Below, one piece after another: positions 1 to 64,000 of a stretch of DNA of 64,000 bases (position 1 is the stretch's first letter; the number at the start of each line of letters is the position of its first letter). The stretch is from Pseudomonas sp. R28(2017) (GTDB lineage Bacteria > Pseudomonadota > Gammaproteobacteria > Pseudomonadales > Pseudomonadaceae). Both the position numbers and the translations under genes were made by a program. The stretch spans positions 1-64,000 of the forward strand of contig NZ_NEHW01000020.1 of NCBI RefSeq assembly GCF_002112505.1, in the 5' to 3' direction. The notes below the pieces were generated by a model. The model made no database searches. It saw nothing but the letters and a program-made list of their open reading frames with translations, and was not told the origin of the DNA.

Positions 1-2
1 TT

Positions 3-566
3 TTGGCCCGGGGGAGGGTTTTGGCCTTGGGGTTGGTGTGGGGGGGGGGGGGGAATCGGTTGTGTGCCGGGGTTGTGGGGGTTGGGGGGTATGTCGCGTT
101 TGCCCTGGCCAGCCTGGTGTTGGGGGCGGGTGCAGGGCTGCTGAATGGGGATACGCAAAAGAACATCATGGCCTGTGTGCCGCGGGCGCGTACCGGCATG
201 GCATCCGGGCTGAGCACCACCACCCGGTTTGCTGCCATTGTGCTCGCCATCGGTATTTTCGGTGGTGTGCTGGCTACGCGTGGCGAGCAATTGCTGCGAC
301 ACGCGCTGCAGCAGGTGGCGCCCGGGCAGTTGGGCAATGTCGCTGCCATGGCCACACGCGTTGCGGCGGGTGATATGCCAGCAGCGCTGGCGTTGGTCGA
401 ACCGGGCCTGCGCGAAACCCTCGCGCCGCTCACCCGGCAGGCCTTCATGGGCGGGTTCCAGGCGATGCTGCTGTGTGCCGGCTGCGCAGCACTGGTATTC
501 GCCGTGTTCGTCGGTGCGCTATTGAGCCGTCCGTTGCCGACCGCGGTACTGCAAACCGCGCGCTAA
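3..566 (+). CDS. MFS transporter, C-terminal fragment
   Basis: This is the 3' end of a gene that begins outside the window, so no start codon is assigned. The readable part shows hydrophobic helices around the GAGAGLLNG segment, followed by a loop with NIMACVPRARTGMASG, a helix, and a last pair of helices near the C-terminus. That pattern matches the C-terminal part of 14-helix drug:H+ antiporter-type (DHA2) MFS proteins of the inner membrane. The substrate cannot be told. The first ~30 residues are abnormally rich in Gly, Val and Trp because the DNA there is almost pure G and T; I treat them as unreliable sequence. The next gene starts 120 bases downstream and belongs to a different function. 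Confidence 0.7.
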   Translation: MARGRVLALGLVWGGGGNRLCAGVVGVGGYVAFALASLVLGAGAGLLNGDTQKNIMACVPRARTGMASGLSTTTRFAAIVLAIGIFGGVLATRGEQLLRHALQQVAPGQLGNVAAMATRVAAGDMPAALALVEPGLRETLAPLTRQAFMGGFQAMLLCAGCAALVFAVFVGALLSRPLPTAVLQTAR

Positions 567-686
567 GCTGGCTTATTGCAACTATCTTTCCTGTGCCCCA
601 CAACTATTTGAAAGCGCAGATGTCATTTTCTGCAGGCCGGCGATGTCATGGGGATACCGGCCTTAACGCACAGGAGCGAAAGGCAC

Positions 687-1538
687 ATGGCAGCACTGCA
701 CGGCAGCACGTTGGACGCAATCAAGACCAACCAGGCACAGGTGCTCAATGAGTGGGTTTCAAGCCTGGAAGCCAGCGGCGCCGCCCGCAACCTCAAGGAT
801 CAGACGCTCGGCCAGGAAACCCGCGAGTTCCTGCAACTGCTGATCGAAGGCCTGCAGGCAGACAGCGGCAACGACATTGGCGCGGCAGGGTGGGACGAAA
901 TCCGCCGGTTCCTGGAAAGACTCTCTGCCAGCCGGGCCCAGCTAGGGCATGACTCGCACCAGACGGTGTATTTCATCTTCGCCCTCAAGGGCCCGCTGTT
1001 CGGCTTGCTGCAGGCCCACTACAGCAACGAACCCGCACGCTTGGCCGAGCAGCTGTGGGTCGTCTCCGAACTGCTCGACAACTTGGGCATGCACACCATC
1101 CGCACCTACCAGAAGACGCGCGAAGCGGTGATCAAGCGCCAGCAGGAAGAGCTGCTGGAGCTGTCCACGCCGGTGGTGAAGCTGTGGGACGGTGTGCTGG
1201 CATTGCCGTTGATCGGTACACTGGACTCGCAACGCAGCCAGACCGTGATGGAATCGCTGCTGCAACGCATCGTCGACACAGGTTCGGAAATCGCCATCAT
1301 CGACATCACCGGTGTGCCGACCGTCGACACCCTGGTAGCCCAGCACCTGCTCAAGACGGTCACCGCGATCCGCCTGATGGGCGCCGATTGCATCATCAGT
1401 GGCGTGCGCCCGCAGATTGCCCAGACCATCGTGCACCTGGGGCTGGACCTGGGCACCCTGACCACCAAGGCCAACCTTGCCGACGCCTTGAAACTGGCCT
1501 TGTCGCGCCTGGGTGTGAGCCTGGCCGAGCGGGTATAG
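687..1538 (+). CDS. RsbR-like stressosome sensor (STAS co-antagonist)
   Basis: A 283-residue protein with an alpha-helical N-terminal half (about residues 1-150, the position of the non-haem globin-like sensor in Bacillus RsbR) and a C-terminal STAS domain (about 160-280). The STAS part carries PLIGTLDSQRSQ, the phospho-acceptor signature DITGVPTVDT and GVRPQIAQTIVHLGLDL, all typical of RsbR proteins. In Bacillus, RsbR and RsbS build the ~1.8 MDa stressosome that holds the RsbT kinase until stress. The site corresponding to RsbRA Thr171 appears to be Ser here (GTLDS), while the Thr205-type site is kept. I chose the ATG at 687 because AGGAG lies 11 bases ahead; an upstream in-frame ATG at 648 lacks a ribosome site. 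It opens a six-gene run with gaps or overlaps of at most 11 bases. Confidence 0.88.
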   Translation: MAALHGSTLDAIKTNQAQVLNEWVSSLEASGAARNLKDQTLGQETREFLQLLIEGLQADSGNDIGAAGWDEIRRFLERLSASRAQLGHDSHQTVYFIFALKGPLFGLLQAHYSNEPARLAEQLWVVSELLDNLGMHTIRTYQKTREAVIKRQQEELLELSTPVVKLWDGVLALPLIGTLDSQRSQTVMESLLQRIVDTGSEIAIIDITGVPTVDTLVAQHLLKTVTAIRLMGADCIISGVRPQIAQTIVHLGLDLGTLTTKANLADALKLALSRLGVSLAERV

Positions 1539-1541
1539 GCC

Positions 1542-1904
1542 ATGGAACGCATACCGATCCTGCAAATGGGCGAATTCCTGCTGGTGACCATTCAGGTCGA
1601 CATGCATGACGAGCTGGCCATGCGCCTGCAGGATGACCTTACCGACCGCATCAGCAGCACTTCGGCCCGTGGCCTGTTGATCGATATTTCCGCGCTCGAC
1701 ATGGTCGACTCGTTCATCGGCCGGATGATCGCCGACATCGCCAGCCTGTCGCGGCTGATGGATGCCCAGGTGATGCTGGTGGGCATGCAGCCGGCAGTGG
1801 CCATCACCCTGGTCGAACTGGGCCTCACCTTGCCGGGTGTCAGTACCGCGCTGAACGTCGAGCGTGGCATGCAACGGCTTCGCCAGACTGTGAGGCGCGC
1901 ATGA
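1542..1904 (+). CDS. RsbS-like stressosome scaffold (STAS antagonist)
   Basis: A 120-residue single STAS domain protein. It contains IPILQMGEFLLVTIQVD at the N-terminus, then DISALDMVDSFIGRMI with the serine (Ser57) that corresponds to RsbS Ser59 of Bacillus, and GMQPAVAITLVELGL. Length and motifs match RsbS closely, and the N-terminal sensor of RsbR is absent. RsbS is the core scaffold of the stressosome and its serine is phosphorylated by RsbT, which frees RsbT. The gene starts three bases after the rsbR-like stop, and its stop overlaps the rsbT-like start in an ATGA, so translation is probably coupled and the protein ratio fixed. Confidence 0.9.
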   Translation: MERIPILQMGEFLLVTIQVDMHDELAMRLQDDLTDRISSTSARGLLIDISALDMVDSFIGRMIADIASLSRLMDAQVMLVGMQPAVAITLVELGLTLPGVSTALNVERGMQRLRQTVRRA

Positions 1905-2305
1905 GTGCCCAGGACAGTGGCAGCCTGCCGGTACGTATCGAGCAGGATGTGGTGCTGGCCCGCCAGCTGGCCCGCAAGCTCGCCGGTGAATGCGGCATGC
2001 GCCTGGTCGACCTGACCAAGCTGGTCACTGCCGTCAGCGAACTGGCCCGCAACACCGTGGTCTACGGCGGTGGCGGCGACATGGACTGGCAGGTGCTGGA
2101 AGAGGCAGGGCGCACGGGCTTGCGCCTGGTGTTCCGCGATGAAGGCCCCGGCATTCCCGACATCAAGCTGGCGCTGACCGACGGCTGGACCTCCGGCAAC
2201 GGTCTGGGCCTGGGCCTGACCGGTGCCCGGCGCCTGGTCGATGAGTTCGAGCTGGATACCGCTCCTGGCGAGGGCACACGGGTGACGATCACACGATGGG
2301 CATGA
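1901..2305 (+). CDS. RsbT-like serine kinase (GHKL ATPase)
   Basis: A 134-residue HATPase_c protein with N box ELARNTVVYGG, G1 box DEGPGIPD and G2 box GLGLGLTGARRL, in the order and spacing of RsbT and related anti-sigma kinases. In Bacillus, RsbT phosphorylates RsbS and RsbR inside the stressosome, is released, and then activates the phosphatase RsbU. No RsbU, RsbV, RsbW or sigma-B homologue is seen in this window, so the released kinase must act on another partner; the kinases encoded next are the obvious candidates (inference). The start overlaps the preceding stop by four bases (ATGA) and its end overlaps the next gene by ten. Confidence 0.9.
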   Translation: MSAQDSGSLPVRIEQDVVLARQLARKLAGECGMRLVDLTKLVTAVSELARNTVVYGGGGDMDWQVLEEAGRTGLRLVFRDEGPGIPDIKLALTDGWTSGNGLGLGLTGARRLVDEFELDTAPGEGTRVTITRWA

Positions 2306-3312
2306 ACATCCACGCCAGCCGTACGCAGGTGCTGCCACTCGAAGACAGCAGCCAGGTCGGCCACGCACGGCGCATGGCGCAGAAACTGGCCGAGCAGCAA
2401 GGCTTCGATGGCGAGGACGCCGGGCGCGTGGCACTGCTGGCCACCGAGCTCGGCAGCAATGTGCTCAAGCATGCGCAGCGCGGTGAACTGCACCTGCGCG
2501 CGGTGCCCGGTGCCCACGGCTGCGGTATCGAACTGCTGGCCGTTGACCGCGCGCAGGGCTTCGATACCGCAACCTGCCTGGCCGATGGCTATTCCACCGG
2601 CGGCACCCAAGGCATCGGCCTGGGCGCGATAGCGCGCCTGGCCCAGGTGTTCGACGTGCACACCGATGAGCGCGGCTCGGTGATCCTGGCGCGCTTGTAC
2701 CGGCGCCACAGCGCCGACGCTGATGTTCGTATCGGCGTCAGTCACCATGCCCTGCATGACGACCCGGCCTGCGGCGACACCTGGCATGTGGCAATCGACG
2801 GCAACCGCCTCAGTGCCCTGCTGGTGGATGGCCTGGGCCACGGCCCTGACGCCGAAACCGCCGCGCAGGCCGGTGCCAGGGCGTTCGCTGCCGAGCCGTT
2901 CCTCGACCCGTTGCTGCTGATCGGGCGCCTGCACCAGGCCATGACGGGAACCCGTGGCGGTGCCGTGGCCGTCGCCCAGCATGACGCCAGCCACAACCGC
3001 CTGGCCTTCACCGGTATCGGCAACATCGGCGCCAGCCTGATCGACGGCGTGCACGCCCGTGGCCTGGCCTCGCACCCGGGCATCGTCGGCGGGCAGTACC
3101 GCAAGGCCCAGGTGTTCGACTACGCTCAGGTGAACGGCAACTTGCTGATCCTGTACAGCGACGGCCTGCAATCGCGCTGGAAACTTGAAGACTACCCTGG
3201 CCTGGTGCATCGCCACCCGGCCGTGATCGCGACCGTGCTGCACCGTGACTTCTGCCGAGGTCGGGATGACGTGACGGTACTGGTCGTCGACCTGGAGCCC
3301 TCCCATGGCTGA
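2296..3312 (+). CDS. GHKL ATPase-SpoIIE/PP2C phosphatase fusion (RsbX-like)
   Basis: A 338-residue two-domain protein. Residues ~10-135 form a second GHKL ATPase fold with an N box (ATELGSNVLKHAQ) and a G2-like loop (GTQGIGLGAIARL); the G1 region reads DRAQGFD, a weak match to DxGxG. Residues ~145-335 form a PP2C/SpoIIE phosphatase with VDGLGHGPDA, GGAVAVAQ, YSDGL and GRDDVTVLVVDL, including the Asp residues that bind Mn/Mg. In Bacillus, RsbX dephosphorylates RsbS and RsbR to reset the stressosome; this protein probably does the same, with an added ATPase or kinase-like module. ATG at 2296 is used; an ATG two codons later is possible. It overlaps both neighbours. Confidence 0.85.
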   Translation: MGMNIHASRTQVLPLEDSSQVGHARRMAQKLAEQQGFDGEDAGRVALLATELGSNVLKHAQRGELHLRAVPGAHGCGIELLAVDRAQGFDTATCLADGYSTGGTQGIGLGAIARLAQVFDVHTDERGSVILARLYRRHSADADVRIGVSHHALHDDPACGDTWHVAIDGNRLSALLVDGLGHGPDAETAAQAGARAFAAEPFLDPLLLIGRLHQAMTGTRGGAVAVAQHDASHNRLAFTGIGNIGASLIDGVHARGLASHPGIVGGQYRKAQVFDYAQVNGNLLILYSDGLQSRWKLEDYPGLVHRHPAVIATVLHRDFCRGRDDVTVLVVDLEPSHG

Positions 3313-4168
3313 ACCCGTAACCGACCAGGCGGCACTGGTGGCCCGCCTGCAGGCCGAAAACGACGCCCTGCGCGCAGAACTCGAAGAGACCAACCAGGGT
3401 GTGCTGGCGCTGTATGCCGAGCTGGACATCCAGGCCGAACAGCTGCGCCAGGCCTCGGACCTGAAAAGCCGCTTCCTGTCTTACATGAGCCACGAGTTCC
3501 GCACCCCGCTGGGCTCGATCCTGAGCATCACCAGCCTGCTCGCCGACGAGCTGGACGGCCCGTTGTCCGAAGAGCAGCACCGCCAGGTGGCGTTCGTCAG
3601 CACCGCCACCCGCGAGCTGTCGGACATGGTCGACGACCTGCTCGACCTGGCCAAGATCGAGGCCGGGCGCATCACCATCTCGCCGGCCTGGTTCGACATG
3701 CTCGACCTGTTCGCCGCCTTGCGCGGTATGTTCCGGCCGATTGTCGAAGGCAGCGCGGTGGACCTGATCTTCGAGGAGCCGGTGGGCCTGCCCAGGTTGT
3801 ACACCGACGACAAGAAGCTGGCGCAAATCCTGCGCAACTTCATTGCCAATGCGTTGAAGTTCACCGCCCGCGGGGAGGTACGCGTTTCGGCCCGGCTGCA
3901 AGGCGAGGACCAGATCCGCTTCGCCGTCAGCGACACCGGCATCGGCATCCCGGGCGGGCTGCTGAACACCTTGTTCGAGGACTTCGCCCAGGTCGATTCG
4001 CCCTTGCAGAAACGCCTGCGCGGCACCGGCCTGGGCCTGTCGCTGTGCAAGCGCTTCGCCCTGCTGCTGGGCGGCGAGGTGGGCGTGACCAGCGAGCCTG
4101 GGGTCGGCTCCTGCTTCTACGTGATCATTCCGCTGGCCCTGGCCCAGGAGAATGCCGATGAAACCTGA
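3305..4168 (+). CDS. Soluble sensor histidine kinase of the stressosome cluster
   Basis: A 287-residue histidine kinase with no membrane segment. The first ~50 residues are a predicted coiled coil (LVARLQAENDALRAELEETN). The dimerisation/phosphoacceptor domain has SHEFRTPL with His63; the catalytic domain follows with N box NFIANALKFT, G1 box DTGIGIP and G2 box GTGLGLSLCKR. No input domain is recognisable, which fits a kinase driven by another cytoplasmic protein such as the RsbT-like kinase or the stressosome itself (inference). Its start lies 8 bases inside the phosphatase gene and its end overlaps the hybrid kinase gene by 11 bases. Confidence 0.88.
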   Translation: MAEPVTDQAALVARLQAENDALRAELEETNQGVLALYAELDIQAEQLRQASDLKSRFLSYMSHEFRTPLGSILSITSLLADELDGPLSEEQHRQVAFVSTATRELSDMVDDLLDLAKIEAGRITISPAWFDMLDLFAALRGMFRPIVEGSAVDLIFEEPVGLPRLYTDDKKLAQILRNFIANALKFTARGEVRVSARLQGEDQIRFAVSDTGIGIPGGLLNTLFEDFAQVDSPLQKRLRGTGLGLSLCKRFALLLGGEVGVTSEPGVGSCFYVIIPLALAQENADET

Positions 4169-6107
4169 CCTGCGCCTGCTGATCGTCGACGACAACGCGG
4201 CCACCCGCTACGCGTTGCGCCGGCGGCTGGGCGTGCAGGGTTACGAGGTGCTTGAAGCGGGCACCGGCGGCGAAGGGCTGGCGCTGATCCGTGAGCAGCA
4301 GATAGACGCGCTCATCCTCGACGTCAACCTGCCTGACATGAGCGGTTTCGATATTGTCCGCCTGCTGCGCGAGGACGCCCGCACCGCCTTGCTGCCGGTG
4401 ATTCATGTGTCGGCAGCGTCGATCCAGAGCGGCGACATCATCACCGGCCTGAATGCCGGCGCCGATGCTTACCTGATTCACCCCGTGGACCCGGACGTCT
4501 TGCTGGCCACCCTGCGCACCCTGCTGCGCGTGCGCGACAGCGAACGGGCTCTGCGCGAGAGCGAGGCGCGCTTTCAGGAGATTTTCCGCGGCGTGTCGGC
4601 GCCCATTGCGGTGCTCGACGCCGAGCTCAAGGTGCACGAGTGCAACACGGCCTTCGTCCAGCTCGTGCAGGACAATCACCACCCCGAGTACCTGCGCGAA
4701 TGCTTTGCCAGCCAGCAGGACGCCGCGCTGTGCGAGTTGCGCGAACACATCGGCTCGGGCGAGCGCTGGAAGGGCCAGTTGGGCATGCTGGTGCACGGCC
4801 AGCCACGCGACACCGAGTGGCAGCTGTCACCTTACCGTACCCCCGGCCTTTGCCTGGTCTTTGTCGAGGATGTGACCGAGCATCGCCACCGCGAGCGCTT
4901 TCACCTGGCCCGGCTGGACGATGCCACCACACAGTTGGCCAAGGAAGTGGCGGAGCACGCCCGCACCGAAGCCCAGCTGTTGCAGCTGCAGAAAATGGAT
5001 GCCTTGGGCAGCCTCACCGGGGGCATCGCCCACGACTTCAACAACCTGTTGACCGGCGTGATCACCAGCCTCGAACTGATCCGCAAGCGCGTCACTGAAG
5101 GGCGCACGGAAAAGGTCCCCAAGTACATCGAGGCGGCGCTGGGCTCGGCCAGCAGCGCCGCCGTGCTGACTCACCGCCTGCTTGCCTTCGCCCGCCAGCA
5201 GCCGCTGGATACTCGCCCGGTGGACGTCAACCAGCACATCCGCTCGCTGGAGGTTTTGCTCGCACGGACCATTGGCGAGCGCATCATCCTCAACCTGGAT
5301 CTGTCCGATCAGTCGGCCATCGCCCTGGTCGACCCGGTGCAGCTGGAAAGCGCCGTGCTCAACCTGGTGATCAACGCCCGCGATGCCTTGCCCAAGGGCG
5401 GGCATATCTGGGTCACCACCTGCACGGCGCTGGTCCACGGTGACCCGAACCTGCGTGACGGGTCTTATGTGTCGGTGACGGTGCGTGACGATGGCTGCGG
5501 GATCGAAACGGCGCTGCTGGACAAGGTGTTCGACCCGTTCTTCACCACCAAGCCGGTGGGGCAGGGCACAGGGCTGGGGCTGTCGACCATCTATGGCTTT
5601 GCCCGCCAGTCGGGTGGGCATGTGGCGCTGCACAGTGTGCTGGGCCAGGGCACCGAGGTTACCCTGATGTTGCCCGCCACCGGCGACTGCGCTGTGGCCC
5701 CGCACCGTGAGGCAGCAGAAGACGCGCAGGGCAATGGTGAGCATGTGCTGATTGTCGAGGACATGGCTTCGGTGCGCTTGTCGGTGGCCGAAGCGCTGAC
5801 CGACGCGGGGTACCGCTGCACATTGGCATCGACCATCGATGAAGCGCTTGAACAGTTGCGGCAGGAACCGGGGCCGGATTTGCTGTTGACCGATGTCGGG
5901 TTGCCGACCTTGAGTGGGCGCGAGTTGGCGGACATGGCCAGGACCTATAGGCCCGGGTTGCCGGTTTTGTTCATGACCGGGTATGCCGATGAGGCGCTGG
6001 ACCGGCAGGCGTTTCTGGGGGAAGGCATGGATATGCTGGTGAAGCCATTCCGCTTGGGTGAGTTGTTGGAGAAAGTGAGGCGGGCGCTAGGCGCAGGGCG
6101 AGGGTAA
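4158..6107 (+). CDS. Hybrid histidine kinase (REC-PAS-HisKA-HATPase-REC)
   Basis: A 649-residue cytoplasmic protein. An N-terminal receiver has LILDVNLPD with Asp55 as likely phospho-acceptor. A PAS-like domain follows (~140-260), then a coiled linker, a kinase core with GGIAHDFNNLLTGV (phospho-His), N box NLVINARDAL, G1 DDGCGIE and G2 GTGLGLSTIYGFAR, and a C-terminal receiver with LLTDVGLPTLSG. The HDFNNL type of H box is common in large Pseudomonas hybrid kinases. The first receiver could accept phosphate from the kinase encoded just upstream. No output domain is present, so the final target must be elsewhere. ATG at 4158 is preferred to 4152 because AGGAG ends seven bases before it. Confidence 0.88.
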   Translation: MKPDLRLLIVDDNAATRYALRRRLGVQGYEVLEAGTGGEGLALIREQQIDALILDVNLPDMSGFDIVRLLREDARTALLPVIHVSAASIQSGDIITGLNAGADAYLIHPVDPDVLLATLRTLLRVRDSERALRESEARFQEIFRGVSAPIAVLDAELKVHECNTAFVQLVQDNHHPEYLRECFASQQDAALCELREHIGSGERWKGQLGMLVHGQPRDTEWQLSPYRTPGLCLVFVEDVTEHRHRERFHLARLDDATTQLAKEVAEHARTEAQLLQLQKMDALGSLTGGIAHDFNNLLTGVITSLELIRKRVTEGRTEKVPKYIEAALGSASSAAVLTHRLLAFARQQPLDTRPVDVNQHIRSLEVLLARTIGERIILNLDLSDQSAIALVDPVQLESAVLNLVINARDALPKGGHIWVTTCTALVHGDPNLRDGSYVSVTVRDDGCGIETALLDKVFDPFFTTKPVGQGTGLGLSTIYGFARQSGGHVALHSVLGQGTEVTLMLPATGDCAVAPHREAAEDAQGNGEHVLIVEDMASVRLSVAEALTDAGYRCTLASTIDEALEQLRQEPGPDLLLTDVGLPTLSGRELADMARTYRPGLPVLFMTGYADEALDRQAFLGEGMDMLVKPFRLGELLEKVRRALGAGRG

Positions 6108-6265
6108 AGCCTGAGTTCCGGCGTACGCATACCCGCATCAACGACCACCACGACATCAGGGGCAAACGCTCCGCCACAGGCGTTAACTGAGCAAGTCCTG
6201 CTAGGCACGCCTTCACCGCGTTGAGTGAACCTGTCGCGGACCGCATAACCAGGAGCTTGCGCCCG

Positions 6266-7126
6266 GTGCCCGATATTCCGACTGTCTACGCCAAACGCTT
6301 CGATGCCGTGCTTGCTTACATCGATGGCCATCTTGAGGGTGACCTCTCGGTGAGCACGCTGAGCGAGGTGGCGCATTTTTCGGCGTTTCACTTCCATCGG
6401 CAGTTCACCGCCTATGTGGGTGTGCCGGTTGCACGTTATGTGCAGCTGATGCGCCTGCGGCGTGCGGCGCATCGCCTGGCGTCCGGTGAATGCTCGGTGC
6501 TGGACGCCTCGCTCGACGCCGGCTTCGACAGCCCCGAGGCATTCAGCCGGGCCTTTCGAAGGGACTTCGGCATGACGCCCAGCGCCTTTCGACGGCAGCC
6601 GAACTGGCAGGCCTGGCATGCGGTTTTCGCTGTTCCCCACTTTTCCAGGAGCATTACCATGCAGGTACGGATGGTCGATTTCGCCGAAGTCCGGGTCGCC
6701 GCCCTCGAGCACCGCGGCCCTCCCGCGCAGCTTGACGAGAGTGTGCGCCAATTCATCCAGTGGCGCATGGGCAGCGGGCAGTCGCCGGTAGGCGCGAGCC
6801 GTACCTTCGGCATTCCATACGGCAACCCCGACACAACGCCAGCGCAAGCATTTCGCTTTGATATCTGCGGCGAGATCGACGGGGCCGTGGCGCCGAACGA
6901 CTACGGCGTCCGCGAGCTGATCATTCCCGGCGGCCGCTGTGTGGTCGTTCGTCACACCGGCTCGCCCGATCACATCGGCGAGAGCATCTATCCGATCTAT
7001 CGCGACTGGCTGCCCGGCAGCAACGAAGAACTCCGTGACCACCCGCTGTTCTTTCATTATCTGAGCGTCTTTCCTGAGACGCCGATGGACGAGTGGCAGA
7101 CGGATATCTATGTCCCGCTGCAGTAG
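6266..7126 (+). CDS. AraC-family regulator with GyrI-like effector domain
   Basis: Residues ~1-105 hold two helix-turn-helix motifs of the AraC/XylS type (LSTLSEVAHFSAFHFHRQF and SLDAGFDSPEAFSRAFRRDFG). After a linker, the C-terminal ~150 residues form a GyrI-like/AraC_E_bind domain (VDFAEVRVAALEHRGPP, FGIPYGNPD, GGRCVVVRHTGSPDHI, YRDWLPGS), as in Rob and SbmC-like proteins that bind small hydrophobic compounds. It is a likely transcription factor of unknown target. The GTG at 6266 has AGGAG ten bases upstream and is preferred; a TTG at 6221 would add 15 residues. It stands alone between the kinase cluster and the tmRNA. Confidence 0.82.
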   Translation: MPDIPTVYAKRFDAVLAYIDGHLEGDLSVSTLSEVAHFSAFHFHRQFTAYVGVPVARYVQLMRLRRAAHRLASGECSVLDASLDAGFDSPEAFSRAFRRDFGMTPSAFRRQPNWQAWHAVFAVPHFSRSITMQVRMVDFAEVRVAALEHRGPPAQLDESVRQFIQWRMGSGQSPVGASRTFGIPYGNPDTTPAQAFRFDICGEIDGAVAPNDYGVRELIIPGGRCVVVRHTGSPDHIGESIYPIYRDWLPGSNEELRDHPLFFHYLSVFPETPMDEWQTDIYVPLQ

Positions 7127-7145
7127 GGTTAAATCTGATTTTCAG

Positions 7146-7162
7146 CGTAACAGCGTGTTACG
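7146..7162. repeat. 17-bp perfect palindrome CGTAACA-GCG-TGTTACG
   Basis: The arms CGTAACA and TGTTACG are exact reverse complements around GCG. The element lies 20 bases after the araC-type stop codon and just before the tmRNA terminator. It has no T tract and is not a normal terminator. It could be a protein-binding site or the trace of a recombination event. Confidence 0.5.
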
Positions 7163-7183
7163 ACGTCGGAAGATTTTAGACAC

Positions 7184-7217
7184 AAAAAAAGACGCCCAAG
7201 GGCGTCTTCTTTTTTTG
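7184..7217 (-). terminator. Intrinsic terminator of ssrA (bidirectional)
   Basis: The hairpin AAGACGCCC / GGGCGTCTT is flanked by an A run on one side and a T run on the other, so it can stop transcripts from both strands. It lies five bases beyond the mature tmRNA 3' end. Confidence 0.85.
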
Positions 7218-7221
7218 GATT

Positions 7222-7613
7222 TGGTGGAGCCGGGGGGATTTGAACCCCCGTCCGCCAGTACTCCGCTGTCGGTACTACATGCTTAGCCGTGTCTACTGAT
7301 TTAATCCGCAGCCGCCCGACGGGCAGGGTGCTTTGGATGAGTTGGGTAAGTTTTAGTCGCTTTGCCCCCAACGTGCTACACGACGATCCTGTTCTGTATG
7401 ACAATCATTTCGGGTTTACAGGCATCCCCTGATGATTGCTGGAGCCGAAGCTACCAGGAGAGCGGGCTCAGCTGCTTACGCAGCGAGAGCGTAGCCCTCG
7501 TAGTTTTCGTCATTGGCAACTATAGAAAGTTGCAACAGTGGATTTACGAGTTCTGTTACCAACTCGGCATGCACCTAGAGTTTCGCTACCGGCGTCGAAT
7601 CCTGATCGGCCCC
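7222..7613 (-). ncRNA. ssrA: Transfer-messenger RNA (tmRNA)
   Basis: On the minus strand the RNA begins GGGGCCGATCAGGATTCGACG, whose GGATTCGACG part is the hallmark 5' end of tmRNA, and ends with the T-arm/acceptor GGGGGTTCAAATCCCCCCGG followed by CUCCACCA. The paired 5' and 3' ends form the tRNA-like domain. The internal reading frame at 7476-7517 (minus) encodes the proteolysis tag ANDENYEGYALAA and ends in TAA. Length is 392 bases, as usual in pseudomonads. It rescues stalled ribosomes together with SmpB, encoded about 7.5 kb away. A terminator follows directly and a TATACT -10 box lies upstream. The 3' end of tmRNA genes is a well-known integration site for mobile elements. Confidence 0.97.
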
Positions 7614-7655
7614 ACACTAGCTCTTGGCTAACGCACCTTACGGCACGTGAGGCGG

Positions 7656-7684
7656 AGTATACGCCATTGCGCGGGCGACGTCGA
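7656..7684 (-). promoter_or_regulatory. Probable ssrA promoter
   Basis: On the minus strand a -10 box TATACT (7656-7661) lies 17 bases from a weak -35 TCGACG (7679-7684). Transcription would begin near 7649, leaving a ~36-base 5' leader to be removed by RNase P. Confidence 0.55.
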
Positions 7685-7715
7685 CAGCCGGTCCTGTCGC
7701 CCGCGCAGCGAGGGC

Positions 7716-8009
7716 TCAAGCTCCGCTGCCGCCGGCCGAACCGCTGCCTTTCTCGGTTTTTTCCAGGCGCTCCAGCACCTTGCTGGTGATGGCGATGCAG
7801 CCTTTGGTGTCACCGGACGCCTGGGCGGCCTTGGCCTTGTCGACCTGTTCGGTGAGGGCTTTGTCCAGGCCTTCGGAGGTGGCGCCGGCGGTGGCCATGC
7901 TGTCGTCGATCTTCTGCAGGTTGGCGGTGCACAGGTCATCGGCGGCGAAGGCCGGGGATGCCAGGAGGGTAGCGGCCGCGAAGAGGGCCGAAAGCGCGGT
8001 ACCTTTCAT
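7716..8009 (-). CDS. Small secreted protein of unknown function
   Basis: A 97-residue protein with a clear Sec signal peptide (MKGTALSALFAAATLLASPAFA, cleavage after AFA), so the mature product is a ~75-residue periplasmic protein. The mature part is mostly helical and has a pair of cysteines (DLCTANLQ and TKGCIAI) that could form a disulfide. The C-terminus is a Gly/Ser-rich tail. I do not recognise a named family beyond conserved small Pseudomonas proteins. A strong ribosome site (AAAAGGAGA) lies 7 bases before the ATG. It is a single gene between tmRNA and a REP pair. Confidence 0.8.
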   Translation of the reverse strand: MKGTALSALFAAATLLASPAFAADDLCTANLQKIDDSMATAGATSEGLDKALTEQVDKAKAAQASGDTKGCIAITSKVLERLEKTEKGSGSAGGSGA

Positions 8010-8095
8010 GGGTGTCTCCTTTTATGGCCGCTGGGAGGTGGGCCTGTAAGGGTGGACTGCCGGGGTTTGGCGAGGGTTCCATTGGAGTGATGGCT

Positions 8096-8182
8096 TGTGG
8101 GAGCGGGCGTGCCCGCGAAGCAGGCGCTGCGGTGGATGGCACGGGCTTCGCCCGTGTTCGCGGGCGCGCCCGCTCCCACAGG
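8096..8182. repeat. REP pair (BIME-like)
   Basis: Two REP elements in opposite orientation (TGTGGGAGCGGGCGTGCCCG and, reversed, CGCGGGCGCGCCCGCTCCCA) flank a third short inverted repeat (ACGGGCTTCGCCCGT). They sit in the gap between the small secreted protein gene and the 3' end of dld. Confidence 0.85.
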
Positions 8183-8210
8183 GTTTGCGCCGCCCGCCAG
8201 TTATCGAGGG

Positions 8211-11021
<2,811 letters not shown>

Positions 11022-11096
11022 GCAATCTCCTCGCGGGGCCGCGGCGTCTGGCGCGCGGCGTGCCCCGGTCATTCAGGCGGTATCGTAGGCGGGCGC

Positions 11097-12242
11097 TCAG
11101 GCGCCCAGTTCGCGGACCAGCGAGTCGCGGGTGATCTCGCTGATCGACTTGGCGCCGGTCAGCACCATGGCCACGCGCATTTCCTTCTCGAACAGTTCGA
11201 GCAGGTTCTTCACCCCGGCCTGGCCATGCACGGCCAGGGCCCAGAGGAAGGCGCGGCCGATCAGCACGCTGTCGGCGCCGAGGGCGATCATGCGCACCAC
11301 GTCGAGGCCGCTGCGGATGCCGGAGTCGGCGAGGATCTTCAAATCACCTTTTACCGCATCGGCAATCGCCGGCAGGGCGCGGGCACTGGACAGCACGCCG
11401 TCGAGCTGGCGGCCGCCGTGGTTGGACACGACGATGCCGTCGGCACCGAACTTGACCGCGTCGCGGGCGTCGTCGGCGTCGAGGATACCCTTGATGATCA
11501 TCGGGCCGTCCCAGAATTCGCGGATCCACTCCAGGTCCTTCCACGAAATGGACGGGTCGAAGTTGTTGCCCAGCCAACCGATGTAGTCGGCAAGGCCGGT
11601 GGGGTTGCCACGGTACTTGGAGATGTTGCCCAGATCATGCGGGCGGCCCATCACGCCAACATCCCACGCCCACTCGGGGTGGGTCATGGCCTGCAGCACG
11701 CGGCGCATCGGGCCGTTGGCGCCGCTCATGCCAGAGTGGGCGTCGCGGTAGCGGGCGCCGGGCACCGGCATGTCGACGGTGAACACCAGGGTCTTCACGC
11801 CGGCGGCCTTGGCCCGCTCCAGCGCGTTGCGCATGAAGCCGCGGTCCTTGAGCACGTACAGCTGGAACCACATCGGCCGGTCGATGGCAGGCGCCACTTC
11901 TTCGATCGGGCACACCGATACGGTCGACATGGTGAACGGAATGCCGTGGGCCGCCGCCGCACGCGCCGCCTGCACTTCGCCGCGCCGGGCGTACATGCCG
12001 GTGAGGCCGACCGGGGCCAGGGCCACGGGCATGCTGAGGGTTTCGTCGAACAGGCGGGTGGAGAGGCTGAGTTCGGACATGTTCTTCAGCACGCGCTGGC
12101 GCAGGGCGATGCTGGCCAGGTCCGAGACGTTGTGGCGCAGGGTGTGCTCGGCGTAGGCGCCGCCGTCGGCGTAGTGGAAGAGGAAGGGAGGCAGCTTGCG
12201 TTGGGCCGCGGCGCGATAGTCGGTGGAGGCGGAAATGATCAT
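11097..12242 (-). CDS. lldD: L-lactate dehydrogenase (FMN, quinone-linked)
   Basis: A 381-residue alpha-hydroxy-acid oxidase. The FMN barrel carries [58 protein letters not shown], and the catalytic HGGRQLDG loop at about residue 275 followed by [19 protein letters not shown] (phosphate-binding). It oxidises L-lactate to pyruvate at the inner membrane, feeding electrons into the respiratory chain. Length and sequence match LldD rather than soluble lactate oxidase. It lies 63 bases after lldP and 75 bases before dld and should be transcribed with both from the LldR-controlled promoter. Confidence 0.95.
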
Positions 12243-12305
12243 GGATTCTCGCAGCGTGGGTTGAAGGAGATGCCGGGCGCGTCAGGGCGCCCGGCCCCTT
12301 TCACT

Positions 12306-13976
12306 TTAGTGATGAACCAGCATGCCGGTCAGCCAATAGGCCTGGATCAAGGTGATCAGGCCGACGATGGTGGCGAAGAACAGGCTGTGCTTGACGGTGA
12401 AGCGGAACAGGTCGGATTCCTTGCCGACCAGGCCGGTGGCGGCGCAGGCCACGGCGATCGACTGCGGCGAGATCATCTTGCCGGTCACGCCGCCACTGGT
12501 GTTGGCGGCAACCAGCAGGGTGTCGTTGACCCCGATCTGGTGCGCGGTGGTGGCCTGCAGCGAGCTGAACAGGGCGTTGGACGAGGTGTCGGAACCGGTC
12601 AGGAACACGCCCAGCCAGCCGAGGAACGGCGAGAAGAACGGGAACGCGGCGCCCGTGCCGGCCAGCACCAGGGCCATGGTCGACGACATGCCCGAGTAGT
12701 TGGTGACGAAGGCGAAGGCCAGCACCATGCCGATCGACAGGATCGGCCAGCGCAGTTCCCAGAAGGTCTCCTTGAAAGTGGTCAGACCAGTTTTGAAGTT
12801 GATCTTCAGCACCCACATGGAGATCAGCGCCGAAAGGAAGATCGCGGTGCCGGTGGCGGAGATCGGGTCGAGCTTGAACACCGCTGGCATGGCAGTCGGC
12901 GCGGTGACGATCGGCGCGGTCTTGATCACCAGCTGGTCGAGGTGCGGGATGGCGAAGTTGAACACGAAGTTGTACATCGCGCCGCCCGGGGCGAAGGCCG
13001 CCTTGAACGGTTTCAGGGTCCAGATGGTGACCAGCACGGTCAGGATCAGGAACGGCGACCAGGCCTTGAAGATCTCGCCGAAGCTGTATGGGGTCGGCTG
13101 GCTGCCGCTTGGCTGCACCACGGCGGCGCCGACGCTGCCTTTGGCTTCGGCGAAGGCGCGCTTGGGCTGCCAGACTTTCAGGAACAGCGTCAGGCAGATC
13201 AGGCTGGCCAGGGCCGAGGTGATGTCCGGCAGTTCAGGGCCGATGAAGTTCGAGGTGAAGTACTGGGTCACGGCAAAGCTCAGGCCGGCGACCAGGGCCG
13301 CGGGCCAGGTTTCTTTCACGCCGCGCAGGCCGTCCATCATGAACACCAGCCAGAACGGTACGAACAGCGACAGCAGCGGCAGCTGGCGGCCGGTCATGGC
13401 GCCGATGTGGAAGGCGTCGATGCCGGTGACCTGGCCGGCCACGATGATCGGGATGCCCAGGGCGCCGAAGGCGACCGGTGCGGTGTTGGCGATCAGGCAC
13501 AGGCCGGCGGCGTACAGCGGGTTGAAGCCCAGGCCCACCAGCAGCGCGGCGGTGATGGCCACCGGGGCGCCGAAGCCGGCCGCGCCTTCGAGGAAGGCAC
13601 CGAAGCAGAAGCCGATCAGCAACACCTGCAGGCGCTGGTCGTCGGTGATCGACAGCACCGAGCTGCGGATCACTTCGAACTGGCCGCTCTTGACCGTGAG
13701 TTTGTACAGGAACACCGCGGCAACGATGATCCAGGCAATTGGCCAGAGGCCGTAAAGGAAGCCGTACCCTGCGGCAGCCAGGGCCATGTCGACAGGCATC
13801 TGGAAGGCGAAGATCGCCACCAGGATCGACAGGGCAAGGGTGATGCTGCCAGCCACGTGGCCTTTGAGACGGAACACGGCCAGGGCCAGGAAGAAGAACA
13901 CGATGGGGATGACCGCCGCCAGCGCGGACAGGCCGAGACTACCGAGCGGGGTATAGAGTTGTTGCCAGGTTTGCAT
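12306..13976 (-). CDS. lldP: L-lactate permease
   Basis: A 556-residue LctP-family transporter with about 12-14 hydrophobic helices through the whole length. Family signatures include [40 protein letters not shown] and [19 protein letters not shown]. It imports L- and D-lactate, and probably glycolate, with protons across the inner membrane. It is the first gene of the lactate operon. On the mRNA the ribosome site AGGGG lies nine bases before the ATG and forms a small stem with CCCC just before the start (GGGGCCACCCC). An AACAACAA motif of the Hfq/Crc-binding type lies 16 bases upstream of the ATG. The operator of LldR sits inside the promoter. Confidence 0.95.
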
Positions 13977-13992
13977 ATGGGGTGGCCCCTAA

Positions 13993-14000
13993 TTGTTGTT
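13993..14000 (-). promoter_or_regulatory. Candidate Hfq/Crc catabolite-activity (CA) motif in lldP leader
   Basis: The minus-strand leader of lldP reads AACAACAA, a perfect AAnAAnAA motif, directly before the ribosome site. In Pseudomonas such motifs recruit Hfq and Crc to block translation of catabolic mRNAs. Position and sequence support this; binding is inferred. Confidence 0.6.
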
Positions 14001-14014
14001 GGTCAGGCACTGGC

Positions 14015-14043
14015 ATTGGATAATTGGTAAGACCAATTTACAA
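14015..14043 (-). promoter_or_regulatory. lldPD-dld promoter with LldR operator
   Basis: On the minus strand -35 TTGTAA (14038-14043) and -10 TCCAAT (14015-14020) are 17 bases apart. The spacer is almost exactly the perfect palindrome AATTGGTCTTACCAATT (14022-14038), the TTGGT-N3-ACCAA operator type of FadR-subfamily regulators such as LldR and PdhR. Repressor binding would block RNA polymerase. Confidence 0.75.
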
Positions 14044-14233
14044 TGGCTGGTCGCTAGGTTAAAAGCGCTGTCGTGGGTGTGTCAATTTGTCCTGTGCAAA
14101 ACTTTGGTCGTGGGTCGATGAACGGGCGCCTGGAGCCTTGTGAAAATCATCGGCTGATGCGTGCTGGCGCGGCGTGGATCGGCGAGAATAGGCACCCCCT
14201 GAAATTGGCCGGGGGTTTTGTGGAGAGCATGTG

Positions 14234-15001
14234 ATGGTTTTTGATCAGGTCCGCCAACGGCGCCTGTCCGACGACATCGTCGATCGGTTGGAAGGGATGA
14301 TTCTGGAAGGCACGCTGACCTCTGGGCAGCGGCTGCCGGCCGAGCGCGTCCTGGCCGAACAGTTCGGTGTGTCGCGCCCGTCACTGCGTGAGGCGATCCA
14401 GAAGCTGGTGGCCAAGGGTCTGCTGGTGAGCCGCCAGGGTGGCGGCAACTACGTGGCTGAATCGCTCGGTTCGACCTTCAGCGACCCGTTGCTGCAGTTG
14501 CTCGAGCACAGTGCCGAGGCGCAGCGCGACCTGCTTGAGTTTCGCCATACCCTGGAGGCGTCATGCGCCTATTACGCGGCCCAGCGTGCCACCGAGCCGG
14601 ATCGTGCGCGGCTGAAGGCGGCGTTCGATACCTTGCAGGATTGCTATGCGCGCGCTGACGAGGTGACGCGGGCGGAGGAGGGCGCGGCCGATGCGCGCTT
14701 CCACCTGGCGATTGCCGAGGCCAGCCACAACGCGGTGTTGCTGCATACGATCCGTGGCTTGTTCGACCTGCTAAAGCGCAACGTGGTGACCAACATCGGA
14801 GGCATGTATCAGCAGCGTACGGAAACACGCGACATGCTGATCAGTCAGCACCGCGAGTTGTACCTGGCGATTGTCGAGGGCAGGGCGGAAGATGCGCGGG
14901 AGGTGTCCAGCCGGCACATTCTGTATGTGCAGGAGGTGCTGGAAGAGGCGCAGGATGAAGCCCAGCGGGTGGCACGGGCAGAGCGGCGCAGCGGGCGTTG
15001 A
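14234..15001 (+). CDS. lldR: GntR/FadR-family lactate-responsive regulator
   Basis: A 255-residue regulator. The N-terminal winged helix has LSDDIVDRLEGMILEGTL, LPAERVLAEQFGVSRPSLREA and LVSRQGGGNYV; the C-terminal FCD domain (~90-245) has EFRHTLEASCAYYAA, ADARFHLAIAEASHN and ISQHRELYLAIVEG, with the Asp/His residues that bind a metal and the ligand. It lies divergent to lldP, with a matching palindromic operator between the genes, so it should repress lldPD-dld until lactate binds. The ATG at 14234 is preferred to GTG 14231 because GGAGAG lies six bases ahead. A short ACCCCC/GGGGGT hairpin followed by TTTT (14194-14219) precedes the ribosome site and could reduce lldR read-through. Confidence 0.9.
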   Translation: MVFDQVRQRRLSDDIVDRLEGMILEGTLTSGQRLPAERVLAEQFGVSRPSLREAIQKLVAKGLLVSRQGGGNYVAESLGSTFSDPLLQLLEHSAEAQRDLLEFRHTLEASCAYYAAQRATEPDRARLKAAFDTLQDCYARADEVTRAEEGAADARFHLAIAEASHNAVLLHTIRGLFDLLKRNVVTNIGGMYQQRTETRDMLISQHRELYLAIVEGRAEDAREVSSRHILYVQEVLEEAQDEAQRVARAERRSGR

Positions 15002-15015
15002 GATCGGTGCTGGAT

Positions 15016-15106
15016 TCTTCGCGGGCATGCCCGCTCCCACAAGTACTGAGCAAATTTCAGGCCCAGTGCAGTCCTGTGGGAGCTGGCTTGCCCGCGAAGA
15101 GGCCGG
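15016..15106. repeat. REP pair
   Basis: Two oppositely oriented REP elements, TTCGCGGGCATGCCCGCTCC and its inverted relative ending GCCCGCGAAGAGGCCGG, are separated by about 30 bases. They occupy the gap between convergent lldR and smpB. Confidence 0.85.
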
Positions 15107-15124
15107 AACAGGCTTAAAGAGTGA

Positions 15125-15607
15125 TTACTCTTCCTTGCCCTTGTTCCGCACCGCACGCTGCAGCTCGCGGTTGGAGTCGCGTTCGCGCATGGTGTCGCGC
15201 TTGTCGAACTCCTTCTTGCCCTTGCCAAGCGCGATCTCGCACTTGATCAGGTGCTTGCTCCAGTACAGCGCCAGGGCCACGCAGGTGTAGCCCTTCTGCG
15301 CCACGGCGGCCTCCACGCGCTCGAGCTCGCGCTTGTTCAGCAGCAGCTTGCGGGTGCGCGTGGGGTCGGCGATGACGTGGGTGCTGGCGGTAGTCAGCGG
15401 GGTGATGTGGCTGCCGAACAGCCAGGCTTCGCCATCCTTGAGCAGCACGTAGCTGTCGGTCAGGTGCGCCTTGCCGGCCCGCAGGCTTTTTACTTCCCAA
15501 CCGGACAGGACCAGCCCGGCCTCGAACTTGTGTTCGATGAAGTAATCGTGTCGCGCCTTTTTGTTTTGCGCGATGGTCCCGGTCGGATGTTTCTTTTGTT
15601 TAGCCAT
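15125..15607 (-). CDS. smpB: SsrA-binding protein SmpB
   Basis: A 160-residue SmpB with the expected N-terminal [27 protein letters not shown], the beta-barrel [14 protein letters not shown] and the basic C-terminal tail with [16 protein letters not shown], which enters the mRNA channel of stalled ribosomes. It delivers tmRNA in trans-translation; ssrA is in the same window. A full TATAAT box lies only nine bases before the ATG and no Shine-Dalgarno sequence is visible, so the mRNA may be nearly leaderless. It converges on lldR and diverges from ratA. Confidence 0.96.
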
Positions 15608-15616
15608 AGGGGCGGC

Positions 15617-15622
15617 ATTATA
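15617..15622 (-). promoter_or_regulatory. TATAAT -10 box of smpB
   Basis: A consensus TATAAT on the minus strand ends nine bases before the smpB ATG. Transcription starting about seven bases downstream would give a leader of only a few bases. The -35 region is weak. Confidence 0.55.
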
Positions 15623-15770
15623 GGCAAGTCATCGCGTGATCGGCTATGGGATTTCGGTGTGCTTGAGCCACTGCAATGAATACCGGACAATACAAGGCCT
15701 GTTCTATGCACAGAACCTGTTTTCGGCACGCTGCGAAGCGCCGCCAACCAGCCTTGGAAGTGACGCCTGG

Positions 15771-16205
15771 ATGACTACCCATATTCAACGCTCCGCCCTG
15801 CTGCCGTACCCTGCCCAGGCGCTCTACGATCTGGTCAATGATGTGGCCAGTTACCCTGAATTTCTGCCGTGGTGCTCGGCGTCGACAGTGATCGAGGCCA
15901 GCGACACGCACATGCGGGCGAAGCTGGAAGTGGCCAAGGGCGGCATGAGCCAGCAGTTCGTCACCCGCAATGTGCTGGTGCCGGGGCAGTCCATCGAGAT
16001 GTACCTGGAAGAGGGGCCGTTCACCCAGCTGCATGGCCTGTGGGTGTTCAAACCGCTCGGTGACAAAGCCTGCAAGATCAGCCTGGACCTGACCTTCGAC
16101 TACGCCGGCGCGATCGTGCGTGCCACGCTCGGGCCGCTGTTCAACCAGGCGGCCAATACCCTGGTGGATGCGTTCTGCCAGCGTGCCAAGCAGCTCAATG
16201 GTTAA
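15771..16205 (+). CDS. ratA: RatA/COQ10-like START-domain protein
   Basis: A 144-residue SRPBCC (START-like) protein with HIQRSALLPYPAQALYDLVNDVASYPEFLPWCSAS at the N-terminus and a C-terminal helix (LFNQAANTLVDAFCQRAKQLNG), typical of the RatA/Coq10 family. In E. coli RatA was described as a toxin that blocks 70S ribosome assembly; family members also bind ubiquinone, and that role is equally possible here. The ATG at 15771 gives the standard N-terminus; an open frame upstream from 15636 has no family similarity. Its last eight bases overlap the next gene, a conserved ratA-ratB arrangement. Confidence 0.85.
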   Translation: MTTHIQRSALLPYPAQALYDLVNDVASYPEFLPWCSASTVIEASDTHMRAKLEVAKGGMSQQFVTRNVLVPGQSIEMYLEEGPFTQLHGLWVFKPLGDKACKISLDLTFDYAGAIVRATLGPLFNQAANTLVDAFCQRAKQLNG

Positions 16206-16488
16206 GGTCGAAGTGGCCTACGCCACGGCCGAGCGCCAGTGGCTGTTGGCCTGTGAAGTGCCGGATGGGGCAAGCGTGCGTGAAGCGCTGCGCTTGTGCG
16301 GGATTGCCGCGCAGGTCGGCGGGCTGGATGTCGAGCAATGCCCTGTGGGTATTTTCGGCAAGCAGGTGGCGGATGCGCACGAGCGCGTGGTCGAGGAAGG
16401 GGATCGCCTGGAGATCTACCGGCCTCTATTGCTCGACCCGAAAGAGGCGCGCAGGCAGCGTGCTGCACAGGCCAAGGCCAAGCGCTAG
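16198..16488 (+). CDS. RnfH/RatB-family ubiquitin-like protein
   Basis: A 96-residue RnfH/UPF0125 protein (MVKVEVAYATAERQWLLACEV, EQCPVGIFGKQV, GDRLEIYRPLLLDPKEARRQRA). The fold is a beta-grasp, and the Lys/Arg-rich tail is typical. Its function is not well established; in many gammaproteobacteria it follows ratA and may be its partner. The start lies inside ratA (ATGGTTAAG, 16198), so the two are translationally coupled. A strong bidirectional terminator follows and separates it from convergent bamE. Confidence 0.87.
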   Translation: MVKVEVAYATAERQWLLACEVPDGASVREALRLCGIAAQVGGLDVEQCPVGIFGKQVADAHERVVEEGDRLEIYRPLLLDPKEARRQRAAQAKAKR

Positions 16489-16505
16489 CTGAACTGGCTG
16501 GCAAT

Positions 16506-16535
16506 AAAAAGCCCGGACCATGGTCCGGGCTTTTT
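16506..16535. terminator. Bidirectional terminator between ratB and bamE
   Basis: A 30-base perfect palindrome with arms AAAAAGCCCGGACCA and TGGTCCGGGCTTTTT gives an A/T-flanked GC hairpin for both convergent genes. Confidence 0.9.
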
Positions 16536-16549
16536 CATCTGGCCGGCAA

Positions 16550-17083
16550 TTACTGCGGTGAGGTTTCCAGCGGTGCCGGGGTCGGCACCGGGGTGGTCTC
16601 GATGGTGTCGATCTCGCGCTGGATGGACTCTTCCGTCGAGCCTGGCTTGGCCGGTTTCTCTTCCGGCTGCGGCTTGGCCTGCTCTGGCTGGGCGCTCGGG
16701 CTGACAGTCGTGTCGCTGCTGCCACCGAGGATTTCCTGGTCGCGGCTCACGCCTGGCATGAAGTCGCCGGACAGGCTGACCAGTTGGTCGCTGTCGTTGA
16801 AGAAGATACTCATGCGTTCCTGCTGGCGTTTGCCGCCACCCGGCTGCAGGCTGTACAGATAATCCCAACGGTTGGTGTTGAAGGTGTCCTGAAGCAGCGG
16901 GTTACCCATGATAAACCTTACTTGCCGACGGGTCATTCCGGGGCGTAATTGGTCTATCATGTCTTGCGTGACGACATTGCCCTGCTGGATGTCGATTTTG
17001 TAAACCCCGGGAAACGAGCAACCGGCGAGTGCGAGCAGTCCCGCGAGGGCGAGGCTGTTTAGCAAGAGCTTGGTGTTTTGCAT
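16550..17083 (-). CDS. bamE: Outer membrane assembly lipoprotein BamE
   Basis: A 177-residue lipoprotein. The signal peptide ends in the lipobox LAGC (Cys at about residue 23). The BamE/SmpA-OmlA domain follows with [32 protein letters not shown] and [17 protein letters not shown]. It belongs to the BAM complex that inserts outer membrane beta-barrels. It is longer than the E. coli protein because of a C-terminal tail of ~65 residues rich in Pro, Glu, Ser and Thr (e.g. [15 protein letters not shown]), probably disordered. The ATG at 17083 is the one directly before the signal peptide. It is divergent from fur. Confidence 0.93.
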
Positions 17084-17180
17084 CGGTGGGCGACTTCCAC
17101 TATCTTGGCTGGACAACGTAAACCCCGATCATACCCGTATTAAGAGAAGCTGCGAAGCAGCATCGGCGAGAAAGCTGACC

Positions 17181-17585
17181 ATGGTTGAAAATAGCGAATT
17201 GCGCAAAGCCGGTCTCAAGGTGACACTGCCTCGAGTCAAGATCCTTCAAATGCTCGACTCTACCGAGCAACGTCACATGAGCGCCGAGGATGTCTACAAG
17301 GCGCTGATGGAGGCTGGCGAGGACGTCGGTCTGGCAACCGTCTATCGCGTACTGACCCAGTTCGAAGCGGCTGGCTTGGTGGTACGCCACAACTTCGACG
17401 GCGGCCACGCGGTGTTCGAGCTGGCTGACGGCGGTCACCACGACCATATGGTCAACGTGGAGACCAGCGAAGTGATCGAGTTCATGGACGCTGAAATCGA
17501 GCGTCGCCAGAAAGAGATCGTGGCCGAGCATGGCTACGAGCTCGTGGACCACAACCTGGTCCTGTATGTGCGTAAGAAAAAGTAA
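17181..17585 (+). CDS. fur: Ferric uptake regulator Fur
   Basis: A 134-residue Fur protein with an N-terminal winged helix (LRKAGLKVTLPRVKILQML, HMSAEDVYKALMEAGEDVGLATVYRVLTQFE) and a metal-binding dimer domain (GGHHDHMVNVET, EIVAEHGYELVDHNLVLYV). It represses iron-uptake genes when Fe2+ is available. The protein has no cysteine at all, so the Cys4 structural zinc site of E. coli Fur cannot exist; where some Fur proteins have Cys after HHDHMV, this one has Asn. The ATG at 17181 gives the usual N-terminus. A terminator follows at 17607. Confidence 0.97.
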   Translation: MVENSELRKAGLKVTLPRVKILQMLDSTEQRHMSAEDVYKALMEAGEDVGLATVYRVLTQFEAAGLVVRHNFDGGHAVFELADGGHHDHMVNVETSEVIEFMDAEIERRQKEIVAEHGYELVDHNLVLYVRKKK

Positions 17586-17606
17586 CGATTTAGCGCGTTA
17601 TGAATG

Positions 17607-17633
17607 ACAAAGGCGACCTTCGGGTCGCCTTTG
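17607..17633 (+). terminator. Intrinsic terminator of fur
   Basis: ACAAAGGCGACC, a TTCG tetraloop, then GGTCGCCTTTGT form a stable hairpin 22 bases after the fur stop. Confidence 0.85.
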
Positions 17634-17667
17634 TGCTTTAGAGGCTGGCAGAAGATGCACTGCTTGT

Positions 17668-17762
17668 TCCGGCCTCTTCGCGGGCAAGCCCGCTCCCGCA
17701 AGTACTGCACAAGCCTTGAAGTCTTTGAGCGTCCTGTGGGGGCGGGCTTGCCCGCGAATGGG
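17668..17762. repeat. REP pair
   Basis: Two inverted REP elements (17668-17701 and 17732-17762) lie between the 3' ends of fur and recN. Confidence 0.85.
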
Positions 17763-17775
17763 GGCGAAGAAGATC

Positions 17776-19449
17776 TCAAGCCTTGCCGGAAACCACCATC
17801 TTGCGCGCATGCGCCAGGGATTCCTTGGTCAGGTCAATGCCGCCGAGCATCCGCGCCACTTCCTCGACCCGCTCGCGCTTGCCCAGGCTGGCCACCGCGG
17901 TATGGGTGGTGTCGCTGTTACGCACCTTGTGCACGAACAGGTGATGGTGCCCTTGCGCCGCAACCTGCGGCAGGTGCGTCACGGTCAGTACCTGGCCGCG
18001 CTCGCCCAGGCGGCGCAGCAGCTGCCCAACGATTTCGGCCGTCGGGCCGCCGATGCCGACGTCCACTTCGTCGAACACCAGGGTTGGAATGCGCGAGGTT
18101 TGCGCCGTGATCACCTGGATCGCCAGGCTGATACGCGACAGCTCGCCGCCGGACGCTACCTTGGCCAGGCCCTTGAGTGGCTGCCCAGGGTTGGCGCTGA
18201 CCAGCAGTTCGATCTGCTCCAGGCCGTGCGGCGACAGGTCGTGGCCTTCGTTGGGTGTGAGCTCGATGCAGAACCGGCCACCCGGCATGCCCAGGCGCTG
18301 GATTTCCTGCTCCACGGCCACGGCCAGCTGCTTGGCCGCCTGCTGGCGCAAGGCGCTCAGCTCCAATGCCTTCTCTTTATAGTGCTGGGCAAAGGCGCCA
18401 AGCTCCTCGCCCAGGCGCTCGATCGACTCATCGCTGGCGTTCAGGCCTTCCAGTTCGTCCATCAGCTGTTGCTGCAGGTGCGGCAGCTCGGTGGGGTGCA
18501 CGCGGTGCTTGCGCGCCAGGGTATAGATTGTGTCGAGGCGCTCTTCCAGTGCTTGCAGGCGCATGGGGTCGGCATCGAAATTGTCGAGGAAGCGGTTGAG
18601 TTCGCCCATCGCTTCTTCTACCTGGATCTGTGCGCTGGCGATCATGTTCGCGGCCTCACCCAGCGCGCGCGGAGCGTTCGCTGCAGCGCCGAGGCGGTTG
18701 AGGCTGGAGGTGAGGGCGCTGAGCACGTTGCCCGAATCGCTCTCGCTGCACTGGTCGATGACCTGGCGACAGATGCCGAACAGGGCTTCGGCGTTGGTCA
18801 GGTTCTTGTGCTCCTGCTCCAGGTGCTCCAGTTCGTTTTCGCCCAGGCCGAGGTTGTCGAGCTCTTCAAGCTGATAGCTGAGCAGCTGGTGGCGGGCGCG
18901 TTGCTCGTCGCCGGAATTGCTCAGTCGCTCGAGCTCAAGGCGGGTCTGGTTCCAGCGCTTGGCGGCAAGTTGCACCTGGCGGGCCAGGTCGATGGCGCCG
19001 GCGTATTCGTCCACCAGGCGGCGGTGGGTATCGGTCTTGAGCAGCGACTGGTGTTCATGCTGGCTGTGGATGTCGATCAGCAGCTCGCCCAGCGCCTTGA
19101 GGTCGCCGAGCGGGCAGGGGGTGCCGTTGATGTAGCCACGGCTGCGGCCTTCGGCGGTGATGACCCGGCGCAGGATGCACAACCCGTCGTTGTCCAAATC
19201 GCGTTCGGCCAGCCAGGCATGGGCTTCGGGGATGTCCACCAGGTCGAACGTGGCAAGGATGTCCGCCTTGTCGGTGCCGGGGCGCACCACGCCACTGTCG
19301 GCGCGGTCGCCGAGGGCCAGGCCGAGGGCGTCGAGCATGATCGACTTGCCCGCACCGGTCTCGCCGGTGATGACCGACATGCCACGGGCGATTTCGAGGT
19401 CGAGGTGCTCGACGATGGCGTAGTTGTGAATGGACAGGTGCACCAGCAT
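17776..19449 (-). CDS. recN: DNA repair protein RecN
   Basis: A 557-residue SMC-like ATPase. The N-terminus has the Walker [20 protein letters not shown]; the middle third is a long coiled coil (~150-350); the C-terminal half carries [12 protein letters not shown] (signature) and [16 protein letters not shown] (Walker B). RecN acts early in double-strand break repair and helps hold sister chromatids together. A perfect Pseudomonas-type LexA box lies 24-40 bases upstream of the start, so it is an SOS gene as in other gammaproteobacteria. Confidence 0.96.
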
Positions 19450-19473
19450 GGGGGCGGCTCCCGAAGTTCAGGT

Positions 19474-19489
19474 CTGGTTATTTATACAG
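19474..19489 (-). promoter_or_regulatory. LexA box upstream of recN
   Basis: On the minus strand the sequence is CTGTATAAATAACCAG, which fits CTG-N10-CAG with the AT-rich core of LexA operators. It lies 25 bases upstream of the recN ATG. Confidence 0.88.
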
Positions 19490-19555
19490 TACTTTTTTCG
19501 GCCCTGCCAATGCCCTCTGGCGGATTCTGTTGCGGCCTGCAAAACCCGCTTGCCC

Positions 19556-19583
19556 CTTGAAGCTGGTTTTTCCGGCCCCATAT
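19556..19583 (+). promoter_or_regulatory. Sigma-32 (heat-shock) promoter of grpE
   Basis: CTTGAA (19556-19561) and CCCCATAT (19576-19583) with a 14-base spacer match the sigma-32 consensus. The start codon of grpE lies 57 bases downstream. Confidence 0.9.
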
Positions 19584-19640
19584 AGCCGGCAGACACGGCG
19601 AGCTTTGCTCGTACAACAGAAATTGCCCAGGAGAGAACTC

Positions 19641-20195
19641 ATGGCTGACGAACAGCTGAATGAAAAAGACCTTAACGCCGAAGAGGCTGGTGCAGTGGAT
19701 AACGGCGCCCGCGTTCAGGAGCTCGAGGAGCAGCTGGCCGCCGCCAAGGATCAGTCCCTGCGTGTCGCTGCAGAAGCGCAGAACAGCATTCGCCGCGCTG
19801 AGCAGGAAGTCGACAAGGCGCGCAAGTTCGCCCTCGAGAAGTTCGCTGGCGACCTGCTGCCGGTGATCGACAGCCTGGAGCTGGCCCTGGCGCACTCCAA
19901 TGCTGATGACGAACAGGTCAAGACCATCCGTGATGGCGTCGAGCTGACCCTGAAGATGTTCCAGGACACCCTGAAGCGCTACAACCTCGAAGCCATCGAC
20001 CCGCACGGCCAGCCATTCAACGCCGAGCACCACCAGGCGATGGCCATGCAGGAAAGCGCCGACGTCGAGCCGAACAGCGTGCTCAACGTGTTCCAGAAGG
20101 GCTACCTGCTCAACGGTCGCCTGCTGCGCCCCGCCATGGTGGTGGTGAGCAAGGCACCGGCAGCCCCGCAACCTTCTATCGATGAGAAGGCTTGA
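19641..20195 (+). CDS. grpE: Nucleotide exchange factor GrpE
   Basis: A 184-residue GrpE. The N-terminal half is a long helical coiled coil ([25 protein letters not shown] region), followed by the dimer helix [18 protein letters not shown] and the C-terminal beta domain ([40 protein letters not shown]). It releases ADP from DnaK. The ATG at 19641 has AGGAGAG upstream. It heads the grpE-dnaK-dnaJ heat-shock group. Its stop codon lies inside the -35 box of the dnaK promoter. Confidence 0.97.
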
Positions 20196-20218
20196 AATCT
20201 GTCGGGGCATCCCCATCT
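20191..20218 (+). promoter_or_regulatory. Sigma-32 promoter of dnaK, overlapping grpE stop
   Basis: CTTGAA (20191-20196) contains the grpE TGA stop at 20193-20195. CCCCATCT (20211-20218) follows after 14 bases. Both boxes match sigma-32. Confidence 0.9.
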
Positions 20219-20297
20219 AGGTGTCAAGCGTTCAAGTATTACCGCAGTTGGCCAGCAGTAGCCGCTGCCACCAAATTCAAGTTTCGGGAGAGATAAC

Positions 20298-22223
20298 ATG
20301 GGCAAAATCATCGGTATTGACCTGGGGACCACCAACTCGTGCGTCTCCATTCTGGAAAACGGTAACGTCAAGGTCATCGAAAACGCCGAAGGCGCGCGTA
20401 CTACCCCTTCGATCGTGGCCTACGCTAACGACGGCGAAATCCTGGTCGGTCAGTCGGCCAAGCGCCAGGCTGTGACCAACCCGCACAACACCCTGTTCGC
20501 CGTGAAGCGCCTGATCGGCCGCCGCTTCGAAGAAGACGTCGTGCAGAAAGACATCAAGCTGGTGCCGTACAAGATCGTCAAGGGCGGTAACGGCGACGCT
20601 TGGGTACAGGCCGCTGGCAAGGACATGGCGCCACCTCAGATCAGCGCCGAAGTCCTGAAGAAAATGAAGAAGACCGCCGAAGACTACCTCGGCGAGCCAG
20701 TTACCGAAGCGGTCATCACCGTTCCGGCTTACTTCAACGACAGCCAGCGCCAGGCCACCAAAGACGCCGGTCGCATCGCTGGTCTGGACGTGAAGCGCAT
20801 CATCAACGAACCGACCGCCGCTGCGCTGGCCTACGGCATGGACAAGGCCAAGGGCGACCACACTGTCATCGTTTATGACCTGGGTGGCGGTACCTTCGAC
20901 GTTTCGGTCATCGAAATCGCCGAAGTTGATGGCGAGCACCAGTTCGAAGTGCTGGCCACCAACGGCGACACCTTCCTGGGTGGCGAAGACTTCGACATGC
21001 GCCTGATCGACTACCTCGTCGACGAGTTCAAGAAAGAGTCCGGCATGGACCTGAAGAACGATCCACTGGCTCTGCAGCGCCTGAAAGAAGCCGCTGAAAA
21101 GGCCAAGATCGAGCTGTCCTCCGCTCAGTCGACCGACGTCAACCTGCCGTACATCACTGCAGATGCCACCGGTCCTAAGCACCTGAACGTGAAGATCTCC
21201 CGCGCCAAGCTGGAGTCGCTGGTAGAAGATCTGGTTCAACGTACCATCGAGCCTTGCCGCATCGCCCTGAAAGACGCCGGCATCGACGCCAGCAAGATCG
21301 ACGACGTGATCCTGGTCGGTGGCCAGACCCGTATGCCGATGGTGCAGAAGGCCGTTGCCGATTTCTTCGGCAAGGAAGCGCGCAAGGACGTCAACCCGGA
21401 CGAAGCCGTGGCCATGGGTGCTGCCATCCAGGGCGCCGTACTGGCCGGTGACGTGAAAGACGTACTGCTGCTGGACGTCAGCCCGCTGACCCTGGGTATC
21501 GAAACCATGGGTGGCGTGATGACCGCGCTGATCGAGAAGAACACCACCATCCCGACCAAGAAGTCGCAGGTGTTCTCGACTGCCGACGACAACCAGGGCG
21601 CCGTGACCATTCACGTGCTGCAAGGTGAGCGCAAGCAGGCTGCGCAGAACAAGTCGCTGGGCAAGTTCGACCTGGCTGACATTCCGCCAGCGCCACGTGG
21701 CGTACCGCAGATCGAAGTGACCTTCGACATCGACGCCAACGGCATCCTGCACGTCGGCGCCAAAGACAAGGCCACCGGTAAGGCTCAGTCGATCGTGATC
21801 AAGGCCAACTCCGGCCTGTCGGACGAAGAAATCGAGCGCATGGTGCGTGACGCCGAGGCCAACGCCGAGGAAGACCGCAAGTTCGAAGAGCTGGCCGCTG
21901 CCCGTAACCAGGGTGACGCACTGGTGCACTCGACTCGCAAGATGGTCGCTGACGCCGGTGACAAGGTCACTGCTGAAGAGAAAACCGCGATCGAAGCGGC
22001 CGTAGTTGCCCTGGAAGCCGCTGTCAAAGGCGACGACAAGGCCGCCATCGACGCCAAGGTCGAAGAGCTGTCCAAGGTTTCGGCTCCGGTTGCTCAGAAG
22101 ATGTACGCCGAGCAGCAGGCCGAACAGCCTCAGGGCGGCGCGCAGCAAGCCGAGCCGGAAGCCAAGCACGATGACGTGGTTGACGCCGAGTTCGAAGAAG
22201 TGAAAGGCGACGACAAGAAGTAA
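20298..22223 (+). CDS. dnaK: Chaperone Hsp70, DnaK
   Basis: A 641-residue DnaK with the ATPase domain at ~1-385 ([38 protein letters not shown]), the linker and substrate-binding domain (~390-510, [17 protein letters not shown]) and the helical lid ending in the acidic tail [15 protein letters not shown]. It refolds proteins with DnaJ and GrpE in the cytoplasm. GGGAGA lies before the ATG. Its own sigma-32 promoter lies 80 bases upstream, besides read-through from grpE. Confidence 0.98.
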
Positions 22224-22243
22224 TCGTTGCATGTTGTCGACCC

Positions 22244-22267
22244 GTTCACCGGCTTGTGCCGGTGAAC
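22244..22267 (+). terminator. Hairpin after dnaK (attenuator or mRNA stabiliser)
   Basis: GTTCACCGGC / GCCGGTGAAC is a perfect 10-bp stem with a TTGT loop, 20 bases after the dnaK stop. No T run follows, so it probably limits or processes read-through into dnaJ. A second GC hairpin (CGCGGGGGCTTGCTCCCGCG) follows near 22284. Confidence 0.55.
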
Positions 22268-22420
22268 TGGTAGGATGTCGCCGCGCGGGGGCTTGCTCCC
22301 GCGTTGGCGTATCTGGAATTCGAGATTTTTTACAGCATTTGTCCGTGCCACTCGTGGTTTGCAGGCAGGTGCTGATGGCGCGGCGCAGATGCCGGACGCC
22401 CCACAAGGTGCAAATGACCT

Positions 22421-24362
<1,942 letters not shown>

Positions 24363-24383
24363 TCGGTTTGGTCGATGTTGGCT

Positions 24384-24474
24384 TGTTCGCGGGCACGCCC
24401 GCTCCCATAGGATTGGTGCAGGGCTTAGGCGCTGTGCGGCCCCCTTGGGAGCGGGTTTACCCGCGAAACAGGCG
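24384..24474. repeat. REP pair
   Basis: Inverted REP elements (GTTCGCGGGCACGCCCGCTC and GGGAGCGGGTTTACCCGCGA) lie between dapB and the carA leader. Confidence 0.8.
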
Positions 24475-24480
24475 ACGCCG

Positions 24481-24604
24481 ATGTCAGTCTGTCGCAATCA
24501 TGTGTTTTGGAGACACATATGCGGTAGACCGAAAACGCACTTTTCTGTAAGCTACAGCTTTAGTGTGTCCACTAAAAGCGCGCAGCGAATTGAATTCAGC
24601 ACAT
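24481..24604 (+). promoter_or_regulatory. carA leader region with small frames and a pause-type hairpin
   Basis: This 124-base stretch precedes the carA terminator hairpin. It contains a mini-frame ATG-CGG-TAG at 24519-24527 with GGAG six bases ahead, a longer frame (24481-24606, 41 codons) that would stop at the foot of the terminator stem, and a hairpin GCTTTAGTG / CACTAAAAGC (24557-24579). The arrangement resembles attenuators of pyrimidine and amino-acid genes. The role is inferred. Confidence 0.5.
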
Positions 24605-24644
24605 AAAAGCGGGGTGACGTGTCCATACGTCACTCCGCTTTTTT
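24605..24644 (+). terminator. Strong intrinsic terminator just before carA
   Basis: A 16-bp stem (AAAAGCGGGGTGACGT with ACGTCACTCCGCTTTT, one G-U pair), a six-base loop and a run of six T lie 46 bases before the carA start. Any transcript entering carA from upstream must pass it, which suggests attenuation. Confidence 0.88.
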
Positions 24645-24689
24645 GCAACCTGCGATCGCCCTTTCATGCTTGATTTACGGGAGGTCTTC

Positions 24690-25826
24690 TTGACAAAGCC
24701 AGCCATACTCGCCCTTGCCGACGGCAGTATTTTCCGCGGTGAAGCCATCGGTGCCGACGGTCAGACCGTTGGTGAGGTGGTATTCAACACCGCTATGACC
24801 GGCTACCAGGAAATCCTTACAGACCCTTCCTACGCGCAGCAAATCGTTACCCTGACCTACCCGCACATCGGCAACACCGGCACCACCCCGGAAGACGCCG
24901 AGTCGAACCGTGTCTGGTCCGCTGGCCTGGTCATCCGCGACCTGCCGCTGCTGGCCAGCAACTGGCGTAACACCCAGTCGCTGCCTGAGTACCTCAAGGC
25001 CAACAATGTCGTCGCCATCGCCGGCATCGACACCCGTCGCCTGACCCGTATCCTGCGCGAAAAAGGCGCTCAGAACGGCTGCATCCTGGCGGGTGACAAC
25101 ATCAGCGAAGAAGCCGCCATCGCTGCTGCCCGCGGCTTCCCTGGCCTGAAGGGCATGGACCTGGCCAAGGTCGTTTCCACCAAGGAACGCTACGAGTGGC
25201 GCTCCAGCGTGTGGGAACTGAAAACCGACAGCCACCCGACCATCGATGCTGCCGACCTGCCGTACCACGTGGTCGCCTTCGACTACGGCGTCAAGCTGAA
25301 CATCCTGCGCATGCTGGTCGCCCGCGGCTGCCGCGTGACCGTGGTGCCTGCCCAGACCCCGGCCAGCGAAGTGCTGGCGCTGAATCCGGATGGCGTGTTC
25401 CTGTCCAACGGCCCTGGTGATCCGGAGCCATGCGACTATGCGATCCAGGCGATCAAGGAAATCCTCGAGACCGAGATCCCGGTATTCGGCATCTGCCTCG
25501 GCCACCAGCTGCTGGCCCTGGCCTCCGGCGCCAAGACCGTGAAGATGGGCCACGGCCACCACGGTGCCAACCACCCGGTCCAGGACCTGGACACCGGCGT
25601 GGTCATGATCACCAGCCAGAACCACGGTTTCGCCGTTGACGAAGCCACCCTGCCGGGCAACGTCCGCGCCATCCACAAGTCGCTGTTCGACGGCACCCTG
25701 CAGGGTATCGAGCGCACCGACAAGAGCGCGTTCAGCTTCCAGGGCCACCCTGAAGCGAGCCCAGGCCCGACCGACGTCGCGCCACTGTTCGATCGTTTCA
25801 CCGATGCCATGGCCAAGCGCCGCTGA
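24690..25826 (+). CDS. carA: Carbamoyl-phosphate synthase small subunit
   Basis: A 378-residue CarA with the N-terminal small-subunit domain ([46 protein letters not shown]) and a class I glutamine amidotransferase ([28 protein letters not shown] with the catalytic Cys, and GHPEASPGP with the catalytic His/Glu). It supplies ammonia to CarB for arginine and pyrimidine synthesis. The start is most likely TTG at 24690: GGGAGG lies five bases ahead and the product begins [13 protein letters not shown]. The upstream ATG at 24666 would add eight unrelated residues. A strong terminator lies in the leader. Confidence 0.95.
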
Positions 25827-25932
25827 GCATCCTGCATCAAGGCCCCGGGCCGGCTCGCGCCGCGCCCGGAAGCGCCTGACCCAGATTGTTCAAGACGGCT
25901 TGCCGACTGACCCGCGGATTTGAGTGACAACC

Positions 25933-29150
<3,218 letters not shown>

Positions 29151-29154
<4 letters not shown>

Positions 29155-29633
29155 GCATGACCAAGTACCCGATGACCGTCCAGGGCGCTCGCGCCCTGGA
29201 AGAGGAGCTGACCTTCCTGAGCAAGACCGAGCGCCCGCGCCTGAGCCAAGCCATTGGCGAAGCGCGTGAGCTGGGCGACCTCAAGGAAAACGCCGAATAC
29301 CACGCCGCCCGTGAAGAGCAGGGCATGGTCGAAGCGCGCATCCGCGATATCGAAGGCCGTCTGCAGAACTCGGTGGTGATCGACGTCACCACCATCGCCC
29401 ACACCGGCAAGGTGATTTTCGGCACCACCGTGGTGCTGGCCAACACCGAAACCGATGACGAAGTGACCTACCAGATCGTTGGCGAAGATGAAGCCGACGT
29501 GAAACAAGGCAAGCTTTCGAGCAGCGCACCGATCGCCCGTGCCATCATTGGCAAGGAAGAAGGTGACACCGTGGTGGTCAAGACGCCAAGCGGTACGGTC
29601 GAGTACGAGATTGTCGAAGTCAAACACATCTGA
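29151..29633 (+). CDS. greA: Transcription elongation factor GreA
   Basis: A 160-residue GreA with the N-terminal coiled coil ([51 protein letters not shown], where the acidic tip reaches the RNA polymerase active site) and the C-terminal FKBP-like domain ([34 protein letters not shown]). It rescues backtracked polymerase. The start overlaps the carB stop in ATGA; an ATG two codons later also fits the family. Confidence 0.97.
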
Positions 29634-30060
29634 CCGGCGCCTGCGGGCGCCATCCCTCGAGGGGATCCTCTGGCAACTGGCCCAGGTTTTCTGGGTCGGC
29701 GGCCTGTGGGTGTTCCATGTGGGGTTGGTGCCGGCGCTGAAAGTCAGTGGCCTTGCACCCTTGCTGGTGCAGGATGTCGCCGGGCAGATCGACCGCTGGT
29801 TGATCGGCGTGGCGTTGCTTGGCTTGTTGACCCAACTGGCGGTGCTGGCGAGGGTGGACGGCCTGGCGGCCTGGTGGCGGCAGTTTCGCGGGCAGATGCT
29901 GTTGTTGGGCTTTGCGGCCTGCGTGGGGTACTACACCTTGCGCTACGGCATCTCGGTCGGCGAGCGCTGGCAGATGTTCTGTTTCCTGGTACTGGGCTTC
30001 TCCGGCATCGTGCTGGTGGCCCAACCAGTCCCGGTCAGGGCGCGCCAGGCGCGCCACTGA
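29611..30060 (+). CDS. DUF4149-type inner membrane protein
   Basis: A ~149-residue protein with four hydrophobic segments ([72 protein letters not shown]). A family of this kind often sits beside greA and yhbY in pseudomonads; its function is unknown. No ATG is available: the best guess is TTG at 29611, which overlaps the end of greA by 23 bases and gives [20 protein letters not shown]. The start is uncertain, but the membrane part is clear. The gene converges on yhbY with a 12-base gap and no clear terminator. Confidence 0.75.
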
Positions 30061-30072
30061 GCGGAGCCACCG

Positions 30073-30381
30073 TCACTTGTAACGGTGGATGTTGGACAGT
30101 TGCTTGTTCGGCTGCGGGTTCTTGCGATAGATCAGCGCTTTCTTGCCGATGGTCTGTACCAGCTCGGCACGGCCAACCTTGCACAGTTCGGCAATGGCGG
30201 CGGCGCGCTCTTCGCGATCTTCCGAGCGAATTTCGACCTTGATCAGTTCGTGATCAGCCAGCGCACGCTCCAGTTCGGCGATCACGCCTTCGTTCAAACC
30301 GTTGCCAGCAACGATCAGGACCGGCTTCAGGTCGTGACCAATGGACTTGTATTGCTTCTTCTGCTCGTTATTGAGCGGCAT
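30073..30381 (-). CDS. yhbY: YhbY-type RNA-binding (CRM domain) protein
   Basis: A 102-residue CRM-domain protein (MPLNNEQKKQYKSIGHDLKPVLIVAGNGLNE, DHELIKVEIRSEDREER, RAELVQTIGKKALIYRKNPQPN). The GxxG-like loop VAGNGLNE binds RNA. YhbY associates with pre-50S ribosomes in E. coli. The ATG at 30381 has an AAAGGG ribosome site. It is divergent from rlmE, as is common in gammaproteobacteria. Confidence 0.93.
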   Translation of the reverse strand: MPLNNEQKKQYKSIGHDLKPVLIVAGNGLNEGVIAELERALADHELIKVEIRSEDREERAAAIAELCKVGRAELVQTIGKKALIYRKNPQPNKQLSNIHRYK

Positions 30382-30483
30382 AATCTGACCCTTTCCGTCT
30401 GATTCTGTAAAATTGACCGGCATTTTACCCGAGGGCCACCGGCTCCGCCCAGTCAATCACGACGCATATCATCGAGGTGCCCC

Positions 30484-31110
30484 GTGGTACAACGTTCCAA
30501 AAGCAGCGCAAACTGGCTGCGAGAGCATTTCAACGATCCTTTTGTGAAACAGGCGCAGAAGGACGGCTACCGCTCGCGTGCGAGCTACAAACTGCTGGAG
30601 ATCCAGGAAAAGGACCGCCTGATCCGCCCCGGCATGAGCGTGATCGACCTTGGTGCGGCACCGGGAGGCTGGTCGCAAGTGACCAGTCGTCTGATTGGTG
30701 GCCAGGGCCGGCTGATCGCATCCGACATTCTGGAAATGGACTCGATCCCTGATGTGACCTTCATTCAGGGCGACTTCACCCAGGATGAAGTGCTGCAGCA
30801 GATTCTTCAGGCGGTCGGTGATTCGCACGTAGACCTTGTGATTTCCGACATGGCCCCCAATATGAGTGGTACGCCTGCGGTGGACATGCCGCGCGCCATG
30901 TTCCTCTGCGAGCTGGCCCTGGATCTGGCGACCCGCGTGCTCAAGCCTGGCGGGGACTTCCTGATCAAGATCTTCCAGGGCGAAGGTTTCGACATGTACC
31001 TCAAGGACGTGCGTAGCAAGTTCGACAAGGTGCAGATGCGCAAGCCGTCGTCTTCGCGGGACCGTTCCCGTGAGCAGTACCTGCTGGGCAGGGGTTTCAA
31101 AGGGGCATGA
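30484..31110 (+). CDS. rlmE: 23S rRNA 2'-O-ribose U2552 methyltransferase
   Basis: A 208-residue FtsJ/RrmJ protein. The SAM-binding motif [14 protein letters not shown] and the catalytic K-D-K-E residues ([19 protein letters not shown]) are present. It methylates U2552 of 23S rRNA late in 50S assembly. The start is GTG with GAGGTG ahead; no ATG fits the conserved N-terminus [18 protein letters not shown]. ftsH follows after 192 bases, the usual rlmE-ftsH neighbourhood. Confidence 0.95.
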
Positions 31111-31302
31111 GGCGTATTGCGGGGTGGCTGATAGTTATTTCCAATCGGCTGCCCCGTCAGGATCGTCCGAACTTCGTGTAGTCTAGCTTTCACAAAGGGT
31201 TACAGACGGTGCCTGCGGATGCGTAGGTAATGTAGTAAGTTAGGGCGATGAATATCATGCGAGGCACGGCTGCGTCGTGCGCCGGCCTCAGAGGGTAGCG
31301 AA

Positions 31303-33216
<1,914 letters not shown>

Positions 33217-33224
33217 GGGCACCT

Positions 33225-34076
33225 ATGAGCTCAGTGCAGTACCCGACCCGGTTGCCTTGCGGCAACCGGGTTCTTGATCTTTCCCGTACCCATGTCATGG
33301 GTATTCTCAATATCACGCCCGACTCTTTCTCCGATGGTGGACGGTTCAGCCAGCGTGACGAGGCGTTGCGCCATGCCGAGGCGATGATCGCGGCGGGTGC
33401 CACGCTGATCGACATCGGTGGCGAGTCGACCCGCCCCGGCGCCCGTGCGGTTTCGGTCACCGAAGAGATCGAGCGTGTGGCGCCGATGGTCGAGGCGATC
33501 AACAGTCGCTTCGACGTGGTCATTTCGGTCGATACCTCGACGCCTGCGGTCATTCGCGAATCGGCCCGGCTGGGTGCCGGCCTGATCAACGACGTGCGCG
33601 CCCTGGAGCGCGATGGTGCGCTGGATGCGGCGGCAGACACTGGCTTGCCGGTGTGCCTGATGCACATGCGCGGCGAGCCCGGTACCATGCAGGACGACCC
33701 GCATTACGAAGATGTGACCGCCGACGTAACGCGCTATCTTGAACAACGGATGGCCGCTTGCGCAGCGGCGGGCATCCCCGCCGAACGAATCATTCTTGAT
33801 CCAGGCTTCGGTTTCGCCAAGACGCTGGCGCACAACCTCAGCCTGTTCAAGCACATGGAGGCGCTCTATCGCCTCGGGCGCCCGCTGCTGGTGGGTGTTT
33901 CACGCAAGAGCATGATCGGCCTGACGCTGGATCGTCCGGTCGGTGAGCGACTGTACGGCAGCCTCGCGCTGGCGGCTCTGGCCATGACCAAGGGGGCCAG
34001 CATCCTGCGCGTCCATGATGTGGCCGAGACCGTCGATGTGGTGCGCATGATTGCCGCGGTACAGAACGCCGAATAA
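33225..34076 (+). CDS. folP: Dihydropteroate synthase
   Basis: A 283-residue TIM-barrel enzyme with [14 protein letters not shown] (pterin-binding signature 1), [12 protein letters not shown] (signature 2), [13 protein letters not shown] and [17 protein letters not shown]. It joins pterin pyrophosphate to p-aminobenzoate in folate synthesis and is the sulfonamide target. It starts eight bases after ftsH and precedes glmM by 16 bases, the conserved ftsH-folP-glmM unit. Confidence 0.97.
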
Positions 34077-34092
34077 GAACATTGGAGTCCCT

Positions 34093-35433
34093 ATGAGCAG
34101 AAAATACTTTGGTACCGACGGCATCCGTGGCCGTGTCGGCGAATACCCGATCACTCCGGACTTCATGCTGAAGCTGGGCTGGGCTGCAGGCATGGCCTTC
34201 CGCAAGCAGGGCAATTGCCGTGTGCTGGTGGGCAAGGACACGCGTATTTCCGGTTACATGTTCGAGTCCGCGCTCGAAGCCGGTTTGTCTGCAGCCGGTG
34301 CTGACGTGATGCTGCTCGGGCCGATGCCGACCCCGGCCATCGCTTACCTGACTCGCACCTTCCATGCCGAAGCGGGCATCGTCATCAGCGCCTCGCACAA
34401 CCCGCACGATGACAACGGCATCAAGTTCTTCTCCGGGCAGGGCACCAAGCTGCCTGACGAAGTCGAGCTGATGATCGAGGAATTGCTCGATCAGCCGATG
34501 ACCGTGGTCGAGTCGAGCAAGCTGGGCAAGGTTTCCCGTATCAACGACGCGGCTGGCCGCTACATCGAGTTCTGCAAGAGCAGCGTACCAAGCAGCACCA
34601 GCTTCGAAGGCCTCAAGCTTGTTGTCGACTGTGCCCACGGCGCCACCTACAAGGTGGCCCCGAGCGTGTTCCGCGAACTCGGCGCCGACGTGACCGTGCT
34701 GCATGCGCAGCCCGACGGCCTGAACATCAACGAGGGTTGCGGCTCGACCCACATCGAATCGCTGCAGGCTGCCGTGCTGGTGGGCCATGCCGACCTGGGC
34801 ATCGCCTTCGATGGCGATGGCGACCGGGTACTGATGGTCGACCACACCGGGGCCATCGTCGATGGCGACGAATTGCTGTTCATCATCGCTCGCGACCTGC
34901 ACGAGCGTGGCAAGCTGCAAGGCGGGGTGGTCGGCACGCTGATGAGCAACCTGGGCCTGGAGCTGGCGCTCAAGGACCTGGATATTCCGTTCGTGCGGGC
35001 CAAGGTCGGCGATCGCTACGTGATGGCCGAGCTGCTCGAGCGGGACTGGCTGCTGGGTGGCGAGAACTCCGGGCATGTGGTGTGCTGCAACCACACCACC
35101 ACCGGTGATGCGATCATTGCCGCGCTGCAGGTGCTGATGGCGCTCAAGCGCCGCGGCGAGACCCTGGCACAGGCCCGTCAGGCCCTGCGCAAATGCCCTC
35201 AGGTATTGATCAACGTGCGCTTTGGCGCCAGCAAGGTCGATCCTCTGGAGCATCCGGCCGTCAAGGAAGCCAGCGCCAAGGTCACCGAGGCCATGGCGGG
35301 GCGCGGGCGTGTGCTGCTGCGCAAGTCCGGTACCGAGCCTTTGGTGCGGGTAATGGTCGAAGGTGACGACGAAAACCAGGTGCGTGGCCACGCCGAAGCC
35401 CTGGCCAAGCTGGTTGCGGAAGTTTGTGCCTGA
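34093..35433 (+). CDS. glmM: Phosphoglucosamine mutase
   Basis: A 446-residue alpha-D-phosphohexomutase with [16 protein letters not shown] at the start, the active-site serine loop [15 protein letters not shown] (Ser at about 101), the metal loop [11 protein letters not shown] and the C-terminal [15 protein letters not shown]. It converts glucosamine-6-phosphate to glucosamine-1-phosphate for peptidoglycan and LPS. ATG 34093 gives the family N-terminus. Confidence 0.97.
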
Positions 35434-35499
35434 AAGAGGCTTGCCAGCGCAGATCGGGTTGGGTAAGATCTGCGCCCACTTTGACCGACGAGGTAAAGC

Positions 35500-36255
35500 A
35501 TGCGTCGCCCCATGGTAGCTGGTAACTGGAAGATGCACGGTACCCGCGCCAGCGTCGCTGAGCTGATCCTGGGCCTGGGCAATATGTCCGTGCCAAGCGG
35601 TGTTGAAGTCGCGGTGTTCCCCTCAGCGCTGTTCATCAACCAGGTGGTTGATGGGTTGCAAGGCAAGGGGATCACTGTCGGAGCACAGAATTCTGCGGTA
35701 AAGCCCGAACAGGGCGCGCTGACCGGTGAAGTTGCGCCGAGTCAGTTGGTTGAAGCAGGTTGCAAGTTGGTCTTGATTGGCCATTCCGAACGTCGCCAGA
35801 TCATCGGCGAAAGTGAAGAAGTGCTGAAAGATAAGTTTGCAGCCGCTCAACTTAGTGGTTTAATGCCGGTGCTCTGCGTAGGGGAAACTCTCGAAGAGCG
35901 TGAGGCAGGCAAGACACTCGAAGTTGTCGGGGGTCAACTAAGCAGTATCATCGACGCGTTCGGTGTTAAGGCTTTCGCCAATGCAGTAATTGCCTATGAG
36001 CCGGTTTGGGCCATTGGCACAGGTTTGACGGCTTCGCCTCAACAGGCTCAGGATGTGCATGCAGCCATCCGCGCTCAGTTGGCGGCCGAAGACGCCGAAG
36101 TTGCCGCAAACGTGCAGCTTCTCTACGGCGGCAGCGTGAAGGCGGCCAATGCGGCCGAACTGTTCGGCATGCCGGATATCGATGGGGGGCTCATTGGTGG
36201 AGCGTCCCTGAACGCAGACGAATTCGGTGCAATTTGTCGCGCCGCAGGAAACTGA
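35500..36255 (+). CDS. tpiA: Triosephosphate isomerase
   Basis: A 251-residue TIM with [13 protein letters not shown] (active-site Lys), [12 protein letters not shown] (His) and [15 protein letters not shown] (Glu and loop 6), and [12 protein letters not shown] near the end. It interconverts dihydroxyacetone phosphate and glyceraldehyde-3-phosphate. From about 35640 on, the gene is visibly richer in A and T at third positions than glmM or nusA. secG starts four bases after its stop. Confidence 0.97.
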
Positions 36256-36259
36256 ACAA

Positions 36260-36655
36260 ATGCTGGAAACAGTTATCGTTGTTTTTCATCTGTTGGCAGC
36301 GCTGTCGCTTGTAGTGCTGGTTCTGTTGCAACAGGGTAAGGGTGCGGAAGCAGGTGCATCTTTCGGCGCAGGTGCCTCAAACACTGTGTTCGGAAGCCAA
36401 GGTTCTGCTACCTTCCTGAGTAAATTAACTGCTATACTCGCTGCCACTTTCTTTTTGACAGCACTTGGGTTAGGATGCTTCGCGAAGCAACAAGCTCACC
36501 AGCTTAGCCAAGCAGGTCTTCCAGATCCAGCGGTGCTAGAAGTGAAAGAGCCGCAGAAACCGGCAGTTAATGATGATGTACCGGTGCTCCAGGAACAGAA
36601 GAGCGACACCACCAGCAAAGGTGATGTACCTCCTCCGGCCGAAGAGCAGAAGTAA
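36260..36655 (+). CDS. secG: Protein-export membrane protein SecG
   Basis: A 131-residue SecG with two transmembrane helices ([20 protein letters not shown] and [19 protein letters not shown]) around the conserved loop [30 protein letters not shown]. The C-terminal ~60 residues are a charged Pro/Glu/Gln-rich tail. It assists SecYE in protein export. Base composition is lower in GC than the flanks, like tpiA. tRNA-Leu follows 21 bases later and is probably on the same transcript. Confidence 0.95.
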
Positions 36656-36676
36656 CGGGTTTCAAGTAGTAGTATT

Positions 36677-36762
36677 GCCGAGGTGGTGGAATTGGTAGAC
36701 ACGCAACCTTGAGGTGGTTGTGCCCATAGGGTGTAGGGGTTCGAGTCCCCTTCTCGGTACCA
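36677..36762 (+). tRNA. tRNA-Leu (GAG)
   Basis: An 86-base class II tRNA. The acceptor stem is GCCGAGG paired with TCTCGGT, and the anticodon stem CAACC/GGTTG holds TTGAGGT, so the anticodon is GAG. It has a long variable arm, a T arm GGGGTTCGAGTCCCC and an encoded CCA. The secG-tRNA-Leu-rimP order is the same as in E. coli. Confidence 0.96.
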
Positions 36763-36775
36763 ATTGAAGCTTGAG

Positions 36776-36796
36776 AGCCCGCTTTAGCGGGCTTTC
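36776..36796 (+). terminator. Terminator after tRNA-Leu
   Basis: AGCCCGC, a TTTA loop, then GCGGGCT followed by TTC form a hairpin 14 bases beyond the tRNA. Confidence 0.75.
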
Positions 36797-36816
36797 TTGC
36801 AGGTGAAGGTTTGGGT

Positions 36817-36846
36817 TTGACCCTTAAGCAGGTTAAGTCTTATACT
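36817..36846 (+). promoter_or_regulatory. Sigma-70 promoter of tRNA-fMet (and rimP operon)
   Basis: TTGACC (36817-36822) and TATACT (36841-36846) are 18 bases apart. Transcription would start near 36853, ten bases before the tRNA. Confidence 0.75.
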
Positions 36847-36862
36847 TTCGCCCCAGCTTTGT

Positions 36863-36939
<77 letters not shown>

Positions 36940-36949
36940 GCTTCAGCGG

Positions 36950-36971
36950 AGCCCCTTTTCAGGGGCTTTTT
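36950..36971 (+). terminator. Terminator after tRNA-fMet
   Basis: AGCCCCT, TTTC loop, AGGGGCT and TTTT lie 11 bases beyond the tRNA. Confidence 0.85.
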
Positions 36972-37018
36972 GCTAGCCGAACAATTTACGGCGTCGTTGT
37001 CCTACGGCGCTTTCAGGG

Positions 37019-37040
37019 ATGGGCGCTTCGCCCATTTTTT
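37019..37040 (+). terminator. Second terminator, directly before rimP
   Basis: ATGGGCG, CTT loop, CGCCCAT and a T run lie 30 bases before the rimP start. With the one at 36950 it makes a double barrier in the rimP leader, possibly an attenuator. Confidence 0.8.
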
Positions 37041-37069
37041 ATTTGCACAGCATGCACGAGGGGGTTCAG

Positions 37070-37528
37070 GTGTCGAGCAAGCTAGAACAGTTGCAGGCCT
37101 TGTTGGCCCCGGTGGTCGAGGGTCTGGGCTATCAGTGCTGGGGGATCGAGTTCGTATCCCAGGGTAAGCATTCGGTACTGCGCATCTATATCGACAAGGA
37201 AGACGGCATCCTGGTGGACGACTGCGAAGCAGTCAGCCGTCAGGCCAGCGCGATCCTCGATGTGGAAGATCCGATCAGCAGCGAATATACCCTTGAGGTC
37301 TCCTCTCCAGGCATGGATCGCCCACTGTTCACTCTGGAACAGTTTGCCTCGCATGCCGGCGAACAAGTGAAGATCAAGCTGCGTTCACCCTTCGAGGGTC
37401 GTCGTAACTTCCAGGGCCTTCTCCGCGGTGTGGAGGATCAGGACGTGGTGGTCCAGGTGGACAACCAGGAGTTCCTGCTGCCGATCGACTCGATCGACAA
37501 GGCCAATATTATTCCCAGTTTTGACTGA
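37070..37528 (+). CDS. rimP: Ribosome maturation factor RimP
   Basis: A 152-residue RimP with the N-terminal domain ([35 protein letters not shown]) and [15 protein letters not shown]-like [16 protein letters not shown] before the C-terminal SH3 domain. It aids 30S assembly. The GTG at 37070 has GAGGGGG ahead; upstream in-frame ATGs at 37019 and 37052 lie in the terminator or leader. It opens rimP-nusA-infB-rbfA-truB. Confidence 0.95.
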
Positions 37529-37587
37529 GACGTGCCGGGCCCGGCGGACTATCCGGGCCCAATGGCTTGCGCAAGGCGAGGCGTACG

Positions 37588-39069
37588 ATGAGCAAAGAAG
37601 TACTGCTGGTTGTTGAATCGGTATCCAACGAAAAAGGTGTACCGCCCGGCGTCATTTTCGAAGCGCTGGAAGTGGCCCTGGCTACTGCAACCAAAAAACG
37701 TTTTGAGGACGAAGTCGATCTGCGTGTGGAAATCAACCGCCACACCGGTAGCTATGAGACTTTCCGTCGCTGGACCGTGGTCGACGAGAACGACCTGGAC
37801 GATCCGGCGATCGAAACCTGGCTGGACAAGATCAAGGACACTCACCCGGAAGCGAAAGTCGGTGACGTGATCGAAGAAAAGATCGAGTCCATCGAGTTCG
37901 GCCGTATCGCCGCGCAGACCGCCAAGCAGGTCATCGTGCAGAAGGTCCGTGAAGCCGAGCGCGCCCAGGTGGTCGACGCCTACCGCGAGCGGGTCAACGA
38001 GATCATCTCCGGCACCGTCAAGAAGGTCACCCGTGACAACGTCATCGTCGACCTGGGCAACAACGCTGAGGCCCTGCTGGCCCGCGAAGACATCATTCCA
38101 CGTGAGACCTTCCGCGTCGGCGTGCGCCTGCGCGCGCTGCTCAAGGAAATTCGCACCGAGAACCGCGGCCCTCAGCTGATCCTCTCGCGCACCGCGCCGC
38201 AGATGCTGATCGAGCTGTTCCGCATCGAAGTGCCGGAAATCGCCGAAGGCCTCATCGAAGTCATGGCCGCCTCCCGTGATCCGGGATCGCGTGCCAAGAT
38301 CGCCGTCCGCTCCAAGGACAAGCGCATCGACCCGCAAGGTGCCTGCATCGGCATGCGCGGTTCGCGCGTCCAGGCCGTATCCGGCGAGCTGGGTGGTGAG
38401 CGTGTGGATATCGTCCTGTGGGACGAGAACCCGGCGCAGTTCGTCATCAACGCCATGTCGCCGGCCGAAGTCGCGGCGATCATCGTTGATGAAGATGCCC
38501 ATGCAATGGACATTGCCGTTGCCGAAGACAACCTGGCGCAAGCCATTGGCCGTGGTGGTCAGAACGTTCGCCTGGCCAGTCAGCTGACTGGCTGGACCCT
38601 GAACGTGATGACCGAGAAGGACATCCAGGCCAAGCAACAGGCTGAAACCGGCGACATCCTGCGCAATTTCATCGATGAGCTGGAAGTCGACGAGGAGCTG
38701 GCCCAAGTGCTGGTCGACGAAGGCTTCACCAGCCTCGAAGAAATTGCCTACGTACCGTTGGAAGAAATGCTCAACATCGATGGCTTTGACGAAGATATCG
38801 TCAATGAGCTGCGCGCTCGTGCCAAGGACCGTTTGTTGACCAAGGCCATCGCTACCGAAGAAAAACTGGCAGACGCCCATCCGTCCGACGACCTGCTCTC
38901 CCTCGAGGGCATGGACAAGGACCTGGCAGCGGAACTGGCGGTGCGCGGCGTGGTTAACCGCGAAGACCTGGCCGAGCAGTCGATTGACGACCTGCTCGAC
39001 ATCGACGGCATCGACGAAGAGCGTGCCGGCAAGTTGATCATGGCCGCCCGAGCCCACTGGTTCGAGTAA
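37588..39069 (+). CDS. nusA: Transcription factor NusA
   Basis: A 493-residue NusA. The N-terminal polymerase-binding domain ([18 protein letters not shown]...) is followed by S1 (~135-200), two KH domains (~230-345, with [21 protein letters not shown] and [18 protein letters not shown]) and two C-terminal acidic repeats (~365-493, [20 protein letters not shown] and [20 protein letters not shown]). It controls pausing, termination and antitermination. It lies 59 bases after rimP. Confidence 0.97.
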
Positions 39070-39096
39070 TTAGGCGCGGCCTGAGGAGAGAAGTGC

Positions 39097-41637
39097 ATGA
39101 CGCAAGTCACGGTGAAAGAACTGGCCCAAGAGGTCGAGGCACCGGTAGAGCGCCTGCTGCAGCAGATGCGTGAGGCAGGTCTGCCGCACACCGACGCCGG
39201 TCAGGTAGTGACCGACAATGAGAAGCAGACTCTGCTGACCCATTTGAAGAGCAGCCACAAGAGCAAGGCGGAAGAGCCGCGCAAGATTACCTTGCAGCGC
39301 AAGACCACCAGCACCCTGCGTGTCGCCGGTAGCAAGAGCATCAGCGTAGAAGTACGCAAGAAGAAAGTTTTCGTGCAGCGCAGCCCTGAAGAGATCCAGG
39401 CTGAGCAGAAGCGTGAGCTGGATGAGCGCCGCGCGGCTGAAAATGCCGCTCGCGACAAGGTCGAGGCCGAAGTTCGCCAGCGCAACGAAGAGCAGGCTCG
39501 CCGTCAGGCGGCCGACGCCGCTGCTGCAGCTCCAGCCCCGGCGCCTGCCGCCAAGGCCGAGCCAGCGCCTGCCCCGGCCCCGGTAGTCGCCGACGCGCCA
39601 GCGTCCGAAGACGCCGCAGCCCGTGCTGCCGAGCGCAAGAAGGACGAAGCCCGTCGCAACGAAGGCCGTACCCGTGACGAAGACCGTCGTGGTGGCGAGC
39701 GTCGTGGCGAAGCGCCGCGCGTTTCGATCAAGGTCAAGGTCAAGGAGAAGGAAAAGGCTCCGACGCCTCGTGCCGCTCCGCGCACCACCGACGAAGAGAG
39801 CGATGGCGCTCGTCGTGGCCGTGGTGGCAAGAGCAAGCTGAAGAAGCGTAACCAGCACGGCTTCCAGAACCCGACTGGCCCTGTCATTCGTGACGTGACC
39901 ATCGGCGAGACCATCACCGTCTCCGAACTGGCCAACCAGATGTCCGTCAAGGGCGCCGAAGTGGTCAAGTTCATGTTCAAGCTGGGTACCCCGGTCACCA
40001 TCAACCAGGTGCTCGACCAGGAAACCGCTCAGCTGATCGCAGAAGAGCTGGGCCACAAGGTCACCCTGGTCAGCGATACCGCCCTGGAAGACTCCCTGGC
40101 CGAATCGCTGAAGTTCGAAGGCCAGACCGAGTCGCGCGCACCGGTGGTTACCGTCATGGGTCACGTTGACCATGGCAAGACCTCGCTGCTCGACTACATC
40201 CGTCGTGCCAAGGTTGCCGCTGGCGAAGCCGGTGGTATTACCCAGCACATCGGTGCCTACCACGTGGAAACCGACCGCGGCATGGTCACCTTCCTCGACA
40301 CCCCGGGCCACGCCGCGTTCACCGCGATGCGTGCACGTGGTGCCAAGGCCACCGACATCGTCATCCTGGTGGTGGCGGCGGACGACGGCGTGATGCCGCA
40401 GACCCGCGAAGCCGTTCAGCATGCCAAGGCAGCTGGCGTTCCGCTGGTGGTTGCAGTGAACAAGATCGACAAGCCGGGTGCCGACCTCGATCGCATCCGC
40501 AACGAACTGGCCGTCGAAGGCGTGACCTCCGAGGATTGGGGTGGTGACACTCCGTTCGTCAAGGTTTCGGCGAAGATGGGTACCGGTGTCGACGAGCTGC
40601 TCGAAGCCGTCCTGCTGCAAGCCGAGATCCTCGAGCTGACCGCCACCCCGACCGCTCCAGGCCGTGGCGTCGTGGTCGAATCGCGCCTGGACAAGGGCCG
40701 TGGCCCAGTGGCGACCATCCTGGTTCAGGACGGTACCCTGCGTCAGGGCGACATGGTCCTGTGCGGTTCCAACTATGGCCGCGTGCGCGCCATGCTCGAC
40801 GAGAACGGCAAGCCTGTGAAGGAAGCCGGCCCGTCGATCCCGGTCGAGATTCTTGGCCTGGACGGTACCCCGGAAGCCGGTGACGAGCTGTCCGTGGTTG
40901 CCGACGAGAAGAAGGCCCGCGAAGTTGCCCTGTTCCGTCAAGGCAAGTACCGCGAGGTCAAGCTGGCCCGTGCTCACGCCGGCAAGCTGGAAAACATCTT
41001 CGAGACCATGGGTCAGGAAGAGAAGAAGACCCTCAACATCGTCCTCAAGACCGACGTGCGTGGTTCCCTGGAAGCACTGCAGGGCTCGCTGGGCGGCCTG
41101 GGCAACGACGAAGTTCAGGTGCGCGTGATCGGTGGCGGCGTCGGTGGTATCACCGAAAGCGATGCCAACCTGGCGCTGGCTTCGAATGCAGTACTGTTCG
41201 GCTTCAACGTGCGTGCCGATGCCGGCGCGCGCAAGATCGTCGAGCAGGAAGGTCTGGATATGCGTTACTACAACGTGATCTACGACATCATCGAAGACGT
41301 CAAGAAAGCCCTGACCGGCATGCTCGGCAGCGATGTTCGCGAGAACATCCTGGGTGTCGCCGAAGTCCGTGACGTGTTCCGTTCGCCGAAGTTCGGCGCC
41401 ATCGCTGGCTGTATGGTCATCGAAGGCACCGTGTACCGCAACCGTCCGATCCGCGTACTGCGCGAAGACGTTGTGATCTTCGAAGGCGAGCTGGAATCGC
41501 TGCGTCGCTTCAAGGACGACGCTTCCGAAGTGCGTTCGGGCATGGAGTGCGGTATTGGCGTCAAGAGCTACAACGACGTCAAGGTCGGCGACAAGATCGA
41601 AGTCTTCGAGAAAGTCCAGGTTGCTCGTACCCTTTAA
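39097..41637 (+). CDS. infB: Translation initiation factor IF-2
   Basis: An 846-residue IF-2. The N-terminal domain ([21 protein letters not shown]) is followed by a long charged Lys/Arg/Glu/Ala-rich linker (~90-260, with an Ala/Pro stretch near 140-165). The GTPase domain starts about residue 345 with [18 protein letters not shown], then [17 protein letters not shown] and [10 protein letters not shown]-terminal domains C1 and C2 bind fMet-tRNA. It lies 27 bases after nusA. The initiator tRNA it recruits is encoded in the same cluster. Confidence 0.97.
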
Positions 41638-41694
41638 GGGTGAGCAGGGCGCCAGCCCCCGCCGCAGGGCGGTGGGCAGCGCCTCAGTAGGTAG

Positions 41695-41724
41695 CGCCCG
41701 GTCAGGCTTAAGCCTGACCGGGCG
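41695..41724 (+). terminator. Perfect 30-base palindrome between infB and rbfA
   Basis: CGCCCGGTCAGGCTT and AAGCCTGACCGGGCG form a 15-bp stem with no loop bases left over. Only TTTGCC follows, so it is a poor terminator; an attenuator or RNase processing site is more likely. Confidence 0.6.
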
Positions 41725-41753
41725 TTTGCCGCTTTAAGTTACAGGTAGCAAGA

Positions 41754-42152
41754 ATGGCCAAAGAATACAGCCGTACCCAACGTATCGGTGATCAGATGCA
41801 GCGAGAGCTGGCCGAACTGATCCGCCGTGAAGTCAAGGACCCACGCGTCGGTCTGGTCACCATCACCGCTGTGGATGTCAGCCGCGACCTGGGCCATGCC
41901 AAGGTTTTCATCACCGTCATGGGCGAAGAAACCCCGGACGCCGTGCAGCAGTCGCTCAAGGCCCTGAACAGCGCCGCCAGCTTCCTGCGCCTGCACCTGG
42001 GCCGCTCGATGCAGCTGCGCAGCGTGCCGCAGTTGCATTTCCACTTCGATGAAAGTGTCAGCCGCGGTGTCCACCTGTCGGCGCTGATCGAGCGTGCAGT
42101 GGCCGAAGACCGCCTGCACAAGGATGCCGACGAGCCGGACGCCAAGGAGTAA
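41754..42152 (+). CDS. rbfA: Ribosome-binding factor A
   Basis: A 132-residue RbfA with a KH-like fold ([49 protein letters not shown] and [29 protein letters not shown]). It binds the 30S subunit during 16S 5' end maturation and cold adaptation. The 116-base gap from infB holds the palindrome at 41695. truB follows after three bases. Confidence 0.96.
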
Positions 42153-42155
42153 GCG

Positions 42156-43073
42156 GTGGCCCAGGTCAAACGTATCCGCCGCAACGTCAGCGGCATCATC
42201 CTGCTCGACAAGCCGCTGGGCTTCACCTCCAACGCCGCGCTGCAGAAGGTTCGCTGGTTGCTCAATGCCGAGAAGGCCGGCCACACCGGCAGCCTCGACC
42301 CGCTGGCCACCGGCGTGCTGCCGCTGTGCTTCGGTGAGGCGACCAAGTTTTCGCAGTACCTGCTCGATTCCGACAAGGGCTACGAAACGGTCATGCAGAT
42401 GGGGCAGACGACCAGCACCGCGGACGCTGAAGGCGAAGTCCTGCAGACCCGCGATGTGACCGTTGGTCGCGCCGATATCGAAGCCGTGATCCCGCGTTTT
42501 CGCGGTGAAATCCTTCAAGTACCGCCGATGTACTCGGCGCTCAAGCGCGACGGCCAGCCGTTGTACAAACTGGCGCGTGCAGGAGAGGTAGTGGAGCGCG
42601 AGGCGCGTTCTGTTACTATTGGCCGCTTGGAGTTGCTCGAGTGCGAAGGCACCCGTGCACGGTTGTCGGTAGGCTGCAGCAAAGGCACCTATATCCGTAC
42701 CCTGGTGGAGGATATCGGCGAGGCACTGGGCTGCGGCGCTTATGTCGCCGAGTTGCGCCGGACCCAGGCCGGGCCTTTCGCCCTGGCCCAGACGGTAACC
42801 CTCGAGGAACTCGAGCAGGCCCATGCCGAAGGTGGCAACGAAGCGCTCGATCGCTTCCTGATGCCGTCCGACAGCGGGCTGCAGGACTGGCCACTGGTGT
42901 GCCTGTCCGAGCACAGCGCTTTCTACTGGCTGCATGGCCAGGCAGTGCGTGCGCCGGATGCACCGCAGTTCGGCATGGTCCGTGTACAGGATCACAACGG
43001 TCGCTTCATCGGTATCGGTGAAGTGAGCGAAGACGGGCGCATTGCGCCGCGTCGACTGATTCGGTCGGAATGA
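42156..43073 (+). CDS. truB: tRNA pseudouridine-55 synthase
   Basis: A 305-residue TruB with [17 protein letters not shown], the catalytic motif [22 protein letters not shown] (Asp), [16 protein letters not shown] and [16 protein letters not shown]. The C-terminal PUA-like domain is present (~230-305). It makes pseudouridine 55 in the T loop of tRNAs. The start is GTG at 42156, four bases after the rbfA stop. A 149-base gap precedes rpsO. Confidence 0.96.
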
Positions 43074-43222
43074 CCGAAACCACAGGCCGAGGCTTTGGCT
43101 GAAACCGGTGGAACGAGGGTGGCTGTCAGTAGGCACGGTCACAGCTCATTTTATTAATACAGGGTTTTGTCCCTGGCCTATTGGACCCCGCTTGCGGGAT
43201 CCGTTTAATTTGGAGAAGCCTC

Positions 43223-43492
43223 ATGGCCCTCAGCGTTGAAGAAAAAGCTCAGATCGTTGCCGATTACCAGCAAGCCGCCGGCGATACCGGTAGCCCGGAA
43301 GTGCAGGTTGCTCTGCTGACCGCCAACATCAACAAGCTGCAAGGCCACTTCAAGGCCAACGATAAAGACCACCACTCCCGTCGTGGTCTGATCCGTATGG
43401 TCAACCAGCGTCGTAAGCTGCTGGACTACCTGAAGGGCAAAGACACCACTCGTTACAGCGCCCTGATCGGTCGCCTGGGCCTGCGTCGCTAA
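43223..43492 (+). CDS. rpsO: 30S ribosomal protein S15
   Basis: An 89-residue S15 ([70 protein letters not shown]). It binds the 16S central domain early in assembly. TTGGAGAAG is the ribosome site. An imperfect hairpin (GGACCCCGC/GCGGGATCC, 43183-43202) lies just before it and may be part of S15 autoregulation (inference). pnp follows after 250 bases. Confidence 0.97.
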
Positions 43493-43582
43493 TAGCGGCC
43501 TGGTCAGTGGTGTGCATGGCGTGTCGCAGGCTTCGGCTATGCTGCTTTGCAGCATCGCCGTCGGGCACGCCACGCGTATCTG

Positions 43583-43644
43583 CGAGGTTGGCAGCCTGGT
43601 GTTGCTGAGCGGTTTACCGCTCAGCAGCCAGGCTCCCAACCTCG
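43583..43644 (+). promoter_or_regulatory. Long stem-loop in pnp leader (likely RNase III site)
   Basis: Three nearly continuous stems: CGAGGTTGG/CCAACCTCG, AGCCTGG/CCAGGCT and GCTGAGCGG/CCGCTCAGC around a TTTA loop. This makes a ~25-bp hairpin about 100 bases before pnp. In E. coli a similar rpsO-pnp hairpin is cut by RNase III and lets PNPase autoregulate its mRNA. Confidence 0.8.
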
Positions 43645-43742
43645 TGTTGTATCTGGACGGTCAATGGGGCCGATTCCCCGTTCTGCCCAAGAATTCGCAA
43701 GAAACCAGTTCCCCCAGAGCCACTGAAAAAAGGTAGGAAACC

Positions 43743-45848
43743 GTGAACCCGGTAATCAAGAAATTCCAGTTCGGTCAATCGACCGTTACTCTCGAAACGG
43801 GCCGTATCGCCCGTCAGGCAACCGGCGCCGTGCTGGTTACCGTCGACAACGATGTCACCGTGCTGGTGACCGTGGTTGGCGCCAAGCAGGCCGATCCAGG
43901 CAAGGGTTTCTTCCCGCTGTCGGTCCACTACCAGGAAAAGACCTACGCCGCCGGCAAGATCCCGGGTGGCTTCTTCAAGCGTGAAGGCCGTCCTTCCGAG
44001 AAAGAGACGCTGACCTCGCGCCTGATCGACCGTCCGATCCGCCCGCTGTTCCCAGAAGGTTTCATGAACGAAGTGCAGGTTGTCTGCACCGTGGTTTCCA
44101 CCAGCAAGAAGACCGATCCGGACATCGCTGCGATGATCGGTACCTCGGCTGCCCTGGCAATCTCCGGCATTCCGTTCGAAGGCCCGATCGGCGCTGCCCG
44201 CGTTGCCTTCCACGAAAGCACCGGCTACCTGCTGAACCCGACCTACGAGCAACTGGCTGCCTCGAGCCTGGACATGGTCGTTGCCGGTACTTCCGATGCC
44301 GTGCTGATGGTTGAATCGGAAGCTCAAGAGCTGACCGAAGACCAGATGCTGGGCGCCGTACTGTTCGCCCACGACGAGTTCCAGGCTGTTATCCAGGCTG
44401 TCAAAGAGCTGGCTGCTGAAGCTGCCAAGCCGACCTGGGACTGGAAACCGGCCGTTGCCAACACCGAACTGTTCAACGCCATCCGCGCCGAGTTCGGCGA
44501 AGCCGTTTCGCAGGGCTACACCATCACCGTCAAGGCTGACCGCTACGCACGCCTGGGCGAGCTGCGCGATCAGGCCGTTGCCAAGTTCTCCGGTGAAGAA
44601 GGCCAACCTTCGGCAGGTGAAGTCAAAGACATCTTCGGCGAAATCGAATACCGCACCGTTCGCGAAAACATCGTCAACGGCAAGCCACGTATCGACGGCC
44701 GCGACACCAAGACCGTGCGCCCGCTGAACATCGAAGTCGGCGTGCTGCCGAAGACTCACGGTTCGGCGCTGTTCACCCGTGGCGAAACCCAGGCCCTGGT
44801 CGTTGCGACCCTGGGTACCGCGCGTGACGCCCAGCTGCTGGACACCCTCGAAGGCGAGAAGAAAGACCCGTTCATGCTGCACTACAACTTCCCTCCGTTC
44901 TCGGTAGGTGAGTGTGGCCGCATGGGTGGCGCCGGCCGCCGCGAAATCGGCCACGGCCGTCTGGCCCGTCGTTCGGTTCAGGCCATGCTGCCAGCCGCTG
45001 ACGTGTTCCCGTACACCATCCGTGTGGTTTCGGAAATCACCGAATCCAACGGTTCCAGCTCCATGGCTTCGGTCTGCGGTGCTTCCCTGGCTCTGATGGA
45101 CGCCGGTGTACCGATGAAGGCGCCGGTTGCCGGTATCGCCATGGGCCTGGTGAAGGAAGGCGACAAGTTCGCAGTCCTGACCGACATCCTCGGTGACGAA
45201 GACCACCTGGGCGACATGGACTTCAAGGTAGCGGGTACCGCCAAAGGTGTTACCGCGCTGCAGATGGACATCAAGATCAACGGCATCACCGAAGAGATCA
45301 TGGAAATCGCTCTGGGCCAGGCCCTGGAAGCGCGCCTGAACATCCTCGGCCAGATGAACCAGATCATCGGCGAGTCGCGTACCGAGCTGTCGGCCAACGC
45401 CCCGACCATGATCGCGATGAAGATCGACACCGACAAGATCCGTGACGTCATCGGCAAAGGCGGCGCCACCATCCGCGCCATCTGCGAAGAGACCAAGGCT
45501 TCGATCGACATCGAAGACGACGGCTCGATCAAGATCTTCGGCGAAACCAAGGAAGCTGCAGATGCCGCCAAGCAGCGCATCCTGGGCATCACCGCCGAGG
45601 CCGAGATCGGCAAGATCTACGTCGGCAAGGTCGAGCGTATCGTCGACTTCGGCGCCTTCGTCAACATCCTGCCTGGCAAGGACGGCCTGGTACACATCTC
45701 GATGCTGAGCGACGCTCGCGTAGAGAAAGTGACCGACGTGCTGAAAGAAGGCCAGGAAGTCGAAGTGCTGGTTCTGGACGTGGACAACCGCGGCCGTATC
45801 AAGCTGTCGATCAAGGACGTCGCCGCGGCCAAGGCCTCGGGCGTCTAA
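43743..45848 (+). CDS. pnp: Polyribonucleotide nucleotidyltransferase (PNPase)
   Basis: A 701-residue PNPase with two RNase PH domains (~1-225 and ~310-550; [61 protein letters not shown]), an all-helical linker, a KH domain ([20 protein letters not shown]) and an S1 domain ([20 protein letters not shown]). It degrades RNA 3' to 5' with phosphate and is part of the degradosome. The GTG start at 43743 has TAGGAAA ahead. Confidence 0.97.
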
Positions 45849-45867
45849 GCGACTGACACGCAACAGG

Positions 45868-45895
45868 AAAAAGGGCCCTTCGGGGCCCTTTTTTT
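45868..45895 (+). terminator. Intrinsic terminator of pnp
   Basis: AAGGGCCC, TTCG, GGGCCCTT and a T run lie 20 bases after the pnp stop. Confidence 0.92.
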
Positions 45896-45921
45896 ATGCG
45901 CCCCGGGAACCTTTTGCGGAC

Positions 45922-45964
45922 TTGCATCTTGCATGCAGGTTTTCCGGCCTGATTGCAAAATGCA
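45922..45964. promoter_or_regulatory. Candidate enhancer with repeated TTGCAT/TGCA sites
   Basis: TTGCAT (45922), TTGCATGCA (45929) and TTGCAAAATGCA (45953) are repeated and partly palindromic. They lie 70-110 bases upstream of a sigma-54 promoter, the normal distance for an NtrC-type activator site. Confidence 0.4.
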
Positions 45965-46031
45965 CGACGGCCATTGGCTAGCTATTTATGTAAGTTATTG
46001 ATTTATAAGGAAGCAAGCGAAACGTAAAAGC

Positions 46032-46047
46032 TGGCACAGCACATGCA
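46032..46047 (+). promoter_or_regulatory. Sigma-54 promoter of the BON-domain gene
   Basis: TGGCACAGCACATGCA fits TGGCAC-N5-TTGCA, with GG (46033-46034) and GC (46045-46046) separated by exactly ten bases. The ATG lies ~54 bases beyond the predicted start. Confidence 0.8.
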
Positions 46048-46111
46048 ACTACACTCTTACCTGCCGCCAGGACTTACGGCGCAGACCTTTCGAAAAACAG
46101 GAGTGACCCAC

Positions 46112-46462
46112 ATGAAGAAGTTCGCCATTGCTGCCGCTACTGCTACCGCTCTGACCCTGACCATGGCTAACGCGGCGTTCGCCCAACAGTCCACCCAGGC
46201 CCCCATGACGCTGGCGGCCGGTGAGGTGACCAAAGCCAAGGAAGCGACCTCGGACACCTGGATCACTACCAAGGTCAAGTCCGATCTGATGACCGAGAAG
46301 GGCATTCCGGGCTCCGATATCAAGGTCGAGACCAACAAAGGCGTTGTATCGCTGTCGTCGACCACCGCCATTACCGAATCCCAGAAAGAGATGGCCGTCT
46401 CGATCACCAAGAAGATCAAAGGCGTGAAGGCTGTTTCTGCTGATGGCCTCAAAGCCGAATAA
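46112..46462 (+). CDS. Periplasmic BON-domain protein
   Basis: A 116-residue protein. The first ~24 residues are a signal peptide (MKKFAIAAATATALTLTMANAAFA). The mature part is a BON domain (TSDTWITTKVKSDLMTEKGIPGSDIKVETNKGVVSLSSTT and ISITKKIKGVKAVSADGLK-like C-terminus). BON proteins such as OsmY act in the periplasm and respond to osmotic or envelope stress. AGGAGTG is the ribosome site. A sigma-54 -24/-12 element precedes it, so its expression needs an enhancer-binding activator. A terminator follows. Confidence 0.88.
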   Translation: MKKFAIAAATATALTLTMANAAFAQQSTQAPMTLAAGEVTKAKEATSDTWITTKVKSDLMTEKGIPGSDIKVETNKGVVSLSSTTAITESQKEMAVSITKKIKGVKAVSADGLKAE

Positions 46463-46502
46463 GGAATGTCCCGTCGGCCAAAAGGACTTGGCCACCTTAC
46501 CC

Positions 46503-46528
46503 GAAGCCCCGGCCTGTGCCGGGGCTTT
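46503..46528 (+). terminator. Terminator of the BON-domain gene
   Basis: AAGCCCCGGC, CTGT, GCCGGGGCTT and TT. It also lies at the end of the convergent monooxygenase gene. Confidence 0.88.
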
Positions 46529-46538
46529 TCATTGGCAC

Positions 46539-46841
46539 TCAGTAAACGGGGTTGCGGGCGATCACATCGCTCTCGAAGCATTCCTGCTCGACGATCAGCG
46601 GCTCGACCAAAGGGCGGCTGTCGCGGAAGTGAGCAGTCTGGGTATGCGCTTCATACGCCTCATCGTCGCGGTAGATCTCGTACAGGTAGATGACGTCAGG
46701 GTCGACCCTGTCCTGGGAGACGTCGAACACCAGGCAGCCTGGCTCGCTGGCAACCGAGGCTGCGGCATTGACCTTGATGGCGGAGAGGAAATCGTCGGCG
46801 CAGCCGGGTTTGACACGGGTCTTGATGAACAGGCTATACAC
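46539..46841 (-). CDS. ABM-family (antibiotic biosynthesis) monooxygenase-like protein
   Basis: A 100-residue dimeric ferredoxin-like fold protein of the ABM/YgiN type (MYSLFIKTRVKPGCADDFLSAI, ASVASEPGCLVFDVSQDRVDPDVIYLYEIYRDDEAYEAHTQTAHF). Members oxidise quinols or small metabolites without a bound cofactor, or merely bind them. The substrate is unknown. It is divergent from the VOC protein gene across a 60-base gap that holds a TTGTATACAA palindrome, so the two may be co-regulated and act in one catabolic step. Confidence 0.82.
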   Translation of the reverse strand: MYSLFIKTRVKPGCADDFLSAIKVNAAASVASEPGCLVFDVSQDRVDPDVIYLYEIYRDDEAYEAHTQTAHFRDSRPLVEPLIVEQECFESDVIARNPVY

Positions 46842-46875
46842 AGGGCGGTCCTTTTGTTTTAAATTCTATTCTGAA

Positions 46876-46885
46876 TTGTATACAA
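46876..46885. promoter_or_regulatory. TTGTATACAA palindrome between divergent genes
   Basis: A perfect 10-base palindrome lies in the 60-base AT-rich gap between the ABM and VOC genes. Such TnGTATACnA sites are used by GntR/FCD-type regulators; the regulator is not encoded next to it. Confidence 0.45.
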
Positions 46886-46901
46886 AAATGGAGTCTCGCC
46901 A

Positions 46902-47315
46902 ATGTCCGAATTACCTGCGCGTCCCGGCCGCCTGAATGGCCTGCGCCATATTGCCCTGCTGGTGCCCAACCTGGAGGAGTGCGAGCGTTTCTATGTCGAC
47001 GTGATGGGCATGGAGGTGCTTAACCGGGCCAACGAGGATCTGGTCTATCTGACCTGCGGTAACGACAACCTGTCGTTGGGACGTGGGGCAGGGGCAGCCA
47101 ATGGGCTGCAGACCCTCGACCATTACGGGTTCATCGTCGACAGCGTGGAGGAGCTGGAAGCCTGGTACCAGTACTTCAAGGCGCGTGGTGTGACCTTGCT
47201 CGACAAGCCGTTCAACCATGGGGATGGTGCGCGCAGCTTCCACCTGCTGGACCCAGCCGGCAACAAGGTGCAGCCGCTTTATCACCCGACGGTGTCGGGG
47301 CAGCGGCTGGTGTAA
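46902..47315 (+). CDS. VOC-family (glyoxalase/bleomycin-resistance fold) protein
   Basis: A 137-residue VOC protein with two beta-alpha-beta-beta-beta modules (GLRHIALLVPNLEECERFYVDVMGMEVLNR and LDHYGFIVDSVEELEAWYQYFKARGV, SFHLLDPAGNKVQPLYH). Metal ligands are likely His in LRHIAL, His in LDHYG and an acidic residue near the end. It could be a ring-cleaving dioxygenase, glyoxalase or resistance protein; nothing in the sequence decides. ATGGAG upstream supplies GGAG for the ribosome. Confidence 0.82.
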   Translation: MSELPARPGRLNGLRHIALLVPNLEECERFYVDVMGMEVLNRANEDLVYLTCGNDNLSLGRGAGAANGLQTLDHYGFIVDSVEELEAWYQYFKARGVTLLDKPFNHGDGARSFHLLDPAGNKVQPLYHPTVSGQRLV

Positions 47316-47353
47316 GCCTGTGCCCGCGAAGAGGCCGGACCTGTTAAGCGAAA

Positions 47354-50290
47354 TTATTCAGCATCCAGGTGCATCGGCGTGACTACCCGCCCATCACCCT
47401 CGGCCTGGCCCAGGTTGGTATCGATGAAGTACACCCGGTCATCCTCGAGCTTGCCCTTGTCGACCAGGTAGTCCTTGATGCTGCTGGCCCGCTCCTGGCC
47501 AAGGGTGCGCAGCAATGCAGTGCTTTCAGCCCAGGATTTGATCACCGCCTCGCGCAACTTGCTGGTGCGCTCGTCGCGGCTCAGCTGTTCCCATTCGGCG
47601 GGAGGCTGTTGCTTCAGGCGGTTGCGGTAGATGCCTTCGAGCATTGCGGGTTTGTCGCTGTCATCGACCTGCAGCATCGAGGCGTTGGCCGGTACCTTGT
47701 CGCCACGGCGCTGCAGGATCTTGTACCAGGTCGCCTGGTATTCGCGCTCCAGGCGCTGCTGCGCGATCAACGGGCCGTCACTGCTCTGGGCGGCGGTGCC
47801 TTCGATTTCCAGGCGCAGTTCCGGGCGCTCCTTGAGGGCTGCTGCCAGCTTGTCCAGGGTCGACTGGGCATCACCACTGAGCTCGCTGGAGCCAGCGGCG
47901 AAGGCCACGGTACCCAGATCTTGCGACCCACCCCCGGCAATCAGCCCGCCAATGAACTTGAACGGTGCCTGTGCTGCACGCAGCACCAGGTTGCGCAGGG
48001 TCTGCCAGACGATCGGCATGACACTGAACTGCGGGTTGTTCAGGTCGCCCGAAACCGGCAGTTCGATGGAGATGCGCCCTTCGGTGTCCTTGAGCAAGGC
48101 AATCGCCAGGCGGATCGGCAGGTCCACCGCGTCCGGGCTGTCGACTTTTTCACCCAGCTGCAGCTGTTCGACCACCACTTTGTTCTCGGCCTTCAGCTGG
48201 CCATTGGTGATCAGGTAATGCAGGTCGAGGTTCAGACGGCCCTTGCGGATGCGGAAGCCGGCGAACTTGCCGGAGTACGGGGTCAAGGTGGTCAGTTCGA
48301 CGCGCTTGAAGCTGGTGGCGATGTCCAGGCTGGCCAGCGGGTTGAACGGGTTGAGTGCGCCTTTGATGGTGACCGGGGCATATCGGTCGACCTTGCCTTT
48401 GACGTCGACCTTGGCCGGGGCCGGCTTGCGGTTGTCGATGGTGCCGATCTGGCCGTTGAGCTGCTGGATGGCAGTGGCGAAGTTCGGTGTCAGGGTCAGG
48501 TCGGCGAAGTTGGCCGAGCCATCGTTGATGTCGATCTGGCCGATGTGGATACCCAGGGGCTTGCTGGCTGCGGCACTGGCAGGTTTGGCCGGTTTGCTGG
48601 CCGGCGCGCCGGCCGGTTGCGGGATCAGCAGGTCGTCGACGCTGGTGGTGCGGTCTTCGTTGATGATGAAGCGCGCGTAAGGCTGCAGCAGGGTCACCTT
48701 GTCGATCGACAAGGCATCACCGTGCACATACGACAGGCCATCGACGTTCACCTGCTGCCATTTGACGAAGTCACGGCCCTTGATGGTATCCAGGGTGTGC
48801 AGCTGGTTGACCTGGGCCTTGCCCGCGACCGTGAAAGCCAGTGGCTCGGTGCTCTTGAGGTTGACCTTGAGGTCGCTGGCGAGCATGCCGCTGCGCAGTT
48901 CAAGGCGGATGAACGGGCTGATGTAGGCCTGGGCGATACGCAGGTCGATGTCGCGGGTGCTGACATCGAGCTTGGCAGTGACTGGCGCCAGGTTCACTTC
49001 ACCTGCCGCCTGCAGCTTGCCTTGTTTGCCAACCCCCGTGTCGAGCTTGAGGGTGAAAGGTGACTGGTTGAGGCTGTCGAAGCCCTGCATGTCGAGGTTC
49101 AGCGGGCCGACATCCAGCGCCACCGGTTCCTGCTGGCTGCGGTCGGCAAGGTGTACCTGGTAGTTGCGCAGTTGCACGTCCTTGAGCAGCACCTGCCATG
49201 GCTTGCTCGGCGCCTTCGCGGCTTGTTCCTGCGGCGTGGGTTCGGCAGCCGCCGGCTCGGCTTTTTCTTTCGGTGTGGCCTTGGCCGGCTGGCTGGCGAA
49301 GAGCTTCTGCCAGTCGAGTTGGCCGTCCTTTTCCAGGGCCGCCCAGGTTTCCAGCTTTTCGCTGCGCACTTTACCGACAGTGACCAGCTGCTTGGCCAGA
49401 TCGATGGACGTCTCGCTCACCTCAAGACTGGCCAGACGTGCCAGCGGCCGGCCATCCGGTGCCTTGATGGCGAACGGTGCAACCTTGACCGAGGTGTTGT
49501 CCAGCAACAGCTCGGTTTCCTTGGCCAGGTTGAGCTTGTAATGGGTATCGAGGTTGAACACGCCGTCTTCCAGCACCAGGGGCACGGCATCGCGCACATA
49601 GGGCCAGAACAGCTTCATCTTGCCATCGGTGACTTTCAGGGTGCCTTCCGAGCCCAGCGGCGCCAGGCTCAGGGTGCCGGCCCAATCGACCTGGCCACCG
49701 TTGGGCCCTTTGGCCACCAGGGTCATGTCGGCGTTGTCGTCCGGCAGGGTGCTGAGGTTTTTCAGCTCAAGGTTCATGTCGTCGTAGACGAACTCGATCG
49801 GCTCGCTCGGGCGCTGGTCCTCGAAATGCAGATAGCCGCCACTGAGCTTGATGCTGCCGATACGCAGCGGGAACGGGTCGCTGGGCGGCTGCTCAGGCTT
49901 GGGTTCGCTGGCAGGCAAGTTGAACAGCTTGGTCAGGTTGAGCGTACCGTCCTTGGCGAACAGCACTTCGTTGCGTGGTTTGTCGAGCTCGATGGCCTGC
50001 AGGTGCAGGGCGCCGCGCCACAGGCTGTCGAGCGCCAGGTTGGCGTACAGCCGTTCGAAACCGACCTGCTCCTTGCCGGGCTCGCCGAGCTGCAGGCCCC
50101 AGAGCGTCAGCTCGAGGCTGAAGGGGTTGAGTTCGATACGTTGCAGGTGCGCCGGCACGGCGGCGTATTGCGCCAGCTGCTGGTTGGCGATACGCAAGGC
50201 GACACCAGGAAGAATGAGGAAGCCGAGCAGGCTGTAGAGGGCCACGAGAGCCAACAGGGCGCCCAGGGCGCGAGTCAATCCTTTGTACAT
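47354..50290 (-). CDS. Large AsmA/DUF748-type envelope protein with OmpA-like end
   Basis: A 978-residue protein. One N-terminal transmembrane helix (ALGALLALVALYSLLGFLILPGV) anchors it in the inner membrane; the rest is periplasmic. The body (~25-830) is DUF748, related to AsmA proteins that form long beta-groove lipid bridges (e.g. LQRIELNPFSLELTLWGLQLGEP, DFAADLTLTPNF-like NFADLTLTPNFATAIQQLNG). Residues ~835-880 (VAFAAGSSELSGDAQSTLDK, LRLEIEGTA) resemble an OmpA-type peptidoglycan-binding start, but the domain looks divergent. Two Ala/Pro-rich linkers occur near 345-365 and 560-580. It may move phospholipid between membranes (inference). Confidence 0.8.
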   Translation of the reverse strand: MYKGLTRALGALLALVALYSLLGFLILPGVALRIANQQLAQYAAVPAHLQRIELNPFSLELTLWGLQLGEPGKEQVGFERLYANLALDSLWRGALHLQAIELDKPRNEVLFAKDGTLNLTKLFNLPASEPKPEQPPSDPFPLRIGSIKLSGGYLHFEDQRPSEPIEFVYDDMNLELKNLSTLPDDNADMTLVAKGPNGGQVDWAGTLSLAPLGSEGTLKVTDGKMKLFWPYVRDAVPLVLEDGVFNLDTHYKLNLAKETELLLDNTSVKVAPFAIKAPDGRPLARLASLEVSETSIDLAKQLVTVGKVRSEKLETWAALEKDGQLDWQKLFASQPAKATPKEKAEPAAAEPTPQEQAAKAPSKPWQVLLKDVQLRNYQVHLADRSQQEPVALDVGPLNLDMQGFDSLNQSPFTLKLDTGVGKQGKLQAAGEVNLAPVTAKLDVSTRDIDLRIAQAYISPFIRLELRSGMLASDLKVNLKSTEPLAFTVAGKAQVNQLHTLDTIKGRDFVKWQQVNVDGLSYVHGDALSIDKVTLLQPYARFIINEDRTTSVDDLLIPQPAGAPASKPAKPASAAASKPLGIHIGQIDINDGSANFADLTLTPNFATAIQQLNGQIGTIDNRKPAPAKVDVKGKVDRYAPVTIKGALNPFNPLASLDIATSFKRVELTTLTPYSGKFAGFRIRKGRLNLDLHYLITNGQLKAENKVVVEQLQLGEKVDSPDAVDLPIRLAIALLKDTEGRISIELPVSGDLNNPQFSVMPIVWQTLRNLVLRAAQAPFKFIGGLIAGGGSQDLGTVAFAAGSSELSGDAQSTLDKLAAALKERPELRLEIEGTAAQSSDGPLIAQQRLEREYQATWYKILQRRGDKVPANASMLQVDDSDKPAMLEGIYRNRLKQQPPAEWEQLSRDERTSKLREAVIKSWAESTALLRTLGQERASSIKDYLVDKGKLEDDRVYFIDTNLGQAEGDGRVVTPMHLDAE

Positions 50291-50369
50291 GTGTCGCTTC
50301 GTCTGTCTAAGCCGGAGTGCTTGGAGTATGGCACGTTAAATCGGTTCCGCTGAGGCGACCATTTTCCCG

Positions 50370-51239
50370 TCACTCGATGCCCATGCGCCGCCTGGCCCGA
50401 TGTGCCGAACCATCACGCATGGCCCAGCGCAGGATCGGGGCTGTGCGTTGCAGGCCAAGGCGGATCATGCGCCGTTGCAGCGGCCCTTGCTGCAGGCCGA
50501 GCATGGCCTGGGCCCAGCCCGGCAGCAGGTCGATGCCGGCATGCAGCATCAGCTTGCCGACCGGCTCGGCAAGGCGGCTCGGGGCTGGGGCTTCAAGCAG
50601 GATCCCGACAACCTCCAGGCTACGCGCGCTGCATTGCAGTTGTGGGCGCATTCGCTGCAGGTAGTCCTCAACCTGCTGGCAGGAGCGGGGAACATTGCGC
50701 GCCCCGAGGTGTTCGGCGATGAGGGCGATTTCCGCATAGTAGGCATCCTGGTCGGCGCGCGACAGCTGCGGGTCGCGGTAGCGCAGGTGGGCGGCGAGGA
50801 AGCTGCTGACTTCGGCCACATGCACCCAGGTCAGCAGGTCGGGGTCGCTGGCGGCATACGGGCGACCGTCGGGTGCAGTGCCGGTCACCTGCAGGTGAAT
50901 GGTGCGCACCTTGTCGATCAACCATTCGGCATCGCGGGTCGAGCCGAAGGTGGTGCCGGAGATGAACTGGCTGGTGCGGCGCAGGCGGCCGAGCAGGTCT
51001 TCGCGGAAGTTGGAGTGGTCCCACACCCCGGCCAGGGCCAGCGGGTGCAGCAGTTGCAACATCAGGGCGCTGATGCCGCCGACCAGCATGCTCGGGAAGT
51101 CGCCATGCACCCGCCAGCTGATGCTGTGCGGGCCGAACAGGCCGGGGTCGCCCTTGGGGGATTCGAGGTCGAGCTGGCCGAGGGCCAGCCCGGTAAGGCT
51201 CATGACCTGGGTTTCGATGCGTCGGCGTAGGGCTTCCAT
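50370..51239 (-). CDS. DUF2236 (MpaB/latex-clearing-like) oxygenase family protein
   Basis: A 289-residue mostly helical protein of the DUF2236 family (ISWRVHGDFPSMLVGGISALMLQLLHPLALAGVWDHSNF, SGTTFGSTRDAEWLIDKVRTIH, WVHVAEVSSFLAAHLRY). The HxxD-type and other conserved His residues (in LLHPLA, TIHLQV and WVHVAE) are those that bind haem b in latex-clearing and MpaB-like oxygenases. Its substrate is unknown. It starts 43 bases after acs and may be on the same transcript. Confidence 0.83.
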   Translation of the reverse strand: MEALRRRIETQVMSLTGLALGQLDLESPKGDPGLFGPHSISWRVHGDFPSMLVGGISALMLQLLHPLALAGVWDHSNFREDLLGRLRRTSQFISGTTFGSTRDAEWLIDKVRTIHLQVTGTAPDGRPYAASDPDLLTWVHVAEVSSFLAAHLRYRDPQLSRADQDAYYAEIALIAEHLGARNVPRSCQQVEDYLQRMRPQLQCSARSLEVVGILLEAPAPSRLAEPVGKLMLHAGIDLLPGWAQAMLGLQQGPLQRRMIRLGLQRTAPILRWAMRDGSAHRARRRMGIE

Positions 51240-51282
51240 GGCGTCCTGTACTTCAGGACGGCCATGGTAAAGTGGCCGCCCG

Positions 51283-53217
51283 CTATTGATTGAGGCGTTT
51301 GTCGATCAGGCCCTGCACCACGCTCGGGTCGGCCAGGGTCGAGGTGTCGCCGAGATTGTCCAGTTCGTTGCAGGCAATCTTGCGCAGTATACGCCGCATG
51401 ATCTTGCCCGAGCGGGTCTTGGGCAAGGCCGGTGCCCACTGGATCAGCTCGGGTTTGGCGAAACTGCCGATTTCCTTGCTGACCAGCGCCAGCAGTTCGG
51501 CCTTGAGTGTGTCGTCCGGGGTGATGCCATTCATGGTGGTGACGAAGGCATACACGCCCTGGCCCTTGAGGTCGTGCGGGTAGCCAACCACGGCAGCCTC
51601 GGCGACGCTGTCGTGCAGCACCAGCGCGCTTTCCACCTCGGCGGTGCCGATGCGGTGGCCGGAGACGTTGATCACATCGTCGATGCGGCCGGTGATCCAG
51701 TAATCGCCGTCGGCATCGCGGCGTGCGCCATCGCCGGTGAAGTAGTAACCGGGCATGGGTTTGAAGTAGGTATCGACCATGCGCTGGTGGTCACCATAGA
51801 CGCTGCGGATCTGCCCGGGCCAGCTGGCCTTGATCACCAGCAGGCCGGCGCCCGGGCCTTCGATCAGCTTGCCTTTTTCGTCCAGCAGCACCGGTTGCAC
51901 ACCGAACATCGGCTGGGTGGCGCAGCCGGGCTTGAGCTTTTGGGCGCCCGGTAGCGGCGTGAGCATGATGCCGCCCGTCTCGGTCTGCCACCAGGTATCG
52001 ACGATGGGGCAACGCTTCTGCCCGACCTCTTCGAAGTACCACTCCCAGGCTTCCGGGTTGATCGGCTCGCCAACGCTGCCGAGCAGGCGCAGGCTTTTGC
52101 GCGAGGTGCCTTGCAGCGGTGCCGAACCTTCACGCATCAACGCGCGCAGGGCGGTGGGCGCGGTGTAGAAGATGTTCACCTGATGTTTGTCCACCACTTG
52201 CCAGAAGCGCGAGGTATCCGGGTAATTGGGTACGCCTTCGAACATCAGTGAGATAGCGCCGTTGGCCAACGGCCCGTAGACGATGTAGCTGTGGCCCGTG
52301 ACCCAGCCGACGTCGGCCGTGCACCAGAACACTTCGCCGTCGCGGTAGTCGAACACCACCTTGAACGTCATGGTCGCCTGCAGCAGGTAGCCAGCGGTGG
52401 TATGCAGCACGCCCTTGGGCTTGCCGGTGCTGCCTGAGGTATAGAGGATGAACAGCGGGTCTTCGGCGCCCATCGGTTCGGGCGGGCAATCGTCGCCTGC
52501 CCGTTCGGTGACATCGTGGTACCAGAGGTCGCGGCCCTCGGTCCAGGCGACATCGCCGCCGGTTCGGCGCACCACGAACACGCTGCTGACCGCCGGGCAG
52601 CTGCTCAGGGCCTTGTCGACGTTCTGCTTCAGCGCAATGCGCTTGCCACCGCGCACGCCTTCGTCGGCGGTGATCACGGTGCGGCAGTCGGCATCGAGAA
52701 TCCGGTCACGCAGGGCATCCGGGGAGAAACCGCCAAACACCACCGAATGGATGGCGCCGATGCGCGTGCAGGCGAGCATGGCGTAGGCGGCTTCGGGAAT
52801 CATCGGCATGTAGATGCACACCCGGTCGCCCTTGTTCACGCCGCGTGCCTTCAGGGCATTGGCCAGGCGGCAGACCTGGCGGTGCAGTTCGCGGTAGCTG
52901 ATGGCCTTGGAGTCGTTGGGGTCATCGCCTTCCCACAGCAGGGCAGTCTGCTCGCCGCGCTGGGCCAGGTGACGATCCATGCAGTTGTAGCTGACGTTCA
53001 GCTGGGCACCGTCGAACCAACGGGCCTTGCCAGTCTTCAGGTCGCATTGCTGCACGCTCGACCAGGGTTTGATCCACTCCAGGCGTTTGGCCTGTTCGGC
53101 CCAGAAGGTGTCGGGGTCTTCAACCGACTGACGGTAGAGGCGGCGGTAGTCGTCGGGGGAGAGGCTGGCGGACTGGCTGACGGCCAGGGCCTCGGGATAC
53201 TGCTTGATATCGAACAT
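51283..53217 (-). CDS. acs: Acetyl-CoA synthetase
   Basis: A 644-residue AMP-forming enzyme with [21 protein letters not shown] (AMP binding), [36 protein letters not shown] and [15 protein letters not shown], where the Lys is the acetylation site that controls activity. It converts acetate, ATP and CoA to acetyl-CoA. The ATG at 53217 gives the family start FDIKQYPEA; longer frames upstream run into the REP. Pseudomonads usually carry two such genes. Confidence 0.94.
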
Positions 53218-53303
53218 GGCGGGTGGTCCTGCTCTTGTGAGGGGCGAGGGACTGCAGCGGCTATTCGATGGACAGTGTAGCTGGGGGTGGTGTTCAACCT
53301 GTG

Positions 53304-53400
53304 ACGGCCTCTTAGCGGGCACGCCCGCTCCCACAGGAACCACGCAGTTTCTGAAACTTGTGCAGTACCTGTGGGAGCGGGCGTGCCCGCGAATGGGCGG
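53304..53400. repeat. REP pair
   Basis: A REP with a point change (TTAGCGGGCACGCCCGCTCC) and an inverted partner (GTGGGAGCGGGCGTGCCCGC) lie between pgi and acs. Confidence 0.85.
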
Positions 53401-53403
53401 GGG

Positions 53404-55068
53404 TCAACCGCGGTGACGGCCGCGGAAGTAGTTGATCAGGCCTTGGGTGGAGCCATCTTCGGCGCTGTCTTCGAGGCTGCCGACAAGGCGCTGGTACACG
53501 CCCTTGCCCAGCTCCTTGCCCAGTTCCACGCCCCACTGGTCGAAGGCGTTGATGCCCCAGATCACGCTCTGCACGAACACCTTGTGCTCATACATCGCCA
53601 CCAGCGCGCCCAGGCGGCGTGGGCTGATGCGTTCGACCACCAGGGTGTTGCTCGGGCGGTTGCCCGGGATCACCTTGTGCGGTGCGAGCTTTTCGATGTC
53701 CGCTTCGTTCAGGCCCTTCTGGCGCAGTTCGGCCTCGGCTTCTTCACGGGTCTTGCCGAGCATCAGCGCCTGGCTCTGCGACAGGCAGTTGGCGTACAGC
53801 CACTGATGGTGGTCGGCCACCGGGTTGAAGCTGACCACGGGCACGATGAAGTCGGCCGGGATCAGCTGGGTGCCCTGATGCAGCAACTGGTGGTAGGCAT
53901 GCTGGCCGTTGCAGCCGACGCCGCCCCAGATCACCGGGCCGGTATCGGTTTTGACCGGGGTGCCATCCTGCAGCACGCTCTTGCCGTTGGACTCCATGTC
54001 CAGCTGTTGCAGGTGCTTGGTGATGTTGCGCAGGTAATGGTCGTACGGCAGGATCGCGTGGCTGCTTGCGCCCCAGAAGTTGCCATACCAGACACCCAGC
54101 AGGGCCAGCAGCACCGGCATGTTCTTGTCGAAAGGCGCGGTCTGGAAATGCTGGTCCATGGTGTAGGCACCTGACAGCAATTCCTTGAAGTTGGCAGTGC
54201 CGATGGCCAGGGCGATCGGCAGGCCGATGGCCGACCACAGCGAATAGCGCCCGCCTACCCAGTCCCACATCGGGAAGATGTTCTCTTCACGGATACCGAA
54301 GGCCACGGCGGCGGCCTTGTTGCTGGACACCGCGATGAAGTGGCGGTACAGCTCGGCTTCCGAGCCGCCCTGGGCCAGGTACCAGGTACGCGCGGCCATG
54401 GCATTCTTCAGGGTCTCGAGGGTGTTGAACGACTTCGACGAGACAATGAACAGCGTGGTTTCGGCGCGCAGGTTGGCCGACAGTTCATGGAATTCACTGC
54501 CGTCGATGTTGGCCAGGTAATGGCAGCGCACGCCGCGCTGGGCATAAGGCAACAGGGCCTCGGAGACCAGCTCGGGGCCGAGGAACGAGCCGCCGATGCC
54601 GATGTTGACCACATCGGTGATCGGCTTTTCGCTGTAGCCACGCCACAGGCCGTCATGAATGCGGCCGACCAGCTCGGTGATCTGGTTGAGTACCTTGTGC
54701 ACTTCCGGCATCACGTTGACGCCGTTGACGCTGAGCTTGTCGCCTACCGGGCGGCGCAGCGCGGTGTGCAGCACCGGGCGGCCTTCCGAAGCGTTGATGA
54801 TCTCGCCGCTGAACATCGACTTGATCGCATCCTGCAGGCCGACTTGTTCGGCCAGGTCCACCAGCAGGTTGCGGCTTTCGTCGGTGATCAGGTTTTTCGA
54901 ATAGTCGAGGAACAGGCCGCAGCAGCTCAGGGAGAACTGATCGAAGCGCTTGGCATCGGCGGCGAAGGCTTCGCGCATGCTGAAGCCTTGCATGGCGTCG
55001 CGGTGTTTCTGCAGGGCCTGCCAGGCAGGCAGGGCCGTCACATCGTGGGGGGTACGGTAATACGCCAT
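53404..55068 (-). CDS. pgi: Glucose-6-phosphate isomerase
   Basis: A 554-residue PGI with [15 protein letters not shown], the signature [51 protein letters not shown] (His) and the C-terminal signature [14 protein letters not shown]. It interconverts glucose-6-phosphate and fructose-6-phosphate. It is a single gene flanked by REPs on both sides. Confidence 0.97.
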
Positions 55069-55144
55069 TGCGCGGAATTCCTTGATGCGTGGTGAGCCTT
55101 GGACAGGGCAGTGATTGCCGGGTTCAGGCTGGCCATCATTATAG

Positions 55145-55179
55145 GCATGTGGGAGCGGGCTTGCCCGCGAATGGGCTGC
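55145..55179. repeat. Single REP element
   Basis: GCATGTGGGAGCGGGCTTGC and CCGCGAATGGG match one half of the REP pairs elsewhere. It lies between panC and pgi. Confidence 0.8.
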
Positions 55180-55196
55180 GAAGCAGCCCCGGAAGG

Positions 55197-56060
55197 TTAT
55201 GCGGTCTTCTCGTCCAGATGCAGATACAGGTTGTCGATCAGGCGAGTGTTACCCAGGTAGGCCGCCACCAGGATCACCAGGTCACGGTCGCCGAACGCGG
55301 CCGGGCGCAGGTTCACCGCGTGGCGTACTTCCAGGTAGTCCGGGCGCAGGCCCGCAGCGATCAGATCCGCCTTGCCTTGCTCGATCAGGGCCGCAAAATC
55401 CACCTGGCCACGGCCAAGCGCTTCGCCGATCTGTTTCAGCGTGCGATACACCACCGGCGCCGTGCTGCGCTGCTCAGGCGTCAGGTAACCATTGCGCGAC
55501 GACAGCGCCAGGCCATCGTCGGCGCGCACGGTAGGCTCACCGATGATCTGGATCGGCATGTTCAGGTCGCGGACCATGGCACGAATCACCGCCAGTTGCT
55601 GGTAGTCCTTCTCGCCAAACACGGCCAGGTCTGGCTGGACCATGTTGAACAGCTTGCTGACCACGGTCGCCACGCCTTCGAAATGCCCGGGGCGGCTGGC
55701 ACCGCACAGGCCCTCGGAGAGGCTGGGCACACTGACGCGGGTTTGCACGGCCATGCCGTCGGGGTACATCTCTTCGACGGTGGGCGCGAACAGCAGGTGG
55801 CAGCCGGCATCGAGCAGGCGCTGCTGGTCGGCAGCGAGGGTGCGCGGGTACTTGTCGAGGTCTTCGTTGGCACCGAACTGCAGCGGGTTGACGAAGATGC
55901 TGGCGACCACGAAATCGGCACGTTGGGCGGCCTTGGTCACCAGCGCGGCGTGGCCGCTGTGCAGGTTGCCCATGGTCGGCACGAAGCCGATGCGCTTGCC
56001 TTCACCGCGGGCACGGGCGACGGCGGCACGCAGTTCGCGGACGGTCTTGACTGTGTTCAT
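55197..56060 (-). CDS. panC: Pantothenate synthetase
   Basis: A 287-residue PanC with [19 protein letters not shown] (the HxGH nucleotide-binding motif), [19 protein letters not shown], and [15 protein letters not shown] (KMSKS-like). It joins pantoate and beta-alanine with ATP to make pantothenate. Its ATG overlaps the panB stop (ATGA), so the two are translationally coupled. Confidence 0.97.
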
Positions 56061-56857
56061 GCGCTGAATCCGTGTTCGGCAGCGGGGAAGGTCACGTCCT
56101 TGACGGCCTTGACGTAGGCGGCGAGGGCGCTGTGGATATCGGGCTGGCCTGCCATGAAGTTCTTCACGAACTTCGGCACGCGGCCGCTCAGCGACAGGCC
56201 GAGCATGTCGTGCAGCACCAGCACCTGGCCGTCGGTGGCGCTGCCGGCGCCAATGCCGATCACCGGAATGCTCACTGCCTGGGTGATTTCCGCCGCCAGC
56301 TCGCTGGGTACGCACTCCAGCAGCAGCATCGCCGCGCCGGCCTGTTCCAGGGCAATGGCGTCGGCACGCATCTGCCGCGCCTGCGCTTCCTGGCGGCCCT
56401 GCACCTTGTAACCACCCAGCACGTTGACGGTCTGCGGTGTCAGGCCCATGTGCGCGCACACCGGTACGCCGCGTTCGGCCAGCAGGCGGATGGTTTCGGC
56501 CAGCCAGGCGGCGCCTTCGAGTTTGATCATGTGGGCGCCGGCCTGCATCAGCGTGGCGCAGTTGGCAAAGGCCTGCTCGGGGGTGGCGTGGGCCATGAAC
56601 GGCAGGTCGGCGAGGATCAGCGCGCCATCGTTGCCGCGTTTGACGCAGGCGGTGTGGTAGGCCATCTCGGCCGTAGTGACGGGCAGCGTGCTGTCATGGC
56701 CCTGCAGGACCATGCCCAGGGAGTCGCCCACCAGCAACACGTCGACGCCGGCCTGGCTGCAGGCCTTGGCAAAGGTCGCATCGTAGCAGGTCAGCATGGT
56801 GATCTTTTCACCCTTGGCCTTCAGGCCATGCAGGGTGGTCAGGGTTACTTCAGGCAT
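56057..56857 (-). CDS. panB: 3-methyl-2-oxobutanoate hydroxymethyltransferase
   Basis: A 266-residue TIM-barrel enzyme ([81 protein letters not shown]). It makes ketopantoate from 3-methyl-2-oxobutanoate and methylenetetrahydrofolate. The ATG at 56857 has AGGA ahead. A 262-base gap separates it from folK; this gap holds a GTTAC repeat cluster and a possible TTGACT promoter. Confidence 0.97.
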
Positions 56858-57043
56858 GTAGGAAAATCCTCGTTCAGGCGCTGTGAAAAACGACTGCATA
56901 CAACGCGTGTAGTCATCTTCCGGAGCGGCACATCATCGCGCGTGATGTTCGGGCACAGGTCCGTCCGGGCCTAAATACGGGTATGCGGCACTTTGGTGCC
57001 ACACGGGACGCCTATAGTCGTGAGCGAGGTGGGGGAAGTCAAT

Positions 57044-57088
57044 CACCCTGTTACCGCATTGTTACTAACAGGGTGTTACTGGCGTTAC
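57044..57088. repeat. Cluster of GTTAC motifs with 10-bp inverted repeat
   Basis: CACCCTGTTA (57044-57053) pairs with TAACAGGGTG (57066-57075). TGTTAC occurs at 57049, 57060 and 57074, and CGTTAC at 57083. TTGACT (minus strand, 57037-57042) next to it may be the panB -35. The same TGTTAC core occurs upstream of crcZ, where CbrB is known to bind in pseudomonads. Confidence 0.5.
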
Positions 57089-57119
57089 CGTGCCCTGATG
57101 AATGTCTCAAACGCCCGGT

Positions 57120-57599
57120 TTACAGGCGTTCCAGGCCGACGAACGGGCAGGCTTCGAGCAGTTGGGCGAGCGCACGGCCGTCGGCCAGGCGGAAGTCGCC
57201 CGACACCAGTTCGGCCAAGGGGTACAGCACGAAGGGGCGCGCGTGCATGTGGTAGTGCGGCACCTGCAGGCGTGGCACGTCGATGACCTGGTCACCGAAC
57301 AGCAGGATATCCAGGTCGAGGGTGCGTGGCCCCCAGCGTTCCTTGCGCACGCGGCCCTGGTCGTTCTCGATGGCCTGCAAGGCGTCGAGCAGGTCCAGCG
57401 GCGCCAGCGTGGTGTCGAGCGCGGCCACGGCGTTGGTGTAGCGCGGCTGGCCGGGCAGCAGCGAATCGCTGGTGTACAGGGCCGAAGCGCCCGCCAGGCG
57501 GCTGTCGGCAATCTGGTCGAGCGCCTGCAGGGCGCTGCGCAGTTGTTCTGCGGGGGCGTCCAGGTTGCTACCGAGGCCGATGAAGGCGCGCGTGTTCAC
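57120..57599 (-). CDS. folK: 6-hydroxymethyl-dihydropterin pyrophosphokinase
   Basis: A 159-residue HPPK with FIGLGSNLDAPAEQL, ALYTSDSLLPGQPRYTNAV, RWGPRTLDLDILLFGD (signature) and VPHYHMHARPFVLYPL. It activates the pterin for FolP, encoded elsewhere in this window. The start is GTG and overlaps the pcnB stop by three bases (GTGA), as in the conserved pcnB-folK pair. Confidence 0.95.
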   Translation of the reverse strand: MNTRAFIGLGSNLDAPAEQLRSALQALDQIADSRLAGASALYTSDSLLPGQPRYTNAVAALDTTLAPLDLLDALQAIENDQGRVRKERWGPRTLDLDILLFGDQVIDVPRLQVPHYHMHARPFVLYPLAELVSGDFRLADGRALAQLLEACPFVGLERL

Positions 57600-58987
57600 T
57601 CGAACGCCTCGTCACCGCCGCTGCGCTTGCGCTTGCTGCCACTGCGCTTGCGTTTACGCGGGCCGGCCCCAGTGCCTTCGTCACGGCTGCCGAGCTCGCG
57701 GATCATCTCGCGGCGTTCGCTGTCGTTGGCGTCCTGGTAATCGGTCCACCACTGGCCGAGGTCATCGGTTTCCTCGCCCGCGCTTTCGCGCAGCAGCAGG
57801 AAGTCGTAGCCGGCGCGGAAGCGCGGGTTGTCGAGCAACTGATCAGCGCGTTTGCCGCTGCGGCGCGGCAGGCGTTCCTGCATGTCCCAGATCTCGCGGA
57901 TCGGCAGGGTGAAGCGCTTGGGAATGGCGATACGCGCGCATTGCTCGGCGATCAGGTCGTGGGCTGCACCGTTCATGGCCGGGATCGGCGGCACGCCCTG
58001 GTTCTGCAGATGCAGCACGCGGCTTGGCAGGGCTGGCCAGAGCAGGGCGGCGAACAGGAAGGCCGGGGTGACCGGCTTGCCCTGCTTGACGCGCAGGTCG
58101 GTGTTGTTCAGCGCCTGGCTGATCAGGGTATGGGTGTAGGTCGGGCGCTCGTCCAGGGCGTGGGCACTGGCCGGGAACAGCGGCTCGAACAACTCCAGGT
58201 CGACCAGCATTTCGAAGGCAATGGCGCCCTGGCCGGAGAGGAACAGCTTGAGGCATTCCTCGAACAGGCGCGCTGGCGGGATCTCGCGCAGCAACGTGGC
58301 CAGTTTGCGGATCGGCTGGAAGGTGTGCTTCTCGATGCCGAAGTCGAGCTTGGCGGCGAAACGCACGGCACGCAGCATGCGCACCGGGTCTTCCTGGTAG
58401 CGGTGGGTCGGGTCGCCGATCAGGCGCAACAGGCGGTTGCGCACATCGTGCACGCCGTTTGCGTAGTCGAGGATGCGCTCGCTGACCGGGTCGTAGTAGA
58501 GGGCGTTGATGGTGAAGTCGCGGCGTTGCGCGTCTTCTTCCAGGGTGCCGTACACGTTGTCACGCAGGATGCGACCACTGGCGTTGTGCGACGAACGGTG
58601 GCTGTCGCCTTGGTCGTCTTCCGAGTGGTGGGCGCGGAAGGTGGCGACTTCGATGATCTCACGGCCGAAATGCACGTGGACCAGCTTGAAGCGCCGGCCG
58701 ATGATGCGCGCGTTGCGGAACTCGGCACGGACCTGCTCGGGCGTGGCACTGGTGGCGACGTCGAAGTCCTTGGGCGTGATGCCCAGCATCAGGTCGCGGA
58801 CGCAGCCACCGACCAGGTATGCCTGGTAGCCCGCGCTCTGCAGGCGCTCGACGATGTTCACCGCGTGGCGGCTGAACTGGTGGCGCTGCAGCGAGTGTTG
58901 GCTCTTGTTGATCACCTCAGGCGTGGTGCGCCGGTGGTGCTGGCCCGGTACGGGGGGGCGGAAAGACTGGAACAGCTTCTTCAGCAT
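57596..58987 (-). CDS. pcnB: Poly(A) polymerase I
   Basis: A 463-residue class II nucleotidyltransferase with AYLVGGCVRDLMLG, DFDVATSATPEQVRAEFRNARIIGRRFKL (catalytic Asp pair), RRDFTINALYYDP and DPVRMLRAVRFAAKLDFGIE. The tail is Arg/Lys-rich (RKRKRSGSKRKRSG). It adds A tails that mark RNA for decay. ATG 58987 is used; a GTG at 58996 is possible and no strong ribosome site is seen, in keeping with the low expression known for this gene in E. coli. Confidence 0.95.
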   Translation of the reverse strand: MLKKLFQSFRPPVPGQHHRRTTPEVINKSQHSLQRHQFSRHAVNIVERLQSAGYQAYLVGGCVRDLMLGITPKDFDVATSATPEQVRAEFRNARIIGRRFKLVHVHFGREIIEVATFRAHHSEDDQGDSHRSSHNASGRILRDNVYGTLEEDAQRRDFTINALYYDPVSERILDYANGVHDVRNRLLRLIGDPTHRYQEDPVRMLRAVRFAAKLDFGIEKHTFQPIRKLATLLREIPPARLFEECLKLFLSGQGAIAFEMLVDLELFEPLFPASAHALDERPTYTHTLISQALNNTDLRVKQGKPVTPAFLFAALLWPALPSRVLHLQNQGVPPIPAMNGAAHDLIAEQCARIAIPKRFTLPIREIWDMQERLPRRSGKRADQLLDNPRFRAGYDFLLLRESAGEETDDLGQWWTDYQDANDSERREMIRELGSRDEGTGAGPRKRKRSGSKRKRSGGDEAFE

Positions 58988-59111
58988 GGGATGCACTGTT
59001 TGAAGGAATGTTCGGCCAAGAATAGGAGAATGGCCGCATGATGGGCGGGGATTCTAGCATTTACTCAGGGAATGGTGTAGGCGTTGGCAGGAAGGGCTGC
59101 CGGAAGGGGAG

Positions 59112-59484
59112 AAACGACAAGGGGAGCCTAAGCTCCCCAAGAAGTCGTTGCGTGCTCTTATTGTTTTTTTACTGGGCTTCTTGTTTTTGTTGAGTGCCCT
59201 GCCCACAAATCTCGAAGCTTGTGGACGACCCCCAATCCAGGGGTAAAGAGCAAACGGATTGCTTTGGCCGCTGATGTCACGTTGATCCTTCGATCCAACC
59301 AGTTCAGGCGCTGCTTTTAAGTGCAGTTTTTGTTGTTCTCTGCCTGGTCGTGGGGCAAGCCCCAAACACGCATCCTCTCCAAAAGAATCAGTTAGCTGCG
59401 CCTCCGCCGTCTTGTTTTTATTGTGCGTGAGCCGTTTCGTCTTGTTCTTATTCTGAGTTGCTGTGCTTGTTATTGTTCTTGTAC
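59112..59484 (-). ncRNA. crcZ: CrcZ small RNA (Hfq/Crc titrating RNA)
   Basis: Between cbrB and pcnB, on the same strand, lies a ~370-base transcript unit with repeated A-rich AAnAAnAA motifs: near 59466-59482 (AACAATAACAAG), 59441-59456, 59408-59423, 59325-59339 (AACAACAAAAAC), 59178-59193 and 59157-59170. A hairpin GGGGAGC/GCTCCCC (59121-59138) ends it and a sigma-54 promoter starts it. Position, motif content and length match CrcZ of Pseudomonas, which binds Hfq and relieves catabolite repression when CbrAB is active. An open frame of 145 codons across the same strand (rich in Asn-Lys repeats) is a by-product of these motifs. Confidence 0.93.
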
Positions 59485-59493
59485 CAGACATAT

Positions 59494-59510
59494 AGCAGGT
59501 GCCGTGCCAA
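59494..59510 (-). promoter_or_regulatory. Sigma-54 promoter of crcZ
   Basis: On the minus strand TTGGCACGGCACCTGCT has GG and GC separated by ten bases, fitting TGGCAC-N5-TTGCT. Transcription would start near 59484. Confidence 0.9.
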
Positions 59511-59584
59511 CTTTGCGAAACCTAATGAAATCAGGGGTTTGGCGGATTTCTGCGGCTGGCGGCGGGCTGGAAATGTAGATTTTT

Positions 59585-59658
59585 CGTTACCGTACGCCTC
59601 GGGAACTGTTACGCCAGAAAGGTTGGGTAACAGATTTGTGCGGGAACTGCTGTGTTAC
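59585..59658. promoter_or_regulatory. Candidate CbrB binding sites upstream of crcZ
   Basis: CTGTTAC and GTAACAG (59606-59612 and 59627-59633) form an inverted repeat with a 14-base spacer. Another TGTTAC lies at 59653 and a CGTTAC at 59585. They are 75-150 bases upstream of the -24 box. TGTTAC cores are reported for CbrB sites. Confidence 0.7.
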
Positions 59659-59680
59659 CTGAGGAAGGAAATGTGGCCTT

Positions 59681-59775
59681 GCCGGCCTCTTCGCGGGCAA
59701 GCCCGCTCCCACAAGGACCGCACAGCTACTGAGCGTGTGGCAATCCTGTTGGGGCGGGCCCGCGAGTGGCCGCTT
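59681..59775. repeat. REP pair
   Basis: A full REP (GCCGGCCTCTTCGCGGGCAA, continuing CCCGCTCCCAC) and a decayed inverted partner (GGGGCGGGCCCGCGAGTGG) lie between crcZ and cbrB. Together with the crcZ promoter region they account for the ~310 bases between these genes. Confidence 0.82.
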
Positions 59776-59793
59776 GGGCCGATGGAATATGAA

Positions 59794-61245
59794 TCAGTTG
59801 TCGCTGGTGGCGTTGCTCTTGCGCCGCGGGATGCCCAGGCGCTGGCGCCGTTCCCACAGGCACTTGCGGCTGACACCCAGCTTGCGTGCCAACTCGGTCT
59901 CGGTCATGTGGTCCTGGTGCTCGAGCACGAAGTGCTGGAAGTAGTCCTCCAGCGACAGGTCCTCGGTCGGTTCGTGGCTGGCACTGTTGGCGCTGGCGCT
60001 GGCCGCTACCAGGGCGTTGTCGAGGATGTCATCTTCCTCGAGGTCGCTCAGCTCGATGTCGATGCCCAGCATGTCGGCGGAAATTTCCGCGCTCTCGCTG
60101 AGGATCACCGCGCGCTCCACGGCGTTTTCCAGTTCGCGTACGTTACCCGGCCAGCTGTAATGACGAATGGCTTGCTCGGCCTCGGCCGAGAAGTGCAGGT
60201 CGTCACGGCCGATGCGTGCGCTCTGGCGGGCGAGGAAGGCATTGGCGATCTCGTTGACGTCACTGCCACGCTCGCGCAGGGCCGGCAACTTCAGGGCGAT
60301 CACGTGCAGGCGGTAATAAAGGTCTTCGCGGAACTGCCCGGCCTTGGCCAGGTTCTTCAGGTCACGGTGGGTTGCGGCGATCAGGCGCACGTCGACTTTT
60401 TGCGACTGCACCGAACCGACCCGGCGGATCTCGCCTTCCTGCAGCACGCGCAGCAGGCGTGCCTGGGCTTCGAGCGGCAGTTCGCCGATTTCGTCGAGGA
60501 ACAGGGTGCCGCCGTCGGCCGCTTCCACCAGGCCGGCACGGCCGGCGCTGGCACCGGTGAATGCACCTTTCTCGTGGCCGAACAGTTCCGATTCGATCAG
60601 GGTTTCCGGAATCGCCGCGCAGTTCACCGAGATCATCGGCGCCTTGGCGCGCCGCGACAGGTTGTGCAGGGCACGGGCGACCAGCTCTTTACCGGTGCCC
60701 GACTCACCCTGGATCAGCACGTTGGAGTCGGTGGGCGCCACCTTGCGGATCTTGCTGTACATGTCCTGCATCGGCGGGCACGAACCGATGATGCCGATCT
60801 CGCCGTTGGCGGCCGCAGCACCCTTGTCGGCTGGCGCGGCCTTGCCGTTGGCCCGCGGCTCGGCGGCCGGGGCTGGCGCGGCGGCCGGGGCGTTCTGCCG
60901 GTCGCGCAGGATGCGCGCCACGGCCTGGAGCATTTCATCGTGGTCGAAGGGTTTGGCGATGTAGTCCACCGCGCCCATCTTCATCGAGTCCACCGCCGAG
61001 CGCAGGCTGGCGTAGCTGGTCATGATCAGCACCGGGGTGCCCTGGCCGAGCTTGATCAGCTCGGTGCCCGGGGCGCCTGGCAGGCGCAGGTCGCTGACGA
61101 TCAGGTCGAAGGTGGCAATGCTGAAGCGTTCCTGGGCTTCCTGCACCGAGCCGGCTTCGCTGACTTGGTACTGGTTCCGTTCGAGCAGCCGACGCAGGGC
61201 CGAGCGGATGATGGTTTCGTCTTCGACGATCAGAATGTGCGGCAT
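59794..61245 (-). CDS. cbrB: Response regulator CbrB (NtrC family)
   Basis: A 483-residue sigma-54 activator. The receiver (1-120) has [13 protein letters not shown] and [10 protein letters not shown] with the phospho-acceptor Asp. An Ala/Pro linker follows (~125-155). The AAA domain has [16 protein letters not shown] (Walker A), GAFTGA (the sigma-54-contact loop), [21 protein letters not shown] and [19 protein letters not shown]. The C-terminal Fis-type HTH is [22 protein letters not shown]. It activates crcZ and amino-acid catabolism genes. It starts four bases after the cbrA stop. Confidence 0.96.
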
Positions 61246-61249
61246 TGAT

Positions 61250-64000
61250 TCAATTCTCTCGACGGTCTCGAATTTCAGGGGACGTCGCTACGACATGCCG
61301 GGGCAGGGTCACGCGGATCCGGGTGCCACGTTGCCGTTCGATGTCGGCCGGGCTGTCGATGGTGATTTGCCCATAATGCTCTTCCACGATGGAATAGACC
61401 AGAGCGAGCCCCAGTCCGGTTCCCTCGCCCGGGTCCTTGGTGGTGAAGAACGGTTCGAACAGGCGGTCCATGATGTTCTTCGGGATTCCGCTGCCCTCGT
61501 CCTCGACGATCAGGTCGACGGTGTGCTCGCAGGCGGTGCTGCGCACACGCACGGCGCTGCCTGCAGGCGAGGCGTCGCGGGCGTTGGAGAGCAGGTTGAT
61601 CAGCACCTGGGCGAGGCGCTGCGGATCCCCCTCGGCCCAGTGGTCCGGGTCGCAGAGGTTGAAGAACTGTACTTCGAAATTGCGCCGGTTCAATGCCAGC
61701 AGACCGATGGCGTCCTGTGCCACTTCGGCCAGGCAGACCGGCTCTTCGCTGTTCTGATGGCTGCCGCCGGCGTGGGCGAAGCTCATCAGCGACTGGACGA
61801 TGCGTGACACGCGCTTGGTCTGTTCGAGGATCTGGCTGGACAGCTCGATGATTTCGCCATCGCCTTCGCGCTCTTCGCGCAGGTTCTGCGCCAGGCAGGC
61901 AATGCCGGTGATCGGGTTGCCGATTTCATGGGCCACGCCAGCGGCCAGGCGGCCGATGCTGGCCAGGCGCTCGGAGTGCACCAGCTTGTCTTCCAGGGCC
62001 TGGGTTTCGGTCAGGTCTTCCACCAGCAGCACCAGGCCGCTGTTGCCCGGCGCCAGCGGTTCGTCGATGGCCGCCTTGTGCAGGTTCAGCCAGCGCGGCT
62101 GGCCATCCAGCGCCAGGCGCTGCTTGTGCAGGTGTTCGTCGGGCACGTTGATGAAGCCCTGCAACAGGCCACGCCACGGTTCACTGATGGTCACCAGGCG
62201 TGAGCCGACCACGTGCTTGGCGGCGATGCCGGTCAGCTCTTCCATGGCCTTGTTCCACATCAGGATTTCCTGGTCCTTGGCCAGCGAGCAGACGCCCATG
62301 GGCAGCTCCTGCAGGGTCTGGCGGTGGTAGCGGCGCAGGGCGTCGAGCTCGGCGGCCAGGCCGGTGAGGCGCGAGTGGTAGTCTTCCAGGCGGCTTTCGA
62401 TGAAGTGGATGTCCTCGGTGACGTAGTTCTCGTTACCGGACTTGTAGGGCAGGAAGGTCTCGACCATATCCTGAGCCACGCTCGGCCCCATCAGCCCGGA
62501 GAGGTTGGCCTCGATACGGTCGCGCAGGCGGCGCAAGGCATAGGGGCGGCGTTCGTCGAACGGCAGGTAGAGGTCGCGCAGGGCTTGTTCGACTTCCTTC
62601 TGCGCCGCCTTGGCGCCCAGCGGTTTGGCCAGCTGGGTGGCGAACTCCTGGGGCGAGGCGGCATGCAGCTCGCGCCGCTGCGGGCGGCGCACGTTGTCCA
62701 CGGCGCAAGCTTCGGCGGCGCTGACTTCCTCGGTGCTGGCATTGGTGAACAGCGAAATCAGCGTGAACAGCAGGACGTTGGCCGCCAGCGAAGCGATGGC
62801 CGCCATGTGCCAACTGGTGTCGTCGAGCACATAGATCATGTCCAGCAGCGGAATGTAGAAGCCCTGCAGGTTGCCCAGCAGCGGCAGCAGCATGGTCACC
62901 AACCACACCAGGGTCCCTGCCAGCAGCCCGGCGATGAAGCCGCGGCGGTTGGCGGTCGGCCAGTAGAGTACCGACAGCACGCCAGGCAGGAACTGCAAGG
63001 TGGCGACGAAGGCCACGATACCCAGGTTGGCCAGGCTCTGGTGGTTGTTCTGGGTCAGGTAGAACACGAAGCCGGCCGTGATGATGGCGACGATCAGTGC
63101 CCGCCGGGTCCATTTCAACCAGCGGTAGATGTTGCCTTCGGCCGGTGGTTGGTACAGCGGCAGCACCAGGTGGTTGAGGGCCATGCCCGACAATGCAAGG
63201 GTGGTGACGATGATCAGCCCGCTGGCGGACGCCAGCCCGCCCACGTAGGCCAGCAAGGCCAGTGCCTGGTTGTTGGCGGCGATCCCCAGGCCCAGGGTGA
63301 AGTATTCCGGGTTGGTACTGGCGCCCAGGCGCAGGCCGGCCCACAGCACCAGCGGCACGGCCAGGCTCATCAGCAGCAGGAACAGCGGCAGGCCCCAGCT
63401 GGCGCTGACCAGCGAGCGCGGGTTGAGGTTTTCGGTGAAGGCCATGTGGTACATGTGCGGCATGACGATGGCCGAGGCGAAGAACACCAGCAGCAGGGTG
63501 CGCCATGGGCCTTCCTGCAGCGGTGTGTGCAGCGCCGCCAGGGCGGTCTGGTTCTGCAGCAGCCACACCTCCAGCTGGTGCGGGCCGCCGAACACGCCAT
63601 ACAGCGCATACAGGCCGATGCCGCCCAGGGCCAGCAGCTTGATCACCGATTCGAAGGCGATGGCGAACACCAGGCCTTCATGTTTCTCGCGGGTGGCGAT
63701 ATGGCGCGAGCCGAAGAAGATGGTGAACAGGATGATCAGCGTACAGAAGGCAAAGGCCACCCGTGCCTTGACCGGCTCGCCGGTGAGGATGCTGATCGAA
63801 TCGGCCACCGCCTGGATCTGCAGGGCCAGCAACGGCAGCACGCCGATCAGCATGATGAGCGTGGTCAGCGCGCCGGCCCAGGTGCTGCGAAAGCGGAACG
63901 CCAGCAGGTCGGCCAGCGACGACAGCTGGTAGGTGCGGGTGATCTTGAGGATCGGATACAGCAGCACCGGCGCCAGCAGGAACGCACCGGAAACCCCCAG
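61250..64000 (-). CDS. cbrA: Sensor kinase CbrA (partial, N-terminus outside window)
   Basis: The C-terminal ~916 residues of a CbrA-type kinase; the start is beyond base 64000. The visible N-terminal half (~1-430) is an SLC5 sodium/solute symporter-like region with about 11 helices. A DUF (STAC-like) linker, a PAS domain ([27 protein letters not shown]) and a kinase core follow: [22 protein letters not shown] (His), [13 protein letters not shown] (N), [10 protein letters not shown] (G1) and [14 protein letters not shown] (G2). It senses carbon/nitrogen balance; histidine transport has been reported for such proteins. The stop is four bases before cbrB. Confidence 0.95.

Follow-up and report, generated by a model that had tools for sequence, protein, structure and literature searches.

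The window, that is, the whole 64,000-nucleotide stretch of Pseudomonas sp. R28(2017) DNA analysed here, carries six open reading frames on the + strand, encoding RsbR, RsbS, RsbT, an ATPase-RsbX fusion (WX), a soluble histidine kinase and a REC-PAS-HK-REC hybrid kinase. This gene set, proposed in an earlier note from the sequence alone, was confirmed by an ORF check and by Pfam and PDB comparisons. The features are:

687..1538, + strand: RsbR, RsbRD_N sensor domain plus STAS domain; S181, T215 (Pfam; PDB RsbR alignments)
1542..1904, + strand: RsbS, one STAS domain; phosphosite S57 (Pfam, PDB)
1901..2305, + strand: RsbT, GHKL serine kinase and messenger; N51, D80, G82 and G84 retained (Pfam, PDB)
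2296..3312, + strand: WX, RsbX-like PP2C phosphatase preceded by a second RsbT/RsbW-like ATPase domain, the W domain (Pfam, PDB)
3305..4168, + strand: soluble histidine kinase, linker helix, HisKA and HATPase_c; H63 (Pfam, AlphaFold model)
3377..3475, + strand: linker helix of this kinase, residues 25-57, proposed site of RsbT action (motif/profile comparison)
3377-3427, + strand: core of the linker helix, ELEETNQGVLALYAELD
4152..6107, + strand: hybrid kinase REC1-PAS-HisKA-HATPase-REC2 (Pfam); alternative start at 4158

The genes are separated by a 3-base gap and then overlap by 4, 10, 8 and 17 bases, the last figure falling to 11 when translation of the hybrid is taken to begin from the later ATG, at 4158. 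An alternative upstream start is also available for RsbR (ATG at 648).

RsbR (sensor plus STAS), the single-STAS RsbS and the RsbT kinase follow each other in the order of a stressosome module, with the phosphosites S57 of RsbS (codon 1710-1712) and S181 and T215 of RsbR (codons 1227-1229 and 1329-1331) lying in the STAS domains. The N-terminus of RsbR matched RsbRD_N with 72 bits and none of the globin models of Pfam, while the solved RsbR and RsbS chains in the PDB were matched with E-values of 1e-34 (the best one) and 1e-34, respectively; at S181, Ser is also found in the Vibrio chain 7o0i_B, and Thr in 9o4r_A. RsbT was recognised by Pfam as HATPase_c and in the PDB search matched anti-sigma F factor chains only (2e-6), its name being given because of gene position and of 51-79% identity to RsbT from other operons of the same type. 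In WX, Pfam detected HATPase_c_2 and SpoIIE, the latter with 23.6 bits (below the 25-bit cut-off) and with 25.5 in the genome search, and the Asp motifs of PP2C phosphatases, which we take to be metal ligands, are present. Moreover, the PP2C half matched 3zt9 (1e-10) and the RsbX structure 3w40 (4e-5). The W domain of the window has Ala in place of the first Gly of the G1 box.

The soluble kinase, with HisKA and HATPase_c but no RsbU_N match in Pfam, had been described as input-less and as the receiver of freed RsbT. It is not simply input-less, since it bears a conserved N-terminal helix with the near-invariant pattern EL..TN.GV.ALY.EL, which marks one stressosome subtype, defined here by the presence of the helix before HisKA in a kinase encoded behind R-S-T-WX, as is the case in the window. 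In the AlphaFold model, residues 5-80 are predicted to form a single helix carrying the motif; nothing lies N-terminal of this helix, and there is no fused RsbT-like domain. The hybrid, in turn, contains two Response_reg stretches, PAS_4, HisKA and HATPase_c (Pfam), its key residues being D57 of REC1 (4320-4322), H294 (5031-5033) and D581 of REC2 (5892-5894).

Looking for the same gene order and for a recurrent extra neighbour had been suggested as a check. The R-S-T-WX-HK-HY order is kept in 19 of the 22 Pseudomonas loci compared, the window locus counted, a recurrence which makes it more than a product of chance. The extra neighbour failed to appear: no seventh gene on the same strand is common to the 22 loci, an opposite-strand gene downstream (c6) and an upstream gene (c8) being found in eight and seven of them, respectively, and the AraC-type gene at 6221-7126 turning up in none of the other 21 Pseudomonas stretches.

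On a wider scale, 398 Pseudomonadota genomes were searched with a profile of the linker; 17 of them gave a match, each time in a kinase encoded directly behind R-S-T-WX. A class sample of 369 genomes added one further genome, in which 2.4 kb separate RsbS from the linker. Linker kinase and matching RsbS subtype thus stand together in 18/18 distinct genomes of two samples (the complete R-S-T-WX order was verified in 17 of the 18), so that the random co-occurrence which the earlier note had named as an objection was not what was found. In the reverse test, every RsbS with at least 194 bits (n=18) came from a genome with a linker match, and none of those with 131 bits or less (n=16) had one in their genomes at E 1e-5, a gap which is partly circular because 12 loci of the group separated had gone into the making of A8; in addition, matches may have been missed, since the profile searches scored limited candidates per genome. 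Among the matches listed, 75 of 77 motif loci from six phyla have RsbS, free RsbT and WX upstream, in that order, after 43 of at least 120 loci had been set aside for having less than 2.6 kb upstream; a recount with a stricter criterion for free RsbT again gave 75/77 among these matches. For the Planctomycete kinases L147 and L150, which have the helix, stressosome genes were not found upstream.

The gene following the linker kinase encodes a receiver domain in 77 of the 78 proteins scanned among the matches listed (in one of the comparisons the next genes numbered 79, minus the fragments L103 and L175), which supports the earlier proposal of the hybrid as relay. Among the actinobacterial matches listed, this next gene codes for REC plus SpoIIE (PP2C phosphatase) in 25/25 cases. 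In Bacillus cereus RsbK-RsbY, a hybrid kinase not known to be tied to RsbRST likewise feeds a receiver-PP2C protein. For the second gene downstream, the wider set (29/30 proteins scanned) gave no common family.

In many relatives, an RsbT-derived domain is fused before the helix. These fused domains form one group in the domain tree (100/99), joining free RsbT at 100/100 (160 of 260 domains, the window RsbT not being among them), and they retain the ATP-site E, N and D and the next two Gly in 40/40 sampled, a sample picked by score and thereby free of degraded ones. Behind the same helix other outputs also occur: L176 has a PP2C phosphatase there, and L084, L103 and L085 have a different type of kinase. 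The kinase tree suggests that the window kinase has lost a fused RsbT-like domain. The kinase class tree, midpoint-rooted and with moderate support, included 119 of 139 kinases, 16 having been left out as cut off or too short and L108, L147, L173 and L176 as unclear; L105, L138, L163 and L177, whose frame ahead of the helix resembles read-through, were for that reason assigned manually to class i, and L133 was shifted to class iii.

An RsbU-type pathway in the same genome had been regarded as evidence against a link to the kinases. RsbU_N gave no match in the window proteins scanned or in the whole genome (Pfam, with a positive B. subtilis control); an RsbU/RsbV-like pair does exist, HsbR/HsbA-like, which bears a receiver domain and not RsbU_N. 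The SpoIIE matches of the genome are three: the HsbR-like REC-SpoIIE-HATPase protein, a 422-aa frame, which from its size we take to be RssB, and the RsbX fusion. The names HptB, HsbR and HsbA were not returned by an NCBIfam scan and are assumed here from domain order and neighbourhood.

The general idea of a stressosome coupled to two-component proteins is already published (PMC9237108). In section 10 of that work (Heinz 2022), RSTX modules with HisKA/REC proteins downstream are described and RsbT is proposed to act on the sensor kinase by phosphorylating it. According to the same paper, Vibrio RsbT was not found to interact with the two-component protein downstream of it and most downstream proteins considered were without RsbU_N, the exit of the signal from the complex being left open there. 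A close likeness is with the Vibrio vulnificus RSTX locus with VvD1/VvD2 (PMC9237108; PMC10014275), in which R-S-T-X likewise precedes a sensor kinase and then another two-component protein, without RsbU or sigma-B. The window shares the RSTX genes followed directly by HisKA/REC proteins, but not the globin RsbR and single-domain RsbX, having RsbRD_N and an X fused to an ATPase domain (HATPase_c_2) instead; moreover, in Vibrio VvD1 contains PAS and c-di-GMP is linked with the downstream module, whereas in the window the receiver is in a hybrid kinase and the kinase starts with the helix (looked for on the window side only). With the RsbR-S-T-U/RsbV-W/sigma-B system of Bacillus subtilis the core proteins and phosphosites are shared; there, RsbT activates the PP2C phosphatase RsbU via RsbU_N (PMC12143880), a domain not found in the window genome. 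RsbU_N-bearing kinases and GGDEF proteins adjoin stressosome genes elsewhere (PMC9237108; PMC12143880), and among nine control loci (10 proteins scanned) L233 and L237 have this RsbT adaptor before the kinase, where the window kinase has a single conserved helix.

From these comparisons, it is rather probable that the locus works as one module, in which the signal would run from the stressosome through RsbT or the W domain to the kinase helix and on to the hybrid receiver. RsbR and RsbS would build a stressosome holding RsbT, which upon a stimulus would phosphorylate S57 of RsbS and S181/T215 of RsbR and be released, the RsbX domain resetting these sites, by analogy with Bacillus, Listeria and Vibrio; the window proteins do have these residues. 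Freed RsbT, or the W domain, would then act on the N-terminal helix of the kinase, which would replace the RsbU_N of RsbU; such an action is predicted because the genes co-occur, because fusions exist in relatives and because output domains are exchanged behind the helix, which looks like a candidate site for the stressosome messenger. The kinase would alter the phosphorylation of REC1 of the hybrid, as the conserved gene pair suggests, and the hybrid's own kinase and REC2 might hand the signal on to some partner elsewhere, an HptB-HsbR-HsbA relay being one speculative candidate. The earlier proposal that a Ser/Thr switch feeds His/Asp signalling is partly supported by co-occurrence, its general form not being new, as is that of the kinase as receiver, with the W domain as second candidate messenger.

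The helix could instead be a signalling-helix-type connector transmitting dimer strain only, the stressosome entering elsewhere, for example through phosphorylation of the kinase by RsbT. Known S-helices are coiled coils, some 40 residues long, which precede HisKA domains and bear an ERT signature (PMC1592074), beside which the helix core, E-E/D-T-N-x-G-V, was set by eye only. The single helix modelled in the window kinase would fit this reading, as would that of the folded natural fusion L182 (alignment A5), where a long helix, residues 164-250, is predicted with the RsbT-like domain upstream of the motif; the PDB fold search with this model was uninformative, with histidine-kinase-type entries among the best 50 rows. 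Nevertheless, positions -4 to +12 are strongly conserved almost throughout (to some extent because the search pattern itself fixes them), E at -4, outside the pattern, occurs in 134/134 of the matches listed, the window kinase has nothing N-terminal of the helix, and the helix tracks stressosome genes, all of which makes a mere connector unlikely. The messenger to the kinase might also be the W domain, binding the helix while RsbT merely phosphorylates the core. RsbT and W domain co-occur equally with the linker kinase, so that co-occurrence does not tell them apart; furthermore, the WX gene, a neighbour of the kinase gene, occurs in 75/75 positive loci among the matches listed, and in the domain tree the W domains from relatives cluster separately (60/60 sampled rows), with the ATP-site E, N and D retained in 60/60. 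This exclusive role is quite improbable, however, given that W-X fusions also occur in the linker-less modules L232 and L236, that RsbT is the activator in Bacillus, that the kinase-fused domain groups with RsbT and not with W, and that the window W domain has the Ala in its G1 box. Finally, that the two kinases are neighbours through operon economy, serving other signals while some other protein is the output of the stressosome, would fit the hybrid's own PAS domain but is hardly credible, with six genes united in 19/22 loci, no neighbour common to all, coupling maintained over six phyla and RsbT-like domains fused to the kinase in relatives.

Beyond the single module, we tentatively consider that the helix may be an undescribed portable receptor through which stressosome messengers act in several phyla, in the role that RsbU_N has elsewhere, ancestrally with a fused RsbT-derived domain which was lost in Pseudomonas, where free RsbT would act in trans. 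If so, it would serve kinases and, in one case or more, a PP2C phosphatase, and a fused-domain kinase may itself dock on the stressosome. What is added here is the conserved kinase helix marking one stressosome subtype, a short, mutable and testable target which tracks stressosome genes in several phyla, and for which the Pseudomonas form, without the fused domain, would be the simplest place for testing. The module would also offer a route by which a stressosome could feed a His/Asp relay in bacteria that lack sigma-B.

The interval 687-6107 of the window is filled, on reading of the open reading frames, by six genes on the + strand, in the order R-S-T-WX-HK-HY.

Genes at 687-6107 and their Pfam domains
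RsbR (R), + strand: RsbRD_N, STAS
RsbS (S), + strand: STAS
RsbT (T), + strand: HATPase_c
Fusion of an ATPase (W) and an RsbX-like phosphatase (WX), + strand: HATPase_c_2 and SpoIIE-type PP2C
Soluble histidine kinase of 287 aa (HK), + strand: HisKA, HATPase_c
Hybrid kinase of 651 aa (HY), + strand: REC, PAS, HisKA, HATPase_c, REC

In PDB sequence searches, solved RsbR and RsbS chains were matched by RsbR and RsbS of the window, and the PP2C half of WX matched 3zt9 and the RsbX 3w40; the source organisms of the matched chains are presumably Listeria, Vibrio, Moorella and B. subtilis. For RsbT, the only PDB matches were anti-sigma F chains, so its name is based on its place and on its 51-79% identity to RsbT of other such operons. 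The phosphosite residue S57 of RsbS is present, as are S181 and T215 of RsbR (the former position being Ser in 7o0i_B and Thr in 9o4r_A), N51 and D80 of RsbT, H63 of the soluble kinase and D57, H294 and D581 of the hybrid. The W domain of the window (2296-2709) has Ala at the position equivalent to RsbT G82, and at that of RsbT G101 all 60 sampled W domains have T or S, unlike RsbT. The window starts at a contig end, with a G-run (within 1-60), and the first frame (3-566) is apparently truncated.

Comparison of sequences establishes this six-gene module as real and conserved. A full-length RsbR match was found in 22 of 36 genomes of the genus, the source genome being counted; the 21 genomes sampled from the rest of the order gave none. 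Genome G008 gave one further match, weak, within a 639-aa frame. The gene order was identical in 19 of the 22 Pseudomonas loci. In the remaining three (L039-L041) there is a longer kinase, composed of an RsbT-like domain, the same helix as at the start of the window kinase, HisKA, HATPase and REC, directly followed by a REC-HK gene. No neighbour common to all 22 loci was found; flanking genes common to some were c6 (downstream, opposite strand; 8/22) and c8 (upstream; 7/22).

Comparison likewise establishes the helix, with the motif EL..TN.GV.ALY.EL, and its association with stressosomes of this subtype. The stretch common to the kinases ahead of HisKA reads ELDETNQGVLALYAELD...LRQASDLKSRF. 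At E 1e-5 a profile of this stretch found the linker in 17 of the 398 Pseudomonadota genomes searched, with the kinase directly behind R-S-T-WX in every one. In the reverse search, an RsbS profile matched 26 of the 398 genomes. The 17 with the linker all scored at least 194 bits and the remaining 9 at most 117 bits, a gap that is partly circular because 12 high-scoring loci had supplied the sequences for the profile. Around the 9 low-scoring loci, no linker was seen among the forward frames listed, and the 10 post-X proteins scanned there included a GGDEF protein or kinases with RsbU_N (2 loci), GGDEF-EAL (3), PP2C (1) and kinases without RsbU_N (3). A class sample of 369 genomes added one genome, G746, on the evidence of RsbS (204 bits) and linker only, 2.4 kb apart on one strand, together with seven RsbS of at most 131 bits without a linker match. 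No high-scoring RsbS without linker turned up in the 398 Pseudomonadota and 369 class genomes.

At least 120 loci matched a degenerate DNA pattern for the motif core in a collection of 84,980 species genomes, with titles from Pseudomonadota, Actinomycetota, Cyanobacteriota, Acidobacteriota, Planctomycetota, Chloroflexota, Spirochaetota, Gemmatimonadota and one Bdellovibrio MAG. Among the matches listed, 77 had at least 2.6 kb upstream in the fetched tile and could be tested; in 75 of these the kinase strand carries RsbS, free RsbT (at least 143 bits) and WX, in that order, ahead of the motif, the loci coming from six phyla (Pseudomonadota, Actinomycetota, Cyanobacteriota, Acidobacteriota, Planctomycetota and Gemmatimonadota). 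The exceptions among the 77, L147 and L150 from Planctomycetes, have the helix without upstream stressosome genes, and no Pfam match ahead of HisKA was found in their kinases. E at -4, a position outside the search pattern, occurred in 134/134 usable rows, and L was seen at -3 in 132/134. After thinning to below 80% identity (64 rows), nearly every position of the block from -4 to +12 was conserved, in part because some are fixed by the pattern.

Three architectures were distinguished among the 119 kinases of a tree: the bare helix of the window kinase (34), an RsbT-derived ATPase domain ahead of the helix (45), and a degraded form of this domain, assigned by score or tandem motif (40; 34 from Actinobacteria and 6 from Burkholderiales). 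The intact fused domain keeps its ATP-site residues; of 35 distances measured from its end to the motif, 27 are 63 residues. By a one-expression count, 30 actinobacterial loci have a second motif copy 18 residues (five helical turns) upstream; L088, L089 and L092 are examples of the tandem motif. In a tree of RsbT-like domains (160 rows, bootstrap not fully settled), W domains formed one group (100/100) and fused domains another (100/99), free and fused domains were joined at 100/100, and free RsbT alone was not one resolved group. In the kinase tree, built by a quick method with a midpoint root, the bare-helix kinases formed one group (SH-aLRT 92) nested among those with the intact fusion, which suggests that the Pseudomonas type lost a fused RsbT-derived domain. 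A second kind of RsbT-kinase fusion was seen at L232:4883-6121, where an RsbT-like ATPase domain sits on a HisKA_2/HWE-type kinase, without the helix, behind R-S-T-WX. In the model of the L182 fusion (pLDDT 89.6, pTM 0.53) the ATPase domain (1-142) precedes a single helix (164-250) running via the motif into HisKA, and the window kinase was modelled with a single helix at 5-80 (pLDDT 81.5, pTM 0.67).

The output domain behind the helix can be exchanged. In Planosporangium (L176:5825-7459, one of the 75 positive loci, behind RsbS-RsbT-WX) the helix precedes not a kinase but a SpoIIE phosphatase that also has a GAF-like stretch, below the cut-off, and at L084, L103 and L085 it precedes a CckA-like kinase-REC. 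The protein after the kinase had a receiver domain in 77 of the 78 scanned (window and L147 counted), which points to its N-terminal receiver as the kinase's partner; HisKA occurred in 49 and SpoIIE in 25 of these proteins, and all 25 actinobacterial ones combined receiver and SpoIIE.

RSTX modules with HisKA/REC outputs have already been described by Heinz 2022 (PMC9237108), in whose available text RsbU_N is not found in most of the downstream proteins considered and RsbT is proposed to act on the kinase. The conserved helix and an RsbT-kinase fusion are not mentioned in the available text of that paper, of PMC10014275, PMC12143880, PMC4976288, PMC8115616, PMC1592074 and PMC6482189, or in related titles and abstract openings, and may have been described earlier.

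As regards the source genome, RsbU_N gave no match in it. Of its 11 Hpt matches a single one is in a small frame, of 115 aa, whose neighbours encode a STAS protein and a REC-SpoIIE-HATPase protein (L043, contig C1 at about 179.5-182 kb). This layout we take, by its arrangement, to be HptB-HsbR-HsbA. In P. aeruginosa, according to the text available, HptB-HsbR is fed by three hybrid kinases and RpoS is controlled by HsbR-HsbA (PMC6482189); that the window hybrid uses this route is a guess, and an unlikely one. Within the module itself, RsbT would act on the helix and the soluble kinase would pass its phosphoryl group to the first receiver of the hybrid, and in some relatives the relay would end on an RsbU-like phosphatase with receiver and SpoIIE domains.
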